Shown in pieces: positions 1 to 64,000 of a DNA stretch of 64,000 nucleotides. Source of the DNA: Acidobacteriota bacterium. GTDB taxonomy: Bacteria > Acidobacteriota > Terriglobia > Terriglobales > SCQP01. The translations under genes were made by a program, and so were the position numbers. Location of the stretch: contig JAKASR010000005.1 of the NCBI GenBank assembly GCA_021818955.1, forward strand, positions 1 to 64,000. Reading direction: 5' to 3'. Each line of letters starts with the position of its first letter. Position 1 is the first letter of the stretch. Under the pieces are notes generated by a model that worked only from the letters and a program-made list of their open reading frames with translations, was not told the origin of the DNA and did no database searches.

Positions 1-1
1 C

Positions 2-124
2 TTCGACCGCGGCCACATGCTGCCCATCGAGCCCGGCTGGGAAGAAATCGCCGACTGGCTGGAAAGCTGGTGCGCCGCGCGCGAAAGCGCCCGCGCGGTG
101 CGGCTCGGCCGCTTTTACTTTTAG
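2..124 (+). CDS. Alpha/beta-hydrolase-like protein, C-terminal end (partial)
   Basis: This frame is open from the window edge to a TAG at 122-124 and encodes about 40 residues. It begins FDRGHMLPIEP and continues with a Trp-rich amphipathic helix (WEEIADWLESW). A Gly-His followed by a C-terminal helix is typical of the end of alpha/beta-hydrolases, where the His belongs to the catalytic triad; that family call is inference from a short fragment. The last seven codons and the stop lie inside the dispersed repeat that starts at about 101, so the repeat has supplied the C-terminus (LGRFYF) and the stop codon. The 5' part lies outside the window. Confidence 0.55.
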   Translation, partial: FDRGHMLPIEPGWEEIADWLESWCAARESARAVRLGRFYF

Positions 125-320
125 GCGCTGACGCTTTCGCCAAGGTCCGGCCGAAACCGGACGCAGGGCGAATACTCATGGCTGCCGGGCATTGCCAGGC
201 GCAATTCCTGCGGAATTGCTTGGTATTGTCGTTCATAGGCGCGGGACCTAATAGGAACCCCGCGCTTCGGCCTGCGATTTCGGACGAAAACTGCTGTCCG
301 ACTCGGCCGTTAACGCTTTT
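101..320 (+). repeat. Dispersed composite intergenic repeat, copy 1 (full length)
   Basis: This is a full copy of a roughly 220-bp repeat also seen at 7472-7970, 19967-20185 (inverted), 29996-30246 and 62347-62500. In order it holds a head CGGCTCGGCCGCTTTTAC, a block with the palindromic CCGGCCGAAACCGG, a mini-hairpin GCAATTCC-TGC-GGAATTGC (201-219), a GC hairpin GCGCGGG/CCCGCGC with a 13-nt loop (239-265), and a tail CGACTCGGCCGTTAACGC. Head and tail resemble each other in direct orientation. No transposase is attached. It begins inside the last codons of the upstream hydrolase. Confidence 0.85.
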
Positions 321-423
321 CGACACCAGCCCCCGAATATTAATCAATTTTGATCTTTAATATCCGGCGTCATTAGCGAATGACCCGGCCTGACAAGCGG
401 CGGGGGGCGAGCTGAAAGCTCTT

Positions 424-837
424 CTAAGCCACCACCCAGCCCGCATCGCGCCGGGCATCGGCGACCGCATAGGTTGCGGTGTTGACCGGACTGTTGCGAG
501 CGGCTTTTTCCAACTTGCGGCGGGCCATTGCGGCCTCGACTTCCTGCTCGAACGCCTGCACCCGCGCTTTGATTTCGCTCACGTCGAAGCTTTGACCGGG
601 TTCGCGATCTTCCGGGCGAAGCACAGCGTTGATGGCGCGCAACAGCCCGTCAATTTCCATCGGGTCATGCACGCTCCAGGTTTTCATGCTGACCTGCAGC
701 AGGCCATCAAGCACGCGATTATTATCCGACATCAGCTCCAGGTCCACGGCAAACCGATGCCGCGGATCGTAGAGTTCATCGGTCGCCGGCAACAACTGCC
801 AAGGCCCCCATTCCGGGCAAGTAATCATCGTGTACAT
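424..837 (-). CDS. Hypothetical protein, 137 aa
   Basis: I do not recognise this protein. It is soluble and has no signal peptide or membrane segment. The N-terminal half is Trp- and Leu-rich (CPEWGPWQLLPATDELYDP). The C-terminal part is a charged predicted helix of about 40 residues (EIKARVQAFEQEVEAAMARR) that could form a coiled coil. The start at 837 is an ATG with only a weak ribosome binding site; an ATG three codons later (MITCPEW) is an alternative. The gene stands alone between repeat copy 1 and ribokinase. Its codon use matches the neighbours. Confidence 0.6.
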   Translation of the reverse strand: MYTMITCPEWGPWQLLPATDELYDPRHRFAVDLELMSDNNRVLDGLLQVSMKTWSVHDPMEIDGLLRAINAVLRPEDREPGQSFDVSEIKARVQAFEQEVEAAMARRKLEKAARNSPVNTATYAVADARRDAGWVVA

Positions 838-915
838 ACCTATATTTTAGGAAGCCCGGCGACGAATCCATGGCCTTAAAATCTGACGCGCGGCATGCGG
901 TTTAGCGGCATTCCC

Positions 916-950
916 CGATCAGTTATCGTGTGATGGCGGTTAACTGATCG
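916..950. promoter_or_regulatory. Perfect 10-bp inverted repeat, operator or hairpin
   Basis: CGATCAGTTA (916-925) and TAACTGATCG (941-950) are exact inverted copies separated by 15 nt. The element lies between the 3' end of ribokinase and the 5' end of the 137-aa gene, both on the minus strand. It could end rbsK transcription, although no T-tract follows, or act as an operator for the downstream gene. The sequence does not decide between these. Confidence 0.4.
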
Positions 951-1030
951 CATGAGAGCCGCCACCCGGCGCGTCTATTTCAGATTCATTCCGGCGGGAG
1001 GCCAGCGGTTGGCGGCAGGGGGCTGGCTTT

Positions 1031-1957
1031 TCACGCGCCCGCGGCAAAGCTCTCGACCTCGCCACGCGCCGGCGCGCAGGCCTGGGCGCCAAGCCGGGTG
1101 ACGGAGAGCGCGGCGGCGCGGTTGGCGAAGCGGCAAGCGCCGGCCAGGTCCAGGCCTTCGCTCAAGCCCACCGCCAAAGCGGCATTGAAGACGTCGCCGG
1201 CGGCGGTGGTATCGACCGCCGCCACCCGGGGGGCGGGCAGCAGTTGGGGGGCGCCACCGGCATCCAGCAGGCAGCCCTGTTCGCCCAGCTTGACCACCAC
1301 CGCGCCAGCGCCGCGGCGGCGCAACTCGCGCGCGATCGGTTCCGCTTCGGCCGGCGCCAGCCTTGCCGGCGGGCGCCCAGCCAGAATCGCCGCCTCGGTC
1401 TCGTTGGGGGTGAGCACGTCCACCGCCGCCAGGAGATGGTCGGGGAGCGCCCGCGCCGGCGCCGGATCGAGCACCACGCGCGCCCCCGCGCGCCGCGCCG
1501 CTAGCGCCGCCGCCGCGACCGTCTCCAGCGGATTTTCCAGTTGCAGCAAGACGATGCCCGCGCCCGCCAGCGCCTCCGCTTGCGCCGCCACGTCGGCGGG
1601 CAGAAAGCGGTCGTTGGCTCCGGGCACGATGATGATCGAGTTGGCGCCATCGTCGCCGACAAAGATGAGCGCGATGCCGCTAGTGCAATCCCGAATCTCG
1701 AGCAAACCGGACACATCGCAACCGGCGGCGGCCAGGTTATCGCGCATGCGCCGGCCGTAGATATCATCGCCCACCCGGCCAAGCATCTTGACCCGCCCGC
1801 CCAGACGCGCCGCGGCATAGGCTTGGTTGGCGCCCTTGCCGCCCGGCTCTTCGAAAAATCGCCGCCCCACCAGCGTCTCGCCCACCACCGGAATGCGCGG
1901 CCCGCAGGCCACCAGATCGTAGTTCAGGCTGCCAATCACGACAATGGGTGTGGGCAT
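1031..1957 (-). CDS. rbsK: Ribokinase (PfkB family)
   Basis: Ribokinase phosphorylates D-ribose to ribose 5-phosphate with ATP in the cytoplasm. The 308-residue protein has the usual family length. The N-terminal sugar-binding region (GSLNYDLV, then EEPGGKGANQAYAAARLGG at about 37-55) matches PfkB signature 1. The C-terminal signature is DTTAAGDVFNAAL, with the catalytic base Asp in AAGD and the anion hole formed by the same loop. The ATG at 1957 has a good AGGAG box about 9 nt upstream. No ribose transporter or regulator is adjacent, so another sugar of the PfkB family cannot be excluded, but the GGKGANQA motif favours ribose. Confidence 0.88.
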   Translation of the reverse strand: MPTPIVVIGSLNYDLVACGPRIPVVGETLVGRRFFEEPGGKGANQAYAAARLGGRVKMLGRVGDDIYGRRMRDNLAAAGCDVSGLLEIRDCTSGIALIFVGDDGANSIIIVPGANDRFLPADVAAQAEALAGAGIVLLQLENPLETVAAAALAARRAGARVVLDPAPARALPDHLLAAVDVLTPNETEAAILAGRPPARLAPAEAEPIARELRRRGAGAVVVKLGEQGCLLDAGGAPQLLPAPRVAAVDTTAAGDVFNAALAVGLSEGLDLAGACRFANRAAALSVTRLGAQACAPARGEVESFAAGA

Positions 1958-1999
1958 AAACGCATCTCCTGCGACCCTATCTTAAACGAAGGGCGGAGG

Positions 2000-2080
2000 C
2001 GGCACGGCCGCTTTTACTTTCAGGCGCCGACGCTGCCGCAGGAATCCGGCCGCTTCCGGACGCTTGGCGAAAACTCATGG
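2000..2080 (+). repeat. Dispersed repeat, diverged 5' module only
   Basis: This copy keeps the head (GGCACGGCCGCTTTTAC) and the CCGGCCGCTTCCGGACG block of the dispersed repeat but has several substitutions and lacks the downstream hairpin modules. It ends with AAACTCATGG immediately before the stop codon of the CRTAC1-like gene at 2082. It occupies the gap between the ribokinase start and that stop. Confidence 0.65.
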
Positions 2081-2081
2081 T

Positions 2082-3938
2082 TTACGCCAGCAGCTTTTCC
2101 GGCAGGCGGGTTCGCTTCGCGTCGATGCCTTCGCCTTCGCGCACGGTATAAAAGCGGTTAGCTTCGACCTGCTTCAGTGTCTCCAGCAGCCCGCTGGGCC
2201 AGCGGATGGTAATCTTCTCGGCCTCGCGCGCCGACCCCAGGCCGAAGTGCAGCCGCAGATCGTTTTGCGAGATGAAGCTGCCGCCGGAACGAACTTCATC
2301 GTATAGGGGCGAGCCGTTGGCCTCGACCGTCACCCCGGCGCCGATGGCCGAGCGGTTCGATTTCACCCCTTCCAGCTTGAGGCTGATGAAATTCCCCACC
2401 GGGGCGGAGTTGTAATACAGCGACGGCGGCTCGTTCATATTGTTGACCACCCCGGAAAGCCGCCCCTGGTTGAACAAATCGCCCAGGGCCAGCCCGCGCG
2501 CGGCATGATGGCGGCGCAAATCGGCGCCGGCGCGGGCGGTGATGTTGGCGAACCGTCCATCGTGCAGATTGTAATAGACCACCTTGGGTTCTTTGAAGGT
2601 AACGCCGAGTTTGTGCTCGTCCACTTCGGGGTACACATGGCCGTTGCAGATAAAGAGGCCCAGCCAGCCGCTGTTGTCGAAATCCCAAAACATCACCCCC
2701 CAGCCCAGATACCGGGTGATGTTGCCCAGACCGGCGGCGTAGGTCACGTCGTCGAACATTTCCTGGCCGTCGTTGCGGTAGAGCGTGGGGGTATCGTCGC
2801 TGAAGTTGGTTTTGACGATATCCAGGCGGCCGTTGCGCAGATAATCGCCGGCGGAAACTCCCATGCCGGCCTGCTCGGCGCCGTCCTGGTTATAGGCCAC
2901 CCCGGCCATGGCCGCAATATCGGTGAAGGCGCCGTTTTTCAGGTTGTGGTAGAGAATGTTCGGGGTGGAATCGTCGGAGACGTAAATGTCGGGCCAGCCG
3001 TCCTGGTCGTAATCGCCGGTCAGCGGCGTAAAGCCGTAATAGCCGGAGGGATGGACGATGCCGGATTTTTCCGACACATCGGTGAAAGTGCCGTCGCCGT
3101 TATTGTGGAACAGGGCATTGACGCCGCCCTTGAGCCCGCGCGGGCCGCACATCACGTCAATCCCCTTCCACTGGCACCAGCGCCCCTCGCCGGGGCGGGG
3201 CACGCTGTTATAGCTGAAATCAATATAGCGAGCGACGAAGAGGTCGAGATGCCCGTCGCGATCGTAATCCACAAAGCAGGCGCCGGTGCTCCATTCCTGC
3301 CGATCCGTGATCAGGCCGGCCTTGGCCGTAACATCGGTGAAGGTGCCGTCGCCGTTGTTGTGGTAGAGCACATTCTGGCCCCAGTAGGTGACCAGCAGAT
3401 CGAGATGGCCGTCGTTGTCGTAGTCGCCGACGCAGGCGCCTTGCCCCCATCCGGAACGCAGCAGCCCGGCTGGGCGGGTGACGTCGGTAAAGGTGCCGTC
3501 GCGGTTGTTCTTATAAAGATGATTGGTCGGCGCCGCGCCGGCGGGAAAGCCGCCCCGCCGCGATCCGTTGACCAGGAAAATGTCGGGCCAGCCGTCGTTA
3601 TCGTAATCGAAAACCACGGCGCCGTTGCCGGTGGTGCTGATGATGAAGTTTTTGTGATGGACGCCGCCATACACGTCGGGCGCGGTCAACCCGGCGCGGG
3701 CGGCGATATCGGCAAAGGCGACGGGCGGAATTTTGCCCGGCGGCAGGGCGGCAGGCCGGGGCGCGGCCCGGGCGCGGGGGGAAAAATGCAGCGCCGGCGG
3801 CCGCCAGATAGCCGGCCATATTTCCGGCGCCGGCGCCGCAGGCAAAACCCGGCCGGTTTTTCCCCAAGCGCGGCCCGCGGCGGCGGCGGAGACTCCGGCG
3901 GCCAGCAGTTCTTTGCAAAATATCCGGCGATTGCGCAT
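2082..3938 (-). CDS. Secreted CRTAC1-like FG-GAP/ASPIC-UnbV protein
   Basis: The 618-residue protein has an N-terminal export signal (RRIFCKELLAAGVSAAAAG) and a proline-rich spacer to about residue 70. A beta-propeller region follows with repeated calcium-binding FG-GAP/VCBS motifs: DYDNDGWPDIFL, DYDNDGHLDLLV, DYDRDGHLDLFV and DYDQDGWPDIYV. The C-terminal 80 residues form an ASPIC/UnbV domain (SGGSFISQNDLRLHFGLG, then ITIRWPSG). Such proteins are extracellular or periplasmic and of unknown substrate. Later propeller repeats are degenerate (DYLRNGRLDIV, DFDNSGWLGLFI). The gene stands alone and its stop abuts a repeat copy. The family is abundant in Acidobacteriota and Planctomycetes. Confidence 0.88.
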   Translation of the reverse strand: MRNRRIFCKELLAAGVSAAAAGRAWGKTGRVLPAAPAPEIWPAIWRPPALHFSPRARAAPRPAALPPGKIPPVAFADIAARAGLTAPDVYGGVHHKNFIISTTGNGAVVFDYDNDGWPDIFLVNGSRRGGFPAGAAPTNHLYKNNRDGTFTDVTRPAGLLRSGWGQGACVGDYDNDGHLDLLVTYWGQNVLYHNNGDGTFTDVTAKAGLITDRQEWSTGACFVDYDRDGHLDLFVARYIDFSYNSVPRPGEGRWCQWKGIDVMCGPRGLKGGVNALFHNNGDGTFTDVSEKSGIVHPSGYYGFTPLTGDYDQDGWPDIYVSDDSTPNILYHNLKNGAFTDIAAMAGVAYNQDGAEQAGMGVSAGDYLRNGRLDIVKTNFSDDTPTLYRNDGQEMFDDVTYAAGLGNITRYLGWGVMFWDFDNSGWLGLFICNGHVYPEVDEHKLGVTFKEPKVVYYNLHDGRFANITARAGADLRRHHAARGLALGDLFNQGRLSGVVNNMNEPPSLYYNSAPVGNFISLKLEGVKSNRSAIGAGVTVEANGSPLYDEVRSGGSFISQNDLRLHFGLGSAREAEKITIRWPSGLLETLKQVEANRFYTVREGEGIDAKRTRLPEKLLA

Positions 3939-4121
3939 GCTTCGCTATCGGTTCCTTCATTCCCGCGCGCCACTGGAATTTCCACTGCCGGGAAAAGACC
4001 TCGCAGGCATCGAGCCCATCTATTTTTGACATTGTATAGATTTTTACCGCGCGCGAAGGGTGCGAGTTCGCACAGGGCGGCTAGCGCGCCGCAGAAACGG
4101 ACGCGGCGCGGCCAGCTGGGG

Positions 4122-4146
4122 GGCGGCTCGGCCGTTAACGCTTCAG
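4122..4146 (+). repeat. Dispersed repeat, tail fragment supplying a stop codon
   Basis: The sequence GGCGGCTCGGCCGTTAACGC plus CTTCAGG matches the tail of the dispersed repeat. The palindromic GTTAAC within it provides the TAA stop (4137-4135) of the minus-strand substrate-binding protein. Confidence 0.6.
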
Positions 4147-5016
4147 GGCGGCGAGGAATCGCAGGGCGACGGCTTTGGGGTCCTGGTGCCGCACATCAAC
4201 GTCGGCATTCATGGCGCGCATGGCGGCGGTCGAGATGCGGCCTTGCAGGCGCTGCAGCAGCGGCGCGAGCAGCGGCGCGGCGGCGGGGCGGTAAACGTAA
4301 ATCGCCTGGTAAGCGGGAAAGAAATGGCGGTCGTCGCGCAGCGCCGCCAGGCGCAGCGCCTGGATGCGTCCGGCGGTGGAATCGCCGGCGATGACATCCA
4401 CGCGATGCGAGGCCAGGGCCAGGTAGGTCAGCGCCAGAGCCATGGCGCGCGGCGGCGAAGCAAAGTGGATATGATAAGCGCGCGCCCAGCCGGGATAGCC
4501 GTCGGGGCGCTGGAAAAATTCGTAGCCGAAGGCGGCGCGCAGGCGAGGCGCGACCCGGGCCAGCTCGGAGACATTGGCCAGATGCAGCCGTTTCGCCATC
4601 GACTGCCGCACCAGAATGGCGAAGCTATCGTCGAAGCCGAGCGGGCGGCTGATGCGCAGCCCCGCGCGCCGGTAATCGGCGCGGGCGGCGCGCCAGGCGG
4701 CCTTCGCATCGGCGGGCGGGGTTTGATGAAAAATGTCGGCCAGCGCCGTGCCGGTGTATTCGGGATACACGTCAATCCGCCCGGCCAGCAGCGCGCGATG
4801 GCAAAGCAAGGTGCCGCCCAGGTCGAAGCGGCGGACGACGTCGAGGGGCGCGCCCGGGCGCTGCCGGGCGGCATTGGCCAGCAGCTCGCCCAGCACGATC
4901 TGCTCGGTAAAATCTTTGGCGCCGATTACCAGCCGCGGGCCGGAACGGCAGGCGGCGGCGCCCAACGCCATAACCAGGCCGGCGACCAGGCAAAACGCAC
5001 GGCGGGAAAAGTTCAT
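4135..5016 (-). CDS. Glycine betaine/choline-type ABC transporter substrate-binding protein
   Basis: This 293-residue protein is the binding component of an OpuC/Osm-type importer. The N-terminal hydrophobic segment ends in Cys23 (ALGAAACRSG), consistent with a lipoprotein. The mature part opens with LVIGAKDFTEQIVLGELLA, the hallmark of the OpuAC family, and carries DVYPEYTGTAL, a further family motif of the binding site. The length is typical. Its gene follows the permease and ATPase genes on the same strand, with a repeat copy (5062-5180) in between, so it is the distal member of that operon. The exact ligand (betaine, choline, carnitine) cannot be read from the sequence. The TAA stop lies in a repeat fragment. 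Confidence 0.87.
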   Translation of the reverse strand: MNFSRRAFCLVAGLVMALGAAACRSGPRLVIGAKDFTEQIVLGELLANAARQRPGAPLDVVRRFDLGGTLLCHRALLAGRIDVYPEYTGTALADIFHQTPPADAKAAWRAARADYRRAGLRISRPLGFDDSFAILVRQSMAKRLHLANVSELARVAPRLRAAFGYEFFQRPDGYPGWARAYHIHFASPPRAMALALTYLALASHRVDVIAGDSTAGRIQALRLAALRDDRHFFPAYQAIYVYRPAAAPLLAPLLQRLQGRISTAAMRAMNADVDVRHQDPKAVALRFLAALKR

Positions 5017-5061
5017 TGAAGACAGCTTAAAGCGGGCATGCCTTCAGGCGCCGGCCTTTTT

Positions 5062-5180
5062 GCGGCTCGGCCGTGAACGCTTCAGGCTGCAGGCAATTTC
5101 TTCGAAATTGACAGACTTGAGGCAATTTCTCTGAAATTGCCAAGGACGAAACTACGGCCCGACGCGGCCGTTAAGGCTTA
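5062..5180 (+). repeat. Dispersed repeat, short variant with two mini-hairpins
   Basis: This variant has the head TGCGGCTCGGCCGTGAACGC and the tail GACGCGGCCGTTAAGGC. In between are two mini-hairpins of the type GGCAATTTC-NNN-GAAATTGCC (5092-5110, imperfect at the end, and 5121-5141, perfect). The long middle block of the full copy is missing. It sits inside the transporter operon, and its tail supplies the TAA stop of the permease gene (5173-5171). Confidence 0.75.
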
Positions 5181-5815
5181 TAGCGGCGGGCGAGCCAGGC
5201 TTCAAGCGCTCCGAGCGAGCCATCCACGCCCAGGGCCAGCAGAGCGGCGGGCACGGCGCCGGCCAGGATCAGGCGGTTATCGGCGGTGGCCAGGCCGCGG
5301 AAGATGAATTCGCCCAAGCCGCCGGCGCCGATGGCGGCGGCAATGGTGGCGGTGCCGACGGAAATTACGGCGGCGACCCGCAGCCCGCCGAAGATGGCGG
5401 GCAGCGCCAGCGGCAACTCGACCTGCAGCAGGCGCTGGCGCGGGGTCATGCCCAGAGCGATTGCGGCCTCGCGCACCGCCGCATCCACCTGCACGATTCC
5501 GCCATAAGCGCCGCGCATGATGGGCAGCAGCGAATACAGCACCAAGGCGACGATGGCGCTGGGCGCGCCCACGCCGCCAATCAGCGGCAGGGGCAGCAAA
5601 AAGCCAAACAGCGCCAGGCTGGGAATGGTCTGCACGATATTGGCGGCGCCCAAGGCCCAGCGGCGCACGCCGCGGCGGCGCGTTGCCCAGACGCCGAGCG
5701 GCAGCCCGATCGCCGCCGCCAGGGCGGTGCTCAACACCACCAGCCCGAGATGCTCGGCAAACAATTGCAGCAGCTCGCGGCGGTGGAAGAGCAGAAAGCG
5801 CAGCCAGCCTAGCAT
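5171..5815 (-). CDS. Betaine/choline-type ABC transporter permease
   Basis: The 214-residue integral membrane protein has about five to six hydrophobic segments. It carries the EAA loop that contacts the ATPase (VREAAIALGMTPRQRLLQVE, about residues 113-132), followed by LPLALPAIFGGLRVA, as in OpuBB/OpuCB/OsmW proteins (usually 210-240 aa). Its ATG overlaps the stop of the ATPase gene by 7 bp, so the two are translationally coupled. Only one permease gene is present, so a homodimer is likely. The stop codon is formed by the tail of a dispersed repeat. Confidence 0.88.
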   Translation of the reverse strand: MLGWLRFLLFHRRELLQLFAEHLGLVVLSTALAAAIGLPLGVWATRRRGVRRWALGAANIVQTIPSLALFGFLLPLPLIGGVGAPSAIVALVLYSLLPIMRGAYGGIVQVDAAVREAAIALGMTPRQRLLQVELPLALPAIFGGLRVAAVISVGTATIAAAIGAGGLGEFIFRGLATADNRLILAGAVPAALLALGVDGSLGALEAWLARRYKP

Positions 5816-6558
5816 GGCGGGATTCCGATGGCGGGTTGACGGCGGGCGAGACGGAAGTAGGCTTGGGCTTCCGGATCGGCGCTGGCGGCGACGGCGGCGG
5901 GCGCGCCGGCGGCCACCAGGCGGCCGCGGTCCAGCAGCGCCAGATGCGTGGCCAGGCGCAGCGCTTCGGCGATATCGTGCGTGACCAGCACCAGAGTGAT
6001 GCCGGTTTCGGCTTGCAGGCGCAGCAGCAGCGTTTGCATTTCGTCGCGGGTAATCGGGTCGAGCGCGCCGAACGGCTCATCGAGCAGCAACACGCCCGGG
6101 CGGGCGGCGAGCGCCCGCGCCACGCCCACGCGCTGGCGCTCGCCGCCGGAAAGCTGGTGGGGAAAACGTCCGGCATAGCGTTCCGGCTCAAGCCCCATCG
6201 AAGTCAACAACTCGCGCACCCGGCGGCGGATTGCCGCCGGCGCCCAGCCCAGCAGACGGGGCAGCAAGCCGATGTTGCGCTCGACCGTGAAGTGCGGAAA
6301 CAAGCCGCCTTCCTGAATGACGTAGCCGAGCGAGCGGCGCAGGGCAATCGGATTCCAATCGGCGACGGAGCGGCCCTCGACGCGCACCGCGCCCGCGGTC
6401 AGCGCGGCCATGCGATTGATGGTTTTCAAAGCCGTAGATTTACCCGCGCCGCTGCGGCCGAGCAGCACCCAGCGCTCGCCGGCAGCGATACGCAGGGAAA
6501 AATCAGCCAGCGCCAGCCGGCCGCCGCGCGCGACTTCGGCATGGAGAAATTCGATCAC
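5809..6558 (-). CDS. Betaine/choline-type ABC transporter ATP-binding protein
   Basis: This is the ATPase of the importer. It has Walker A GRSGAGKST, Q-loop region VIQEGGLFPHFTV, signature LSGGERQR, Walker B VLLLDEPFGALDP and the switch His in LVTHD. I chose the GTG at 6558 because it overlaps the rlmB stop as GTGA, and the protein then begins VIEFLHAEV, close to the normal start of the family. The resulting 249 residues fit OpuCA/OsmV proteins that lack the C-terminal CBS pair. Upstream in-frame sequence is only the antisense-free read-through of rlmB DNA and should not be included. Confidence 0.87.
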   Translation of the reverse strand: MIEFLHAEVARGGRLALADFSLRIAAGERWVLLGRSGAGKSTALKTINRMAALTAGAVRVEGRSVADWNPIALRRSLGYVIQEGGLFPHFTVERNIGLLPRLLGWAPAAIRRRVRELLTSMGLEPERYAGRFPHQLSGGERQRVGVARALAARPGVLLLDEPFGALDPITRDEMQTLLLRLQAETGITLVLVTHDIAEALRLATHLALLDRGRLVAAGAPAAVAASADPEAQAYFRLARRQPAIGIPPC

Positions 6559-7373
6559 GCGGAACCTGGAAGGTTGCCGATGGGGCTCGGCGTTTGGCGC
6601 TGGCGGACGACTTCGAAGAACGCAATGCCCGCCGCGACGGAGGCATTGAGCGAGGCGATGCCGCCGCGGGCGCCGTGCCGCATGGGAATCGAGCAGAGCG
6701 CGTCGCAGCGCGAGCGCACCAGTTGGTGCAAGCCTTGATGTTCGGCGCCGACCACCAGCACGAGCGCGGGCGGCAAGGCGATCGTCCAGATGGCCCGCGG
6801 CGCGGCGGCATCGAGTCCATACACCCAAAAGCCGGCCTGCTGCAGCCGGGGCAGCGCCGCGGCCAGATTGGGGGCGCGCGCGACCGGCAGGTATTCGAGC
6901 GCGCCGGCGGCGACGCGCTCGACGGCGGCGCTCAAGCCGGCGGCGCGGCGGGCGGGCAGCAGGGCGCCATCGGCGCCGGCCGCGGCGGCGGAGCGCAGAA
7001 TCGCGCCCAGATTGTGCGGGTCTTCCACGCCATCCAGCGCCACCAGAAAGCGGCCGCCGGCTTGAGCGCGCGCGATCAGATCCTCCAGCGCCAGCACCGG
7101 GCGCGCCTCGGCCCGCGCCATCACCCCCTGGTGCGGCACGCCCGCGGCCAGCCGGTCGAGCACGGCGCGGGGCTCCAGCCGCACCGCGACGCCGCGCGCG
7201 CGCGCCCGCCCGGCCAGCGCCGCCGGCCGCGCCGAGGATGCGTGCTCGCGCGCCAGCAGCAGATATTGCAGCGGGCGCACCTCCGCGCGCAGCGCCTCTT
7301 CCACCGCGTGCGGCCCGATCAGCCAGTCGGAGCGATCCGGAGCTTCCCGTCTGCCGGAACGATTTTTCGCCAT
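6555..7373 (-). CDS. rlmB: 23S rRNA (guanosine-2'-O-)-methyltransferase RlmB-like (TrmH/SpoU family)
   Basis: The enzyme methylates a ribose 2'-OH of 23S rRNA using S-adenosylmethionine. The 272-residue protein has the N-terminal substrate-binding domain (IGPHAVEEAL, about 22-31) and a SpoU/TrmH knot domain. The three knot motifs are visible: VEDPHNLGAILRSAAAAGAD (motif 1, with the catalytic Arg), LVVGAEHQGLHQLV (motif 2) and IPMRHGARGGIASLNASVAA (motif 3). In motif 3 the usual SLNVSVA is SLNASVA. Its stop overlaps the GTG start of the ABC ATPase by 4 bp, so it heads that operon. The exact guanosine modified is inferred from the family. Confidence 0.88.
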   Translation of the reverse strand: MAKNRSGRREAPDRSDWLIGPHAVEEALRAEVRPLQYLLLAREHASSARPAALAGRARARGVAVRLEPRAVLDRLAAGVPHQGVMARAEARPVLALEDLIARAQAGGRFLVALDGVEDPHNLGAILRSAAAAGADGALLPARRAAGLSAAVERVAAGALEYLPVARAPNLAAALPRLQQAGFWVYGLDAAAPRAIWTIALPPALVLVVGAEHQGLHQLVRSRCDALCSIPMRHGARGGIASLNASVAAGIAFFEVVRQRQTPSPIGNLPGSA

Positions 7374-7471
7374 GCCCGATTATGCAATCGCAATCGCCGC
7401 CGCGGCTAGCCAACCCTTCGCCGGACCGCGTCGAGACGCAACCTCCAGACGCGCGGAAAGCGGCAAGCGGC

Positions 7472-7620
7472 GCGGCTCAGCCGCTTTTACTTTTAGGCGC
7501 TGACGCTTTCGAAAAGGTCCGGCCGAAACCGGACGCTTTGCGAATACTCATGGCGGCCGGACATGGCCAGGCGCAATGCCTGCGGAATTCCGGCTTGCTT
7601 GATGCAATTCCTGCGGAATT
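7472..7620 (+). repeat. Dispersed repeat cluster, first tandem copy
   Basis: This copy holds the head (GCGGCTCAGCCGCTTTTAC), the CCGGCCGAAACCGG block, one damaged and one intact mini-hairpin (GCAATTCCTGCGGAATTGC at 7604-7622). It is cut short where the next copy begins. With the next two copies it fills most of the 633-bp gap between the divergent genes rlmB and egtD. Confidence 0.8.
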
Positions 7621-7813
7621 GCGCGGCTCGGCCGCTTTTACTTTTAGGCGCTGACGCTTTCGCAAAGGTCCGGCCGAAACCGGACGCTTTGCGAATACTC
7701 ATGGCTGCCGAAAGTTTATCGTCGTTAATAGGCGCGGGACCTAATAGGAACCCCGCGCTTCGGCCTGCGATTTCGGACGAAAACTGCTGTCCGACTCGGC
7801 CGTTAACGCTTTT
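7621..7813 (+). repeat. Dispersed repeat cluster, second tandem copy
   Basis: This nearly full copy has the head, the CCGGCCGAAACCGG block, the GC hairpin GCGCGGG/CCCGCGC and the tail GACTCGGCCGTTAACGC. It lacks the GCAATTCC mini-hairpin, which is replaced by AAAGTTTATCGTCG. It is almost identical to copy 1 in the shared parts, so the copies are either recent or kept alike. Confidence 0.85.
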
Positions 7814-7970
7814 GGTATCGTCGTTCATAGGCGCGGGACCTAATAGGAACCCCGCGCTTCGGCCTGCGGGCATGGCTGGAGGCAATTGCTTCGAAATTGA
7901 TAATGTTTAGGCAATTTCTTCGAAATTGCCACTGACGAAAACTACTGTCCGACTCGGCCGTTAACGTTTA
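7814..7970 (+). repeat. Dispersed repeat cluster, third copy, 3' modules
   Basis: This copy lacks the head and starts at the GC hairpin module. It then has one imperfect and one perfect GGCAATTTC-NNN-GAAATTGCC mini-hairpin (perfect at 7910-7930) and the tail GACTCGGCCGTTAACG. The modules therefore combine independently. It ends about 36 bp before the egtD start. Confidence 0.82.
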
Positions 7971-8006
7971 ACGAAAAACAAAAAGTATTTGTAAGCTGAT
8001 AACAGC

Positions 8007-8960
8007 ATGGCCACGCCCTTAACCGATTTCATACATGACGCGCGGGAAGGACTGGCGCGCCCGCCGCGGCGGCTGCCGGCGCGCTATTTTTACGATGCCC
8101 TGGGCAGCGCCTTGTTTGAAGCCATCACGGTGCTGCCCGAATACGGTCTGACGCGCGCCGACGCGCGGCTGATTCGGGCGCATGCGGCCGCACTCGCGCG
8201 GCGGCTGCCGCGGCGGGTGCGAGTGATCGAGCTGGGCAGCGGCAGCGCGGTCAAGACCCGGCCGCTGCTGGAGCGCCTGGCGCGCGGGCGCGCGCTGGCC
8301 TACTGTCCGATTGATATTTCCCGCGCGGCGCTGGAGCGCTGCGCCTTTGAATTGCGCGGGCTGGCGGGTGTCGCCCTGCGCCCGATCGCAGCCGGTTATG
8401 AAGCCGGGTTGGGCCGCGCGCTCGCCGGCCGCCGGCGCGGGGAAGGCGCGCTGTTGCTGTTTCTCGGCAGCAGCATCGGCAACTTCGAACCCGAGGCGGC
8501 ACGGGCGTTTCTGCGCCGGCTGCGGCAGCGTCTCGACGCCGGCGACCTGTTTTTGCTGGGCGCCGATTTGGTCAAAGATCGCGCCCGGCTCCGGCGCGCT
8601 TACGACGATGCCGCGGGCGTAACGGCGGCATTCAACAAAAACCTGCTGGCGCGGATGAATCGGGAATTAGGCGCCAATTTCGAGCTGAGCGGCTTTGCTC
8701 ACGAGGCGCGGTGGAACGAAACCGCGCGGCGGATCGAAATGCACCTGCGCGCCCTGCGCCGCCAGCGGATACGGATACCCGCCGCCGGGCTGGCGTTTAC
8801 GCTGCGCCCCGGCGAAACCCTCTGGACCGAAAGCTGCTATAAATACCGCCCCGGCGAGTTGCGGGCGTGGGCGCGGCAAACCGGCTTCAAGCCGCTGGCC
8901 GAGTGGCGCGATCGCGCCTGGCCGTTTACGGAAAACTTGTGGCAGGCGGCAGAGGCATGA
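8007..8960 (+). CDS. egtD: L-histidine N(alpha)-methyltransferase, ergothioneine-type
   Basis: EgtD trimethylates the alpha-amino group of histidine with S-adenosylmethionine to make hercynine, the first step to ergothioneine. The 317-residue protein shows the family motifs: RYFYDALGSALFEAI near the N-terminus, the SAM motif VIELGSGSAVKTRPLL (about 75-90), LLFLGSSIGNFEP (about 150-162), FNKNLLARMNRELGANF (histidine-binding region) and ETLWTESCYKY near the C-terminus. Length fits EgtD (about 320). No egtB, egtC or egtE lies nearby, so the rest of the pathway must be elsewhere or the product may be hercynine. The ATG at 8007 follows a weak ribosome binding site just after the repeat cluster. 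Confidence 0.9.
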   Translation: MATPLTDFIHDAREGLARPPRRLPARYFYDALGSALFEAITVLPEYGLTRADARLIRAHAAALARRLPRRVRVIELGSGSAVKTRPLLERLARGRALAYCPIDISRAALERCAFELRGLAGVALRPIAAGYEAGLGRALAGRRRGEGALLLFLGSSIGNFEPEAARAFLRRLRQRLDAGDLFLLGADLVKDRARLRRAYDDAAGVTAAFNKNLLARMNRELGANFELSGFAHEARWNETARRIEMHLRALRRQRIRIPAAGLAFTLRPGETLWTESCYKYRPGELRAWARQTGFKPLAEWRDRAWPFTENLWQAAEA

Positions 8961-9015
8961 AGGCGGCGGTGAACGCTTCCTGAGCCGCGAAATCTACCAC
9001 GGACGCCAGCGGCAG

Positions 9016-9579
9016 CTATTCGTCGTAGGCCAGCAGCGAGTTGACATCGTAGCCGCTGAGCCGGCTGCGGCCTTTAAGGAAAGTCAACTCGACGATGAAG
9101 CCAAACCCGACGACTTTGCCGCCCAGGGTTTCGACCAGTTGAGCGGCGGCATTGGCGGTGCCGCCGGTGGCGATCAGGTCATCCACGATCAGCACGGCTT
9201 GCCCGGGCTGCACCGCATCCTGATGGATTTCCAGCGTATCGCTGCCGTATTCAAGCGCGTACTTGGCGCTGACCGTCACCGAAGGCAGTTTGCGGGGCTT
9301 GCGAATGGGCACAAAACCCGCGCCCAGGCGGTAGGCGAGCGCCGGGCCGAAGATGAAGCCGCGGGCTTCGATGCCGGCGACCAGATCGACTTTAAGGCTG
9401 CGGTAATGCGCCGCCAGAATATCAATCAGCCGGGCAAAGGCGGGGCCGTTTTTTAACAATGTGGTGATGTCGTAAAACAAAATGCCCGGTTTGGGCCAAT
9501 CGGGAATGGCGCGGATGAGTTGCTTCAAATCGGCGCAATCCTGGGGGTTCTGCCATTGACCTGGGGCGGCAGGCGTCAT
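9016..9579 (-). CDS. apt: Adenine phosphoribosyltransferase
   Basis: Apt converts adenine and PRPP to AMP in purine salvage. The protein has the family N-terminus ([18 protein letters not shown]), the [10 protein letters not shown] loop and the PRPP-binding motif [14 protein letters not shown] with its two aspartates. I prefer the ATG at 9579 (MTPAAPG) because AAGGAG lies about 10 nt upstream of it. The ATG at 9588 overlaps the acylphosphatase stop (ATGA) but is only 1 nt from that box. The product is 187 residues, slightly longer than usual because of an N-terminal extension. It is coupled to the acylphosphatase gene upstream. Confidence 0.92.
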
Positions 9580-9584
9580 AAATA

Positions 9585-9893
9585 TCATTCTCCTTCCACG
9601 CTGATTTCCACGCGAAACCCAGAAACCGAGTCGAGAGTGGACGCATCAAGGGGACTGCTTTCGACGGTTGCGACCCGTGCGCCCGGAGGCCCCTGGCGCA
9701 GGGCTTGCTCGAAGCGTTCGAGCGCGTCCGGGGTTGCGATGGCCAGAGCTTCCACCGTGCCATCGGAGCGGTTTCGAACCCAGCCGCGGACTTGCAAGCG
9801 CTGCGCCGCGGCTTGGGCAAAGTAGCGAAAGCCGACGCCCTGCACACGGCCGCGCACGAGAAAACGCCGAGCGGCAGGGGGCCGATTTTTCAT
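9585..9893 (-). CDS. acyP: Acylphosphatase
   Basis: Acylphosphatase hydrolyses acyl phosphates such as 1,3-bisphosphoglycerate. The 102-residue protein has the first signature [18 protein letters not shown], including the catalytic Arg, and the second signature [17 protein letters not shown] with the catalytic Asn. I chose the ATG at 9893 because the signature begins only about 10 residues later, as in the family; the same frame continues upstream to 9932 without extra homology. The TGA overlaps the ATG at 9588 of the apt reading frame. Confidence 0.9.
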
Positions 9894-9980
9894 GGTAAGT
9901 TTCAAGCAGGAGCCGGCCAGCCATTTTAGCAAACCCGCAGCGACGGCAGCGGCCGGCGAAGCAGCACCTGGGAGGTCAAT

Positions 9981-10820
9981 GTGGGCGCCATTCGTCAGAG
10001 CCTGAAGCAGACGCGCAAGATCAGCGCCAGCCAGATTCGCAAGCGCGCGGAACAGCCCTTTACCCTTTGTTTCATCGGCGCGGATGAAGCCGATCGCGCC
10101 GGCCTGTTGCGGCTGTTTTTGCCGGAAAACATGTCGCGCGCCGAGCGCGATCGGGCGATCATGTTCGTCCGCTCATCCCTGGCCGGCGCGGCGCAACCTG
10201 GCCGGGACGAGCTGGCGGTATGGACGGCGGCGGCGGCGCACGGGGCGGGCGTGACGGATGCCCGCCATGCCGTAGTGGATTTAGACGCGCCGCAGGCGGG
10301 CCTGGAACGGCTGCTGCGGCTCTATCCGCAGCGAGCGCTGGCGCTGGGCCGCACCTTCCCCGTGCTGCGCCCGCTGGCCGCCCGGCACTGCATACAAGCC
10401 ATAGCCATGCGCAATGCCGCCTTCGCCGCCCTGAGCGCCATTCCCGAAGTAGCGCCAACCCCGCTCAGCCTGGTTTGGGCGGCGGGCGAGTTTGCCTCCG
10501 ACACGCTGGTGCTGACCGCCAATCAGATCCGGCTGGCTTTCGAGCTGGCCGCGCTGGCAGGCATCGAGGTGGGCTGGACGCGCCAATCCGGCCGTTTGCT
10601 GGCAATCGTTGCCGGGGCGTTTGGCTGGCGTTCGCTGGCGCGCGAGCTGGTCAGCCTGATACCCGCGGGTGTGGGTCTGGCGGCCAAATCGGGCATCGCC
10701 TATGCCGGAACCTATGCCGTAGGGAAATCGCTCTGGCGCTATAGCCAGTCGCGGCATCCCGGGCTGATGGCGGAACTGCCGGCGCGAGAAGCATTTGGCC
10801 CCTTGCCGGCTTCCGCTTAA
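9981..10820 (+). CDS. DUF697-type membrane-associated protein
   Basis: The 279-residue protein begins with GTG at 9981 behind a good GGGAGG box. The N-terminal half is soluble (FTLCFIGADEADRAGLLRLF). The C-terminal half has hydrophobic helices ending in LVSLIPAGVGLAAKSGIAYA and GTYAVGKSLWRY, which resembles the DUF697/YcjF-type domain found beside Era-like GTPases. No GTPase domain is visible in this protein or its direct neighbours. Function is unknown; the family name is a recognition by pattern, not a search result. It lies 71 bp upstream of the HPF-sigma fusion gene on the same strand. Confidence 0.6.
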   Translation: MGAIRQSLKQTRKISASQIRKRAEQPFTLCFIGADEADRAGLLRLFLPENMSRAERDRAIMFVRSSLAGAAQPGRDELAVWTAAAAHGAGVTDARHAVVDLDAPQAGLERLLRLYPQRALALGRTFPVLRPLAARHCIQAIAMRNAAFAALSAIPEVAPTPLSLVWAAGEFASDTLVLTANQIRLAFELAALAGIEVGWTRQSGRLLAIVAGAFGWRSLARELVSLIPAGVGLAAKSGIAYAGTYAVGKSLWRYSQSRHPGLMAELPAREAFGPLPASA

Positions 10821-10891
10821 AAGCCCGAGTTGCATTTTGCCCTGGATTCTCGATACTAAAACCAAGCAGGAAAAGGGGAAAGCAGGCCATC

Positions 10892-11926
10892 ATGAAGCTT
10901 CAGTTCACCTACCAGGTAGCCAAAGCGCCGGATCTGGAAGCGCTGGTGCAGCGCTCGGGAGAAAAAATTGAACGCTTGCTGCGGGTGTTCAACCCCGACC
11001 TGGTGGCGCTGCATGGGCGGCTGTCGCTCCGGAGCCCGCGCGAAGGGGTGACCTGCACCCTGAATCTCCGGCTGCCCACCGGGCAATTTGCCAGCGAGGA
11101 AAGCGCGGTCACGGCGCAAGCCGCCTTGCGCGCCGCGCGCGAAGACCTGATCGAGCAGATCAAAAAACACAAGGAAAAATTGCGGCGCGAAACCGGGCAA
11201 CGGCGCCCGCTGCGCGAGTTGCCGGCGGAAGCCGCGCCGCCGCCGGTAGTGGCCCGCCTGAGCCCGGTCGATCTCTCGCATTACATCAGCGCGCATGTCG
11301 AAACGCTGCTCGAGTTTATCCGGCGCCAGATCCGCTGGCGGGTGGAAAGCGGCGAGTTGACCGCCGGCGAACTGGACGAGCGCGAGGTGCTGAATGAAGC
11401 CATTGCCAGCGGCTTGTCGAATCACGCTTATCTGGACGAAAGCAACCGCGAGCGCTGGTTTTTTCTGCTAGCGATGGATGCCATCCGCCGGCTGAGCGCG
11501 GCGGGACGCGATGGCGAGGCCGCGGGCGTGCAAATGCTCTCGCTGGAAAGCGATTTAAACGCGAGCGCGCGGCGGCAGGCGGAACAATTCGAGACGATCG
11601 AGCCGGAAGATGAATTGCAGCAAGCCGACCTGATTCCCGACCCCGGCGTGGCGTCGCCGGAAGAGGTCGCTTATACGGATGAAGATATGACGCTTTTGGA
11701 AGCCGCGCTGCTGCGCCTGCCGCCCCAACAGCGGGAAGATTTGATTTTATTCACCTTCGAAGGCTTCAGCTTGCGCGAGCTGGCGCTATTAAGCGAACGC
11801 GAGCGCGCGGAGGTGGAAGCCAGCCTGCGGCACGCGCGCCAGATGCTGGAAGCCAGCCGGGAGATTCCCGGCGACTTGCGCAAGCTGGTGGTAGAGAAAA
11901 CCGGCCGCAAGCTGCAGGTGGCCTAA
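10892..11926 (+). CDS. Ribosome-hibernation (HPF/RaiA)-like domain fused to sigma-70-like regions
   Basis: The 344-residue protein joins two modules. Residues 1-110 match the HPF/RaiA (sigma-54 modulation) fold: MKLQFTYQ, a helix with RSGEKIERLLRVF, strands, then a basic helix DLIEQIKKHKEKLRRE that in HPF lies in the ribosomal decoding centre. After a linker, residues 130-215 form helices like sigma region 2, and residues 275-335 resemble sigma region 4 (LPPQQREDLILFTFEGFSLR, then ELALL and a helix ending RHARQMLEA). The stop is 5 bp before the lytic transglycosylase gene. It may link ribosome hibernation to transcription; this is inference. A role only in ribosome binding, with a degenerate sigma part, is the alternative. 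Confidence 0.72.
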   Translation: MKLQFTYQVAKAPDLEALVQRSGEKIERLLRVFNPDLVALHGRLSLRSPREGVTCTLNLRLPTGQFASEESAVTAQAALRAAREDLIEQIKKHKEKLRRETGQRRPLRELPAEAAPPPVVARLSPVDLSHYISAHVETLLEFIRRQIRWRVESGELTAGELDEREVLNEAIASGLSNHAYLDESNRERWFFLLAMDAIRRLSAAGRDGEAAGVQMLSLESDLNASARRQAEQFETIEPEDELQQADLIPDPGVASPEEVAYTDEDMTLLEAALLRLPPQQREDLILFTFEGFSLRELALLSERERAEVEASLRHARQMLEASREIPGDLRKLVVEKTGRKLQVA

Positions 11927-11931
11927 GCCGC

Positions 11932-13656
11932 ATGTCACCCTCGACCCAGCGGCCCGGCCGCAACTTGCAGACCAGCCGCGGGGGCAAGCGCAGGGCGTCG
12001 TTCCTGGCCCTGGCGCTGTGGTTGCCCGCTCTCGCCGGGGCCGGCTGCAGCCCGGCGCGCGCCAAGCTGCAAGTGGCGGCACCGCGCCCGGCGCCGCCGC
12101 CCATGCCCGCGCCGCCGGCGACGCCCATCTATGCGGCGCCGGCCAAGGCGGCGCCGTTGCAGATGGCGGTTACGCCCCCGCCGCCGCCCAAGATCACGCC
12201 CGTGCAATTCCTGCTCGAGGCCAGCGAGCGCGATTATGCGCGCGGGGTGGCGCTCTATAACGCCGGCAAGCTGGACGCCGCCCGGCATCGCTTCAACCGC
12301 GCCATCACGCGTATCCTGGCCAGTCCCCTACCGGTCCGTCAAACTCCGGCTTTAGCCGCCGAACTGGATCGGCTGGTGGACCGGATTCATGCGCTGGAAA
12401 TGAATGCGCTCGAAGCCGGCGACGGGTTCACCGCGGCGCGCGAGCGCCCGGCGCCGCTGGATAAGCTGGCCCGCCTGACCATCCCGCTTACCCCGGCCAT
12501 CCGCGCCCAGGTCGAACAGCAGATCCGCAATCGCCGCGGCGACATGCCCCTGACCCTGAACGGTCCCGTCATCCGCTATATCCATTACTTCACCACCACG
12601 GGGCGGCAGGAACTGATGCGCGCCTTTCAACGCGCCGGCCGCTACCGCGCCATGATCAAGCGGATTTTCCGGCAGGAAGGCGTGCCGCAGGAGCTGATTT
12701 ATCTAGCGCAGGAAGAGAGCGATTTTCACAACCATACCGCCTCCAGCGCGGGCGCGCGCGGGATGTGGCAATTCATGGAAAGCCGGGCGCGCGGCTATGG
12801 CCTGACCCGCAACTGGTGGGTGGATGAGCGCCAGGATCCGCGGCTCGCCACCGAAGCGGCGGCGCGCCACCTGAAGTACCTGTACCGCCAGTTTGGCGAT
12901 TGGAATCTCGCCATGGCGGCGTACGATGCCGGGCCGGAAACCATTCGCCAAGCGGTCGCCCGCACGGGCTATGCGGATTTCTGGCAGCTCTATCGCCGCC
13001 AAGTGCTGCCTCAGGAAACCCGGCATTATGTGCCCATCATCCTGGCCATCGCCTTAATCGCCAAAAACCCGGCGCCTTATGGCTTAACTCATATCGTTCC
13101 CGATTCGCCGCTCGAGATGGATACCGTGCGGCTGGACGCGCCTGTCGATTTGCGGCTGGCGGCGGAATGCGCCCACACCAACTTGCGCGAGATGCGCCGC
13201 TTGAATCCCGCCCTGCTGCGTTTAACTACGCCCAATCTGCCCGGCTTTGCTTTGCATGTGCCTGCCGGACGCGCGGCGGCGTTTGCAGCCGCGCTGCAAC
13301 GGATTCCGCCCGACAAGCGCGTGCTGTGGCGTTATTACCGCGTGCGCGAAGGGGAAAACCTGCGCGCCATTGCCCGGCGCTATCGCGTGACGTTATGGCA
13401 GTTGGCCGCGGTCAATAATCTCAACCCGGCGCGCACCTTGCTGGTGGGCACGCGGCTGATCATTCCCATCCGCCACCGCTCCGAGCCGTTGGCGGCGGGC
13501 TGGTATCGGGTGCGGCCCGGCGATACCCTCTGGTCGCTGGCGCGCCGCTTTCATGTCGGGCTGAACCAACTCCGGCGCTGGAACCATTTGCGCGGCCATA
13601 TCCTACAGATGGGGCAGCATTTATGGCTGCAGCCGCATGGCCGCGCCCGCCGGTAA
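11932..13656 (+). CDS. MltD-like membrane-bound lytic transglycosylase with LysM domains
   Basis: The 574-residue protein cleaves peptidoglycan glycan chains in the periplasm. It has a signal with a probable lipobox Cys39 (LAGAGC), a proline-rich linker, and an SLT domain at about 245-400. The catalytic Glu is in LAQEESDF (about residue 262), followed by SAGARGMWQFM and MAAYDAGPETI. Two LysM peptidoglycan-binding repeats follow: YRVREGENLRAIARRYRVT (about 463) and YRVRPGDTLWSLARRFHVG (about 523). The ATG is 5 bp after the preceding gene's stop. A third LysM lies in frame directly after the TAA at 13654-13656, so this protein looks shortened. Confidence 0.9.
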   Translation: MSPSTQRPGRNLQTSRGGKRRASFLALALWLPALAGAGCSPARAKLQVAAPRPAPPPMPAPPATPIYAAPAKAAPLQMAVTPPPPPKITPVQFLLEASERDYARGVALYNAGKLDAARHRFNRAITRILASPLPVRQTPALAAELDRLVDRIHALEMNALEAGDGFTAARERPAPLDKLARLTIPLTPAIRAQVEQQIRNRRGDMPLTLNGPVIRYIHYFTTTGRQELMRAFQRAGRYRAMIKRIFRQEGVPQELIYLAQEESDFHNHTASSAGARGMWQFMESRARGYGLTRNWWVDERQDPRLATEAAARHLKYLYRQFGDWNLAMAAYDAGPETIRQAVARTGYADFWQLYRRQVLPQETRHYVPIILAIALIAKNPAPYGLTHIVPDSPLEMDTVRLDAPVDLRLAAECAHTNLREMRRLNPALLRLTTPNLPGFALHVPAGRAAAFAAALQRIPPDKRVLWRYYRVREGENLRAIARRYRVTLWQLAAVNNLNPARTLLVGTRLIIPIRHRSEPLAAGWYRVRPGDTLWSLARRFHVGLNQLRRWNHLRGHILQMGQHLWLQPHGRARR

Positions 13657-13791
13657 TCCTGCCAGGTGCGGGCCGGCGATACACTGGCTGGCATTGCCCG
13701 CCGTTACCATGTACCGGCGCCGGAGCTGCGCCGGCGGAATCATTTACACAGCAAACGGCTGCGCGTTGGGCAGGTGCTTCGATTACGATGA
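13657..13791 (+). pseudogene. Third LysM domain of the lytic transglycosylase, beyond an in-frame stop
   Basis: Reading on in the same frame after the TAA at 13654-13656 gives 44 codons to a TGA at 13789-13791. They encode VRAGDTLAGIARRYHVPAPE, then LRRRNHLHSKRLRVGQVLRL, a clear LysM repeat of the same spacing as the two before it. Either a nonsense mutation has cut off the domain, or the stop is read through, or one base is wrong in the assembly. No new start codon with a ribosome binding site is evident. Confidence 0.75.
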
Positions 13792-13902
13792 GGATTGGGG
13801 ACAGCGGCGAGAACAAAGCTTGACAGTCCTGGCGCTCTGCGGTAAACCCTAGCCTGCGGGCATGCCCCGGCCTGTACAGTCCTCAAATAACGAGGAGGAA
13901 GA

Positions 13903-14514
13903 ATGGAAAACGAGCGTTGGCGATATTTCTGCCAGAATGACGCTGGCGATGGCGATTTCACCGATGATCAAGACACGTTCATCGACGAGGAAGAAGACGA
14001 GATCGAAATCAGCGAGGATCTGACGTCGTATACCCCGTCGGCGCCGATTGCACCCGCACCCGAGCCTGAGCTTGAACCCGAGCCCAAGCCGGTGGCCGCG
14101 CCGGCTCGAAAAGCGGCGCCGCGCGCCCCAGCGAAACCCGCGGCGCGCCGCCCCCCCCAAGCCGCCAGCGGCAAGGCGGCGGCGGGACGCGCCGGCAAAG
14201 CGGCGAAACGCGGCAAAGCCAGCGCCGCCAAACGCGGCAAGACCAGCACGGCGGCGCGCAGCAAAACGCGCACGCGCGGCGTCTCGGCCCGCGCCAAGAC
14301 GGGCAAAGCGCGGGCTCAATCGGCCACCACGCGTGGCAAGAGTACGCGCAAAGGCAGCCGCGCCAGCGCGGGTAAAAACAGCCGGACGAATGCGAGGAAA
14401 ACCAGCCGCGCCGGCACGAGTAAAAGCAGCCGGGCGAATGCGAGGAAAACCAGCCGCGCCGGCACGCGCAAAGCCGGCCGCGGCACGCGCAACGCCGGCC
14501 GCGGCCGGCGTTAG
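13903..14514 (+). CDS. Histone H1-like protein with acidic N-terminus and basic Ala/Lys/Arg-rich tail
   Basis: The 203-residue protein has a very strong ribosome binding site (GAGGAGGAAG, 5 nt before the ATG). Residues 1-45 are acidic (DDQDTFIDEEEDEIEISED), a proline-rich spacer with repeated PEPE follows, and residues 60-203 are low-complexity and strongly basic, rich in Ala, Lys, Arg, Gly, Ser and Thr. The end contains a tandem repeat of about 15 residues (NARKTSRAGTSKSSRANARK). Such tails bind DNA in histone-H1-like bacterial proteins, so a nucleoid role is plausible but inferred. Low complexity makes homology uncertain; an RNA- or ribosome-binding role is also possible. Confidence 0.7.
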   Translation: MENERWRYFCQNDAGDGDFTDDQDTFIDEEEDEIEISEDLTSYTPSAPIAPAPEPELEPEPKPVAAPARKAAPRAPAKPAARRPPQAASGKAAAGRAGKAAKRGKASAAKRGKTSTAARSKTRTRGVSARAKTGKARAQSATTRGKSTRKGSRASAGKNSRTNARKTSRAGTSKSSRANARKTSRAGTRKAGRGTRNAGRGRR

Positions 14515-14804
14515 GCGCGGTTAATTCAAGCCTGCCGCCCGCGCGTCCTTAGGCGTGTCTTGCGGGCGGCGGGCGCTGCCGCCCCCGCCAGCAAGGTTGC
14601 CCGCGGCCCCTGGGTAGAGCGCAGAATTCCCGCATCCGCGCGGCGGCATCCGCCTCCGTCCTTGGCGGCATCTGATCAGCGCAGCGCAGCCAGATTGTGT
14701 TTGCGCGCGTCAGGGGTAGTGGCCGCGCAACACTAATTTTTCCGGCGGTGGTCTCAACCAGGTTGGCGTGGGGAGAGTGCTTCCCCCGAAATCGGGCCGC
14801 TTAA
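14515..14804. other. Intergenic region with one GC-rich hairpin
   Basis: This 290-bp gap lies between the H1-like gene and the phosphatase gene. It contains a hairpin GCCGCCCGC (14534-14542) / GCGGGCGGC (14562-14570), which could end transcription of the H1-like gene although no T-tract follows. I see no convincing small gene or promoter in the rest. Confidence 0.4.
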
Positions 14805-15362
14805 ATGCCCGAGGCCCTGGAAGATTTTTTAAGATCCCTGCTGGAGCAGGAGAGCGTCACCGTTACCAACCACGCCGTAAATTATTCCGAACTTACCCAC
14901 GCCTTGGCGCTCGGCGAAGGCATTTGGACGCCGGAGCGGATGCAAACGCTCGTCCGCCGCGGCTTTACCCATATCCTCAGCGTGCAGGACGATTTCGACG
15001 AGCGGCCGCTGGCGGAGCCCTGGGGCATTGAAGTCTGCTGGAACCCGGTCGCCGACGACTTTCAGCCGAAACCGCCGGAATTTTTTCAGCGTGCGATTGC
15101 GTTTGCCCGCGAAGCGCTGGCTTTAGTCACGCACCGCTTATATGTGCACTGCGCCGCCGGCGTGCATCGCGGACCGCTCGCCGCGCTGGCCATTCTGGCC
15201 GATGGCGGCATGGATCTGGACGATGCCCTGGCGCTGATCCAGGCGCGGCGGCCAACGGTGGATTTTCCCGCCGTTTATGTCGACTCGCTGCGCGCCTATC
15301 TGGCCGGCCAGCCGGGGCCCAGCCCGGAGACGGCGGTGCCGGCGGCGCCCGAAGAGGCCTGA
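14805..15362 (+). CDS. Dual-specificity-type protein phosphatase
   Basis: The 185-residue protein carries the cysteine-phosphatase loop VHCAAGVHRGPLAALAIL (about residues 112-129), matching HCxxGxxR with catalytic Cys and Arg. An upstream Asp-rich loop (SVQDDFDERPLAE) could hold the general acid. The C-terminal helix carries DLDDALALIQARRP, as in dual-specificity phosphatases. An in-frame TAA ends at 14804 directly before the ATG at 14805, so the start cannot be further upstream. The HipA-like kinase gene starts at the next base after the stop. A phosphatase next to a kinase suggests they act on shared substrates; that is inference. Confidence 0.8.
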   Translation: MPEALEDFLRSLLEQESVTVTNHAVNYSELTHALALGEGIWTPERMQTLVRRGFTHILSVQDDFDERPLAEPWGIEVCWNPVADDFQPKPPEFFQRAIAFAREALALVTHRLYVHCAAGVHRGPLAALAILADGGMDLDDALALIQARRPTVDFPAVYVDSLRAYLAGQPGPSPETAVPAAPEEA

Positions 15363-16220
15363 ATGGAGCGCCTGGCCGCGGTCGAGCACATTCGTCCCAT
15401 GCGCGGCGGGGCGCAATCGCATCTGCTGCGCGCCAGCGACGGCCATTTTTATGTGGTTAAATTCCAAAACAATCCCCAGCACCGGCGCGTGCTGGCCAAC
15501 GAGCTGCTGGCGGCACGGCTGGCGCACTTTCTCGAATTACCGGCGCCGCCGTGCGCCTTAATCGATAGCCGTCCGCTGGCGGACGCGCCCGAACTGGTGG
15601 TCCGCAGCGGCGGCCGGACGCTGCCCTGCGCGCCCGGCCTGCAGTTTGGCTCGCGGCTGCCCACCGCCAATTCGCAGCTACCGATTTACGATTTCCTGCC
15701 CGACCCCGGTCTGGAACTGGTAGCCAACCTGCGCGATTTCGCCGGCATGCTGGCCTTTGACAAATGGACCTGCAACTGCAACGGCCGCCAAGTGGTGTTT
15801 TGCCGGCCACGCCCGCGCCTGCCGCTGCAGGTTTTCATGATCGACCAGGGTTTTTGCTTCAACGCCGGCGACTGGAATTTCCCCGATAGTCCCTTGCGCG
15901 GCGTGTATGGGCGCAATATCGTGTACCAGGGAGTGACCGGCTGGGATGCGTTTCAACCCTGGCTGGAAAAGATCGAGTCGCTGCCGGCGGCGGCGCTGGA
16001 AGCGGCGGCGGAGGAAATTCCCCCCGAATGGTATGGGGATAGCGCCGACTTGGAAACCCTGCTGCGGCAGCTCTATCTGCGCCGCGCGCGCGTGCGCGAA
16101 TTGATCGAGGCGGTGCGGCGCTCCGCCCGAGCGCCTTTTCCCGCCTGGCGCGAGCCGGCGGTTCCGGCGGGCAGCCAGCAGCGCCCGGGAAAATCGAAAA
16201 CCGAGGCGAGTTCCGCGTAA
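15363..16220 (+). CDS. HipA-like kinase domain protein
   Basis: The 285-residue protein resembles the stand-alone HipA-like kinase family that is usually found next to DUF3037 genes. Features include GGAQSHLLRASDGHFYVVKF, with a candidate ATP-binding Lys, LANELLAARLAHFLELP, the segment LAFDKWTCNCNGRQVVF, and FMIDQGFCFN, whose Asp could bind metal like the kinase DFG. Residues 235-260 form a charged helix. The C-terminal 25 residues look disordered. It begins directly after the phosphatase stop and is followed after 3 bp by the DUF3037 gene, so all three are one operon. Unlike toxin HipA there is no HipB antitoxin gene. Confidence 0.75.
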   Translation: MERLAAVEHIRPMRGGAQSHLLRASDGHFYVVKFQNNPQHRRVLANELLAARLAHFLELPAPPCALIDSRPLADAPELVVRSGGRTLPCAPGLQFGSRLPTANSQLPIYDFLPDPGLELVANLRDFAGMLAFDKWTCNCNGRQVVFCRPRPRLPLQVFMIDQGFCFNAGDWNFPDSPLRGVYGRNIVYQGVTGWDAFQPWLEKIESLPAAALEAAAEEIPPEWYGDSADLETLLRQLYLRRARVRELIEAVRRSARAPFPAWREPAVPAGSQQRPGKSKTEASSA

Positions 16221-16223
16221 ACC

Positions 16224-17057
16224 ATGTCCAGCAACGGCGCCAAACTTTGCAGCTATTTCCTCATCCGGATCGCGCCCGACCCGGTACGGCAGGAATTTCT
16301 CAATATTGGGGTGGCGTTGTTCGACTCCGCCGGCGGCTTTGCCGACCTGCGCCTGATCCACGATTACCGCCGGCTGCAATGCCTCTTTCCCGGGCTCGAC
16401 CTGGAAGCCGATCTGCCGCAACTGGAAAGCGCCTTGCGCGAGGAACTGCGGCAGCCGGACCGGCTGCTGGCGGCGGCGGATGAAAAATTTTCGCTGGCGC
16501 TGCAATTCACCGAGCGGCGTTCGGTGCTTACCGCCGATCCGGCGCAGGAGCTGGAACGGCTGTTTGCGCAATACGCCCGCCCGCCGGCGCTGGCCGCTGC
16601 CATTGCGGCCGCGCTCTCGCCCCGCCGGCAACTGCAGGCCCGCATGAAGACGGAATTCCAGGCCGCCGGGGTGCTGCAGTTCCTCTCGCCGGAATGGGCG
16701 GTGGCGCAGTTCATGCCGACCACCGACCGTTTCCGCTTCGATTACCATTACCGTCCCAATGGCGTGCATAAACTATTGCACGCCGTCACGCGCGCCTCCG
16801 ACAGCAGCGTGATCAAGGAACTCAGCTATACCGTCAGCCGGCTGGCTGCCCGCAAAATTCCGCTGGAATTGACCGCGATTACCGAGGCGGCGTCGGAAGC
16901 CGCCGGCCTGTGGGGCGAGGGTGAAGCCGCGCAAGCAGGCCAAGAGCGCTGGCAGGAGCATGAGCGCATGCTGGCCGAGGCCGGCATCCAAATCCGGATG
17001 GCGGCTGAACTGCCGGGGCTGGCACAAAAAATCCGCTCGGAACTAAGTCTCGGCTGA
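16224..17057 (+). CDS. DUF3037-type protein, partner of the HipA-like kinase
   Basis: The 277-residue protein starts with YFLIRIAPDPVRQEFLNIGV and VALFDSAGGFADLRL, which is the characteristic opening of DUF3037 proteins. Later motifs include FMPTTDRFRFDYHYRPNGVH and a C-terminal charged helical region. No catalytic motif is evident. The gene follows the HipA-like kinase gene by 3 bp; this pairing recurs in many bacteria, and the protein may regulate the kinase or be its substrate, but its function is unknown. The C-terminus is longer than a minimal DUF3037 domain. Confidence 0.75.
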   Translation: MSSNGAKLCSYFLIRIAPDPVRQEFLNIGVALFDSAGGFADLRLIHDYRRLQCLFPGLDLEADLPQLESALREELRQPDRLLAAADEKFSLALQFTERRSVLTADPAQELERLFAQYARPPALAAAIAAALSPRRQLQARMKTEFQAAGVLQFLSPEWAVAQFMPTTDRFRFDYHYRPNGVHKLLHAVTRASDSSVIKELSYTVSRLAARKIPLELTAITEAASEAAGLWGEGEAAQAGQERWQEHERMLAEAGIQIRMAAELPGLAQKIRSELSLG

Positions 17058-17082
17058 CTGCCAGCGGGGGAACGGGTGATGC

Positions 17083-17742
17083 TTATCCGCCGGCCCGCGC
17101 GGCGAATTTTTTTCGCCACGCCCAAGCCAAGTCGCTGACGGAAGCTAATGCGCGCGCAGCGGCATGATTTTCGGGTTCGTGGTACATGATCTCGCTGACG
17201 CGCCCAATCGTCCATTGGGGATAAGGGCGGGCTTGCAGGCGCAATGGTTGGCCGGCTGCAACTTCGCCGCCCTGGAGCACGCGCAAAAACCATCCACTGC
17301 GGAAATTGGAACGGATGGCGCGCTCCAGCCCGGGGCGGCGCAGCACCCGGTCGAGCTTGGCGCAGGGCTGGCGAGGATAGGCCACCTGCAACCGGCAGCC
17401 GCCGAGCGCATAAATGTCGCCGATCGAGACGCAGTATTCATCCTGGCCCGCCACCGTAAAATTTTCGCCAAAACTGCCGGGCGGCAGGGCGCGGCCCCAC
17501 TCGCGCTCCCAAACCGGATAATGACGGCGGGCATAAACCAGCACCGCCCGGTCGGGGCCGCCGTGATTGACGGTATCGGCTTGCATGTCGCCGCTCACGC
17601 CCGCCGGTGACAGCATCACAGGCCCGGAAATGGCCTGTTTTTTCAGCGCCGAGGCGCATTCGGCGCCCGCCGCGTCGTCCGCCGCAGGCGGATAAACGCG
17701 CGCCTGTCCGACTTGAATTGAAATCACCAGCGCGTCAGTCAT
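17083..17742 (-). CDS. MOSC domain protein, YiiM type
   Basis: The 219-residue protein has the beta-barrel MOSC domain. Characteristic motifs are GVSGDMQADTVNHGGPDRAV, YPVWEREWG, PPGSFGENFTVAG, GDIYALGGCRLQVAYPRQPC, with the conserved Cys, and a C-terminal helical 3-alpha region. YiiM proteins use a molybdenum cofactor to reduce N-hydroxylated compounds; that activity is known for the E. coli protein and is inferred here. It is convergent with the DUF3037 gene (25-bp gap). Length fits the family (about 220). Confidence 0.88.
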   Translation of the reverse strand: MTDALVISIQVGQARVYPPAADDAAGAECASALKKQAISGPVMLSPAGVSGDMQADTVNHGGPDRAVLVYARRHYPVWEREWGRALPPGSFGENFTVAGQDEYCVSIGDIYALGGCRLQVAYPRQPCAKLDRVLRRPGLERAIRSNFRSGWFLRVLQGGEVAAGQPLRLQARPYPQWTIGRVSEIMYHEPENHAAARALASVSDLAWAWRKKFAARAGG

Positions 17743-17850
17743 TGGTTGGCGAGGCCGGAATGGATACAGTAATCTATAAAGTACCCTACCCGGGCACGGA
17801 TGGCCGGGCTACACTAAAACCCCAACCCGGCCGCGCAGGAGAATACAGCA

Positions 17851-18978
17851 ATGCCAACCGTGGCGACACGCGGTCTTGAGGACGTAGTCGCGTCCCCCTC
17901 TTCGATCTGTTTTATTGACGGCAACCGCGGCATCCTCGCCTACCGTGGCTACGATATACACGATCTGGCCGAGCGTTCCAGCTTCACGGAAACCACCTAC
18001 CTGCTCTGGCACGGACGCCTGCCGCGCGCCGAAGAACTGGCCGCGCTCGAGCGGCAACTGCACGCCGCCATGAATCTCCCCGAGCCGGTGTTGGCCATGC
18101 TGCGCCAGTGGCCCCCGGACGCCGCCCCCATGGACACCTTGCGCACCGCCGTTTCCGCGCTGGGTTTGTACGACCCGGAAGCCCGGCTGATGACTCCGGA
18201 GGCCAATCGCAACAAGGCGCTGCGCCTGCTGGCGCAAACCCCGGTGCTGGTGGCCGCGCTGGAACGCGCCCGCCGCCATCAGCCTCTCCCCGCTCCCGAC
18301 CCGGCGCTGTCGCTGCCGGCCAACTTCCTTTACCTGCTTACCGGCGCGAAGCCGGGCAAAACCGCCGAACGGGCGATGGATATCGCCCTCATCCTGCACG
18401 CCGACCATGAATTCAACGCTTCCACCTTCGCCGCCCGCGTGACCGCCGCCACCCTTAGCGACCTGCATTCGGCGGTGACTTCGGCCCTGGGCGCGCTCAA
18501 AGGCCCGCTGCACGGCGGCGCCAACGAAGCCGTCATTCGGTTGCTGCTCGAGCTGGAGGGCCGCGACCCGGTGCAAATGGTGCAAGATAAGCTGGCGGCG
18601 CGGCAGAAAATTCCCGGCTTCGGCCATCGCGTCTATCACACCGAAGACCCCCGCGCCACCCATCTCCGCCAGATGGCCAAAGAGCTGACCCAATCCAGCG
18701 GCCATACCCAGCTCTATGAAGCCTCGCGCCAGATTGAGCAGTACATCAACCGGGAAAAACATCTCAACGCCAATGTGGATTTCTATTCCGCCTCGGTTTA
18801 TTACAGCCTGGGCATTGCGCCCGATCTCTATACTCCCGTCTTCGCCATCTCGCGCATGAGCGGCTGGACAGCGCACGTGCTCGAACAATACGCCGACAAT
18901 CGCCTCATCCGCCCGCGCGCGGAATACATCGGGCCGGAAGTGCCGCAATCCTACCTGCCCATCGATCAGCGCGGCTGA
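17851..18978 (+). CDS. gltA: Citrate synthase
   Basis: This enzyme condenses acetyl-CoA and oxaloacetate to citrate. The 375-residue protein is the short type typical of Gram-positive and acidobacterial enzymes, not the 430-residue E. coli type. It has ILAYRGYDIHDLAERSSF near the N-terminus, the first catalytic His in GPLHGGANEAV (about 225), the second in IPGFGHRVYHTEDPRA (about 264) and the catalytic Asp in NANVDFYSASVYY (about 313). An AGGAG box precedes the ATG by about 10 nt. Methylcitrate synthase is an alternative because the two families are close, but no prp genes are nearby. Confidence 0.88.
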   Translation: MPTVATRGLEDVVASPSSICFIDGNRGILAYRGYDIHDLAERSSFTETTYLLWHGRLPRAEELAALERQLHAAMNLPEPVLAMLRQWPPDAAPMDTLRTAVSALGLYDPEARLMTPEANRNKALRLLAQTPVLVAALERARRHQPLPAPDPALSLPANFLYLLTGAKPGKTAERAMDIALILHADHEFNASTFAARVTAATLSDLHSAVTSALGALKGPLHGGANEAVIRLLLELEGRDPVQMVQDKLAARQKIPGFGHRVYHTEDPRATHLRQMAKELTQSSGHTQLYEASRQIEQYINREKHLNANVDFYSASVYYSLGIAPDLYTPVFAISRMSGWTAHVLEQYADNRLIRPRAEYIGPEVPQSYLPIDQRG

Positions 18979-19041
18979 AGCCCAACGCCGCTCCGCGGCC
19001 GCTTTTATCCGATCCAGCCGCGCTTCCGCTATCCTAGCGGT

Positions 19042-19951
19042 GTGCGTGTGCTGATTTCGGGCGGGACCGGTTTTATCGGCCGGGCGGCTGCTGGCCGCGC
19101 TGCAGGCTGGCGGGCACGCGATTTCCGTGTTCACGCGCGGCGCGCAGCCGCCCGGCCTGCCGGCGGAAACACGCATCTTCGCCGGCGATCCCCGCGACGC
19201 GCAAGACTGGCGGGCGGCGCTGGAAAACCAGGAGGCGGTGATTCATCTGGCCGGGGAGCCGGTGGGGCCGGCGCGCTGGACCGCCGCGAAAAAACGCCGC
19301 ATCCGCGATTCGCGCGTGCTCACGACCGCAGCCCTGGCCCTGGCCGCTTCGCAGCTTCCCGCGCCGCCGCGCGTCCTGCTGCAGGCTTCCGGCGTCGGCT
19401 ACTACGGCGACGCCGGCGAACGCGTACTCGCCGAGAACGCTCCACAAGGCGATGATTTTCTGGCGCGGGTGGCGGCTGAATGGGAAGCCGCCGGCAACGC
19501 CCTGACCCGGCTGGGGGTGCGCGTGGTGCAATTGCGCGCCGGCCTGGTGATGGATCCGCGCGGGGGCGCTCTGCCCCGGCTGCTGCTGCCGCTGCGCTGG
19601 GGCTTGGGCGGACGGCTGGGCAATGGCCGGCAATGGGTTTCCTGGATCGACCTGGAAGACCTGATCCGGCTGGCGATCTTCGCCCTGGAAAGCCCGCAGT
19701 TGCGCGGCCCCGTCAACGCGGTCGCGCCCGAGCCCCGCCGCAATGCGGAATTGATCTCCGCCCTCGCCCGCGGCCTGCGCCGCCCGGCAATCTTCCCGGT
19801 TCCGCCCTGGCTGTTGCGCGCCACGCTGGCTGAAGGCGCTTCCCTGCTGCTGTTTTCCCAGCGCGCCCTACCCGCCGCGGCCCAAGCCGCCGGCTTCAAG
19901 TTCCATTACCCTGGCCTTGAACAGGCGCTGCCCCGCTGGCTGGGCGCCTAG
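19042..19951 (+). pseudogene. TIGR01777-type SDR epimerase with a single-base frameshift
   Basis: A GTG at 19042 opens with VRVLISGGTGFIGR, the NAD(P)-binding Rossmann motif, but the frame then goes out of phase. The other frame continues with LLAALQAGGHAISVFTRG and stays homologous to the end (VIHLAGEPV, VLLQASGVGYYGD, FVSWIDLEDLI-like region). Removing one G from the GGG at 19082-19084 restores GFIGRRLLAALQAGGH exactly. The rest (about 302 residues) is intact and has the family's YYGD active-site region and C-terminal DUF1731-like end. It is either an early pseudogene or an assembly error; a start at ATG 19127 alone would lack the cofactor motif. Confidence 0.75.
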
Positions 19952-19966
19952 CTGCCTCGCCATCGC

Positions 19967-20185
19967 AAAGCGTTAACGGCCGAGTCGGACAGCAGTTTTC
20001 GTCATAGGCAATTTCGGAGAAATTGCCTAAACCATGCCCGCAGGCCGAAGCGCGGGGTTCCGGTTAGGTCCGGCGCCTATGAACGACAATAAACTTTCGG
20101 CAGCCATGAGTATTCACCATGCGTCCGGTTTCGGCCGGACCTTTGCGAAAGCGTCAGCGCCTAAAAGTAAAAGCGGCCGAGCCGC
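19967..20185 (-). repeat. Dispersed composite repeat, inverted full copy
   Basis: This is the only copy in the window on the minus strand. Read on the plus strand it starts with AAAGCGTTAACGGCCGAGTC and ends with GTAAAAGCGGCCGAGCCGC. It contains the mini-hairpin GGCAATTTC-GGA-GAAATTGCC (20007-20027), a diverged GC hairpin and the CCGGTTTCGGCCGG block. It lies between the epimerase stop and the GH18 gene, and an open frame through it joins the GH18 frame but is not needed for that protein. Confidence 0.85.
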
Positions 20186-20243
20186 TTCGCCCGCCTCGCC
20201 CTGTTCTCTTGTGTTCCCTTTGGCTTTATTCCACACTGGCGAG

Positions 20244-21359
20244 GTGAGAACCTGGATTTTCTGCTCCGCCCTCCCTGTTTGCCTCAGCCTGCTGACGCCC
20301 GCCTGGGCCGCCCCGAGCCACGCGCGGCGCCGGCCGGCGGTGCTGATGTACACCGTCAATCGCGCCGATGCCTGGAAGGATTTTCAGCACCACGCCGGCC
20401 AAATCGATATCATTGCGCCGCAAGTGCTGGTCGCCAATGCCCGCGGCCAGGTTAGCGGCAATGTGCCGCCCAAGCTGGCGCAATTGGCCGCTCGCGACCA
20501 GGTGCGCCTGCTGCCGCTGATCATCAATGCCGGCTTCAATGAAACGTTGATGGATCGCCTGCTGCACTCGCCCGCGGCCGAGCGCCGCATGGTCCGCAGC
20601 CTGGTGCGGCGCGCGCGCGCCGGCCGCTGGTGGGGCGTGCAATTCGATTTTGAGCACATTCCCGCGCGTGATCGCGCCCGCTACAACGCGCTGGCGCGGC
20701 TGGCCGGCCAAGCCCTGCACCGCGCAGGCAAGCGCTTCAGCGTCACCATCGTGCCGCGCATGTCGGACCGCCCCGGCGATTTCACCGCCGGCGGCTGGCG
20801 CGACTGGGCTGGAGTCTACGATTACCGTGCCCTGGCCCGCGCCAGCGATTTTCTGACCATCATGACTTATTCCGAATATAGCGGCCTCACCCGCCCGGGG
20901 CCGATTTCCGGACTGCCCTGGATCCGCCGCTGCCTGCGTTATGCCTTGCGGCAGGCGCCAGCGCGGAAAATCTCGATTGGCGCGGCCTTCTATTCCGGCA
21001 TCTGGCGTGGACCGGCGGGAATCCGCCTCGCCTCCTTGCCGCTGGTCCCCAGCCGCTACCGGCCATTACATCCCAATCCCTGGAAATCTCATGTGCCGGA
21101 AAGCGCGGAGTTGATGCGCGTCTGGCAGCAGCTTCCCGGCCGCTGGCAGGAACGCCAGCAGGCTTACAGCGCCGTTCGCCAGACTGCCACCGGGACCGAA
21201 GTGGTCTGGTACAGCATGGCGCGCAGCCTGCAGGCGCTGCTCCGGCTGACGCGGCGCGACCATCTGGCCGGGATTTCCGCCTGGCGGCTGGGACAGGAAG
21301 ACCCCGGCGTCTGGAAACTTCTGCCCGCTCGCCGCGCGGTCCCTCTAGCCGCTCCATAA
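20244..21359 (+). CDS. Secreted GH18-family glycosyl hydrolase
   Basis: I start this gene at GTG 20244, which gives a clear signal peptide (VRTWIFCSALPVCLSLLTPA, cleavage after AWA). The frame is open further upstream only because it crosses the repeat. The mature 345 residues form a GH18 TIM barrel like YaaH or YdhD spore-germination proteins. The catalytic motif is WWGVQFDFEH (DxxDxE-like, with the acid Glu), preceded by LLPLIINAGFN and followed by DFLTIMTYSEYSG and KISIGAAFYSG. The substrate is probably a beta-1,4-linked GlcNAc polymer. No LysM or SLH module is present. The ribosome binding site is weak. Confidence 0.82.
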   Translation: MRTWIFCSALPVCLSLLTPAWAAPSHARRRPAVLMYTVNRADAWKDFQHHAGQIDIIAPQVLVANARGQVSGNVPPKLAQLAARDQVRLLPLIINAGFNETLMDRLLHSPAAERRMVRSLVRRARAGRWWGVQFDFEHIPARDRARYNALARLAGQALHRAGKRFSVTIVPRMSDRPGDFTAGGWRDWAGVYDYRALARASDFLTIMTYSEYSGLTRPGPISGLPWIRRCLRYALRQAPARKISIGAAFYSGIWRGPAGIRLASLPLVPSRYRPLHPNPWKSHVPESAELMRVWQQLPGRWQERQQAYSAVRQTATGTEVVWYSMARSLQALLRLTRRDHLAGISAWRLGQEDPGVWKLLPARRAVPLAAP

Positions 21360-21497
21360 ACCTGTGCAAGCCGAAAGGTTGGGATTTCGATGCCCGCTGC
21401 CCTCAGGCCGCTCGCGAGCGTTTTGGTTTTTCGCCGTTAGCTTTCAGCTTTTCCTGCAGCTGGTAGCTGCCGGCTGAAGCTGGTAGCTTTTTATCCT

Positions 21498-21977
21498 ATG
21501 AACTTTTTGCCGGAACCCCGCTCTTTCTTTGCCCGCTGGCCCTGGAAGCCACTAGCCGTCGGCGTGGCGATCACGGTGGCCGCCGTGTTGGCCTTGCGCT
21601 GGGGCAGCCGGCAAGAAAACACGCCTAGCGGCAAACCGGACCTCGCCTACGCCGCCCATATCGAATTACGCGCCACCGCGGCCTTGCGCGCCGAAACCAT
21701 GATGGCCGGCTCGGTTTATTACATTGACGGCCGCATTCAAAATCGCGGCCCGCTGCCCATCAGTTTTTTAACCGCGCGGCTGCAATTCTTCGACCCCTTT
21801 GGCCAGATCGCGCAGGTGGCCAATCGGCCGATTGTCGATGCCGCCAGCGGCCTATTGAAACCGGGCGAAAGCCGCAGCTTTCGGCTGGGGTTCAGCCATA
21901 TCTCCGCGCTTTGGAACCAGGCGCCGCCCGCCATGCGGCCGGTTTCGATTTTTGTCATGCCGCCGGCCAAACGTTGA
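21498..21977 (+). CDS. Membrane-anchored hypothetical protein
   Basis: The 159-residue protein has a single N-terminal transmembrane helix (KPLAVGVAITVAAVLALRWG, about 18-37) and an extracytoplasmic domain of about 115 residues. The domain shows beta-strand periodicity with GSVYYIDGRIQNRGPLPISF and a C-terminal LKPGESRSFRLGF, which resembles the FxLYD/DUF2393-type immunoglobulin-like domains of bacterial membrane proteins. I do not recognise a specific function. It ends 11 bp before the GH31 gene, so the two are probably cotranscribed. Confidence 0.65.
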   Translation: MNFLPEPRSFFARWPWKPLAVGVAITVAAVLALRWGSRQENTPSGKPDLAYAAHIELRATAALRAETMMAGSVYYIDGRIQNRGPLPISFLTARLQFFDPFGQIAQVANRPIVDAASGLLKPGESRSFRLGFSHISALWNQAPPAMRPVSIFVMPPAKR

Positions 21978-21988
21978 AAGGATCTGGA

Positions 21989-24595
21989 ATGGTTTCACGC
22001 CTTCTTCGCCAGTCAAGTTCGCGGCGTATCTTGCCGCTCGCGGCCCTGCTGCTGGCCTCGTCTCCGCAGGCCTGGGCTAATTGGCATTCGGTGGGCGCCA
22101 TGCCGCCGGCGGTGCGGCGCGCCAATGGCGTGGAATATCGCAATCCGCAAGGCCTGGTGCGCATCTACGTGCTTAGCCCGGGCGTGATCCGCGTGCGCTT
22201 CCTGCCGGCCGCCCTGCTTCCGGCCGCGGATAGGCAACTGCCCGGCGGCTTGCCGCTGCGGCTCGGTCGCGATCATTCCTTCGCCGTCACATCGCCGCCG
22301 CCGCCACGGACCAGCTTTCAGTTTCAGCCCGGCCCCGCCACCGACCGCCTGACCACCTCGCAACTGCAACTGCTGATCTTGCGCAATCCCTTTCGCCTGA
22401 CGTTTCTGGATTCCGCCGGCCATATCCTCGACCAGGACACCGCCGCTCAAGGCATGGCCTATGCTGGCGCGCGCGTGCGCGTCTGGAAGCAACTCTCCGA
22501 CGCCGACCATTTCTTCGGCTTCGGCGAAAAAACCGGCCCGCTCGACAAGCGCAATCTCAAGCTGGGCGGGGTTGCCTACGCCATGTGGAACTCCGACGTC
22601 TTTGGCTATGGCGACGCCACCGATCCGCTCTATTCCGATATCCCCTTCTTCCTGGTGCTGCGCAACGGCATGGCGCACGGCATTTTTTTCGACAATACCT
22701 GGCGAAGCTGGTTCAATATCGGCCACTCCAGCCCGGACCGTTTCAGCTTCGGCGCCGAAGGCGGAGCGCTCAACTATTACCTGATTGCCGGCCCGTCGCC
22801 GCGCCTGGTGCTGCGGCGTTATAGCCGTCTGACCGGGCGCATGCCGCTGCCGCCGCTCTGGGTGCTCGGCTATAACCAATGCCGATACAGCTACGCGCCA
22901 GCGGCAAAAGTGCTCTCCATCGCCCAGGGCTTTCGCCAACGCCATATTCCCGCCGACGTCCTCTGGCTCGACATCGCCTACATGCGCGGCTATCGCGTCT
23001 TCACCTGGAGCCCGCGGCGCTTCCCGCATCCGCGCCGCATGCTGGCGCAGTTGCATGCCGAGGGCTATCACGTGGTCACCATCATCGACCCCGGCGTCAA
23101 AGTTGACCCTGGCTATCGCGCCTACGCCAGCGGGTTGCGGCAGAACGTGTTCGTGCGCTATCCCGACGGCAGCCTCTATGTGGGCCCGGTCTGGCCCGGC
23201 CCGGCGGCTTTTCCCGACTTTACTTCCGCCGCCGCGCGCGCCTGGTGGGCGCGGCGCATTGCCGGCTTCGCCAGCGCCGGCGTGGATGGCATTTGGAACG
23301 ACATGAACGAGCCCTCGGTCTTTAATACCCCCAGCGGCACCATGCCCGATCAGGTGATGTTCTCCAATGCCGGGCGCCCCGGCAGCAACGCCGAAGACCA
23401 TAACGTCTTTGGCCAGCAGATGTCGCGCGCTACCCGCCGCGGCTTGCTCGGCCTGCGCCCCAATCTGCGCCCCTTCGTGCTGACGCGCTCCACCTATGCC
23501 GGAGGCCAGCGCTATGCCGCGCTGTGGACCGGCGACAACCGCGCCGACTGGGTGCACCTGCGCCATGGCGTCACCACCCTGCTGGGCATGGGCATTTCCG
23601 GTTTTCCCTTCGTCGGCAACGATATTGGCGGCTTCGCCGGCGCCGGCTCGGCCCGGCTGTGGACCCGCTGGGTGGAGGCGGGCGCGTTTTTCCCCTTCAT
23701 GCGCGCCCATGCCGATATTCAAGACCCGCCCAAGGAACCCTGGGTGTACGGCCCCCGCTTCACCGCCTACAACCGCCGCGCCATCAAGCGCCGCTACCAA
23801 TTTCTGCCCTATATCTACAATTCGTTCTATCGCAGCTCCCAAGACGGCATGCCCATGATGCGGGCGCTGATGCTGGAATATCCGCAAGACCCGCAAACCT
23901 ATACTTTGTCGAATGAATTCTTGTTCGGCCGCGATTTGCTGGTCGCGCCGGTGCTGCGCGCCCATCGCCGCCAGCGCAGCGTCTATTTACCCCGCGGCAA
24001 CTGGTATGCGCTCCACAGCGGCCAAGTCTTCACCGGGCCGGCCACCATCACCGCCCGCGCCGGGCTGGGACAAATTCCGCTCTATGCCCGCGAAGGCGCG
24101 GTGCTGTTCCGCGCGCCGGTCATGCAGACCACGGCGGCATGGGCCACCGCGCCGCTGATCTATGACATTTACGCCCGCCAGGCCACCCGGCGCCAATACT
24201 ATGAAGACGATGGCGCCACCCTCGCCTATGAAAACGACGGCTTTTTCCTGCGCCGTATCATTGCCGCCCCTGAAAACGGCGGCTGGCGGATCACGCTGAC
24301 CGGAGCGCAAGGCACTTACCGTCCCCGTCATGTTGTCAATGAGCTCTGGCTGCACGGAACCGCGCGCCCGCAAGCGGTGCTGTTAAACGGCGCGGCGCTA
24401 TCGCATTTGGCCGGCGAGCCGGGCTCCGCCGCACATCCACAACGTGTGCCGCTGGGCTGGTGGTATGCGCCCGGCAGCGCCCGCCAGGCCTCCGCGTTGC
24501 GCATCGTGATTCCGCAATCGCCCTTTCAGCAAATCGTGCAGGTGATCGCCGCCGCCCCCGCAACCTCGCCCGCGCCGCCGCCCGATGGCCCTTAA
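21989..24595 (+). CDS. Secreted GH31-family alpha-glucosidase
   Basis: The 868-residue enzyme removes alpha-linked glucose or xylose residues. The start at ATG 21989 has GAAAGGATC upstream and yields a signal peptide (SRRILPLAALLLASSPQAWA). Domains in order are an N-terminal beta-sandwich (to about 290), a TIM barrel with ADVLWLDIAYMRGYRVFTW, the nucleophile Asp in GIWNDMNEPSVFN, the acid Asp in LWTGDNRADW and FVGNDIGGF, and C-terminal beta-domains. Length is typical. It sits with GH18 and upstream of GH35 genes. Alpha-xylosidase is an alternative; the WNDMNEPS motif favours alpha-glucosidase. Confidence 0.9.
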   Translation: MVSRLLRQSSSRRILPLAALLLASSPQAWANWHSVGAMPPAVRRANGVEYRNPQGLVRIYVLSPGVIRVRFLPAALLPAADRQLPGGLPLRLGRDHSFAVTSPPPPRTSFQFQPGPATDRLTTSQLQLLILRNPFRLTFLDSAGHILDQDTAAQGMAYAGARVRVWKQLSDADHFFGFGEKTGPLDKRNLKLGGVAYAMWNSDVFGYGDATDPLYSDIPFFLVLRNGMAHGIFFDNTWRSWFNIGHSSPDRFSFGAEGGALNYYLIAGPSPRLVLRRYSRLTGRMPLPPLWVLGYNQCRYSYAPAAKVLSIAQGFRQRHIPADVLWLDIAYMRGYRVFTWSPRRFPHPRRMLAQLHAEGYHVVTIIDPGVKVDPGYRAYASGLRQNVFVRYPDGSLYVGPVWPGPAAFPDFTSAAARAWWARRIAGFASAGVDGIWNDMNEPSVFNTPSGTMPDQVMFSNAGRPGSNAEDHNVFGQQMSRATRRGLLGLRPNLRPFVLTRSTYAGGQRYAALWTGDNRADWVHLRHGVTTLLGMGISGFPFVGNDIGGFAGAGSARLWTRWVEAGAFFPFMRAHADIQDPPKEPWVYGPRFTAYNRRAIKRRYQFLPYIYNSFYRSSQDGMPMMRALMLEYPQDPQTYTLSNEFLFGRDLLVAPVLRAHRRQRSVYLPRGNWYALHSGQVFTGPATITARAGLGQIPLYAREGAVLFRAPVMQTTAAWATAPLIYDIYARQATRRQYYEDDGATLAYENDGFFLRRIIAAPENGGWRITLTGAQGTYRPRHVVNELWLHGTARPQAVLLNGAALSHLAGEPGSAAHPQRVPLGWWYAPGSARQASALRIVIPQSPFQQIVQVIAAAPATSPAPPPDGP

Positions 24596-24658
24596 TTCAA
24601 CGTGGTGTGGAGTGGCACTGCCGCAAAGGTGGCTATTCTATCCGCTTTTCTTTCCGTG

Positions 24659-24680
24659 GCAAGCAATGTCGTTTGCTTGC
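24659..24680. terminator. Possible bidirectional hairpin between convergent genes
   Basis: GCAAGCAA (24659-24666) and TTGCTTGC (24673-24680) form an 8-bp stem with a 6-nt loop. It lies in the gap between the convergent GH31 and deaminase genes, where a shared terminator is expected. No clear T-tract follows on either strand. Confidence 0.4.
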
Positions 24681-24718
24681 TCGCCTTGGCGGACTTCCGG
24701 TTTTGAGCTTTGAGCTTT

Positions 24719-25729
24719 CTAGCCGGCTTCCTGTTCCAAATCCACTTGGCGTAGCTTCACCCCGGCGTTTTCCAGCAGCCCCGGCGCGGCGCCGTGCAGC
24801 GGGTAATGCGAGTTATAGACCACCTCGCGGATGCCGGCGTTGATGATCATTTTCGTGCACTGCAGGCAGGGCGAGAAGGTGGAATAAAGCGTGGCGTCTT
24901 TAATTGAAATGCCGTGATAGGCGGCCTGCACGATGGCGTTTTCCTCGCCATGCGAACAAAGACAGGCGTCGAGGTTTTGGCCGCTGATGGAGAGTCCGGC
25001 GCAGCGCGGGCAGCCGCCTTCATTGCAGTTGGCTACGCCGCGCGGGGTGCCGTTGTAGCCGGTGGAAATGATCCGCCGGTCTTTCACGATGATCGCCGCC
25101 ACCTTGCGCTTGATGCAGTTGCTGCGCAGGGCGACAATGCGGGCAATCCGCATGAAGTATTCGTCCCAGCCGGGACGCCCCTGCTGCCGCAGCCAGTTCG
25201 CGATCAGCTCGTCGGCGCGGGCCAGAAAAGCCTCGCGGCTGCCGTCGTTGATCAGGGTGGCGTCGGCGAGCCTGGCGCAGGCGCCCAGGTTCTGGGCGTC
25301 GGGACTGCCGCCCATCTCGCGCGCTTCCAGCTCGGCAAACTGCTCGAAGCTCGCCGGAACGCGCGCGTCCTGGCGCTCGCGGGCGCGCTCGTAGCGCCGC
25401 TCGATCGGGGCATCCAGGTGCAACAGGTGAAAGTGCGGCAGGCGGCGCAGCGCCTCGATCTCGCGCGGGTGGCGGATCGAATCGATCACGTAGTTGCGAT
25501 CCTCGAGTACGCGCGCCGCCGTCCGCTCCGCCAGCACCGCCAGCCCGTGCTCCCGCCGCAGGCGGTTGCCGGCTTCGATCAGGTTTTCGCGAGTTTCGGC
25601 CTTGTTCTCGCGCCGCAGCTCGCGGCGGATTTCATCCGAGAGCGAAAGAAAGCTGAACCCGCGCTGCTGCAGATGATCGGCCAGCGTGGTCTTGCCCGCG
25701 CCATTGGTTCCAGTGAGTCCGATGACCAT
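24719..25729 (-). CDS. P-loop kinase-like domain fused to deoxycytidylate deaminase
   Basis: The 336-residue protein has two domains. Residues 1-170 form a P-loop NTPase with Walker A GLTGTNGAGKTT, DEIRRELRRENK and RHPREIEALRR, similar to dephospho-CoA kinase or a deoxynucleoside kinase-like fold. Residues 185-330 form a zinc-dependent dCMP deaminase with SHGEENAIVQAA (His ligand and catalytic Glu) and SPCLQCTKMIINAG (two Cys ligands), plus CNEGGCPRC before it. dCMP deaminase converts dCMP to dUMP for thymidylate synthesis. A similar fusion occurs in fungal dCMP deaminases and, with different sequence, in AvcD-type antiphage proteins. Nothing next to it indicates a defence locus, so a housekeeping role is more likely. 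Confidence 0.8.
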   Translation of the reverse strand: MVIGLTGTNGAGKTTLADHLQQRGFSFLSLSDEIRRELRRENKAETRENLIEAGNRLRREHGLAVLAERTAARVLEDRNYVIDSIRHPREIEALRRLPHFHLLHLDAPIERRYERARERQDARVPASFEQFAELEAREMGGSPDAQNLGACARLADATLINDGSREAFLARADELIANWLRQQGRPGWDEYFMRIARIVALRSNCIKRKVAAIIVKDRRIISTGYNGTPRGVANCNEGGCPRCAGLSISGQNLDACLCSHGEENAIVQAAYHGISIKDATLYSTFSPCLQCTKMIINAGIREVVYNSHYPLHGAAPGLLENAGVKLRQVDLEQEAG

Positions 25730-25781
25730 ATAATTTCATTTCCGCCTGGTAAATCGCGGAGCAAGGCTTAATATTACACGC

Positions 25782-26447
25782 ATGCCGAGAGATGAAAAAG
25801 AACGCGTCTTGGCGGTGGAAGCCGCCGGCTTGTTCGCGCGCGGCCGTTTTCAAGGCTGCCTGCCCGGCGCCAGCCCCTATTTGCACTATCTATTCGAGCC
25901 CCGCCATGGGCGTTATCTCGAGCGCGCCCTGGCCGAAGACGATCCCGCCTGGAAGCAGGTCATTCCTTACGTGCTGCTGGCGCACGCGGGCCGCCTGCTC
26001 AGTTACCAGCGCGGACAGGCCTCCGGCGAAGCCCGGCTGCGGGCGCTGGTCTCCATCGGCTGGGGCGGCCATATTCGCCCCGAGGATGCCAGCCTGTTTG
26101 CCCCCGCCGGCCGGGAAAGTTACTTGCGCGCCATGGAGCGTGAGTTGGCCGAAGAGCTGAGCTGGCCCGCGGGTGCCCGGCGCTCCGACCGCATCGTCGG
26201 CCTAATCAACGACGATTCGCTGCCCGTCGGGCGCGTGCACATCGGCGTGGTGCATATCTGGGAGATGTCAAGCGGCGAGGTGGAAAAACGCGAACGCAAA
26301 ATCGTCTCTCCCCGCTGGCTGTCGCCTGAAGAGTTGCTGGCGGCTGAAATGTTTGAACGCCTGGAAACCTGGTCGCAGCTCTGCCTGCGCCACTGGCCGG
26401 AACTCCAGGCCCAGCCCGGCTGGTCTCCGTCAGCGGCTTGCGACTAG
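25782..26447 (+). CDS. Nudix hydrolase-like protein
   Basis: The 221-residue protein carries a Nudix box with WGGHIRPED at about 88-96 and RELAEELSWP at about 122-131, including the metal-binding EExxEE-like acidic helix. The insert between the Gly and Glu parts (SLFAPAGRESYLRAME) is longer than in classical MutT boxes, as seen in the phosphoesterase-like Nudix family. A C-terminal PRWLSPEELL is common in this group. Substrate is unknown. It is divergent from the dCMP deaminase gene with a 52-bp gap, so the two may share a promoter region. Confidence 0.8.
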   Translation: MPRDEKERVLAVEAAGLFARGRFQGCLPGASPYLHYLFEPRHGRYLERALAEDDPAWKQVIPYVLLAHAGRLLSYQRGQASGEARLRALVSIGWGGHIRPEDASLFAPAGRESYLRAMERELAEELSWPAGARRSDRIVGLINDDSLPVGRVHIGVVHIWEMSSGEVEKRERKIVSPRWLSPEELLAAEMFERLETWSQLCLRHWPELQAQPGWSPSAACD

Positions 26448-26551
26448 CTTTTGCCTCTAGTCTTGCCTCCGCGCCTGCGCCCTGCCTTGCTTGTCCGCCA
26501 TCGCGCTATGGATTTAAACTTAAATTCAGCCGAACTCGTTGTGAGCCTGAC

Positions 26552-27196
26552 ATGGCAAAAGCGAAATCATCCCAGCGTAAAGCCAGCGCCCCAAAGCGCG
26601 CCGGCGCCGTGAAGCCGCGCGCCACAGCCGCCAAAGCCCGCGCCCGGCGCGGCTCCGCCCAACGTTCTGCCCGCTCCGCCGCCTCAAAGCGCGCCCCCGT
26701 CCAGAAGCATGCCACCGCTTTCGCCGCGCCACGGGAACTGCGCCAGCAATTGGCCGAACTGCTCGACGGAGATCATGCCCATGCCGATTTCCATAAAGCC
26801 GCGGCGAACTGGCCCGCGCATCTGGTCGGGCAGCGGCCCGCCGGCGCGCCCTACACTCCCTGGCAGATTCTCGAGCACATGCGCATCGCGCAATGGGACA
26901 TTTTGAATTTCTCCCTGAACCCGCAACACACCTCGCCCTCCTGGCCAACTGGCTACTGGCCGCCCTCGGAATCGCCCGCGCCGGGTGAATGGGAGAAAAG
27001 CGTCGCCGCTTTTGAACACGATCTGGAGGCGTTGCGCCGTCTGGCGCTCGACCCTAAGCAGGATCTGTTCCGTCCCATCCCGCACGGCGCCGGACAAACC
27101 CTGCTGCGCGAGATCATGCTCGCCGCCGACCATAACAGCAACCATCTAGGGCAATTGATTCTTTTACGCCGCCTGCAAAATGCCTGGCCCAGCTAA
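26552..27196 (+). CDS. DinB-family protein with basic N-terminal tail
   Basis: The 214-residue protein has an unusual N-terminal tail of about 60 residues rich in Lys, Arg and Ala (RKASAPKRAGAVKPRATAAK). It resembles the tail of the H1-like protein at 13903. The rest is a four-helix DinB domain with candidate metal-ligand histidines in ILEHMRIAQWD and AADHNSNHLGQLILLRR. DinB proteins are metal-dependent enzymes, many being thiol transferases. I chose the ATG at 26552 because upstream in-frame sequence is low-complexity DNA without homology. The basic tail may bind nucleic acid, which is inference. Confidence 0.78.
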   Translation: MAKAKSSQRKASAPKRAGAVKPRATAAKARARRGSAQRSARSAASKRAPVQKHATAFAAPRELRQQLAELLDGDHAHADFHKAAANWPAHLVGQRPAGAPYTPWQILEHMRIAQWDILNFSLNPQHTSPSWPTGYWPPSESPAPGEWEKSVAAFEHDLEALRRLALDPKQDLFRPIPHGAGQTLLREIMLAADHNSNHLGQLILLRRLQNAWPS

Positions 27197-27222
27197 CTCG
27201 CCATGGCTCGTCTTTGCTCGTT

Positions 27223-28188
27223 TTAGCTCTCAAACCGTATCGCCGCCACCGCCTCCGGCGCCGGAAACAGCTCCGGATGCAATATTCCGGCGAGCAGCTC
27301 CAGTCCATCCCATAATCCCGGGCCGGCCTGGCTGAAATAGCGCGAGCCGTCCGTCACCCAGAATTGCCGCTCCCGCACCGCGCGCAGCGCCGCAAACTCC
27401 GGCTTCCGGCACAATACCTGCAGTTCGCGCCAGGCGCGCTCGCGGGGAAAGCCGCAGACCATGGCGATGATGAATTCGGGGTCGTACTTGCGCAGCCGTT
27501 CCCAGCCGATGCGGGTCGAATGCGCGCCGGGCGCGGCCAACTCGTCCCGCCCTCCGGCCAACGCCACCATTTCCGGCACCCAATGCCCGGCGTTATAAAG
27601 CGGATCGGGCCATTCCAGGCAAAACACCGTCGGACGCCTCTTCGCGCCGGCGGAGCGTTGTTCGACCGCATGCATGCGCACCCTCAGTCGCGCCGTCAAG
27701 GCTTGACCGCTCTCCTCCAGCCCCAGCGCGCCGGCCACCTGCCGCATATCCTCCAAAGCTTCGGAAAGATTGTGCGCGTGCAACTCGACTATCGCCGGCT
27801 GGGGCCGCAGGCGCGACAGCACCGCTTGCAGATCATGGGGGGTAATAGCGCAGACGTCGCATAAGCGTTGTGTCAGCACCAGCGTGGGCTTGAGCCGCGC
27901 GATCGTTTCCGCGTCGAGCACATAAATGCTTTTCCCCTGGGCGTAGGTCGCGCTCACCAACGCGTCAATTTCGCCGCTCGACATCTCGCCGTCGTCGTAG
28001 CTGAGCCGGTTGACCACCGGCAAGCCCGCCGGCAAGCCACCCGCCGCCGCCATGTATTGATGGTCGTGCGACACCCCGGCCAGCCGTTCGCCCGCGCCCA
28101 GCGCCAGCACAATCGATGTCGCCGTGGGCAGCAGCGACAATATGCGGGTTTCGGATTGTGCCCCTCGCTCCAGCATGAAGCATTTCAT
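27223..28188 (-). CDS. Cobalamin-type ABC transporter substrate-binding protein (BtuF-like)
   Basis: The 321-residue protein has the TroA/BtuF fold: RILSLLPTATSIVLALGAGE, then LAGVSHD, and LVLTQRLCDVCAI before a long linking helix (NLSEALEDMRQVAGALGLEE). The C-terminal lobe has DPEFIIAMVCGF and WDGLELLAGILHPELFP. Such proteins bind corrinoids or iron-siderophores and deliver them to an ABC importer. No signal peptide is evident, so it may be cytoplasmic or the N-terminus is elsewhere. It is divergent from cobB, which supports a corrinoid role. No permease or ATPase is adjacent. An ATG four codons later is an alternative start. Confidence 0.75.
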   Translation of the reverse strand: MKCFMLERGAQSETRILSLLPTATSIVLALGAGERLAGVSHDHQYMAAAGGLPAGLPVVNRLSYDDGEMSSGEIDALVSATYAQGKSIYVLDAETIARLKPTLVLTQRLCDVCAITPHDLQAVLSRLRPQPAIVELHAHNLSEALEDMRQVAGALGLEESGQALTARLRVRMHAVEQRSAGAKRRPTVFCLEWPDPLYNAGHWVPEMVALAGGRDELAAPGAHSTRIGWERLRKYDPEFIIAMVCGFPRERAWRELQVLCRKPEFAALRAVRERQFWVTDGSRYFSQAGPGLWDGLELLAGILHPELFPAPEAVAAIRFES

Positions 28189-28204
28189 TATGCAGCTTGT
28201 CTAT

Positions 28205-28280
28205 TCTCTATCCCCTTTGTTTCCCTTTCCTTCTCTGTCCCTTTGTTTTCCCTTGTCTTCCCTGTTCCCTTTGTTTTCCC
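28205..28280 (+). repeat. Polypyrimidine tract
   Basis: About 76 bp of almost pure C and T on the plus strand, with repeated CCCTTTGTTTTCCC-like units. It lies between the divergent btuF-like and cobB genes. Purine-pyrimidine strand asymmetry of this length can form triplex DNA, but no function is shown. Confidence 0.5.
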
Positions 28281-28367
28281 CGTGCGGCGCAGCCGCGCAT
28301 CCTTTTGCTGGCAGCTGGCAGCTTTCTGCTGTGGTAGCTTGCCGCTAAATGCCGGAAACTATAGCTC

Positions 28368-29963
28368 ATGGCCCTGCTCATCGCCGGCACCCATAGCGGA
28401 GTTGGCAAAACCACCGTCACGCTGGCCGTGGCCGCCGCCCTGCGGCAGCGCGGGCTGCGCGTCGCGCCCTTCAAGCTCGGCCCCGACTTTCTCGATCCCA
28501 CGCATCTCGCCGCCGCCGCCGGCCGCCCCTGCGGCAACCTCGATCTCTGGATGCTGGGTGAAGACTACATCCGCGCGCGTCTGGCCGCAGCGGAAGCCGA
28601 AGCCGATTTTGTCCTGATCGAAGCCATGATGGGCCTGCACGATGGGCGCGGTGGCCTGAGCGCGGATGGCAGCGCCGCCGAATTCGCCCGGCGCTTTCAG
28701 GTTCCCACTCTGCTGGTCGTGGACGCCTCCGCCATGGCCCGCAGCCTGGCCGCCCTGGTCAAGGGCTTTCGCGAATTCGATCCCCAGGTGCCCCTGGCCG
28801 GCATCCTCGCCAACCGCGTTGGCGGCCCCGGACACGTCCGCTACCTGGAAGAAGCCTTGAGCGGAGAACCGCTGCCCCTTTTGGGCGCGCTTCCGGCTGA
28901 TGCCCGCTGGCATATTCCCGAACGCCATCTGGGCTTGACCATGGCTGGCGAAGGCTCAATCGCGATGAACTGGAGCGATCTGGCCGTCTGGGCGGAGCAA
29001 AATATAAACCTCGACCGCCTGCTCGCGTTAGGCCAGGCAAAAGCATCGCCCACGACAGATACAGCAACCCTTTTGCCTTCCCTGAAAAACCGGCTGCTTG
29101 CGGATTGTGCCCCGAGTGCCGGCAGCTCGCTTGCGGGCTGCGCCCTGGAAATTTCCTACTCAAGATCCACCACCCCAAACCCGGAATCCCCTCCGCCAAC
29201 TGGCAATGAAGACTGGAAACGGGCTGCGGGGTACGGCAAACTGCCCACCGCAAACTCTCCCCGCGCCCGCCTCGGCATCGCCCGCGACGCCGCCTTCGGC
29301 TTTTACTACGAAGACAATCTTCGTCTGCTCGCGGCGGCCGGCGCCGAACTGGTCGAGTTTTCCCCGCTCGCCGACCCGCATCTGCCGCCCGGCCTGGACG
29401 GCCTTTACCTCGGCGGAGGCTATCCCGAACTGCACGCCGAGCGTTTCGAAGCCAACCTTTCCATGCGCTCCGAGCTGCGCGATTTCGCTCGCGCCGGCAA
29501 GCTGATCTATGCCGAATGCGGAGGCATGATGGCGCTGGCGCGCTCGCTCACTCTAGTTGACGGACGCTGCTTTCAAATGGCCGGGGTGCTGCCCATCGAC
29601 GTACGCATGTGCGCCCGCCTGCGCGCCCTCGGCTATCGCGAAGTCGCGCCCCTCGGCCTCGGCCCACCAGCCTCTGAGCTGCGCTTGCGCGGGCATGAAT
29701 TTCACTATTCTGAAATCCTCGATGCGGATGCGGCTGCCGCCGCCCCCGGCCTGCCGCCCGCCTGGCGCATCACCTACCCGGAAAATCCGGCATCGCGCAG
29801 CCCGGCCGCCAGTGCCGATTCGATGGTGTATTCCGGCTATCGCCTGGGCGCGGTCCGGGCCGGCTACATCCACCTCCACTTCGCCTCCTGCCCGGCCTTC
29901 GCCCGCCTGCTGGTCGGGCAAATGGGAAAAGTAAGGATGTGCAACCAGTTCATAAGCGATTAG
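28368..29963 (+). CDS. cobB: Cobyrinate a,c-diamide synthase
   Basis: The enzyme amidates the a and c side chains of cobyrinate using glutamine and ATP in corrinoid synthesis. The 531-residue protein has a P-loop (IAGTHSGVGKTT, residues 5-16) and DFLDPTHLAAAAGRPCGNLD in the N-terminal dethiobiotin-synthetase-like domain, and a class I glutaminase domain with the nucleophile Cys in YAECGGMMAL (about residue 384) and GHEFHYSE. Family length is about 430-470; the excess comes from a low-complexity Ser/Pro-rich segment at about 223-302 between the two domains. The gene is otherwise intact. The gene name CbiA would apply if the organism uses the anaerobic route. Confidence 0.88.
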   Translation: MALLIAGTHSGVGKTTVTLAVAAALRQRGLRVAPFKLGPDFLDPTHLAAAAGRPCGNLDLWMLGEDYIRARLAAAEAEADFVLIEAMMGLHDGRGGLSADGSAAEFARRFQVPTLLVVDASAMARSLAALVKGFREFDPQVPLAGILANRVGGPGHVRYLEEALSGEPLPLLGALPADARWHIPERHLGLTMAGEGSIAMNWSDLAVWAEQNINLDRLLALGQAKASPTTDTATLLPSLKNRLLADCAPSAGSSLAGCALEISYSRSTTPNPESPPPTGNEDWKRAAGYGKLPTANSPRARLGIARDAAFGFYYEDNLRLLAAAGAELVEFSPLADPHLPPGLDGLYLGGGYPELHAERFEANLSMRSELRDFARAGKLIYAECGGMMALARSLTLVDGRCFQMAGVLPIDVRMCARLRALGYREVAPLGLGPPASELRLRGHEFHYSEILDADAAAAAPGLPPAWRITYPENPASRSPAASADSMVYSGYRLGAVRAGYIHLHFASCPAFARLLVGQMGKVRMCNQFISD

Positions 29964-29995
29964 GTTTCAGATCGCAATCGCCACTTGCGGATACA

Positions 29996-30246
29996 GCGGC
30001 TCGGCCGCTTTTACTTTTAGGCGCTGACGCTTTCGCAAAGGTCCGGCCGAAACCGGACGCAGGGCGAATACTCATGGCTGCCGGGCATTGCCAGGCGCAA
30101 TTCCTGCGGAATTGCTTGGTATTGTCGTTAATAGGCGCGGGACCTAATAGGAACCCCGCGCGAACCCGGTCTGCGAGCATTACTGCAGGCAATTTCTCCG
30201 AAATTGCTTCAGACGAAAACTGCTGCCCGACTCGGCCGTTAACGCT
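29996..30246 (+). repeat. Dispersed composite repeat, longest copy
   Basis: This copy has all modules: head (GCGGCTCGGCCGCTTTTAC), CCGGCCGAAACCGG block, mini-hairpin GCAATTCC-TGC-GGAATTGC (30097-30115), GC hairpin, a second mini-hairpin GCAATTTC-TCC-GAAATTGC (about 30189-30207) and the tail CGACTCGGCCGTTAACGC. It fills the gap between cobB and the GH35-like gene and ends 36 bp before the chosen start of that gene. Confidence 0.88.
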
Positions 30247-30281
30247 TCTGGATGCCTGATTGCGGAATAATAGACGATACG

Positions 30282-31865
30282 ATGAGATACTCTTTCCGCT
30301 TCCCCACCTGGATTGCAATCTGTATCTGTCTGTTTTCGCTGGCGGCCATGGCACAAGTCCCCTCCGCCTCGCCGGCACCGCCCATGCCGGCCATCGTGCG
30401 CGGACCGCACGGCTATACCTTTGAACTCCACGACCGGCCGTATTTGATTTTGGGCGCGCAGGTGCACAACTCCAGCGGCTGGGCCAGCCGGCTGCAGCCG
30501 GTCTGGAAGGATTTCGTCGCCTGGCATTTCAATACGGTCGAAGTGCCGGTATATTGGCAAACCATCGAGCCTCGCCCGGGGGAATTTCATTTTGGCGAAC
30601 TCGACCGCATTCTGGCCGCGGCGCGGTCACATCACCTTCACCTGGTATTGCTTTGGTTCGGCACCTGGAAAAACGGCAACATGGAGTACACCCCCGACTG
30701 GGTGAAACTCAACCCCGCCCAATACCGGCGCACCCTCAACCGTGCCGGACAGCCGACGACTACACTGTCGCCCTTCTGCGCCGCCTGCTTCGCGGCCGAC
30801 CGCGCCGCCCTGACCCGCCTCTTCCAGCACCTCAAGCGCACCGACACCGCCGCGCAGACGGTGATTATGGTGCAGTTGGAAAACGAAAACGGAGCGCTGG
30901 GCACGCCGCGCGACTATAGCCCCGCCGCCAATCGCGCCTTCGCCGCGCCGGTGCCGGCTAGCTTGCGCGCCCGGCTTCATTTGCCGGTCGGGGACTGGCG
31001 GCAGGTCTTCCGCCGCAGCGCCGATGAAAGTTTCGAAGCCTATTACAACGCCCGCTATATCGACCGCCTGGCGGCGGCGGCGAAACAGGCTTACGGCCTG
31101 CCGGTTTACATCAATGTCTGGCTGCGCTCGCCCAACGCCTATCAGCAGCCGGGACGCAATTATCCCTCCGGCGGCGCGGTTTACACCGTCTTGAATATCT
31201 GGAAAGCGGTTACGCCCCATATCGACATGGTCTCGCCCGATATCTATGTCGCCGACCGCGACGGCTACCGGAAAATGCTTGCCACCTATGCGCGGCCGGA
31301 TAATCCGCTGTTCATTCCTGAAACCTTGCCCTGTCCCTATAACTATCCCAACCTTTTCCTGGCCTTAGCGAAATACGACGCGCTTGGTTTTTCCCCCTTT
31401 GGCATTGACAGCGCCCAGGTTTGCCGCCAGCCGCGCGCCCAGGCCATGGCGCCGCTGGGGGTGAGCTATGGTCTGGTCGAAGCGGCGCTGCCGGCGATTG
31501 TGCGGGCGCGCGGCACACAAAACCTGCAGGCCGCCGTGCCCTACTGGCATGGCTGGGCCGATCTGCTGTGTTTCCCCAATTATGCCGCCCAGATCAATTT
31601 CACCGCCGGCGAAAACAGCAGCGTTATGGTCATCCGTAATGCGCCCGGCGATTACCTCGTGCTGGGCTCGGGCGCCTCGGTGCGGTTCTTCTCACGCCAT
31701 CTCCGTCATCCCGCCCAACTGCTTACCGTGGCGCAGGGCAGCTATATTGCTGGCCATTGGCATACCGGCTACCTCTGGAACGGCGACGAAGTCAGCTATA
31801 ACTTTAATGCGCTGCATCTGCCCTCATCGGGCGTGGTGCTGCGGGTGAAGCTGATGCGCTATTGA
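30282..31865 (+). CDS. Secreted GH35-like beta-galactosidase (DUF5597-type)
   Basis: The 527-residue enzyme is a retaining glycoside hydrolase of the GH35/GH42 clan. The ATG at 30282 gives a signal peptide (TWIAICICLFSLAAMAQVPS); an upstream in-frame ATG at 30252 lies in the repeat flank and lacks homology. The barrel begins with PYLILGAQVHNSSGWAS and has FNTVEVPVYWQTIEPRPGEF, the acid/base Glu in VMVQLENENGALG-like sequence, and the nucleophile Glu in LFIPETLPCPYN. The C-terminal beta-domain ends with FNALHLPSSG. It is probably periplasmic or extracellular. Substrate specificity cannot be read from the sequence. Confidence 0.85.
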   Translation: MRYSFRFPTWIAICICLFSLAAMAQVPSASPAPPMPAIVRGPHGYTFELHDRPYLILGAQVHNSSGWASRLQPVWKDFVAWHFNTVEVPVYWQTIEPRPGEFHFGELDRILAAARSHHLHLVLLWFGTWKNGNMEYTPDWVKLNPAQYRRTLNRAGQPTTTLSPFCAACFAADRAALTRLFQHLKRTDTAAQTVIMVQLENENGALGTPRDYSPAANRAFAAPVPASLRARLHLPVGDWRQVFRRSADESFEAYYNARYIDRLAAAAKQAYGLPVYINVWLRSPNAYQQPGRNYPSGGAVYTVLNIWKAVTPHIDMVSPDIYVADRDGYRKMLATYARPDNPLFIPETLPCPYNYPNLFLALAKYDALGFSPFGIDSAQVCRQPRAQAMAPLGVSYGLVEAALPAIVRARGTQNLQAAVPYWHGWADLLCFPNYAAQINFTAGENSSVMVIRNAPGDYLVLGSGASVRFFSRHLRHPAQLLTVAQGSYIAGHWHTGYLWNGDEVSYNFNALHLPSSGVVLRVKLMRY

Positions 31866-31920
31866 TCCGGTTTGTGAGTTATGGGTTTTTGGTAATGAGT
31901 TTTGGGTTGTGAGTTCGCGA

Positions 31921-31976
31921 AGCGGAGCGTCAGTTTTCAGCCGGCATTTGATCGCTCCGCTCTGCCAATTTTTTTG
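31921..31976 (+). terminator. Likely intrinsic terminator of the GH35-like gene
   Basis: AGCGGAGCG (31921-31929) and CGCTCCGCT (31953-31961) form a perfect 9-bp stem with a 23-nt loop, followed by CTGCCAA and a T-tract at about 31969-31975. It lies 55 bp after the GH35-like stop codon. Confidence 0.55.
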
Positions 31977-32001
31977 ACAGTTATCGTCCAAAATTTAGAA
32001 C
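31974..32001 (+). promoter_or_regulatory. Possible sigma-70 promoter of the SDR gene
   Basis: TTGACA at 31974-31979 is followed after 16 bp by TAGAAC (31996-32001), a four-of-six match to the -10 box. It would give a leader of about 115 nt before the SDR start. The -35 box overlaps the T-tract of the preceding terminator. Confidence 0.4.
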
Positions 32002-32121
32002 TGGCCTGCCCGCGCGCAAACCAGCCGTGGCCATATTCCTGATTTAAACGGGTTTACTAATTGGCAATCCACAAGCAGAGCATTGTCATATAAGGCCGCC
32101 AGCCTGTGGGGAGCATCGCCC

Positions 32122-32892
32122 ATGCAGCGATTAAAAGGACAAGTCGGTATTGTAACCGGCGGCGCGCTGGGCATTGGCCGCGCCACCTCCCTGTTGTTCG
32201 GACGCGAGGGCGCGCGGGTGGCCATTGTGGATATCTGTGATGCCGAAGGCGAGCGCCTGGCGGAAGAGATATGGCAAGCGGGAGGCGAGGCCGCCTACTG
32301 GCATATGGACGTCAGTCGGGAAGAGCAGGTGCGGAGCGTTTTTGCCCAGGTGCGCGAAAAATACGGCGCCATTCACATGCTGGTCAACAACGCCGGCATT
32401 GCGGGTAGCAATAAGCCGACGCACGAGCTCAGCGAAAAGGAATGGGATGCGCTGATGGCGGTGAACGTGAAGGGCGTATTTTATTGCACCAAACACGCTA
32501 TTCCTTACATGAAAGCTGCCGGCCAGGGCAGCATTGTCAATTTATCCTCCATTTATGGGCTGATCGGCGCCGCCGATTTCCCCCCTTACCATGCCTCGAA
32601 AGGCGCGGTGCGGATGATGACCAAAAACGACGCGCTGCTGTATGCTCCCGACCGCATTCGCGTCAACGCAGTCATGCCCGGCTTTATCTGGACCCCCATG
32701 GTGGAAAACGTCGCCCGTCAGACGGCGGGCGGCCCGGAACTGTTCCGCAAGCAATTGGATACTTTGCACCCGCTGGGTCATATCGGCGAGCCGGAAGATA
32801 TTGCCTGGGGCATCGTCTATCTGGCTTCGGAAGAAGCGAAATTCGTCACCGGCGCCGAGTTGGTGATCGATGGCGGCTACACCGCGCGCTAG
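32122..32892 (+). CDS. SDR-family oxidoreductase
   Basis: The 256-residue protein is a classical short-chain dehydrogenase/reductase. It has the cofactor motif IVTGGALGIGRATS, the Asp in VAIVDI that favours NAD(H), NNAG in MLVNNAGIAG, catalytic Ser in IVNLSSIYG and the catalytic YHASK, ending in GAELVIDGGYTAR. The ATG at 32122 is preceded by GGGGAG 8 nt upstream; an in-frame TTG at 32083 is less likely. The gene stands alone, so the substrate cannot be inferred from context. Confidence 0.88.
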   Translation: MQRLKGQVGIVTGGALGIGRATSLLFGREGARVAIVDICDAEGERLAEEIWQAGGEAAYWHMDVSREEQVRSVFAQVREKYGAIHMLVNNAGIAGSNKPTHELSEKEWDALMAVNVKGVFYCTKHAIPYMKAAGQGSIVNLSSIYGLIGAADFPPYHASKGAVRMMTKNDALLYAPDRIRVNAVMPGFIWTPMVENVARQTAGGPELFRKQLDTLHPLGHIGEPEDIAWGIVYLASEEAKFVTGAELVIDGGYTAR

Positions 32893-32946
32893 ATTGAATA
32901 AAAGCGGCTCGCGCGATGCAATTTGAAATCTATTCTCTCCAACCCA

Positions 32947-33894
32947 TCACGGCAACGCGCGGGTGAGGATGGTGGGATCGATGTTGCCGCCACTGAGGAT
33001 GAGACCAATGCGGCGATGGCCGGTGATGCGCCCGTGTATGACGGCGGCGGCGGCGGCGGCGCCGGAAGGCTCGACCAGGGTTTTCATCCGCAGCAGCAGC
33101 AGGCGCACCGCGGCCAGCAACTCTTCGTCGGTGACGGTTACGATGGCGCGCAGGTGCTGTTGCATGATGGGAAAGGTCAGCTTGCCCGGTTGCGGCGTGC
33201 GCAGGCCGTCGGCCAGGGTGGGATTTTCGGTTATCGCGGTGATGCGGCCCAGCTTGAGCGAGAGCTGGGCGTCGGCGGCGGTGGCGGGTTCAATCCCATA
33301 GACGGCGATTTGCGGGTTGTGGGCGTGGGCGCTGAGCGCCGAGCCGGCAATCAGCCCGCCGCCGCCCACCGGCACGGCCAAAGCCTCCAGGCCGGGCACC
33401 TCTTCCAACAGTTCCAGCGCCGCCGTGCCCTGGCCGGCGATGATTTCGGCATCGTCAAACGGCGGCACCAGCACGCGGCCCTCGCGCTCGACCAGATCCG
33501 CCGCCAGCGCCTCCCGGCTTTGTTCGGCGCGGTCGTAAAGATGGACACGGCCGCCGAAGGCGCGCACCGCTTCCAGCTTCAAGCGCGGTGCGTCGGCCGG
33601 CATGACCAGATCGGCGCTGACGCCCAACTCGCGCGCGGCCAGCGCCACCGCCTGGGCATGATTGCCGCTGGAAAACGCCACCACGCCGCGGGCGCGCTCC
33701 GCCGGCGTCAACTGCAGCATCCGGTTCATGGCGCCGCGAATTTTAAACGCCCCGCCGCGCTGCAGGTTTTCCGCCTTGCAATACACTTCGGCGCCCGCAG
33801 CCTCGTCGAGCGATCGGGAATGCAGCACCGGCGTGCGATGAATGCGGCCGGCCAGCCGCCGCCGGGCGGCTTGTATGCGCTCGAAATCGCTCAT
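32947..33894 (-). CDS. Threonine/serine dehydratase-like PLP enzyme
   Basis: The 315-residue protein is a fold-type II PLP enzyme of the threonine dehydratase group. It has the PLP-binding lysine in RGGAFKIRGAMNRM, VAFSSGNHAQAVALAARELG and the glycine-rich phosphate loop VPVGGGGLIAGSAL. No C-terminal ACT domain is present, so it is the catabolic (TdcB) or serine racemase-like type. The ATG at 33894 overlaps the GNAT stop as ATGA, so it is the last gene of the amidase-GNAT-dehydratase operon. It may degrade threonine or serine, or racemise serine. Confidence 0.85.
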   Translation of the reverse strand: MSDFERIQAARRRLAGRIHRTPVLHSRSLDEAAGAEVYCKAENLQRGGAFKIRGAMNRMLQLTPAERARGVVAFSSGNHAQAVALAARELGVSADLVMPADAPRLKLEAVRAFGGRVHLYDRAEQSREALAADLVEREGRVLVPPFDDAEIIAGQGTAALELLEEVPGLEALAVPVGGGGLIAGSALSAHAHNPQIAVYGIEPATAADAQLSLKLGRITAITENPTLADGLRTPQPGKLTFPIMQQHLRAIVTVTDEELLAAVRLLLLRMKTLVEPSGAAAAAAVIHGRITGHRRIGLILSGGNIDPTILTRALP

Positions 33895-34421
33895 GGCTGC
33901 CCCGCTTTCCCGCTCCACCGGGGACGCAGCCAAAGCTGCTCAAGCTCCGGCTCGGCGCGATACATGCCAGGACGATGGATTTCCATGTGGCGTTCGGGAT
34001 GCTCCACCGGCAAAAAACCGCTCTGGCGGTAGAGCGCCTGCATATCGCGCGTCACCAGGCTCCAGCGCCGCAGCTCCTGCAGCCAGGGATGCGCGCGAAT
34101 GCACTGCATCAGCCATTTTCCCAGCCCCTGCCTGCGCCATTCCGGCGCGATGAAGACGTCGGCGACGTAAGCGTAGGTGGCGTAATCGCTGATCACCCGC
34201 GCCAGGCCGCATAGCCCGGCATCCGTTTCCGCCGCCAGCCGGTAGAGTCCGAAGCAGAGCGAATTGCGCAGCGCGCAGTCGAACACCGGCCGGGGAATGT
34301 TCTCGGCCCAATAGCTGGAGGCGATCATGCGATGCGCCGCCGCGGGATCGAGCCGCTGCGGATCGGTGCTGATCTCCCAGCCCTCGCGCCGCCAACTTTC
34401 GATGGGAATGGAGTCGCCCAT
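33891..34421 (-). CDS. GNAT-family N-acetyltransferase
   Basis: The 176-residue protein has the GNAT core: SDYATYAYVADVFIAPEWRR, QGLGKWLMQCIRAH (acetyl-CoA phosphate loop QGLGKWL), then WSLVTRDMQALYRQSGF and the C-terminal RHMEIHRP. The ATG at 34421 lies 5 bp after the amidase stop and gives MGDSIPIESW; the frame is open further upstream but only over amidase-coding DNA. The family is related to YjgM/ArgA-like acetyltransferases of small molecules. The substrate is unknown. Confidence 0.8.
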   Translation of the reverse strand: MGDSIPIESWRREGWEISTDPQRLDPAAAHRMIASSYWAENIPRPVFDCALRNSLCFGLYRLAAETDAGLCGLARVISDYATYAYVADVFIAPEWRRQGLGKWLMQCIRAHPWLQELRRWSLVTRDMQALYRQSGFLPVEHPERHMEIHRPGMYRAEPELEQLWLRPRWSGKAGQP

Positions 34422-34426
34422 AGAAG

Positions 34427-35923
34427 TCAAACCGCCAGGTGGGGATGATGGCGATACCATCCGGCAGCGGCTTCGAAGGCGCCGGCAATTGCGAGCAGCC
34501 GAGCTTCGGCCAGCGGGGCGCCCACGATTTCCAGCCCCACCGGCATCGGCGGCGGCTCGGCCTTGCCCACCTGCGCCGCAGGCCGGACAAAGCCCATGTT
34601 GACGGCCACGGCGGGCAGGCCCAGCAGGTTGCCGGCGCCGCCTAATTGGTAATTATTGGGCTTGCGTTTTTTCGCCGGCGGGTGGGCGGGTTTTGCTTTC
34701 GCGCCCGGGACAGGATGCTTTTCCTGCTGGTCGAAGGGAAGATCGGCCAGCGGCGGCAGACTGCTGGCGCCGGGATGCACCAGGGCATCGAAATTTTCCA
34801 TGTAAGCGGCGAAATGCTGCTGGGCGGCGCGGCGAAAACGAAAGGCGCGCAGATAATCCACCGCCTTGATTTCCGCCCCCGCAAAAAGTCCGGTGGACTG
34901 GCGGGGATCGGAGAGCAAATGCACCGCGGGACTGTCCAGCAACGGCTCGAAGGCCGAGGCGCCTTCCGCGCCGAGAATCAGGCTGGCGGCCGCGCCATAG
35001 GGCAGGTCGGGAAGCGAGGTGGCGGCCAGCGTGGCGCCAAGTCGGCGGAACAGGGCTAGCGCCTGGCGATAGGGTTCGCGCACCGGGCTGGAGGCCGGCA
35101 GCGAGGTCACGGGAAAGTAGCCCAGGCGAACGCCCTCCAGCCGCGCGGGGATGCGGTGCGGGCGGAATCGTCCAGGCAGGGCGCTGGCGTCGCGGGGATC
35201 GGAGCCGGCGATGGCGGCCAGGATCCAGCCCAAATCGCCGATGCGGCGCGCCATCGGCCCCAGCTTATCCATGGTCCAACTTAAAGCCATGGCGCCGGCG
35301 CGGCTGACGCGGCCGTAGGTGGGCCGCAGCCCAGCAATGCCGCACCAGGTGGACGGATTGACGATGGAGCCCCAGGTCTCCGAACCGATGGCAAAGCCCA
35401 CCAGGCCGGCGGCCACCGCCGCGCCGGGACCGCTGGAGCTGCCGCCGGTCCAGCGCCGGGGATCCCAGGGATTCCGCGCCGGGCCGGTAAAGGCGGCGCC
35501 GGCCATATGGTAATCGCCGCCGCCGGCCAGTTCGATCATTGCCAGTTTGGCGGCCAGCACCGCGCCGGCCGCTTCCAGCCGGGCAATGACCGTGGCGTTG
35601 TCGCGCGGCACCCGATCGCGGAAAGGGGCCGCGCCCCAGGTGGTGCGTATGCCGGCGGTATCGAGCAGATCTTTGGCGCCGTAAGGAATGCCGTGCAGCG
35701 GCCCGCGCCAATGCCCGGCGGCTATTTCGGCATCGGCGCGGCGCGCCTGCGCGCGCGCCAGATCGGCGGTCACGGTCACTACCGCATTGAGCCTGGTCCC
35801 GATGCGGTCGAGGCGTTCCAGAAAAAACTCGGTCAGCTCGAGCGAGCTGAATGTGCGGCGGCGTAGGGCGTCGCCAAGTTGGGTGACGCTAAGAAATGCG
35901 GTGGATTCCGGCAGGCGTTTCAT
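34427..35923 (-). CDS. Amidase (amidase-signature family)
   Basis: The 498-residue protein has the Ser-cisSer-Lys catalytic triad typical of the family: Lys in GIPYGAKDLLDTAG, and the serines in WTGGSSSGPGAAVAAGLVGF. GSETWGSIVNPSTWCGIAGL follows, as in amidases and GatA. The ATG at 35923 overlaps the upstream stop (TGATG), which favours it over the GTG three bases earlier. An insert with a Lys/Pro-rich stretch (AKAKPAHPPAKKRKPNNYQL) lies near residue 430. Substrate is unknown; GatA is unlikely because no gatB or gatC is nearby. Confidence 0.85.
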   Translation of the reverse strand: MKRLPESTAFLSVTQLGDALRRRTFSSLELTEFFLERLDRIGTRLNAVVTVTADLARAQARRADAEIAAGHWRGPLHGIPYGAKDLLDTAGIRTTWGAAPFRDRVPRDNATVIARLEAAGAVLAAKLAMIELAGGGDYHMAGAAFTGPARNPWDPRRWTGGSSSGPGAAVAAGLVGFAIGSETWGSIVNPSTWCGIAGLRPTYGRVSRAGAMALSWTMDKLGPMARRIGDLGWILAAIAGSDPRDASALPGRFRPHRIPARLEGVRLGYFPVTSLPASSPVREPYRQALALFRRLGATLAATSLPDLPYGAAASLILGAEGASAFEPLLDSPAVHLLSDPRQSTGLFAGAEIKAVDYLRAFRFRRAAQQHFAAYMENFDALVHPGASSLPPLADLPFDQQEKHPVPGAKAKPAHPPAKKRKPNNYQLGGAGNLLGLPAVAVNMGFVRPAAQVGKAEPPPMPVGLEIVGAPLAEARLLAIAGAFEAAAGWYRHHPHLAV

Positions 35924-36183
35924 CACTGGCGCCTCCGCCGTAGCCGGGCGGGTATCGCGGAAAAGACAAAATCCGGCTCGTAATCGTAGCCGAGCGGAAA
36001 TTTTTTCAGGGAGGACGCTTGCCGCGCCTGGCCGGCTACGTCCTTTTTATAGGCCGGCAACTGCCCAGAGGGCAATTCCGGCGGCGCGGCGGAATTGTCC
36101 TTCGCCGGCGGAACGGCGGCCAGTTTCCAGGGCGCTGCGCCCAAAAGCGCCAGCCCCATTTGCGCAAGACGTCGGCGTGTCAT
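35923..36183 (-). CDS. Small Tat-signal protein upstream of the amidase
   Basis: The 86-residue protein starts at the ATG at 36183, chosen because CCGGAG lies 8 nt upstream. The N-terminus is a twin-arginine-type signal (TRRRLAQMGLALLGAAPWKL) followed by about 60 residues rich in Pro and Lys ending in KKFPLGYDYEPDFVFSAIPA. Similar small signal-bearing proteins precede amidase genes in related bacteria; I infer it is exported. It is coupled to the amidase by a 1-bp stop/start overlap. Function unknown. Confidence 0.55.
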   Translation of the reverse strand: MTRRRLAQMGLALLGAAPWKLAAVPPAKDNSAAPPELPSGQLPAYKKDVAGQARQASSLKKFPLGYDYEPDFVFSAIPARLRRRRQ

Positions 36184-36517
36184 TGGCATAACTCCGGAAA
36201 GCAAACATTATGCGGCAAGGCTGGATTTTCCGCCATGCGCTATTGGGCATAATCCTCACTCAGGCGAAGAATCAGCGGCGAGGCGCCGCAATCGCCCCGC
36301 CCCGCTTACCCAACATGAACACGGCTTCGAATCCAGCGCCGCTGCGGGCGCTGCCGCGGGTAAAACTCCGGTGAGCATCGAGCGGCTGCCGCCAGCGCTG
36401 GCGCTGCTGATATAAAGTTTTTTGAGGTTTGAGTTCTGCGGTTGGAGGCGGATCGGCCCACTTTTTTCTTTTCGGCGCCGGTGCTCAACTCCATCCCGCT
36501 GACGCTAAACTAACTGC
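36184..36517. other. Intergenic region between divergent operons
   Basis: This 334-bp gap separates the minus-strand amidase operon from the plus-strand agmatine operon. It holds a short ATG-initiated frame (about 36315) without a convincing ribosome binding site, followed by another short open stretch; neither has recognisable homology. I see no clear promoter or riboswitch. Confidence 0.3.
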
Positions 36518-37408
36518 ATGGCGCGACATGTCAAGCTGGCGCTGCTGCAGATGGCGGCGGCGGAAGCCGCGGAGACCAATTTGCGGCGCACGCTGGAGAA
36601 AATGGATGCGGCCGCCGATGCGGGCGCGCAGATCGTGGCCACCCAGGAGCTTTTCCGCACCCCCTATTTCTGCCAGTCCGAGGAACACCGCTGGTTTGAG
36701 CAGGCGGAACCGATTCCCGGTCCGACCACGGAAAAATTGTGCGAGTGGGCGCGGCGGCGCGAAGTGGTGGTGGTCGCTTCGCTGTTCGAGCGCCGCATGC
36801 CCGGGCTGTACCATAACACCGCCGTGGTGATTGATGCCGGCGGGCTACTGCTCGGCCGCTACCGGAAAATGCATATTCCCGACGATCCGTTGTACTTGGA
36901 AAAATTTTATTTCACGCCCGGCGATCTGGGATTTCCGGTCTTTGCCACGCGGCGGGGGCGGATCGCGGTGCAGGTTTGCTGGGACCAATGGTTTCCGGAA
37001 GGAGCGCGATTGGCGGCGCTGGGAGGGGCGGAATTGCTGATCTTTCCCACCGCGATAGGCTGGCATCCGGCAGAAAAAGCGGCTTGGGGCGAGCGGCAAC
37101 TGCAATCCTGGCAACTGATCCAGCGCAGCCATGCCATCGCCAACGGTTTTTATGTGGCTGCGCCCAATCGGGTCGGCTGGGAGCGGCTTGCGGGCGAGGG
37201 CTTGGAATTCTGGGGCCACAGCTTCATCAGCAACCCTTCCGGCCAGATCGTCGCCCAGGCCGATCATCAGCAGGAAGCGATTGTCGCCGCCGAACTCGAT
37301 CTCGATCAGGTCGCCGAAGCGCGCACCCACTGGCCTTTTCTGCGCGACCGCCGCATTGAAGCCTATGGCGACTTGAATCTGCGCGCGCGGCCGGCGCGGC
37401 CGGAATGA
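36518..37408 (+). CDS. aguB: N-carbamoylputrescine amidase
   Basis: AguB hydrolyses N-carbamoylputrescine to putrescine, CO2 and ammonia. The 296-residue protein is a nitrilase-superfamily hydrolase with the catalytic Glu44 in ATQELFRTPYFC, Lys in RYRKMHIPDDP, and the nucleophile Cys in VQVCWDQWFPEGAR. These and the segment IGWHPAEKAAWGERQLQSWQ are diagnostic of AguB. The gene overlaps aguA by 4 bp (ATGA), giving a two-gene agmatine-to-putrescine operon. Length fits the family (about 295). Confidence 0.92.
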   Translation: MARHVKLALLQMAAAEAAETNLRRTLEKMDAAADAGAQIVATQELFRTPYFCQSEEHRWFEQAEPIPGPTTEKLCEWARRREVVVVASLFERRMPGLYHNTAVVIDAGGLLLGRYRKMHIPDDPLYLEKFYFTPGDLGFPVFATRRGRIAVQVCWDQWFPEGARLAALGGAELLIFPTAIGWHPAEKAAWGERQLQSWQLIQRSHAIANGFYVAAPNRVGWERLAGEGLEFWGHSFISNPSGQIVAQADHQQEAIVAAELDLDQVAEARTHWPFLRDRRIEAYGDLNLRARPARPE

Positions 37409-38478
37409 CCCCGCCTGCCATGCCGGTTCTCCGGCGTACCTCCCTGCCCCCCGGCGAAGCCGGCTACCGCATGCCGGCGGAGTGGGAACCGCACGAGGCT
37501 ACCTGGCTTTCCTGGCCGCACAAGGAGGCCAGTTGGCCAGGAAAATTAGAGACCGTGCCGACCGTGTTTGCCGCCATGGCGCGGGCCCTGGCCGGCGGCG
37601 AGCGCGTGCACATCAATGCCGCCGCGGCGTTGCGCCCTTCCGCTGAAGCTTGCCTGCGCCAGGCGGGCGTGCGCATGGAACAGGTGCGTTGGTTTGAGAT
37701 TCCCACCGACGACGCCTGGGTGCGCGATCATGGGCCCATCTTTCTGGTGCGGGAATCGGCGGGAAAACGGGAACGGGTCATCGTGGATTGGGGCTATAAC
37801 GCCTGGGGAGGAAAATATCCGCCCTTTGAACAGGATGACGCCGTGCCCAGCCGCATCGGCGAAGCCTTAAGCGAGCCGGTGTGGAAAGAAGAAATGGTGC
37901 TGGAGGGCGGCTCCATCGAGGTCAACGGCCGCGGAACGTTGCTGACCACCGAAGCCTGCCTGCTCAACCCCAACCGCAATCCCGGACTCAGCCGGATGGA
38001 AATCGAAAAAAAATTGCGCGCGACGCTGGGCGTGCGCCAGATCCTTTGGCTGGGAGAAGGCATTGCCGGAGACGATACCGACGGCCATGTGGACGACCTG
38101 GCGCGCTTTGCCGCGCCCGATACGGTGCTGGCCGCGGTGGAAGACGATCCGGAAGACATTAACTTCCGGCCGTTGCGGGAAAATCTCGCCCGCTTGCGCG
38201 CAATGCGCGATGAAAGCCGGCGCGCGCTGAATATTGTCACCTTGCCTATGCCCGCGCCGGTGATCTACCAGGACCAGCGCTTGCCGGCCAGTTACTTGAA
38301 TTTTTATATTGGCAATCGCGCCGTGCTGCTGCCGGTCTTCGACTGCCCGGCCGACCGGAAAGCCCTGGCGATTTTGCAGCGCGTCTTTTCCGGCCGCGAG
38401 ATCGTTCCCATCGCCTGCACCGACATGATCTGGGGTTTGGGCGCCTGCCACTGCGCCACCCAGCAACAACCTCTATAG
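37405..38478 (+). CDS. aguA: Agmatine deiminase
   Basis: AguA converts agmatine to N-carbamoylputrescine and ammonia. The 357-residue protein shows RMPAEWEPHEATWLSWPHKE, DDAWVRDHGPIFLV, the acidic NPNRNPGLSRMEIEKKL, GDDTDGHVDDLARF with catalytic Asp and His, and the C-terminal catalytic Cys in GACHCATQQQP. These are the family hallmarks. It starts within the aguB stop codon, so both enzymes are made together. No arginine decarboxylase gene is in the window, so agmatine may come from elsewhere in the genome or from outside. Confidence 0.93.
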   Translation: MTPPAMPVLRRTSLPPGEAGYRMPAEWEPHEATWLSWPHKEASWPGKLETVPTVFAAMARALAGGERVHINAAAALRPSAEACLRQAGVRMEQVRWFEIPTDDAWVRDHGPIFLVRESAGKRERVIVDWGYNAWGGKYPPFEQDDAVPSRIGEALSEPVWKEEMVLEGGSIEVNGRGTLLTTEACLLNPNRNPGLSRMEIEKKLRATLGVRQILWLGEGIAGDDTDGHVDDLARFAAPDTVLAAVEDDPEDINFRPLRENLARLRAMRDESRRALNIVTLPMPAPVIYQDQRLPASYLNFYIGNRAVLLPVFDCPADRKALAILQRVFSGREIVPIACTDMIWGLGACHCATQQQPL

Positions 38479-38600
38479 TGCCCTTTTTGGCAATCACGAG
38501 CCCCGCTTTTTCAGACAACGCCATGCCAGGCGGCGGCGTCTGAGGCTATGACCACTTTCCGCGATGACGTGGGTGGACTCTCAGAAGAGCGAGGCCAATC

Positions 38601-39023
38601 ATGAAGTGTTCCGAGTTGATGCACGCGCCGCAAACCTGCTTGCCGAATGAGCGTCTAATGGATTGCTTAGCCATCATGAAAGCGCAGGATGTGGGTTCGG
38701 TGCCGATCGTTGAAGACCGGGAAAGCATGCGTCCGTTGGGGGTGGTCACCGACCGCGATGCCGCGCTACTTTTAGGCAGAACCGATCGCCGTGCTTCCGA
38801 AGTCACCTGCCGCGAGGCCATGAGCACTCCGGCCATTACTTGTGAAGAAGAAGACGATATTAAAGATGCCGTGGATCTGATGCGCCGCCATCAGTTGCGC
38901 CGCATGCTGGTTACGCAGAATGGGCGGCTGGTCGGCATCATCGCGCATGCCGACCTGGCGCGGGAAAAATCGGGTGAAGCGAAGAAAGTGCTGGAGGACG
39001 TTTCGCAGCCCAAGGCGGCATAA
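38601..39023 (+). CDS. CBS-domain-pair protein
   Basis: The 140-residue protein consists of two CBS motifs and little else. The first includes ERLMDCLAIMKAQDVGSVPI and PLGVVTDRDAA; the second includes AVDLMRRHQLRRMLV and RLVGIIAHADLA. Such proteins bind adenine nucleotides and act as sensors. It has a partial Shine-Dalgarno (GAGCGAGG) and stands alone between aguA and metH. Its target is unknown. Confidence 0.85.
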   Translation: MKCSELMHAPQTCLPNERLMDCLAIMKAQDVGSVPIVEDRESMRPLGVVTDRDAALLLGRTDRRASEVTCREAMSTPAITCEEEDDIKDAVDLMRRHQLRRMLVTQNGRLVGIIAHADLAREKSGEAKKVLEDVSQPKAA

Positions 39024-39195
39024 TCTTTATCTTTCCAGCCAGATCGCTTGCTGGCGGCGAAGAGGCGTTGTGTCCTCGGGTATTCGCGCGCGCCTGAGCC
39101 TCATCGCCGCCGCAAATCAAGCTACCTTCCCGATAAAGAACCTGAGGCATGAACTGCCGCTCTCGCCCGAATTAGCGGGCCGGAAGCATTCGAAC

Positions 39196-42100
39196 TCAAA
39201 CTGGCACGGCGCGTCCGGCGGCTTCTTCGCTGACGGAAAAATAGCTGCAATCGAGATGATGAAACACCAACGCGCTGGTCGAAGCCTCCGGGTCCATCAT
39301 CATGCCCTCGGTCAGTTCCACGCCGATGTCTTCGGGGCGCAACAGTTTCCAGATGCCGGCCTGGCTATGGATGTCGGGACAGGCGGGATAGCCGAAGGCG
39401 TAGCGCTTGCCGCGGTAGCGGGAAGTAAAGCGCTGTTGCATGGTCATACCGGGGGGGTCGGGAAAGCCCCAATCCTCGCGCAGGCGGCGGTGCAGGTATT
39501 CGGCCGCGGCCTCGGCGGTTTCCAGCGCCAGCACTTGCAGGCCGTGCGAAACGAAGAATTTTCCCTGCCGGCGCGCGGCTTCGCTGCGCTCGCGCACGCC
39601 GGCGCCGGCGGTGACCACGAACAGGGCCAAATGGTCGCGGCGACCCTCGCGCGCAGGCAGAATGTAATCGGCCAGACAGAGGCCTTCCGGGCGCGGCTGG
39701 CGCTCGAACTGAAACGTGTGCAGCGGAGTGGCGGCGCCGGGCGCGAACAGGTGAATGGCGTTGCCTTCCGATTCGGCCTCAAAAAATTGCCAGACCGCGC
39801 GCGGGCGCAAAAACTCCCGCGCCTGCTGCTTCAAGTCTTCCACCTGCGCCGCCAGCTCCAGCGCTTTGCGGTCGCGCTCGGCCAAGGCCTGCTCAAAGTT
39901 GCCTTTGAAACCGAGGTGGTGCCGATAGAGCAAATGGGGATTGATATAGCTCCATAACTCGTCGAGATCGGCGAGCGGGCGGACACGGCGATCCAGATAC
40001 GGAGCGGCGGGCAAGGGCAAATCGGTGCGCACTTTGGCGCTGCGCCGCGCCGGCGCGATAGCGGGCGCGGGAGGGGCGGAAGAGGCCGGCGCCGGCACTG
40101 CGGCCGCGGCGGCGGCCGATTCCGAGGCGGCGGCGAGCGCGGCGCGCAGGCGCTCGCGTTGTTCCGGGGCCATGATGCGGTTCATCAAATCCAGCCCGGT
40201 CATGGCGTCGCGGGCATAGCCGACCAGTTCCATATACGCCGGGGCGATTTTGGTGCGGGTGAAACGGTCGGAAAGCGCCGCGCCCCCGACCAGCAACGGC
40301 ACGCGCACGCCGGCCTCGCGCAGATCGGAGGCGGTCACCACCATCTGTTGCGCGCTTTTTACCAGCAGCCCGGAAAGCCCGATTACGTCGGGGCGATGCT
40401 TTTGCCAAGCCTCGATTAAAGCTTCCGGCGGCACCTTGATGCCGAGGTTGATGACGTCGTAGCCATTGTTGGAAAGAATAATGTCCACCAGATTTTTGCC
40501 GATGTCGTGGACATCGCCCTTGACCGTGGCCAGCAGGATGCGGCCGCGGTGCAGGGAATCGGTTTTTTCCATGAACCGCTGCAGATGGGCGACGGCGGCC
40601 TTCATGGCCTCGGCCGATTGCAGCACCTCGGCGACGATCAGCTCGTTGGCGTTAAATAGGCGGCCCACCTCGCTCATGCCGGCCATCAGCGGCCCATTGA
40701 TGATATCGAGCGGGCGGGCGCCCTCGGCCAGCTTGCGATCAAGGTCTTCGACCAGGCCGTCTTTCGAGCCCTCGACGATATAGCGCGCCAGGCGCTCGTC
40801 GAGCGAGAGCGCGGCGGCGGCGGCGCGCTGGCGTGCTCCGGACTGGCGGAAATGCTGGCTCAGGGCGGCGATCAGATACTGATTGACGGCGATTTTTTGC
40901 TCGCGCGTCTGCAAGCGCCAGTCTCCGGAAGCGGCGCGGAGCAGCTCGGCCTGGGGGTGATCGGCCGGGACTTCCGCCGGCGGCCGATTGTATAAAAGCG
41001 CTTCGGCCAGCTCACGCTCCGCGGCGGGAATGGAGGCGAAGCGCTCGATTTTTTCCGAATTGACGATCGCCAGATCGAGCCCGGCGCGTGTGGCGTGATA
41101 GAGGAATACGGAGTTCACCACCTCGCGCGCCGCCGCCGGCAGGCCGAAGCTGATGTTGGAAATGCCCAGAATGGTGCGGGTATCGGGCAGTTCGGCTTTG
41201 ATCAGGCGTATGCCCTCAATGGTTTCCACCGCCCCCCCGATATAGTTTTCATCGCCGGTGGCGCAGGGAAACACCAGCGGATCCACGACAATGTCTTCCG
41301 GCGGGATGCCGTATTTTTGCGTCAGCAGCTCCACCGAGCGGCGGGCCACGGCCAGTTTGCGCTCGCGGGTAAAGGCTTGCGCCTGCACCGGGTCTTCATC
41401 AATGCAACCTACCACCAGGGCGGCGCCGTACTGGCGGGCCAGCGGCGCTACCCGTTCGAACTTCAGCTCGCCATCTTCCAGATTGATGGAATTGATCAGG
41501 CTTTTGCCCTGGCAATAGGTCAGAGCCAGCTCGATGGCGCGGGCGTCGGTGGTGTCGATCATGATCGGCGCCTTGATTTTGCGGATGAGCTGCTCGTAAA
41601 ACGGGGAAATGTCGCGCAGCTCGTCGCGCTCGGTGCTTTGCAGGCAGACGTCCACGATCTGCGCGCCATTGCGCACCTGGCGGCGGCCGATTTCCGAGGC
41701 CTCTTCCCAGCGCTCTTCCGCAATCAAGCGCATGAACTGCCGCGAGCCGATGACATTGGTGCGCTCGCCCACCAGCAAAGGACGGGTGGAAGGCTCCGCC
41801 TCGGCCACATCAATGCCGGAGTAGAAGCTGCGCCGCGACGGCGCAGGCAGACGGCGCGGAGGCTTGCCCTCGACCATGTGGGCCAGGGCGCGAATATGCG
41901 CGTCGGTGGTGCCACAGCAGCCGCCCACGAGGTTGAGCCAGCCCCGGTCCACAAAGCGCTCAAGCTGGGCCGCAAGCGTATCGGGCGTCTCCAGATAATG
42001 GCCTTCTTCATCCGGCAGGCCGGCGTTGGGGTAGCAGGAGATAGCGCAGGGGGCCAGGCCGGACAAGCTGCGGATATGATCGGTCATGAACTCCGGACCG

Positions 42101-42798
42101 GTGGCGCAGTTCAGTCCGATAGCCAGCAAGGGTAGATGAGCCAGCGAAACCCAGAGCGCTTCGGCGCTTTGCCCGGCCAGCATGGCGCCCATCGGCTCGA
42201 TGGTGCCGGAAACAATGAAGGGTATGGGCTCGCTGGTTTCCTGGCGCAGGCGCAATATGGACAGGGCGGCCGCCTTGATATTGCGCGTATCCTGGCAAGT
42301 CTCGATCAGAAACAAGTCGGCGCCGCCTTCCCAAAGCGCCTTCGCCTGTTCATAGAAGGCTTCCCGCAGCTCGGGGAAAGTGACGCCGCCGGTTACCGAA
42401 ATGGCCCGCGTGGTGGGGCCGATCGAGCCTGCCACCCAGCGCGGGCGTCCGGAGGCGGCGTAGGCATCGGCGGCGGCGCGCGCCAGTTGAGCGGCGGCGC
42501 GGTTGATAGCCGTGACCCGCGCTTGCAAACCATATTCGGCCAGCACGATGCGCGTGCCGCCAAAGCTGTTGGTCTCGACAATATCGGCGCCGGCATCCAG
42601 ATAGCGGCGGTGAATGCCGGCGACCACATCGGGACGGCTGAGCACCAGGTGCTCGTTGCAGCCTTCCAGCTCCGGGCCGCCGAAATCCGCCGCAGTTAAA
42701 TGCTGCTGTTGCAGCATTGTGCCCATGGCGCCATCAAGCACCAGAATGCGTTCGTTTAAAGCAGTAAGCAGCGCCGCACGGCGCTCGGCGGGGTTCAT
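39196..42798 (-). CDS. metH: Cobalamin-dependent methionine synthase
   Basis: MetH transfers a methyl group from methyltetrahydrofolate to homocysteine via cobalamin. The 1200-residue protein (E. coli: 1227) has all modules. The homocysteine domain carries zinc ligands in [11 protein letters not shown] and [12 protein letters not shown] (about 290); the pterin-binding domain begins near [14 protein letters not shown]; the cobalamin domain contains the His-ligand motif [20 protein letters not shown] (about 760); and the C-terminal AdoMet-binding activation domain has [11 protein letters not shown]. An Ala/Pro-rich linker (about 905-940) separates the last two. No riboswitch was recognised upstream. 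CobB and the BtuF-like protein nearby fit its need for cobalamin. Confidence 0.95.
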   Translation of the reverse strand: [1200 protein letters not shown]

Positions 42799-42842
42799 CG
42801 TACTTCTATTTTAACGGGCAGCCATGCGAAAAAAGCGGCAGC

Positions 42843-42871
42843 TTGGGCAAGTACGGGAATCGTGCTACATT
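42843..42871 (+). promoter_or_regulatory. Possible promoter of the OPT transporter gene
   Basis: TTGGGC (42843-42848) and TACATT (42866-42871) are separated by 17 bp and lie about 60 bp upstream of the OPT start. Both boxes are only partial matches to the sigma-70 consensus. Confidence 0.3.
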
Positions 42872-42929
42872 TCCGCCGTGAGCACGCCTCGCCAAAACGG
42901 CCCGGCGCGCGCCGCAGGGAAATTATATT

Positions 42930-45137
42930 ATGGCCAGCCCGCACACTACGCCGTCGGCTTCAACCCCGCCCCCTCTGCCCATTTCCTACGTCGCGCCCGA
43001 GGCCAAACTCCCGGAATTCACCCCGCGCGCGGTGCTGCTGGGCTTGTTTTTCGGCCTGCTCTTCGGCGCGGTTTCGACTTACCTCGGGCTGCGTGCCGGG
43101 CTCACGGTTTCGGCCTCGATTCCGATTGCGGTGCTGGCGATCAGCATCTTCAAAAAACTGGGGCATTCGAGCATTTTAGAAAATAACCTGGTGCAGACCA
43201 CCGGCTCGGCGGGAGAATCCATCGCCGCGGGCGTGATTTTCACCCTGCCGGCGATGATCTTCCTGGGCTTTCCACTGGAATACTCGCGCATTTTCCTATT
43301 GGCCATGATTGGCGGCTGGCTGGGCATCTTGTTCATGATTCCGCTGCGGCGCTATCTGATCGTCGAGGAACATGGCGTTCTGGCCTATCCGGAAGGCACC
43401 GCCTGCGCCGACGTGCTCGAAGCCGGCGAGCGCGGAGGCAACTTCGCCGGACGGGTGTTCTGGGGACTGGGCATCGGCAGCCTCTATAAACTGCTGATGA
43501 ACGGTTTTTATTTTTGGCGGGAAAATCCCCAATACCAGCCGAGCTGGCTGCCCGGCGCCAGCTTCCGCATGGATATCACCCCCGAATATCTCGGCGTCGG
43601 CTACATCATCGGGGTGCGTACCTCGGCACTGCTGTTTGCCGGCGGCGTGCTTTCCTGGCTGGTGCTGGCGCCGGCCATTAAATTTTTTGGCGGCGCTTTT
43701 CCCCATGTCATTTATCCCGCCACCTCGCCCATCGCTCAACTTTCCCCGGACGACATTTGGGCCGCCTATATACGTCCGATCGGCGCGGGCGCGGTGGCGG
43801 CAGCGGGGCTGATCACGCTGTTGCGCACCTTGCCTACCATCGTCAACGCCTTTCGCAACAGTTGGCGCGAACTGCGCCTGCGCCGCCGGCAATTGGCCGC
43901 TGACACCCGGCTGCGCACCGAGCGCGACCTGCCGCTCTGGATGGTGTTGGCAGGGGCGGCGCTGCTCGGGTTGCTCACCTGGGCCATTCTGGCGTTTCGC
44001 TATAATCCGCACGCCGCCTGGTTCAGCAACGTGCTGAGCGCCCTGCTGGTGGTGCTGTTCGGTTTTTTCTTTGTCACCGTTTCCAGCCGCATCGTCGGCA
44101 TCATCGGCACTTCCTCCAATCCGGTTTCGGGCATGACCATTGCCACACTGGTGCTGACCTGTCTGCTTTTCGTACTGGCCGGTTGGACGGGCCACCTCTA
44201 TAGCGCGCTGGCGCTGAGCGTGGGAGGAGCAGTGGCCATCGCCGCCGCCAATGCCGGAGCGACCTCGCAGGATTTAAAAACCGGGTTTCTAGTCGGCGCC
44301 ACCCCCTGGAAACAACAGGTTGGCTTAATGCTGGGGGTGGTGGCCTCGGTGCTGGTGGTCGGCTACACCGTGCCCTTCCTTAACACCGCCTACGCCAGTT
44401 TCCGGCCGCTCACGATGCCGCTGCCGGCGATTGCCCGGCAGGCTGGCGGGACACAAACCTCCATCCCCGGCCTGAGCATCGAAAATCGCAATTTCACGCT
44501 GCCGGCGGCGGTGCTGCCGCAAGTCCGGCAGCGGCAATACTGGGAATTGAACGCCATCGGCGCAAGCTCGATTCCCGACGGTAAATATCTTTACGATCCG
44601 GCGCGAGGCTCCATTCGCATTCATTGGGTGCAGGGCATCGGGTCCGAACAGGTGCCGGCGCCGCAAGCGCAATTGATGGCTACGGTGATCAACGGCATCC
44701 TCAACCGGCGCCTGCCCTGGGTGCTGATCCTCATCGGCGTTTTCATCGTGGCCGTAGTCGAGATGCTAGGCGTGCGCTCGTTGGCGTTCGCGGTCGGGAC
44801 TTATCTGGGCCTGGGAACGACCGCCGCGATGTGCGCCGGCGGCGTCATTCGCTGGCTGGCGGAACGCGGCCGCGGGAAAGAAGGCGACACCGGGAGCGGC
44901 GCGCTCTATTCCAGCGGCCTGATTGCCGGGGGAGCAATCTTCGGCTTGCTCGCCGCCGTGATCGCCTACCTCAAAGCCAAAGGCCGGATCGGCCCGCAAG
45001 CGCTGGAATTCGGCCCGCAATGGTTGGGCGCCTGGGCGCGAAATCCCTGGCTGGCGCTAATCATATTTCTGGCGCTGGCCTATTCGCTTTACCGTTTCGG
45101 ACGGCTGCCCATGCCAGGAGGCAAACAGGATGAGTGA
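42930..45137 (+). CDS. OPT-family oligopeptide transporter
   Basis: The 735-residue inner-membrane protein has about 14-16 hydrophobic segments. Motifs of the bacterial OPT group are visible: EFTPRAVLLGLFFGLLFGAV, STYLGLRAGLTVSASIPIAV, TTGSAGESIAAGVIFTLPAM, YPEGTACADVLEAGERGG and ISSSRIVG-like segments (SSRIVGIIGTSSNPVSGMT). The family imports oligopeptides or metal-chelate complexes by proton symport. A long hydrophilic insert (about 485-575) lies outside the membrane. The stop overlaps the start of a zinc-ribbon gene. An AGGGA box precedes the ATG. Confidence 0.9.
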   Translation: MASPHTTPSASTPPPLPISYVAPEAKLPEFTPRAVLLGLFFGLLFGAVSTYLGLRAGLTVSASIPIAVLAISIFKKLGHSSILENNLVQTTGSAGESIAAGVIFTLPAMIFLGFPLEYSRIFLLAMIGGWLGILFMIPLRRYLIVEEHGVLAYPEGTACADVLEAGERGGNFAGRVFWGLGIGSLYKLLMNGFYFWRENPQYQPSWLPGASFRMDITPEYLGVGYIIGVRTSALLFAGGVLSWLVLAPAIKFFGGAFPHVIYPATSPIAQLSPDDIWAAYIRPIGAGAVAAAGLITLLRTLPTIVNAFRNSWRELRLRRRQLAADTRLRTERDLPLWMVLAGAALLGLLTWAILAFRYNPHAAWFSNVLSALLVVLFGFFFVTVSSRIVGIIGTSSNPVSGMTIATLVLTCLLFVLAGWTGHLYSALALSVGGAVAIAAANAGATSQDLKTGFLVGATPWKQQVGLMLGVVASVLVVGYTVPFLNTAYASFRPLTMPLPAIARQAGGTQTSIPGLSIENRNFTLPAAVLPQVRQRQYWELNAIGASSIPDGKYLYDPARGSIRIHWVQGIGSEQVPAPQAQLMATVINGILNRRLPWVLILIGVFIVAVVEMLGVRSLAFAVGTYLGLGTTAAMCAGGVIRWLAERGRGKEGDTGSGALYSSGLIAGGAIFGLLAAVIAYLKAKGRIGPQALEFGPQWLGAWARNPWLALIIFLALAYSLYRFGRLPMPGGKQDE

Positions 45138-45315
45138 CGCTCCCGATCGCGTTCCGTTCCCCTCCTATCCATCCCGGCAAGCCGGAATGGATAGCCAACT
45201 CCCGGAGCCGGCGCTGCGTTATTGCCCCAATTGTTCGCGCCGGCTGGAGGAGCGCAATTGCAAACTGCTCTGTCCCGGTTGTGGGTACTTTCTCTCCTGC
45301 GCGGATTATTACTAG
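45130..45315 (+). CDS. Small zinc-ribbon protein overlapping the OPT gene
   Basis: The 61-residue protein starts at ATG 45130 within the last codons of the OPT gene (8-bp overlap), behind an AGGAGG-like box, so it is translationally coupled. Two Cys pairs, YCPNC and LCPGCGYF, spaced about 17 residues apart form a zinc ribbon. The family role is unknown; it may bind metal or regulate the transporter, which is inference from linkage alone. The last residues (SCADYY) are unusually aromatic. Confidence 0.75.
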   Translation: MSDAPDRVPFPSYPSRQAGMDSQLPEPALRYCPNCSRRLEERNCKLLCPGCGYFLSCADYY

Positions 45316-45461
45316 GCTATCGCCCCAACGCGATGTCAGCCAAAGCCGTTTGCAAAGCGGGCCGGTTTCGGAGGGCCGAATGAAACCCTCTGCTGGCGGT
45401 GGATGCCGCGGCCGGTTGCGATGTTGCGCCGTGGAGGCGGGCGCATGTGAGTGGAAATTAA

Positions 45462-46640
45462 TCAGTTGCTGCCGCTCTGCAATTCGGAAGCGGCGGCAGT
45501 AAACTTCAAGGATAATGTCCGCGAGGCGGCATCGCGCAAGCCGGATGAGATCAGTTTCGAGATATAGGAATCGCCGCTTTTCACCCTGCCGTTGCGAATT
45601 TCGGGCCAGAGCGTGGCGGGCAGGTTGAGAAAAATCTGCACCATCGCGGGATCGAACTGGCGTCCGGATTGGTCCTGGATTTCGCGCCGCGCGGCCTCGA
45701 AGCCCAGCGAGCGGCGGTAGGGGCGATTCGAGGTCATGGCATCGAGCGCATCGGCGACGGAAAAGATGCGCGCGCTGAACGGAATGTCTTCCCCGGTCAG
45801 GCCGCGTGGATAGCCGCTTCCATCGAAGCGTTCATGATGGCTGAGAATCAGATCCGCGGCAGGCTCGAGGAAGGCAATCTGGCGCACCATCTCATAGCCG
45901 ATGGGAACATGGGTTTGCATGATCTGGCGCTCGGCGTCGGTCAATTGACCCGGCTTAAGCAGGATTGAATCCGGGATAGCCAGCTTCCCGATATCGTGCA
46001 AGTACGCGCCGCGAATGGCGTCGGGCAGCCGTTCCGCCGGGAAGCCGGCCGCTTCGGCCAGGGTTATGAAATACCGGCTGACGCGCAGAGCATGGCCGCC
46101 CGTCTCATCATCGCGCAAATCCAGGGCCGCGCCCAATACCGCCAAGGTCTGGTTGTAGTTGGTTTCGATTTTTTGCAAGGCCGCCTGCAGCATCGCGGTG
46201 CGTTCGCGCACCATATTTTCCAGGTGATCGCGATAGCGGTCCAGTTCCATCTGCATGCGCTTGCGTTCCAGCGCCCAGCCCACGGCACTAATCACATTCG
46301 AGAGCTGAAAGGGCTTGATCAAATAATCGGCGGCGCCGCGCTTCATCGCCTCCACGCCGATGCGCACATCGGATTCCGCCGTGACCAGCAAAAACACCAA
46401 ATGCGGCCAGCGGGCCTGCGCTAGCTGCATGAAGCGCAGGCCATTCATGCCGTTCCCCAGGTGCAGATCGGAGATGATGGCGTCAAAACGCTCGCGCTCC
46501 AGACAAAGCAGCGCATCTTCGACATTACCGGCGGTTTGACAAATATAGCCGGCCTGGCTTAAGGCGTCCTGCAGTAATTCGCAGATATCCGCCTCATCGT
46601 CCACCGCCAGAACTTTAGATTGCTGAGACGGTAAGTTCAT
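45462..46640 (-). CDS. Response regulator with HD-GYP phosphodiesterase domain
   Basis: The 392-residue protein has a receiver domain (residues 6-125; phosphoacceptor Asp in FDAIISDLHLG, DDEAD at the N-terminus, Lys in DYLIKPF), a coiled-coil linker (about 125-165) and an HD-GYP domain. The latter shows LHDIGKLAIPDSIL, HVPIGYEMV, LILSHHERFDGSGYPRGLTG and FSVADALDAMTS, with metal ligands and the GYP motif. HD-GYP proteins degrade cyclic di-GMP. No sensor kinase is adjacent. I chose the ATG at 46640 because the receiver begins about 10 residues later. Confidence 0.9.
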   Translation of the reverse strand: MNLPSQQSKVLAVDDEADICELLQDALSQAGYICQTAGNVEDALLCLERERFDAIISDLHLGNGMNGLRFMQLAQARWPHLVFLLVTAESDVRIGVEAMKRGAADYLIKPFQLSNVISAVGWALERKRMQMELDRYRDHLENMVRERTAMLQAALQKIETNYNQTLAVLGAALDLRDDETGGHALRVSRYFITLAEAAGFPAERLPDAIRGAYLHDIGKLAIPDSILLKPGQLTDAERQIMQTHVPIGYEMVRQIAFLEPAADLILSHHERFDGSGYPRGLTGEDIPFSARIFSVADALDAMTSNRPYRRSLGFEAARREIQDQSGRQFDPAMVQIFLNLPATLWPEIRNGRVKSGDSYISKLISSGLRDAASRTLSLKFTAAASELQSGSN

Positions 46641-46741
46641 GAAAACATGAGCGTGAAACCGTGATCGAAAGCTCCATGCTGCTTGAATTTCGTCCTGAGA
46701 GTCAATGGCCGGGCGGAGTTTTGTTGCCGGGCCACAATGAA

Positions 46742-47833
46742 TTACGGTCGTAGCACCGTGCCTCCAGGTTGAACCGTCAGCGGCACCGCCAGCGTAAATT
46801 GCAACCGGGTTTCGGCAGGCAGTGTAATTTCGGGAGCCTTCCGTGCGGCTTGCGTGGCGGCGCCCGCGCCCGCGCCAATGGCAGCGCCAATCGCCGCGCC
46901 TTTCCCACCACCCGCAATGGCGCCGATCAAAGCGCCTAATACGGTGCCTCCCCCCATAACTTTGGCGGTGGTTTTGCCTTGCGCCGAAGTTACATGATCC
47001 CAAAGCGAGGTGCGCAATGTATACGACAGGCCATTGTATTGAACGCGATTCAGCACCAGGCGAAGCTCGGATTGACCCCGATAATGCCCGGCGGAATGCG
47101 CCATCAGCACTATTCCGGAGATCAATGCGTCACGAGGAATGACGCGCTGCCCCTGCCATACCACCGGATCGGCAAGATGGGCGGTAAAACCCTGGCCGCT
47201 TTGGTTTTCATTGGATGAAAGCTGTTTATCCAACATCACCGAAAGCGTAGTACCGGCGGGTAACGTCACGGTTACCGGTTGCGGGGGCGCGGCCGGCGCG
47301 GGAGCGGCAGCGGGTACGGGAGCCGCGGCAGTCGCCGGTGGCAGGCTCGGCGCCGGATTCGCCGCGACTGCGACTATGCGCTTTCTGCGCTTGAGGGGTT
47401 GCCGCGTTTTATGAGCTGCGCGCTGTTGCGCAGGCCCATTTCCCCATTTCCGCTTGGCCGCAGGCAGCGCCGTTGCGGGAGGATTATTTCGCGCGATCAC
47501 GGACGGCGGCGCCGAGGCTACGGAGATTTCATTTAAAACGCGTTGCGCGCCCGCCTGATTGGCGTCGGTTTCGGCGGCCATCCGCAAAGCTTCCGTGGAG
47601 GCTGTGCCGGAAAGCACGATCATGCCCTGTTGCGCCGAGACGTGGATTGGTTGACTGGAGAGGCTGGGATCCTGGCTGATCCGCTGCTGGACCTTTTGAG
47701 CTAGCGCCTGATCATTGGTTGCAGCACGATGGCACCCGGCTAAGCCGCCCAAAAGAAATAAGCCCGCCAAAAATACTCCCAGCCAAGACTTGCGGCCAAG
47801 CAGACGGAGACCAATTTCAGAAATCGAGTACAT
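46742..47833 (-). CDS. BON-domain lipoprotein with glycine-zipper C-terminus
   Basis: The 363-residue protein has a signal peptide ending in a lipobox Cys34 (LLGGLAGC), a BON domain at about 42-108 ([17 protein letters not shown], then [18 protein letters not shown]), a Pro/Ala-rich linker and a C-terminal domain. The latter has [33 protein letters not shown] and a glycine zipper ([20 protein letters not shown]) like those in outer-membrane lipoproteins. BON domains bind phospholipid. It probably sits in the outer membrane facing the periplasm. AGAGGG lies 5 nt before the ATG. Confidence 0.8.
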
Positions 47834-47868
47834 AATTACCCTCTTTATGACCCTTTCCTAGTGAGCAG

Positions 47869-47898
47869 ATATTATGCAATTTAATACCCACTTTTGAA
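47869..47898 (-). promoter_or_regulatory. Possible promoter of the BON lipoprotein gene
   Basis: On the minus strand TTCAAA (47898-47893) and TAATAT (47874-47869) are spaced 18 bp apart. Transcription would start about 30 nt before the ATG at 47833. Confidence 0.35.
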
Positions 47899-48011
47899 AG
47901 CGAGAAAATCACTGTTCAGTCAACTACCCCTGAGATCAAAATGACTCGATTTCAGGCCAGTCGGGATCATTCCGGCATCACGCGGCTTCAAAACGTAGCT
48001 TTTAACATACA

Positions 48012-48026
48012 TTCAGTCTAACTGAA
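48012..48026. promoter_or_regulatory. Palindrome TTCAGT-CTA-ACTGAA, candidate operator
   Basis: This perfect 6-bp inverted repeat with a 3-nt centre lies about 115 bp upstream of the putative promoter of the BON lipoprotein gene. A related half-site (TTCAGTC) occurs at about 47916. A regulator site is possible but not proven. Confidence 0.3.
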
Positions 48027-48075
48027 GATCATTTCCGGCCTCGCCACGGCCTTCTGTAAATGGCACGCAGGCAAT

Positions 48076-48879
48076 TTAGGGGCTAATTTTACGCCAGCCG
48101 GTCAGCGACCATTCCCGTAATGAAACTCCGAATAAGCCAGCCAGTGAACGTGGCGTCAACAGGCGCTGACGGGGGCCATCGGCGATAATCCGGCCACCGC
48201 GAAGAAATAACACGCGGCGAATTTCAGGTATCAAATCTTCCACTTGGTGAGTAACCACGATCAAGCCGGGGCCGGAGCGTGCAAGACGGCGGAGATGGCG
48301 GCGCAACTGGCTGCGCGCCAGCGGGTCGAGGCTGGCGCCGGGTTCATCCAGCAGCAGGGTGGCGGGACCGTGGACCAGCGCGCGCGCAATTAACAAGCGG
48401 CGCAATTCGCCCGCCGATAAGGTCGCGGCGGAGCGCCGGCAGAGGTGCGCGACCCCCAATTGCCGCATGGCTTCGCGGGCCTGCCGGCGCATGCCGGGTG
48501 AAACCGGCGCCGCGACAGGCAGCACACGGCTGCCAAAAAAGCCGGCAAGCACCAGTTCCATGGCGGTCAAGCCCGGGGGTGGAGACCAGCCATCCTGCAG
48601 CACAATGCCCAATTGGGCACGCAAGGCCCAGATATCCCACTGCTCGCGTCCGAGCAAGCGCAGACGAGCGCCACGCCGCGCCAGCGGATAGAGATCGCGC
48701 GTCAGCAACTGCAGCAGCGTGGATTTGCCCGCGCCGTTAGGCCCCAGAATCGCCGCAGTCTCGCCCTGCTCCAGCTTCAGGGATAAGCCGCGCAAAACGC
48801 GGCGGCCGCCGCGCACGACGGAGACATTCCGCATTTCCAACAGCGGCGCCGGCGCGGCCTTTTCGCCGGGCTTAACGTC
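48076..48879 (-). CDS. ABC transporter ATP-binding protein, stand-alone
   Basis: The protein (267 residues from GTG 48879) is an ABC ATPase with Walker A AILGPNGAGKSTLLQLL, Q-loop IVLQDGWSPPPG, signature LSAGELRRLLIARAL (variant SAGE instead of SGGQ), Walker B TLLLDEPGASLDP and H-loop IVVTHQ. No permease is adjacent. It resembles ModF/YlmA-type ATPases. I prefer the GTG at 48879 because it overlaps the previous gene's stop by 8 bp; an ATG at 48927 would overlap by 56 bp and encode a Cys-rich tail with no homology. Confidence 0.8.
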   Translation of the reverse strand, partial: DVKPGEKAAPAPLLEMRNVSVVRGGRRVLRGLSLKLEQGETAAILGPNGAGKSTLLQLLTRDLYPLARRGARLRLLGREQWDIWALRAQLGIVLQDGWSPPPGLTAMELVLAGFFGSRVLPVAAPVSPGMRRQAREAMRQLGVAHLCRRSAATLSAGELRRLLIARALVHGPATLLLDEPGASLDPLARSQLRRHLRRLARSGPGLIVVTHQVEDLIPEIRRVLFLRGGRIIADGPRQRLLTPRSLAGLFGVSLREWSLTGWRKISP

Positions 48880-51800
48880 CACCGCTGCTTGCCGGCTGCA
48901 ATTGACGCAACTGCCGCAAGACGGCATGCAGCGCGGCCAATGTGTGCCGGCTGAGTTGCGCCTGCTGTTGAGTGGGAGGGGCGTCGGCGCCCATCACCGA
49001 AGTATAAAGCAGCGACAAACGGCTATTGAGCTGGATCAGATTCGGCGCCCGCTGTTGGGCATGGAAATGAAAGGCGCCGGCCGGCGTCACCCCTAAAAGC
49101 GCTTTCAATCGCTGCAATGCGGCCGTATTTCCAGCACCCCGTAAGTGCGCTTGCAGCCGGCGCGCAGCCTGGATCGCCTGCATATCCTGGGTTAGCCCGT
49201 TTGTAATCTGGAGCGCCAAATGCAACTGGCGGGCCAGAGCGGTGCGCGCAACATGCACACGGGGATCATTTCCGACCCGCAGGTATTGCGTGTAAGAGCG
49301 GCCAGCGACGGTCAGCACCAACCGGTAACGTCCGGGCAGCACCAGCGGCCCGCGCGGACGGCGCGGGGTGCGATGAGGAATGGCGGCAATCGTGTAATCG
49401 AAGCTCAGGACCTGCACATGCGGATAATGCAGGCTCCAGACAAAGCGATTGAGTCCGGGTTGGTCCGGCAGGGAGACCGGCGGGCGCAACCAATACGGCG
49501 GCACATTTTTCGGGCCGATGGCGTGGTGATGGAGGACGCTGGAATATTGCCGCACGAGCCGGCCGCGAAGATCGTAGATCCGCAATTCCAGGGGCGACGC
49601 CGGCGCCTGGCGCAAATAGTAATACAGGGTCGCGCCATCCGGCGGGTTGGCGCCGGCGGGGGTTTCAACCGAAAACGGCGTATCCGTATTGACATCGCGG
49701 CGGATGCGCACCGCGGCGCGCGGGCGGTAAAACACCACCGCGTGGCCGGCATCGGCCGGCTGGATTTGGCGCAGGGGAGAGATATCGTCCAGCACCCAGA
49801 AGGAACGCCCATGAGTCGCGACAACCAGGTCCTGATCGCGAATGGCCAGGTCGCGAATCGAGCAGGTGGGCAGGTTGAGCTGCAAGGGCTGCCAGTGGCC
49901 GCCATCGTCGAAGGAGACATAGACGCCGGTTTCGGTGCCGGCGTAGAGCAAGCCGCGGCGCACCGGGTCGGCGAGAATGGCGTGCACGTAAGCGGGCGCG
50001 CTGATGCCTTGAGTAATCAGCCTCCAGTGGCGGCCAAAGTCGCGGGTGCGATAAATGTAGGGCTGGCGATCGTCGAGGCGGCGGCGGTTGACGGCGGCAT
50101 AGGCGGTGCCGGCGGCGAAAGGCGAGGCGGCGATCATGCTGACTTCGCTCCAGGCCGGCAACGAAGGCGGCGTGACGTTTTGCCAGGCGCGGCCATGATC
50201 GCGCGTGAGTTGGATGAAGCCGTTATCGGTGCCGATCCAGATTTCGCCCGCCGCAATCCGCGAAGGGGCGATGGTGTAGATCACGCCGGCGTTGCGAGCG
50301 CGGGGATCACGCAAGAGCGCCGAGGGGCGCGGCCCGGCGGGCCGGCGGCTGGCGCCGCGCGTCAGGTCGGGGCTGATGCGCTGCCAGGATTGCCCGCCGT
50401 TGGTGGTGACATAAAGAAACTGCGAAGCAAAAAACAGCTCGTGCGGGTTGCGCGGGGAAAAGAGCAGCGGCGAAGTCCAGGTGAAGCGCAGCACCGGGCC
50501 CGGACCGGGCACCGGCTGGGGGGAGACGTCGCGCACTTGCCCGGTCACGCGGTCGAAACTGGTCACGCCGCCGCCATAATTGCCGGCGAAAATGATATTC
50601 GGATGGAGCGGGTCGGGGGCAATATAGCCGCTTTCCCCGCCGCCGACCTGGAACCAGTTCTGGATGGTGATCTCGCCGTTATTGTCGCGACTGGTGGTCG
50701 CCAGCGTGCCGCTATCCTGCTGCGCGCCGTAAACGTTATAGGGGTACTGATGATCGAGCGCGACGTGATAGTACTGTCCGGTGGCCTGGTTGTACCAGGA
50801 ACTCCAGGAACGGGCGCCATTCACACTGACCTTCACGCCCTGATCGCTGCCCAGGATCATGCGATGAGGATGGCGCGGCGCGATCCAGAGCTGGTGATAA
50901 TCGTTGCCGCCGGGCGCGCCCTCGATGGCATGAAAATGCCGGCCGCCATCGCGCGAGCGGTAGAGCGAAGTATTGACCGCATAGACCACGTTGGGATCAA
51001 GTGGATCCACGGTCAACGAACTGAAATACCAGGAGCGGCCGCGGATGCGTGGATCGCGCGAGACCCGCCGCCAGCGCTCGCCGGCATCGTCGGAGCGGTA
51101 CAGGCCGCCGCGATGATTGGCGCGCAGGATGGCGTAGACGCGGTTATCCGTTCCCGCGGCCAGGCCAATGCGGCCATAGGGCTTGGGCGGCAGACCCCGC
51201 GTCAATTCGGTCCAGGTTTCGCCGCCATCGGTGGATTTGTAAATACCGCCGCCCGGGCCGCTGAGCGGCGCGTAGGTGCTCCAGAACGGCCGCCGCACCT
51301 GCCAGAGCGCGGCATAGACCACGCGGGGATCGCCCGGCGCGTAGCACAGATCAATCGCGCCGGTGTTGTCGCCTTTGCCTAAGACTTTGCGCCAATGGAG
51401 GCCGCCATCCGTGGTGAGAAAGACGCCGCGTTCGGGGCTGGGGCCATAGGGATCGCCCAGCACCGCCACTAAAACGCGATTGGCGTCCCGCGGATCCACT
51501 ATGATGCGGCCGAAAGCCAGGCCGTGGCTCAAGCCGACGGGCTGCCAGGTGCGGCCGGCATCGGTGGATTTGTACATGCCGCCGCCCAGCGACATATCCG
51601 AGCGCATATCGGCTTCGCCGGCGCCGGCATAGAGCACCGCAGGATTCGAGGGCGCAACCGCCAGGGCGCCGATGGAGGCGACCGCGGTATGCCGCCAGAG
51701 CGCATGCCAGGTGCGGCCGGCATCGCTGCTTTTCCAGACGCCGCCATCCACCGAGCCGAAATAGAAGGTATTGGGATGGCCGGGCACGCCGGTCACGGCC

Positions 51801-51961
51801 AGCACGCGGCCGCCGCGAAAGGGACCAATCGAGCGCCAGTGCAGGCCGGAGAGCAGCCGGGCGGGAAGCTGGGCGCCCAAGCTGAGGGACAGCATGGCCC
51901 CCATACCGGCCAGGACAAGCCAACGCGGCAGGCGGCGAATAGCAGAGGCCGAAGGGAACAT
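48872..51961 (-). CDS. Secreted sortilin-like (VPS10/BNR) beta-propeller protein
   Basis: The 1029-residue protein has a signal peptide (LPRWLVLAGMGAMLSLSLGA) and a large beta-propeller built of BNR/Asp-box repeats (SSDAGRTW, STDAGRTW, STDGGETW, RTRDFGRHW). The opening LHWRSIGPFRGGRVLAVTGV is typical of the VPS10/photosystem-stability-like family abundant in Acidobacteriota. The C-terminal 200 residues form a beta-sandwich domain. It is exported; the ligand or substrate is unknown. AAGGAG lies 9 nt before the ATG. Its 3' end overlaps the ABC ATPase gene. Confidence 0.88.
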   Translation of the reverse strand: MFPSASAIRRLPRWLVLAGMGAMLSLSLGAQLPARLLSGLHWRSIGPFRGGRVLAVTGVPGHPNTFYFGSVDGGVWKSSDAGRTWHALWRHTAVASIGALAVAPSNPAVLYAGAGEADMRSDMSLGGGMYKSTDAGRTWQPVGLSHGLAFGRIIVDPRDANRVLVAVLGDPYGPSPERGVFLTTDGGLHWRKVLGKGDNTGAIDLCYAPGDPRVVYAALWQVRRPFWSTYAPLSGPGGGIYKSTDGGETWTELTRGLPPKPYGRIGLAAGTDNRVYAILRANHRGGLYRSDDAGERWRRVSRDPRIRGRSWYFSSLTVDPLDPNVVYAVNTSLYRSRDGGRHFHAIEGAPGGNDYHQLWIAPRHPHRMILGSDQGVKVSVNGARSWSSWYNQATGQYYHVALDHQYPYNVYGAQQDSGTLATTSRDNNGEITIQNWFQVGGGESGYIAPDPLHPNIIFAGNYGGGVTSFDRVTGQVRDVSPQPVPGPGPVLRFTWTSPLLFSPRNPHELFFASQFLYVTTNGGQSWQRISPDLTRGASRRPAGPRPSALLRDPRARNAGVIYTIAPSRIAAGEIWIGTDNGFIQLTRDHGRAWQNVTPPSLPAWSEVSMIAASPFAAGTAYAAVNRRRLDDRQPYIYRTRDFGRHWRLITQGISAPAYVHAILADPVRRGLLYAGTETGVYVSFDDGGHWQPLQLNLPTCSIRDLAIRDQDLVVATHGRSFWVLDDISPLRQIQPADAGHAVVFYRPRAAVRIRRDVNTDTPFSVETPAGANPPDGATLYYYLRQAPASPLELRIYDLRGRLVRQYSSVLHHHAIGPKNVPPYWLRPPVSLPDQPGLNRFVWSLHYPHVQVLSFDYTIAAIPHRTPRRPRGPLVLPGRYRLVLTVAGRSYTQYLRVGNDPRVHVARTALARQLHLALQITNGLTQDMQAIQAARRLQAHLRGAGNTAALQRLKALLGVTPAGAFHFHAQQRAPNLIQLNSRLSLLYTSVMGADAPPTQQQAQLSRHTLAALHAVLRQLRQLQPASSGGR

Positions 51962-52067
51962 CGGCGGGTTCTCCTTGCGGCGGCGCCGCCGTACACCTCC
52001 GGCGCTACCGCATGTTGAGGTTGCGAACGGCCGCGCGGCGGCCCAGACAAGACGCTAGTTTACCTAT

Positions 52068-54173
52068 TCAGCCCAGGTTTTGCAGCGCGGTTTTTAACTC
52101 CAGGGGTGAATTAAGCGGCGGCCGGCAGGCAAACCCGCAGCAGAGCCATGCGCGCGGCGTTTGGCCGGCCGGCAGAGCGGCTACGGTTTCCGCCAGCGCG
52201 GGTGGCAATTCGGGCGCAACCGCGGCAGGAAGGCGAAGCAGGGACAGGCCGGCGCGCGGGCAAGCCAGCGCGGCAGACCATAAGGCATCGGCGCGAGCTT
52301 CCGGAGCGCCGCTTATCAGCAACTGCGCCGGACCCCGGCGATGCAAGGCGTCGGCCAGATGAAAGGCGGCGGAAAACATGCCCTGTTCACGCGCCAGCGG
52401 CCGCAAGGCGGCGAGCGCCGCATCGCTTGCGGCGCGATAGCGCTCGTCATGAGTGAGGCCGTAGAGGCGGTCGAGCAGAAGAATGGCGGCCGCATTGCCG
52501 GAGGGAGAGGATTGATCTTGCAAGGGCTTGCGGGCGTTAGCCAGCAAGCTGATGCCGGCGCTGGCATCCGGAAGATCGAAAAAACCGCCGGCGGCGTCGG
52601 CATACCTGGCCAGCATGAACTCCGCCAACTGCACGGCCGCCTGCCAAAAGCGGGGCTGCAGGGTAGCTTCCCAGGCATCGAGCGCCGCCAGGCCGGCAAA
52701 GGCCTGGTCTTCGAGCAGGCGCGGGCCATGGTCCCGACCCAGGGCATGCGGCACGCCTTGCGACGGCTGGAATTGCGACAACAGGCGGTCAAGCGAGCGC
52801 AGGGCAAAATTCCGCAGGCGGTTCTGCAAATTACTCTCCGCCGGGGGATCGCCGGGCACGTTCAAGCCGCGGGCGGCGGCCAGATAGGCGGAGATGAAAC
52901 GGGCGTTCCAGCCGGCATAGAGCGCGGTATCCACCGCCGGCGCGGGGCGCCCGCCGCGGCGGGCCGCCAGCAGCTTATTTTTGCCGCTCGCCAGCCGTAG
53001 CCGCGCGCTGGACAAGTCGAGCGACAAGGATGCCGACAGGTCCCGCAGCGGCTGCGCCACAAACAGCACATTGCGCGCCGGGTCGTGCCGCATCTCGCCC
53101 TGTTCGCCGATATCGTAGTAGCGGCTGAGCAGCTCGAACTCGTCGGGCGCGAGCGCGGCGCGGGCTTCGGCGCGAGTCCAGGTGTAATAGCCGCCATCGT
53201 CATCGAGCGAGATATCGGCATCCTGGCTGCTGTAGAAGCCGCCGCGCTCGCGGTCGCACAGCTCGGCCTCCACCCAGCGCACGATATCCACGGCCAGATC
53301 GAAAAAAAAGCGCGCGCCGGAGACTTGCGCGGCCAGCACGGCGCAGCGCAGCAGTTCGGCATTATCGGCGGCCATTTTTTCGAAATGGGGCACGCGCCAT
53401 TCGGCATCGACGCTATAGCGATGAAAACCGCCGCCCAACTGGTCATAGACGCCGCCTTCCGCCATGCGGCGCAGCGTGAATAAGGCCATATGGCGCGCGC
53501 CGGCATCGCCGCCGGCGGCGCGATCCAGAAGCCATTCGAGCAAGCTGGGATGCGGGAATTTGGGCGCGCCACCCCAGCCGCCATGTTGGGCATCGAAGCC
53601 GCGCTCAGCCGCGGAGAGCAAGGCCGGGGTGAAATCTTCCCGGGTGGCGCCGGTGGAGACCGCCGCGCGCGCTTCCAAGTCACGCAAGGCGCCGGCAATC
53701 TGTTCCGCCTGATGCTCCACCTGCGCGCCCTGGCGCGCATAGGTTTGCGCGATCGAAGCCAGCAATTGGGCGAAGCCGGGGAATTGGCCCTGGGGAAAAG
53801 GGGGGAAATAAGTGCCGCCGAAGAAGGGGTCGCCGGCAGGGGTCAAAAATACGGTCAGCGGCCAGCCGCCCTGGCCGGCCAAGGCGCTCACCGCCAGTTG
53901 ATAGCGCGCGTCCACATCGGGACGCTCATCGCGATCCACCTTGATGGCCACGAAATGGCGATTAATCAGCGCGGCAGTTTCAGCATTCTCATAGCTTTCC
54001 CGGTCCATGACATGGCACCAATGACACCAGGCGGCGCCGATATCGAGCAGCACCGGCTTGGCTTCGCGCCGGGCGCGCTCAAAGGCGGCATCCCCCCACG
54101 GCTGCCAGTCCACCGGCTGTTCGGCGGCGGAACGTAAGTAGGCGCTGGATTCCCGACTGAGGGCGTTAGGCAT
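52068..54173 (-). CDS. YyaL-type thioredoxin-fold/six-hairpin protein (DUF255)
   Basis: The 701-residue protein has an N-terminal thioredoxin-like domain (about 1-150) with the redox motif AAWCHWCHVMDRESY and GQGGWPLTVFLTP, followed by a six-hairpin glycosidase-like domain (about 180-690) with GGGFHRYSVDAEWRVPHFEK. This architecture is the conserved YyaL/Spermatogenesis-associated-protein-20 family. Biochemical function is unknown. Two tandem motifs, DADISLDDDGGYYTWTRAE and GNAAAILLLDRLY, are family features. It is monocistronic. Confidence 0.9.
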   Translation of the reverse strand: MPNALSRESSAYLRSAAEQPVDWQPWGDAAFERARREAKPVLLDIGAAWCHWCHVMDRESYENAETAALINRHFVAIKVDRDERPDVDARYQLAVSALAGQGGWPLTVFLTPAGDPFFGGTYFPPFPQGQFPGFAQLLASIAQTYARQGAQVEHQAEQIAGALRDLEARAAVSTGATREDFTPALLSAAERGFDAQHGGWGGAPKFPHPSLLEWLLDRAAGGDAGARHMALFTLRRMAEGGVYDQLGGGFHRYSVDAEWRVPHFEKMAADNAELLRCAVLAAQVSGARFFFDLAVDIVRWVEAELCDRERGGFYSSQDADISLDDDGGYYTWTRAEARAALAPDEFELLSRYYDIGEQGEMRHDPARNVLFVAQPLRDLSASLSLDLSSARLRLASGKNKLLAARRGGRPAPAVDTALYAGWNARFISAYLAAARGLNVPGDPPAESNLQNRLRNFALRSLDRLLSQFQPSQGVPHALGRDHGPRLLEDQAFAGLAALDAWEATLQPRFWQAAVQLAEFMLARYADAAGGFFDLPDASAGISLLANARKPLQDQSSPSGNAAAILLLDRLYGLTHDERYRAASDAALAALRPLAREQGMFSAAFHLADALHRRGPAQLLISGAPEARADALWSAALACPRAGLSLLRLPAAVAPELPPALAETVAALPAGQTPRAWLCCGFACRPPLNSPLELKTALQNLG

Positions 54174-54672
54174 GATTTCAGTCTAGGGGAATAAGCCAGC
54201 TTCAACCTCTGTGCCACAAGTTCCAAGCCCCACTTCTATCTATTCCAGGCAACTCAAACTTCAGGACATATTGCATTCGGCAGCTAAATCCTTGCTATAT
54301 AATAATTTGCACGCATCAAGATGCAAGTTATTGAAAATAAAGCGTTATTCCAAAAAAACAGCCGTTGTACCAAGCCTGGGATAACGGGAACTGCCTTTAA
54401 AATCAAATAGTTAAGCCCGTTGTGCCAAATATATCAGTGCCCCCCCATTATTTAAATAGTCAATATACTTGCAAATATATGTAAATAAAACATTTAACTT
54501 TAGTTGTGCTTATCAACTAGTTGACTTTATCAACTTAAAGGGGTTGGTTTTCAGCTGTCTTGTTCACCTCGTTGAGATCATCAATCTTTACGACATCAGA
54601 CCCATTCGGCGATGCTTGCTAAAATTGCAAGCCCGCGCGAGGACTACATTCCCGGCTTCCGCACCAAATTTT
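54174..54672. other. AT-rich intergenic region
   Basis: This 499-bp gap between the YyaL gene and the DUF4340 gene is visibly much richer in A and T than the rest of the window. It contains TTGCTATATAATAATTTGC, a 12-bp GCAT-CAAG-ATGC hairpin near 54313, and repeats of TATCAACT around 54507-54533 with the palindrome CAACTAGTTG. No coding frame looks real. It could be a transferred fragment, a regulatory leader or a remnant. Confidence 0.55.
54299..54326 (-). promoter_or_regulatory. Possible promoter of the YyaL gene
   Basis: On the minus strand TTGCAT (54326-54321) and TATTAT (54304-54299) are separated by 16 bp. The leader to the ATG at 54173 would be about 120 nt. An overlapping inverted repeat TTGCA...TGCAA may be an operator. 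Confidence 0.4.
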
Positions 54673-55614
54673 TTATTTCTTTTTGGCCGATTTCGGCGGC
54701 TTAGGAATAGGCGCCGGCTTGGGCGATTGGGCCAGTTTCTTCATATCATCGAGCAGATAGCTGCTGATCGTGACCACGGCAGGACGCGCCGAGCTGCGGG
54801 CGTAATAATCGCCGCTATTAGTCTTTTTGCCGATCTCGAGCGAGCCGCCGCCACCCTGCCAATTTAAGCGCACCTGAATTGCCGGGTGCGCCAGGCCGTA
54901 ACGGGCCAAATCTTTCCCGTTGGGATCGGCAATTTTATTTATGGTTGCATTTTTCAGGCTATCCACCAGGTCGCCGATGGTCTGCGAGCGGGCCGGCCAT
55001 TTGCCATGGACCTTGTGGAAGCGAGCGCGGCGCCCCTGATAGAGAATGCTCACCGCGGTGACGGCGGAAGATTTGAAATGCAGCAGGGATTTATCCTGGA
55101 AATTAAACGGGCCGTGCAGAGAGTCGGCCTTAAGATAATCAGGCGCCAGCACCACCTCGGGCGAAGAGGCCAATTTCAGGTAATCGCCTTCGCCGGTGGG
55201 AGCCGAATTGCCGAATAGATACCGCATCTGTTTACCGCTGGCCAGGCCGATGGTAATGCTGGCGGGATGATCCAGGCCATAGCTGGCGAGATGGCTCACC
55301 GCGCCCAATTTCCGATCTGGCTGGATGCTGCTCAACTCACTCAACAACGAGCGCACGGTGCTCTGATCGGAGGCGGCGGCGTAGGGCTGAGTTAGACGCC
55401 AGGCGCCGTTTTGCTTTTGCAGCACGACGGCAGGGTGGCCGGGGCGATGGATTGCGATGCGGGTGGCCCGGGTGCGGTCGAAATGCGCCCAAGCCGCGGC
55501 GACCGTCTTTTTTTTCGCCGGCCAAAGCAGCCAGGCGACCAGAGCGGCCAGCACCAGCGCGGACGCCAGCAGCCGCCAGGGAACTCGGGAACTCGGCGAA
55601 GGGTTTGCGCTCAT
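54673..55614 (-). CDS. DUF4340-type membrane-anchored protein
   Basis: The 313-residue protein has one N-terminal transmembrane helix (LLASALVLAALVAWLLWPAK) and a periplasmic domain. The pattern ITIGLASGKQMRYLFGNSAP and a second internal repeat (ARYGLAHPAIQVRLNW) fit DUF4340, a repeated beta-domain found beside Gld-like ABC genes. The ATG at 55614 is chosen over a TTG six bases earlier. A Lys/Pro-rich tail ends the protein. It is the distal gene of the ATPase-permease-GldG operon. Confidence 0.8.
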   Translation of the reverse strand: MSANPSPSSRVPWRLLASALVLAALVAWLLWPAKKKTVAAAWAHFDRTRATRIAIHRPGHPAVVLQKQNGAWRLTQPYAAASDQSTVRSLLSELSSIQPDRKLGAVSHLASYGLDHPASITIGLASGKQMRYLFGNSAPTGEGDYLKLASSPEVVLAPDYLKADSLHGPFNFQDKSLLHFKSSAVTAVSILYQGRRARFHKVHGKWPARSQTIGDLVDSLKNATINKIADPNGKDLARYGLAHPAIQVRLNWQGGGGSLEIGKKTNSGDYYARSSARPAVVTISSYLLDDMKKLAQSPKPAPIPKPPKSAKKK

Positions 55615-55632
55615 GACCAATCCAAAGCGGGC

Positions 55633-57063
55633 TTAAGACCGGCGGCGACGCCACCAGACAAAAACCCCGGCCACCACGATCACACCCGGCAAGATTGCCA
55701 GCACTGACCAGAGTACGAGGCGCATGCTGCTCGCGGGCAGGTTCAGCGGGGTATTTTGCGGCGGCTTGGGGCGGATGGTGATGAACTTCGCCTGGCCCAC
55801 CAGCCAATTCATGGAATTGAGAAACAGGTCGCGGTTACCGGAAAAGCCAAGATAGGCGTTGGCGGCGAAGTCGGGGCTGCCATAGACGACAAAGCGCGCC
55901 TGATGGTGATGCGGTTTTGGGGCGGTGGCCGGCATGGTCCCGGCCACGCCCAGCGTCAGCGGACCTTTGCGCGAGGTGGCGGGATTGAAATCGAGCTGCC
56001 CGGATGCGATGCCTTGCAAATTGGTAATGGCGTAGCTGGCCGGAGAGGTTTCGATCAGGGGGGAAAGCGTGGCGTTGGCGCTGCCGCCCCCGGGAGTGGT
56101 ATCCACGGTGCGCGCCATGGGGAAGAGGGTGGCCACATCCCGCATGGGGCGGGTGATGGGATGCGCATTGTAATGCATGGCAATGGGCATCAACGGGCTG
56201 GCGCCAAAGACGCGGCCCACCCCGCTGGTATCCACAATCACATCCGGAGTCAGCTTCAAGCCCAACGATTTGCGCAGGTAATCGACCAGCGGGCCACGAG
56301 CCTGGAAATTGATTAAAAACATGACCCGGCCGCCGCGGGCGAGATAGTTGGCCACGGCCTGCACCTGCGGCTGCAGCCAGGGATGAGTGGGACCGCCAAT
56401 CACCAGCACCGAGCAGTCGGGAGGCACGTGCGGCGACTGGGCCAGCACCAGAGTTTTGACGGTGTAATTGTCGCTGACCAGCGCCTGGCTGACCTGGCTA
56501 TAACCAAAGCGGCCGGTGGACTTGGGGCTGCTCTCGCCATCGCCAAGGGCGAAATAGGCGATCTTTTTCGCGCCCTTCAACAGCCGCACCAGGGCATTGG
56601 TCACATTCGATTCCGTCAGCGAGGAAACGTTATGGGTGCGCCCATCATAGGCCAGCACCAGCGTGCCGTAGGTCTGAACCTTATAGCGCCGGGCCTGCAG
56701 CGGCTGCTTGTCGGGATCGATATATTCCAGCCTGACCTGATTGGACTCGCGCGCATAGCGTCCCAGGAAAGTGCGCGCCTGATCGAAATTATTGCTGCGA
56801 TCGAAGTAAATCATGCGCAGCGGATGCCGGAGCTGCTTGACGATCTGCACCGATTCCGGACTGAGGCTGTTGAGGTGGTTTTTGGTCAGGTCCACGCTCT
56901 TGTCGTGGAGCACCACCAGGCGGTTGACGACCACCAGCGCGGCCAGCACGACCAGGGCATAGACCAGCAATTGCGCCCGCTCGGCCCAAATCGGCCGGGA
57001 GCGGCGCCCGTGTTCTTCCGCCAGCGGCGGCGCGGGTTCGAGTGAGGGGGTGGATGAGCTCAT
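55633..57063 (-). CDS. GldG-like ABC transporter auxiliary protein
   Basis: The 476-residue protein has an N-terminal transmembrane helix (LLVYALVVLAALVVVNRLVV), a large extracytoplasmic region and a C-terminal helix (VLWSVLAILPGVIVVAGVFV) before RRRRS. It matches the GldG/DUF4350-type family: YFDRSNNFDQARTFLGRYAR, KIAYFALGDGESSP and LVIGGPTHPW. GldG belongs to an ABC system needed for gliding in Bacteroidetes, but in Acidobacteriota the role is unknown. It is cotranscribed with permease and ATPase genes and the DUF4340 gene. Confidence 0.82.
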   Translation of the reverse strand: MSSSTPSLEPAPPLAEEHGRRSRPIWAERAQLLVYALVVLAALVVVNRLVVLHDKSVDLTKNHLNSLSPESVQIVKQLRHPLRMIYFDRSNNFDQARTFLGRYARESNQVRLEYIDPDKQPLQARRYKVQTYGTLVLAYDGRTHNVSSLTESNVTNALVRLLKGAKKIAYFALGDGESSPKSTGRFGYSQVSQALVSDNYTVKTLVLAQSPHVPPDCSVLVIGGPTHPWLQPQVQAVANYLARGGRVMFLINFQARGPLVDYLRKSLGLKLTPDVIVDTSGVGRVFGASPLMPIAMHYNAHPITRPMRDVATLFPMARTVDTTPGGGSANATLSPLIETSPASYAITNLQGIASGQLDFNPATSRKGPLTLGVAGTMPATAPKPHHHQARFVVYGSPDFAANAYLGFSGNRDLFLNSMNWLVGQAKFITIRPKPPQNTPLNLPASSMRLVLWSVLAILPGVIVVAGVFVWWRRRRS

Positions 57064-57075
57064 CGGGAAAAGACC

Positions 57076-57840
57076 TTACTCGGCCAACTCCATCCGCCGC
57101 GCGGTCAAAAACAGGCCGGCGAAGATCAGGCTGAGATAGTAGACCACGTCTTTCAGGTCCAGCACGCCTTGAACAAAGTTGGTGAGATGGGTAGTGAGAG
57201 AAAGATAGGCGATGATATGGGCGAAGCCGCCATTATCGTAAGCGGTCACCCAATCGGCCACCCACAGCAGCAGGAAAACGCTGAAGGTCGACACGCCGGC
57301 AACGACCTGGCTGCGAGTCAGGCTGGAGATAAACAGGCCCAAGGAAAGATAAACGCTGCCCAGCAACAGCAGCCCTAAAAAAGCTCCACCCAGCGCCGCC
57401 CAGCCGGGGTGGGGATGGGCATAATGCCAGATCACCAGCACATAGCCGAAGACGAACAACAGCAGCACCAGCAACAAGCCCAAAGCCGCGAGAAATTTGC
57501 CCAGGACCACTTCCATCCGGCGCACGGGCGCAGTCTTGAGCAGCTCCATAGTTCCGCTACGATTTTCTTCCGCATACAAGCGCATGGTGACCATGGGCAA
57601 CAGGAAGAGCAGGGTGATGCCGATATCAAAAAACAGCGGTTGCAGCAGCATGGAATGGATATCGAGGTTGCCGCCGCCGCCAAACATGCCGCCGCCCATG
57701 CTGCTCATGACGTAGTAGGCCAGCATGCTGTAGAAGAAAAACCCGGCGATTACGGCAAAGAGCGCCAACACGACATAAGCCGCCGGGGTAACGAAGTACG
57801 ATTTCCATTCTTTGCGGATGATCGCCCAGAGACCCGACAT
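57076..57840 (-). CDS. ABC-2-type permease, GldF-like
   Basis: The 254-residue protein has six hydrophobic segments. It opens IIRKEWKSYFVTPAAYVVLA, typical of ABC-2/GldF permeases, and has YAEENRSGTMELLKTAPVRR in the first cytoplasmic loop. A Met/Gly-rich loop (MSSMGGGMFGGGGNLD) is unusual. It starts 2 bp after the ATPase stop. The substrate is unknown; heterodimerisation is not needed because only one permease gene is present. Confidence 0.85.
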   Translation of the reverse strand: MSGLWAIIRKEWKSYFVTPAAYVVLALFAVIAGFFFYSMLAYYVMSSMGGGMFGGGGNLDIHSMLLQPLFFDIGITLLFLLPMVTMRLYAEENRSGTMELLKTAPVRRMEVVLGKFLAALGLLLVLLLFVFGYVLVIWHYAHPHPGWAALGGAFLGLLLLGSVYLSLGLFISSLTRSQVVAGVSTFSVFLLLWVADWVTAYDNGGFAHIIAYLSLTTHLTNFVQGVLDLKDVVYYLSLIFAGLFLTARRMELAE

Positions 57841-57842
57841 AG

Positions 57843-58859
57843 CTATGCCCCACCCTCATTTGATTTTGCGGCCGAACCGCCCTCGCCGGCCGGCGCCGAA
57901 GCCGACAGGCTGCTTTCGCCGGCCGCGGCCGCCGGGCTGCCGGTGAGCGAGAGAAAGATTTCTTCGAGCGTCAACTCCAGCGGGCGCAACTCGCGTACCC
58001 CCCAGCCGGCGCCGACCAAGGCGCGGGCAATGGCTTCGCGCGCGGCCGCTGAACGGGCCTCCACCTGCAAGCGGGTAGCCTCATTGTGCTGGCCCAGCAC
58101 GGCGACCGCGGCCACTTCGGGCAAGGCGCGGAGCGCCGCGGCCGCGGCTTCCGCCGGAGCGCGGACTTCGACCTGCACGGTTTCGGTGGGCTTGATGCGA
58201 TGGGTCAGATTCTCCGGGGTGTCCACCGCCACCAGTTGACCCTGATTGATAATGATGACCCGCTCGCAGGTGGTGGCGGCTTCGGCCAGGATGTGGGTGC
58301 TGAGAATAATGGTATGCTCGCCCGCCAGGCTACGCACCAGCTTACGGGTTTCTAAAATCTGGCGCGGGTCGAGGCCGGCGGTGGGTTCATCCAGAATCAA
58401 CAATGGAGGTTCGTTCAAGATCGCCTGCGCGATGCCGACGCGCTGGCGATAGCCTTTCGACAGCCGGCCAATGATGCGCCCCCGCTGTTCGCCCAGCGCG
58501 GCGCGTTCGATAGCGCGATCGACGGCGGGCTTGCGCTGCGAGCCGGGAATCTTTTTCAGCCGCGCCACAAACATCAGGTAATCGCGCACGCTCAATTCGG
58601 GATAGAGCGGCGGCAACTCGGGTAAATAGCCGATGCGGCGCTTGGCTTCGATGGGAGCGCGGTGCATCGAAATGCCATCCACCACCACCTGTCCGCGCGA
58701 AGGCGGCAGATACCCGGTGATCATGCGCATGGTGGTGGTTTTCCCCGCCCCGTTAGGGCCGAGAAAGCCCAGGATTTCGCCCTTGCGCGCGCTGAAGCTG
58801 ATCTGATTCACCGCCAGCTTGGGCCCGTAGGATTTGCTCAGGTTCTGGACTTCGAGCAC
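57843..58859 (-). CDS. ABC transporter ATP-binding protein, GldA-like
   Basis: The 338-residue protein has Walker A GFLGPNGAGKTTTMRMI, Q-loop IGYLPELPPLYPELSV, signature RLSKGYRQRVGIAQAIL (LSKGYRQR, as in GldA/CcmA-type exporters), Walker B LLILDEPTAGLDP and H-loop ILSTHIL. The C-terminal 100 residues are an extension found in this subfamily. The GTG start at 58859 has AAGGAG 5 nt upstream. It heads the operon with the GldF- and GldG-like genes. Confidence 0.88.
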   Translation of the reverse strand: MLEVQNLSKSYGPKLAVNQISFSARKGEILGFLGPNGAGKTTTMRMITGYLPPSRGQVVVDGISMHRAPIEAKRRIGYLPELPPLYPELSVRDYLMFVARLKKIPGSQRKPAVDRAIERAALGEQRGRIIGRLSKGYRQRVGIAQAILNEPPLLILDEPTAGLDPRQILETRKLVRSLAGEHTIILSTHILAEAATTCERVIIINQGQLVAVDTPENLTHRIKPTETVQVEVRAPAEAAAAALRALPEVAAVAVLGQHNEATRLQVEARSAAAREAIARALVGAGWGVRELRPLELTLEEIFLSLTGSPAAAAGESSLSASAPAGEGGSAAKSNEGGA

Positions 58860-59027
58860 AAGTCTCCTTGGCCGGACCGCAGCCCGGCGCCACGCTCACC
58901 GCATGGAAAAGTATAGACGCGCACCGCGCCGTTGCAGGTTACAAAAAAACCCGGGTACCGGCGTGCGTCTTCCGGGATATCCGCCGGAGCTATCTATTAT
59001 GGTAAAGAAAACAGCTATTGTCCCCGT

Positions 59028-59867
59028 TCAAGACAAATAAGTATGCACGTATTCGTCCCGGCTGGCCATCAGCTCGCGGCCGGAGCCGTCGAAGAGGACC
59101 TGGCCCTGGCGCAGCAGTAAAAAACTGGTGTGGCTGGCATCCGGCAGGGCCGGGCGCAACTGATTCGCGGCCGGATCCCAGACATGGGTAGCCATCAGAT
59201 AGGCATCCTGCAAACGATGCGTCACCAGCAGTGCGGAGACGTGGTTGACGTCGCGCAGCTTTATGATCAGCTCCATGATGGTGGTCGAAGTGATCGGATC
59301 GAGCCCGCCGGTAGGGGAATCGTAGAGCATGACTTCCGGCTCCGAGATCAAGGCGCGGGCAATGGAGACGCGCCGCTTCATGCCCCCGGAAAGATCGGCG
59401 GGCATCTGATCGATGGCGTCTTCCAGTTCGACAAAGCTGAGGGCGATGCGCACGCGGCGTTCGATTTCCGCATCGTCATGGCGCTGTTCCTCGATCAGCC
59501 GAAAGGCGACGTTTTCGCGCACGCTGAGCGAGTCGAAGAGGGCGCTTTCCTGGAACACCATGCCGATATGGCGGCGCAGTTCGAACAACTGCTCTTCCGG
59601 CAAGCGGGTGACCTCGGCGCCGCAAACCCAGATGCGGCCGGCATCCGGGCGTATCAGGCCCAAGGCCAGCTTGAGCAGGGTGGTTTTTCCAGTGGCGGCT
59701 TCGCCCAGCAGCACTTTAGTCGCGCCCTTGCTGACCTGGAAGGAGATGCCGTCAAACAGGCACTGTTCGCCGAAACATAAGCGCACATCTTCGAAGCAAA
59801 TGACCGCGTCCGCCTGCCCGTGGCGTTCGGGCGAGGAAAGAGATGGCGACCGTGCGAGACCGTTCAT
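59028..59867 (-). CDS. mlaF: MlaF-like phospholipid ABC transporter ATPase with altered Walker B
   Basis: The 279-residue protein is the ATPase partner of MlaE, which begins 6 bp upstream on the same strand. It has Walker A LLGEAATGKTTLLKLALGL, Q-loop MVFQESALFDSLSVRENVAF, signature LSGGMKRRVSIARAL and H-loop LLVTHR. Walker B reads VMLYDSPTGGLDP, so the usual catalytic Glu after Asp is Ser, which should lower hydrolysis. The MlaFEDB system moves phospholipids between membranes. MlaD and MlaB genes are not in the window. An N-terminal 20-residue extension precedes the core. Confidence 0.82.
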   Translation of the reverse strand: MNGLARSPSLSSPERHGQADAVICFEDVRLCFGEQCLFDGISFQVSKGATKVLLGEAATGKTTLLKLALGLIRPDAGRIWVCGAEVTRLPEEQLFELRRHIGMVFQESALFDSLSVRENVAFRLIEEQRHDDAEIERRVRIALSFVELEDAIDQMPADLSGGMKRRVSIARALISEPEVMLYDSPTGGLDPITSTTIMELIIKLRDVNHVSALLVTHRLQDAYLMATHVWDPAANQLRPALPDASHTSFLLLRQGQVLFDGSGRELMASRDEYVHTYLS

Positions 59868-59873
59868 GGGGAA

Positions 59874-60653
59874 TTAATGACCCAGGAAGGTGATCAGCAA
59901 GCGGCTAATGACGAAGTCGCTCACGATCACCAGCAGCGAGGCGGTGACCACCGATTGGGTGGTGGCGCGGCCGACGCCCTGGGTGCCACCGCGCGCCTTG
60001 AGGCCGTAATAGCAACCGACCAGCGCCACGATGATGCCGAAGAAGACGGGTTTGGTCAGGCCTTGAACCAGATCATGAAAATCCAGGGCATAGAAGGCGG
60101 AAGACCAATATTGGCGGGCATCCAACCCGATGGCCAGCACGGCATAGACAAAGCCGCCGAAGATGCCGCAAATATCGGCCACGATGGTGAGGAAGAAATT
60201 CATGATCATGGTCGCCAGCAGGCGGGGGGTGACCAATTTTTTCATGGGGTCGGTGCCCAGGGCGCGCATGGCATCCAATTGCTCGGTGACCAGCATGGAG
60301 CCCAACTCGGAAGCCATGCCGGAGGCATTGCGCCCAGCCACCATCAGCGAGCTCAGCACCGGGCCCAGCTCGCGCACCAAAGAGATGGAAACCAGATCGC
60401 CGGTGCGCTCGATTTGCCCGTATTGCGCCAGCGTCGCGGAAAGCTGCAGCGCCATGACCGCTCCGGTAAAAAAGCCGGTGAGCATGACAATCGGCAGCGA
60501 ACCGACGCCGATGGTATCCATTTGCTGCAAGACGTCGTCGTAATAGAAAGGACGGCGGAAGATATTCTGAAAGGCGCGCGCCAGCAGCAGGGTGAAATCC
60601 TGCAGCGACAGCAGTTGGTCTTTGATCCAGCCTGCAACGGGCGAGTCGTCCAT
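59874..60653 (-). CDS. mlaE: MlaE-like phospholipid ABC transporter permease
   Basis: The 259-residue protein has five to six transmembrane segments and the MlaE/TGD1 family motifs: FYYDDVLQQMDTIGVGSLPI, VMLTGFFTGAVMALQ, LVRELGPVLSSLMVAGRNAS and GMASELGSMLVTEQLDAMRA. The ATG at 60653 is preceded by GGGAG, and an upstream in-frame extension has no homology. It starts the mlaE-mlaF operon, probably controlled from the gap at 60654-60863, which also holds a repeat fragment. Confidence 0.9.
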   Translation of the reverse strand: MDDSPVAGWIKDQLLSLQDFTLLLARAFQNIFRRPFYYDDVLQQMDTIGVGSLPIVMLTGFFTGAVMALQLSATLAQYGQIERTGDLVSISLVRELGPVLSSLMVAGRNASGMASELGSMLVTEQLDAMRALGTDPMKKLVTPRLLATMIMNFFLTIVADICGIFGGFVYAVLAIGLDARQYWSSAFYALDFHDLVQGLTKPVFFGIIVALVGCYYGLKARGGTQGVGRATTQSVVTASLLVIVSDFVISRLLITFLGH

Positions 60654-60747
60654 CTCAGCTCCCGAGCCAGCGGCGCGGACCGCATTCCGGCACATCCGGG
60701 TGAAGCGGTCCCGCAAAGCCCAATCTTAAGCTAACTTGCCGAGCCAC

Positions 60748-60788
60748 GCGGCTCAGCCGCATTTAGTTTTAGGCGCTAACGCTTTCAG
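60748..60788 (+). repeat. Dispersed repeat, head fragment
   Basis: GCGGCTCAGCCGC and TTTTAGGCGCTAACGCTTTC match the first about 40 bp of the dispersed repeat. The rest is missing. It lies between the DinB stop and the mlaE start. Confidence 0.65.
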
Positions 60789-60863
60789 TTTTCCGTTTCC
60801 AATTACCCGCGACTCAGCGGAGCAAGTCATGGATAGGGCTTAACTTTTACGAAAACCCGAGGC

Positions 60864-61379
60864 TCAACGCGGCGGCGCCGCACCCTCGGCCCGCCGTTGG
60901 CGATCAAAGACGATGAAATCGGTGGCGCGCACCGGGCGGCCGAGCCGGCGCAGGCTCTGGATGGCCTGGCCGCGGTGATAGGACTGATGTTGGGCCAGAT
61001 GGAGCAAGATCATGGCAACCGGCGTAGTCCAGCCGCGGCCTTGGGAATCCTGATAGCGCAGGCTGGCGGTCACCGGCCCGGCGGGCAAGCCATCGGCCCA
61101 GGCCGCCAGCGCCTCGGTTTCCCGCCGCCAGGCCGCCGCCAATGCCGCCGGACAGCTGAATTCCGAAGGCGCGGGCATGGCCGCGGTTTCTCCCCGCAGC
61201 CGTGCCGCCCAGATCCGCTCCGCGCCCAGCATATGGGTCAGGGTGCCGCGCAGGCTGCCGAAGCTGCCGCCGTCGTCACGCGCCCAATCCTCGGCGGATA
61301 TGTCCTCGATCAATTCCAGCAGCCGCGCCTGCGACCAGCGCATATAAGCGATTAAAGTCTGCAAATCTCCGTGATCCAT
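60864..61379 (-). CDS. DinB-family protein
   Basis: The 171-residue protein is a four-helix DinB-type protein of standard length without extra tails. The likely metal ligands are His in LTHMLGAERIWAARL and His residues in LLHLAQHQSYHRGQAIQSLR. It begins with ATG at 61379 (MDHGDLQTLIAYMRWSQARL); a TTG two codons earlier is unlikely. Many members use a thiol cofactor; the substrate is unknown. It is monocistronic. Confidence 0.85.
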   Translation of the reverse strand: MDHGDLQTLIAYMRWSQARLLELIEDISAEDWARDDGGSFGSLRGTLTHMLGAERIWAARLRGETAAMPAPSEFSCPAALAAAWRRETEALAAWADGLPAGPVTASLRYQDSQGRGWTTPVAMILLHLAQHQSYHRGQAIQSLRRLGRPVRATDFIVFDRQRRAEGAAPPR

Positions 61380-61556
61380 AAGCAAATTCTGCCGTATTCA
61401 CCGTTTTCCGCACAAGCCGCGACGGGCTGCCGCCAGGCTGGGAGGCGCCGCCTGGCGCGGGCATCCCGAGTCATAATAAAAAGGTATGTTGAAGCGGCCA
61501 AGCCGCAGCATTTACTGTCCGTTTTTAGCCAGACGGCAAGATTGGAAAAGAAACTT

Positions 61557-62330
61557 ATGAACCTTGACCCAAGCAAGTTCGGGCGCGCGACGATCGTTGA
61601 TCGCCATGATTTCAGTGAAGATTTATGGACCATCCGCGTCGCCCTGGATTTTCCTTTTAGCTTCAAACCCGGCCAATATGCCACGTTGGGCGTAACCGAT
61701 GATGAGGGCCTGCACGAGCGCGCTTATTCCATCGTTTCCAGCCCGCGTGAAAAAGAGCTGGAATTTTTTATCGAACTGGTGCCGCAAGGGGAACTGACGC
61801 CCCGCCTCTATAAGCTGAAAAAGGGCGACAGCATGAGCATCCGGCGCTCCGCCAAAGGCCTGTTTACGCTCGATCGCAAGAGCGGCCATACGCATCATTT
61901 GCAAGTCGCCACGGTGACCGGCGTCGCGCCGTTTTTGAGCGTGCTGCGCACTTTCATCCTGGGCGAGCCGGTTCCGGAAGGCATTAAAATCCTGTTGCTG
62001 GAAGCCGCCAGCCGTTCCTGGGAATTTCCCTATGTGGCCGAGTTGGATGAACTGGCGCGCAAGCTGCCGTTTTTCCAGGTGGTGCACTCCATTTCCCGGC
62101 CCTGGGAGGATAAAACCTGGACCGGCGAGAAGGGGCGCGCCGAAGACCTGGTGCGCAAATACGCCGATGCCGGCGGATTCACCGCCGACCGCACCACCGC
62201 CTATCTCTGCGGCCATCCGCAGATGATCGAAAATACCAAGTCGATTTTGTCGCGCGTGGGCTTTGAGAAAACGGCGCTGCACGAGGAAATTTACTGGATT
62301 CCGAAAAAAAGCGCGGCTGCGGGCGAATAG
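61557..62330 (+). CDS. fpr: Ferredoxin--NADP reductase
   Basis: The 257-residue flavoprotein has the FAD-binding domain (FSFKPGQYATLGV, ERAYSIVSSP with the RxYS motif), then an NADP-binding domain (VATVTGVAPFLSVLR, LEAASRSWEFPYVAEL, TAYLCGHPQMIENTKSIL) and a C-terminal VGFEKTALHEEIYW. Family length is about 250-260. The ATG at 61557 has GGAAAAG upstream. It transfers electrons between NADPH and ferredoxin or flavodoxin. It is monocistronic and convergent with the next gene, with a repeat copy between. Confidence 0.87.
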   Translation: MNLDPSKFGRATIVDRHDFSEDLWTIRVALDFPFSFKPGQYATLGVTDDEGLHERAYSIVSSPREKELEFFIELVPQGELTPRLYKLKKGDSMSIRRSAKGLFTLDRKSGHTHHLQVATVTGVAPFLSVLRTFILGEPVPEGIKILLLEAASRSWEFPYVAELDELARKLPFFQVVHSISRPWEDKTWTGEKGRAEDLVRKYADAGGFTADRTTAYLCGHPQMIENTKSILSRVGFEKTALHEEIYWIPKKSAAAGE

Positions 62331-62346
62331 GCGCGGCCGCCAGCGG

Positions 62347-62500
62347 CGCGGCTCGGCCGCTTTTACTTTTAAGCGCTGACGCTTTCGCAAAGGTCCGGCC
62401 GCAGCCGGACGCTTGGCGAAAACTCATGGCTGCCGAAAGTTTTTTTATCGTTAATAGCCGCGGGACCTAACCGGGACTCCGCGCGAACCCGGCCGGCGAG
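62347..62500 (+). repeat. Dispersed repeat, diverged copy lacking its tail
   Basis: Head GCGGCTCGGCCGCTTTTAC, a CCGGCCGCAGCCGG block and a diverged GC hairpin region (GCCGCGGGACC...) are present. The mini-hairpins and the GTTAAC tail are absent. It lies between the convergent fpr and hypothetical genes. Confidence 0.75.
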
Positions 62501-62519
62501 CATGGCTTCTCAGACAACG

Positions 62520-63074
62520 CTATTGCGTTTTGTTGCCGTTACCGCTTCCCGCCGGCTGGAGATGGAAGGAGTTCATGAAGCCATCGGTTGCCGCCGGCAG
62601 TTGGGTACCGGGCGCGCCCGCAAAGGCGGCAAAGGCGCGATGGCCCCGCACCCAAACGCGGCCACGATAGGTCATCTTATCGTTGCGGGAATCAAATTCA
62701 AGGCCGGCGATGCCGTCGGTCGAGATCGCGTGCTGATCCAGCAGCGACGCATGCGTGCTCTTATTGAAATTATCGCGATCGGCCGCGATCTCCCTCGAGA
62801 TGGAATTGATATGATCGTATCGGGTGTAGCCGACCAGATAAACGGCCGTGCCTGGGATAATACAACGCCACAAATAGGTCTGTTCCCCCGGCTTCGGCTG
62901 CGTATCGCCGACGTATTGGGGCGAGCAAGCGGGCGGCAAGTTCACCGAAAACTGGGAGCCGGCCGGATGAAAATAAGTCCAACCTCCGGTCGATTGAGCG
63001 GCGGCTAACAGGCAAACCACAAGCAACAGGACCGGCAGAAAGGATGCGCGAATGATTTTCATAGTATTGGCCAT
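62520..63074 (-). CDS. Secreted hypothetical protein
   Basis: The 184-residue protein has a signal peptide (LPVLLLVVCLLAAAQS) and a small exported domain. FHPAGSQFSVNLPPACSP and later WVRGHRAFAAFAGAP resemble the PsbP-like or DUF1795-type fold, in which a short hydrophobic start precedes a mixed alpha/beta domain; the match is weak. Two Cys residues (ACSP, WRC) might form a disulfide. The ATG at 63074 is used; an ATG four codons later is equally possible. A good sigma-70 promoter lies just upstream. Confidence 0.7.
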   Translation of the reverse strand: MANTMKIIRASFLPVLLLVVCLLAAAQSTGGWTYFHPAGSQFSVNLPPACSPQYVGDTQPKPGEQTYLWRCIIPGTAVYLVGYTRYDHINSISREIAADRDNFNKSTHASLLDQHAISTDGIAGLEFDSRNDKMTYRGRVWVRGHRAFAAFAGAPGTQLPAATDGFMNSFHLQPAGSGNGNKTQ

Positions 63075-63104
63075 GCCATGGTTTCTAAGATCAAACGTCC
63101 TTTA

Positions 63105-63132
63105 ACTATATAAAGGAACAACCATATGTCAA
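63105..63132 (-). promoter_or_regulatory. Sigma-70-like promoter for the secreted hypothetical protein
   Basis: On the minus strand a perfect TTGACA (63132-63127) is followed after 16 bp by TATAGT (63110-63105), five of six matches to the consensus. Transcription would start about 25 nt before the ATG at 63074. The boxes overlap the inverted repeat CCTTTA/TAAAGG (63099-63116). Confidence 0.65.
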
Positions 63133-63479
63133 GACGGATTGGCCCGGGGTGGCCCGCCGTGGCGCCGGCCCGGACAGCCACGATCAATCACAGGCCAGTC
63201 GGGGCTGCGCATGGCGGCATTCACGCGGAAAGCAAGCAAAGACCTGGAAGGCAGCGGCCTGTACGGGCTTACCACGCGTTCACGGCTTCCCTAACCGCAA
63301 GCCTATACCCCATGGTCCTCTGCAGGAGAGTTGACAGCCCCCCTGAAAAATACCGGGTTTATATGCTCGCACCATCGCAGCTCACTGATTTCGGCTACGA
63401 GGCTTCGCGAATCTGAAGTACGCTGAGAAATGCGCGACCTGTACCAGCGCGGCAGTGGAACCCGGCGGATACCATATCC
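63133..63479. other. Intergenic region without recognised feature
   Basis: This stretch of about 350 bp lies between divergent genes. A frame from ATG 63126 is open for 96 codons but has no family resemblance and overlaps the promoter of the minus-strand gene, so I do not call it. No promoter for the final gene is evident. Confidence 0.35.
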
Positions 63480-64000
63480 ATGCAAGGCGTATGGCTCATT
63501 GTACTTGCCCTGATCGGCATACAGTTCACGATCCTGGTGGGTCTATGGCAGCGCCGGCAGCGCCAACGGCTGACCCCGATACTGCAATTGCTGGATGCAG
63601 AGAGCGGAGTGCTGACACTGCCGCTGGTGGGCATACCGCAAATCGAGGGAAGATGGCACCGCCGCCAGGTGCGAATCCAAGCCTTCGAGCGGCGCGGCCG
63701 GCCGCAATTGCGGATAGGCTTAAGCTCCAGCGCCAGTATCTTTTTCACCGCACAACCGCGCCACGGCCCCAAGGCTCGTGGCCGGGTCCGCCGCCTGCAA
63801 GTTATGCTGCAAGCTCCGGAACTCGATGAAAACTTCCGTTTCTATTGCAATTCGTCCGATCGTTTTCGCGCCACCCTGCGCCGAGCCGGGGTCCAGTCCA
63901 GCCTGCTGGCATTGCTGAAAACCCCTTACCTGGCGCAGATCAATTCGGAAAATGGCTGGCTGGAGGCCCTGTTGCTCAGCGACCCGCAAAAAAAGGGATG
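63480..64000 (+). CDS. Membrane-anchored hypothetical protein (partial at window end)
   Basis: This gene starts at ATG 63480 and runs open off the window edge for 173 codons. The first 20 residues form a transmembrane helix (WLIVLALIGIQFTILVGLW), followed by a basic stretch (RRQRQR) and a globular region with alternating strands (GIPQIEGRWHRRQVRIQAFE, IFFTAQPRHGP). A GGCGGA box is possible 10 nt upstream. I do not recognise the family. The 3' end is missing. Confidence 0.65.
   Translation, partial: MQGVWLIVLALIGIQFTILVGLWQRRQRQRLTPILQLLDAESGVLTLPLVGIPQIEGRWHRRQVRIQAFERRGRPQLRIGLSSSASIFFTAQPRHGPKARGRVRRLQVMLQAPELDENFRFYCNSSDRFRATLRRAGVQSSLLALLKTPYLAQINSENGWLEALLLSDPQKKG

Follow-up and report, generated by a model that had tools for sequence, protein, structure and literature searches.

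The open reading frame at 10892-11926 of the window, the 64,000-nucleotide stretch of Acidobacteriota DNA analyzed here (contig JAKASR010000005.1), encodes an HPF/RaiA-type ribosome-hibernation domain followed by sigma-70-like regions 2 and 4. In soil bacteria of a very common group, one conserved protein unites a fold for ribosome silencing with a fold resembling that of sigma factors. How ribosome silencing is coordinated with transcription in dormancy is an open question, and this fusion makes a coupling between the two testable through a single gene. The reading that we tentatively prefer, with a chance slightly below even, is that the fusion acts as a ribosome-hibernation factor with a sigma-derived tail, a sigma mimic, that binds a protein partner. 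Such a tail would extend sigma mimicry beyond the PhyR system of alphaproteobacteria. The gene, its domains and its direct neighbors are organized as follows:

9981..10820, + strand: uncharacterized upstream gene, 279 aa
10892..11926, + strand: HPF-sigma-like fusion gene, ATG start, 344 aa
10892..11203, + strand: HPF/RaiA (S30AE) domain, residues 1-104 (Pfam, AlphaFold model and fold match)
11204..11263, + strand: low-confidence linker, residues 105-124 (pLDDT 40-60)
11264..11512, + strand: sigma region 2-like helices, residues 125-207, with promoter/core contact residues mostly replaced (TIGR02937 and fold matches)
11513..11656, + strand: variable low-confidence linker, residues 208-255 (pLDDT <50 over most of it)
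11657..11857, + strand: sigma region 4-like helix-turn-helix, residues 256-322 (Pfam Sigma70_r4_2 and fold comparison)
11870..11920, + strand: C-terminal helix, residues 327-343 (AlphaFold model)
11932..13656, + strand: downstream gene, lytic transglycosylase (SLT + LysM; profile matches)

This layout is recovered consistently by profiles, AlphaFold models and fold comparison; the original prediction had proposed it as an HPF/RaiA-like N-terminus joined to sigma regions 2 and 4, and profile matches exist both to HPF in the first half and to sigma factors in the second. Pfam Ribosomal_S30AE (PF02482) covers residues 16-98 (E 1.2e-7, 32.8 bits vs a cut-off of 23.7) and Pfam Sigma70_r4_2 covers residues 268-319 (E 1.2e-5, 25.2 bits, just below the cut-off of 25.7). 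The NCBIfam sigma70-ECF model TIGR02937 spans residues 136-320, comprising regions 2 and 4 (E 3.5e-8), but its score stays under the curated cut-off, which means that region 2 is captured only if the whole sigma half is scored. The cut-off of the HPF equivalog model TIGR00741 is not attained by the fusion protein (16.8 vs 40.9). When a profile built from 20 homologues was compared with solved structures, it matched the ECF sigma factor 7qh5 over regions 2 and 4 (E 2.6e-10), PhyR sigma-like domains over region 4 (E about 3e-7) and HPF/protein Y structures (E 7e-5 to 3e-4).

Structure prediction of both halves recovered the HPF fold and the folds of sigma regions 2 and 4. The HPF half is modeled with a pLDDT of about 90 or more, displays a beta-alpha-beta-beta-beta-alpha fold according to the model and VIA-align, and superimposes on the RaiA of the Balon-bound ribosome (8rd8, chain 8rd8_D; Z 15.3, rmsd 1.4 A over 98 residues). 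In the full-chain model, residues 136-329 align to sigma factors and form two confident helical blocks with low-confidence linkers between; with a pTM of 0.33, this model does not fix the placement of the domains relative to each other. When the sigma half was modeled alone, every match listed by VIA-align in a second comparison was a sigma factor or PhyR, with the EcfG-type RpoE bound to NepR as best match (5uxx; Z 11.8, rmsd 4.8 A over 154 residues) and the PhyR-NepR complex 2lfw at Z 10.0. For helical proteins such Z values are by themselves only suggestive, and they agree with the sequence profiles.

The same fusion was sought in relatives. It is present in 13 of the 14 genomes of the window's family, and a named-genome scan yielded 129 relatives, of which 80 were kept, all Acidobacteriota and all with the full-length fusion (80/80). 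At least 80 full-length homologues are known from this analysis, all of them from Acidobacteriota (class Terriglobia); the titles of the kept loci include Terriglobia, Terriglobales, Acidobacteriaceae, Candidatus Sulfotelmatobacter and Angelobacter. Sampling across the class also recovered the full-length fusion in part of family f2 (same order) and in family f8; the other genomes of the sample yielded as best match only a stand-alone HPF paralogue of short length (about 110-140 aa). No fusion homologues were found in plasmid records (tblastn) or, in one pattern scan, in viral contigs. One genome of the window's family (G011) carries two diverged fusion copies, L013 and L014.

The tree of the HPF domains separates the canonical HPFs of the phylum from a paralogous branch that includes the fusions (support 100/99). 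Within this branch, the short forms of families f7 and f12 fall outside the fusion-containing set, which (support 95/87) comprises the fusions, a short form of family f11 and the mixed short and fused forms of family f8. This topology fits, but does not prove, a single fusion event with later loss of the tail in some members. The short stand-alone paralogues of f7 and f12 (L034-L048), a branch distinct from canonical HPF and common in the class, are apparently unfused relatives of the HPF domain of the fusion.

Purifying selection acts on both halves, with dN/dS at about 0.1-0.2 for most close pairs; among the segments it peaks in linker residues 208-255 (window vs L002). A chance fusion or an assembly artefact was rejected as an origin, because dozens of genomes carry the fusion and dN/dS is well below 1 in both halves.

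The original prediction had offered two options, one chain that couples stationary-phase ribosome silencing to a transcriptional switch or a degenerate sigma part serving another function. The latter is the better fit, as promoter and core contact residues and the basic charge of the DNA-binding regions are largely gone, while the fold and a separate set of residues are strongly conserved. In a comparison of 84 fusions with 12 ECF sigma factors of the same genome, the region 2.2 Gln (Q168 equivalent) was found in 0/84 fusions vs 11/12 ECF sigma factors and the region 2.4 Asn in 2/84 vs 8/12. The net charge follows the same division: -0.8 vs +4.6 for regions 2.3-2.4, +0.1 vs +3.7 for region 4.2, and a more acidic -3.8 vs -0.2 for region 2.1-2.2. 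This pattern of residues and charge persists among 25 fusion representatives sharing <60% identity. The window protein itself has N168, D196, E309, S311 and H314 where most real ECF sigma factors have Q, N, K/R, R and R, respectively. Conservation among the fusions is complete or almost complete at other positions (W189, P256, E257, E264, L286, F292 and E296). Basic residues of region 4.2 are kept in most homologues (position 309 in 55/84, position 316 in 69/84), which leaves room for some DNA or core binding.

Judged from its residues, the sigma half looks like a PhyR-like sigma mimic rather than a working, promoter-recognizing sigma factor. PhyR provides a known case of such mimicry: the contacts of its sigma-like domain to promoter and core are degenerate (PMC8103513). 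The Pfam model for this domain (PF22233, PhyR_sigma-like; cut-off 27) scores the window protein at 17.7, and two homologues, L020 (28.4) and L026 (30.4), exceed the cut-off. The window protein has no Pfam match to a receiver domain, and no NepR was detected above cut-off in the 14 genomes of the window's family, a weak search given that NepR is a very short protein. The resemblance of the tail to PhyR and EcfG is presented here as likeness only, with no claim of descent.

In the window's family, an S30AE domain above cut-off was found in the fusion only, in all 13 genomes with such a match (13/13); some genomes of this family are incomplete, and seven are at least 90% complete. The C-terminal domain of long HPF (PF16321, Ribosom_S30AE_C) was not found at E 0.1 or better in the 14 family genomes, where the positive controls were detected. 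Several genomes of f2 encode another S30AE protein in addition to the fusion. Compared with ten canonical HPFs of the phylum, a small set aligned with MAFFT only, most fusions retain 7 of the 11 canonical basic positions (8, 25, 28, 50, 60, 92 and 94), and the other four (48, 85, 88 and 96), basic in the ten canonical HPFs, are mostly non-basic. The net charge of the HPF half is +6.1 in the fusions vs +4.4 in canonical HPFs, and Q89, H93 and K94 are invariant. Positions 85 and 88 are presumably the helix 2 Lys/Arg that touch 16S rRNA in protein Y, and their mostly non-basic character in the fusions calls for caution over ribosome binding. Based on these substitutions, the fusion may bind the ribosome differently from canonical HPF.

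The genomic neighborhood connects the fusion to a further family, baeRF family 10, which is related to the hibernation factor Balon and supplies nearly every adjacent downstream gene outside the window's family. A gene of baeRF family 10 lies directly downstream on the same strand in 59/80 loci, mostly at gaps of 2-78 bases; negative gaps between the two genes are artefacts of over-long ORF starts in the mechanical ORF calls. Most loci without this neighbor are contig ends or belong to the window's clade. Of the ten loci that lack both baeRF10 and a transglycosylase, seven (all except L080, L097 and L100) are close to the edge of their contig, with less than about 2 kb of sequence after the fusion. 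The neighboring protein matches Pfam baeRF_family10 and, below the equivalog cut-offs, the Balon-type NCBIfam models of the MSMEG_1130 (E 3.5e-11), Rv2629 (E 4.2e-10) and AOC03_06830 (E 5.8e-7) families. The gene most commonly found next to Balon genes is raiA (PMC10901736), and for baeRF families an association with HPF genes is described (PMC6514570). In some relatives (L025:2574-3203 and ten named loci), the fusion or the baeRF10 gene is followed downstream by a gene for a 209-aa protein that carries an HxHxDH motif of the metallo-beta-lactamase type.

In the window, five bases separate the stop codon of the fusion from the lytic transglycosylase ORF starting at 11932, the short distance pointed out when the gene was first described. 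Among the sampled loci, the transglycosylase occurs as downstream neighbor in the window's family only, where it takes the place of baeRF10; elsewhere in the genomes of this family no baeRF10 was found above cut-off using one protein query and PF18854. The transglycosylase was dropped as a clue to function because it is limited to the window's family, whereas baeRF10 is the usual neighbor. Upstream, the protein encoded at 9981-10820 belongs to no Pfam or NCBIfam family. Homologues of its gene are located upstream of HPF genes in several families (the window's family, f8 and f11), so it may be part of the same pathway.

According to the preferred reading, a hibernation factor with a partner-binding sigma mimic, the HPF domain would, upon starvation or stress, occupy the small-subunit channel for mRNA and tRNA, as RaiA/HPF do, and silence the ribosome. 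The sigma-like tail would not recognize promoters and would bind a protein that normally handles sigma factors; candidates for this partner are an anti-sigma factor, by analogy with PhyR, and the core of RNA polymerase. How much of the tail is free would depend on how many ribosomes stand idle, and translational shutdown would in this way be coupled to transcription. Points against this reading are the four HPF positions that are mostly non-basic, the basic residues persisting in region 4.2, the lack of a NepR match above cut-off in the weak search of the window's family, and the loss of the baeRF10 neighbor in the window's clade. The more specific proposal of a single-chain switch, in which the hibernation factor carries the sigma mimic and the state of the ribosome pool controls the choice of partner between sigma and anti-sigma, and hence transcription, is possible but doubtful.

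The tail might also serve hibernation alone, without a role in transcription, either by replacing the dimerization domain through which long HPF pairs ribosomes or by making contact with a further site on the ribosome or with the partner of Balon type. Its position after a flexible linker is that of the long-HPF C-terminal domain, Ribosom_S30AE_C is absent from all 14 family genomes searched, a baeRF10 gene is the neighbor and the promoter contacts are lost; moreover, archaeal HibA provides a precedent for a second HPF-fused domain that contacts the ribosome (PMC13324472). We regard this explanation as unlikely, though a serious contender: regions 2 and 4 are kept as a pair, while a generic docking domain would not need both, and several relatives outside the window's family encode a canonical HPF in addition to the fusion.

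A working ECF-type sigma factor, controlled through ribosome binding by the HPF domain with idle ribosomes in the role of anti-sigma factor, would be in line with the matches of regions 2 and 4 to TIGR02937 and to ECF structures, with the region 4.2 arginines that are retained in part, and with the existence of ECF sigma factors that have N-terminal extensions of unexplained mechanism (PMC8103513). It is nevertheless improbable, given the region 2.2 Gln missing in 84/84 fusions, the absence of basic charge from the parts binding the -10 and -35 elements, and the replacement of usual ECF residues by N168, D196, E309, S311 and H314 in the window protein. The protein could also act on the transcription side only, its diverged HPF fold serving dimerization or RNA binding unrelated to hibernation. 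The loss of 4/11 canonical basic HPF positions and the place of the domain in a paralogous branch apart from canonical HPFs (100/99) point in that direction, but the invariant Q89, H93 and K94, the high basic charge, the adjoining Balon-type genes and the status of sole S30AE protein in the window's family render it quite improbable.

The fusion, for which we continue to favor a hibernation factor with a sigma mimic as tail, shares features with several known systems. With short HPF/RaiA (YfiA, PF02482) it has in common the fold, the Q..KHK motif of alpha-2, the basic charge and the lack of the long-HPF C-terminal domain; it differs by its separate paralogous branch, the loss of some basic positions and its sigma-like C-terminal half. 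Long HPF (S30AE + Ribosom_S30AE_C) has the same succession of an HPF N domain, a linker and a second domain, but the second domain of the fusion is sigma-like and PF16321 is unmatched in the window's family. The sigma-like domain of PhyR has the fold of regions 2 and 4, degenerate promoter contacts and the EGF(S/T) motif in region 4 in common with the fusion, in which HPF takes the place of the receiver domain; NepR was not found in the window's family. Among fusions of HPF with other modules, the nearest precedent is archaeal HibA, an HPF domain with a CBS module (PMC13324472). Likewise, its HPF domain is joined to an unrelated module of a regulatory type; unlike the fusion, this partner is CBS, the protein is archaeal and the order is reversed, with the HPF domain C-terminal (PMC13324472). 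Operons of Balon/baeRF with RaiA (PMC10901736, PMC6514570) display the same pairing of an HPF-type gene beside a Balon-type gene, but the HPF-type gene here is a sigma fusion. In the Balon paper, RaiA and alternative sigma-70 factors are given as distinct neighbors within operons (PMC10901736). In the main texts of open papers we found no published description of an HPF/S30AE-sigma fusion, and supplements or closed journals may differ in this respect; the survey of bacterial HPF-fused domains in the HibA paper mentions no sigma fusion in the accessible part of its main text (PMC13324472).

Two other features of the window were observed. The ORF at 13903-14514 (+ strand) encodes 203 aa with an acidic start and a long, repetitive tail rich in Lys, Arg and Ala, a composition like that of histone H1, and has no Pfam match. 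At 7470-7969, an apparently intergenic stretch contains near-identical direct repeats, namely two copies of 90 nt (97%), two of 53 nt (98%) and two of 36 nt (94%).
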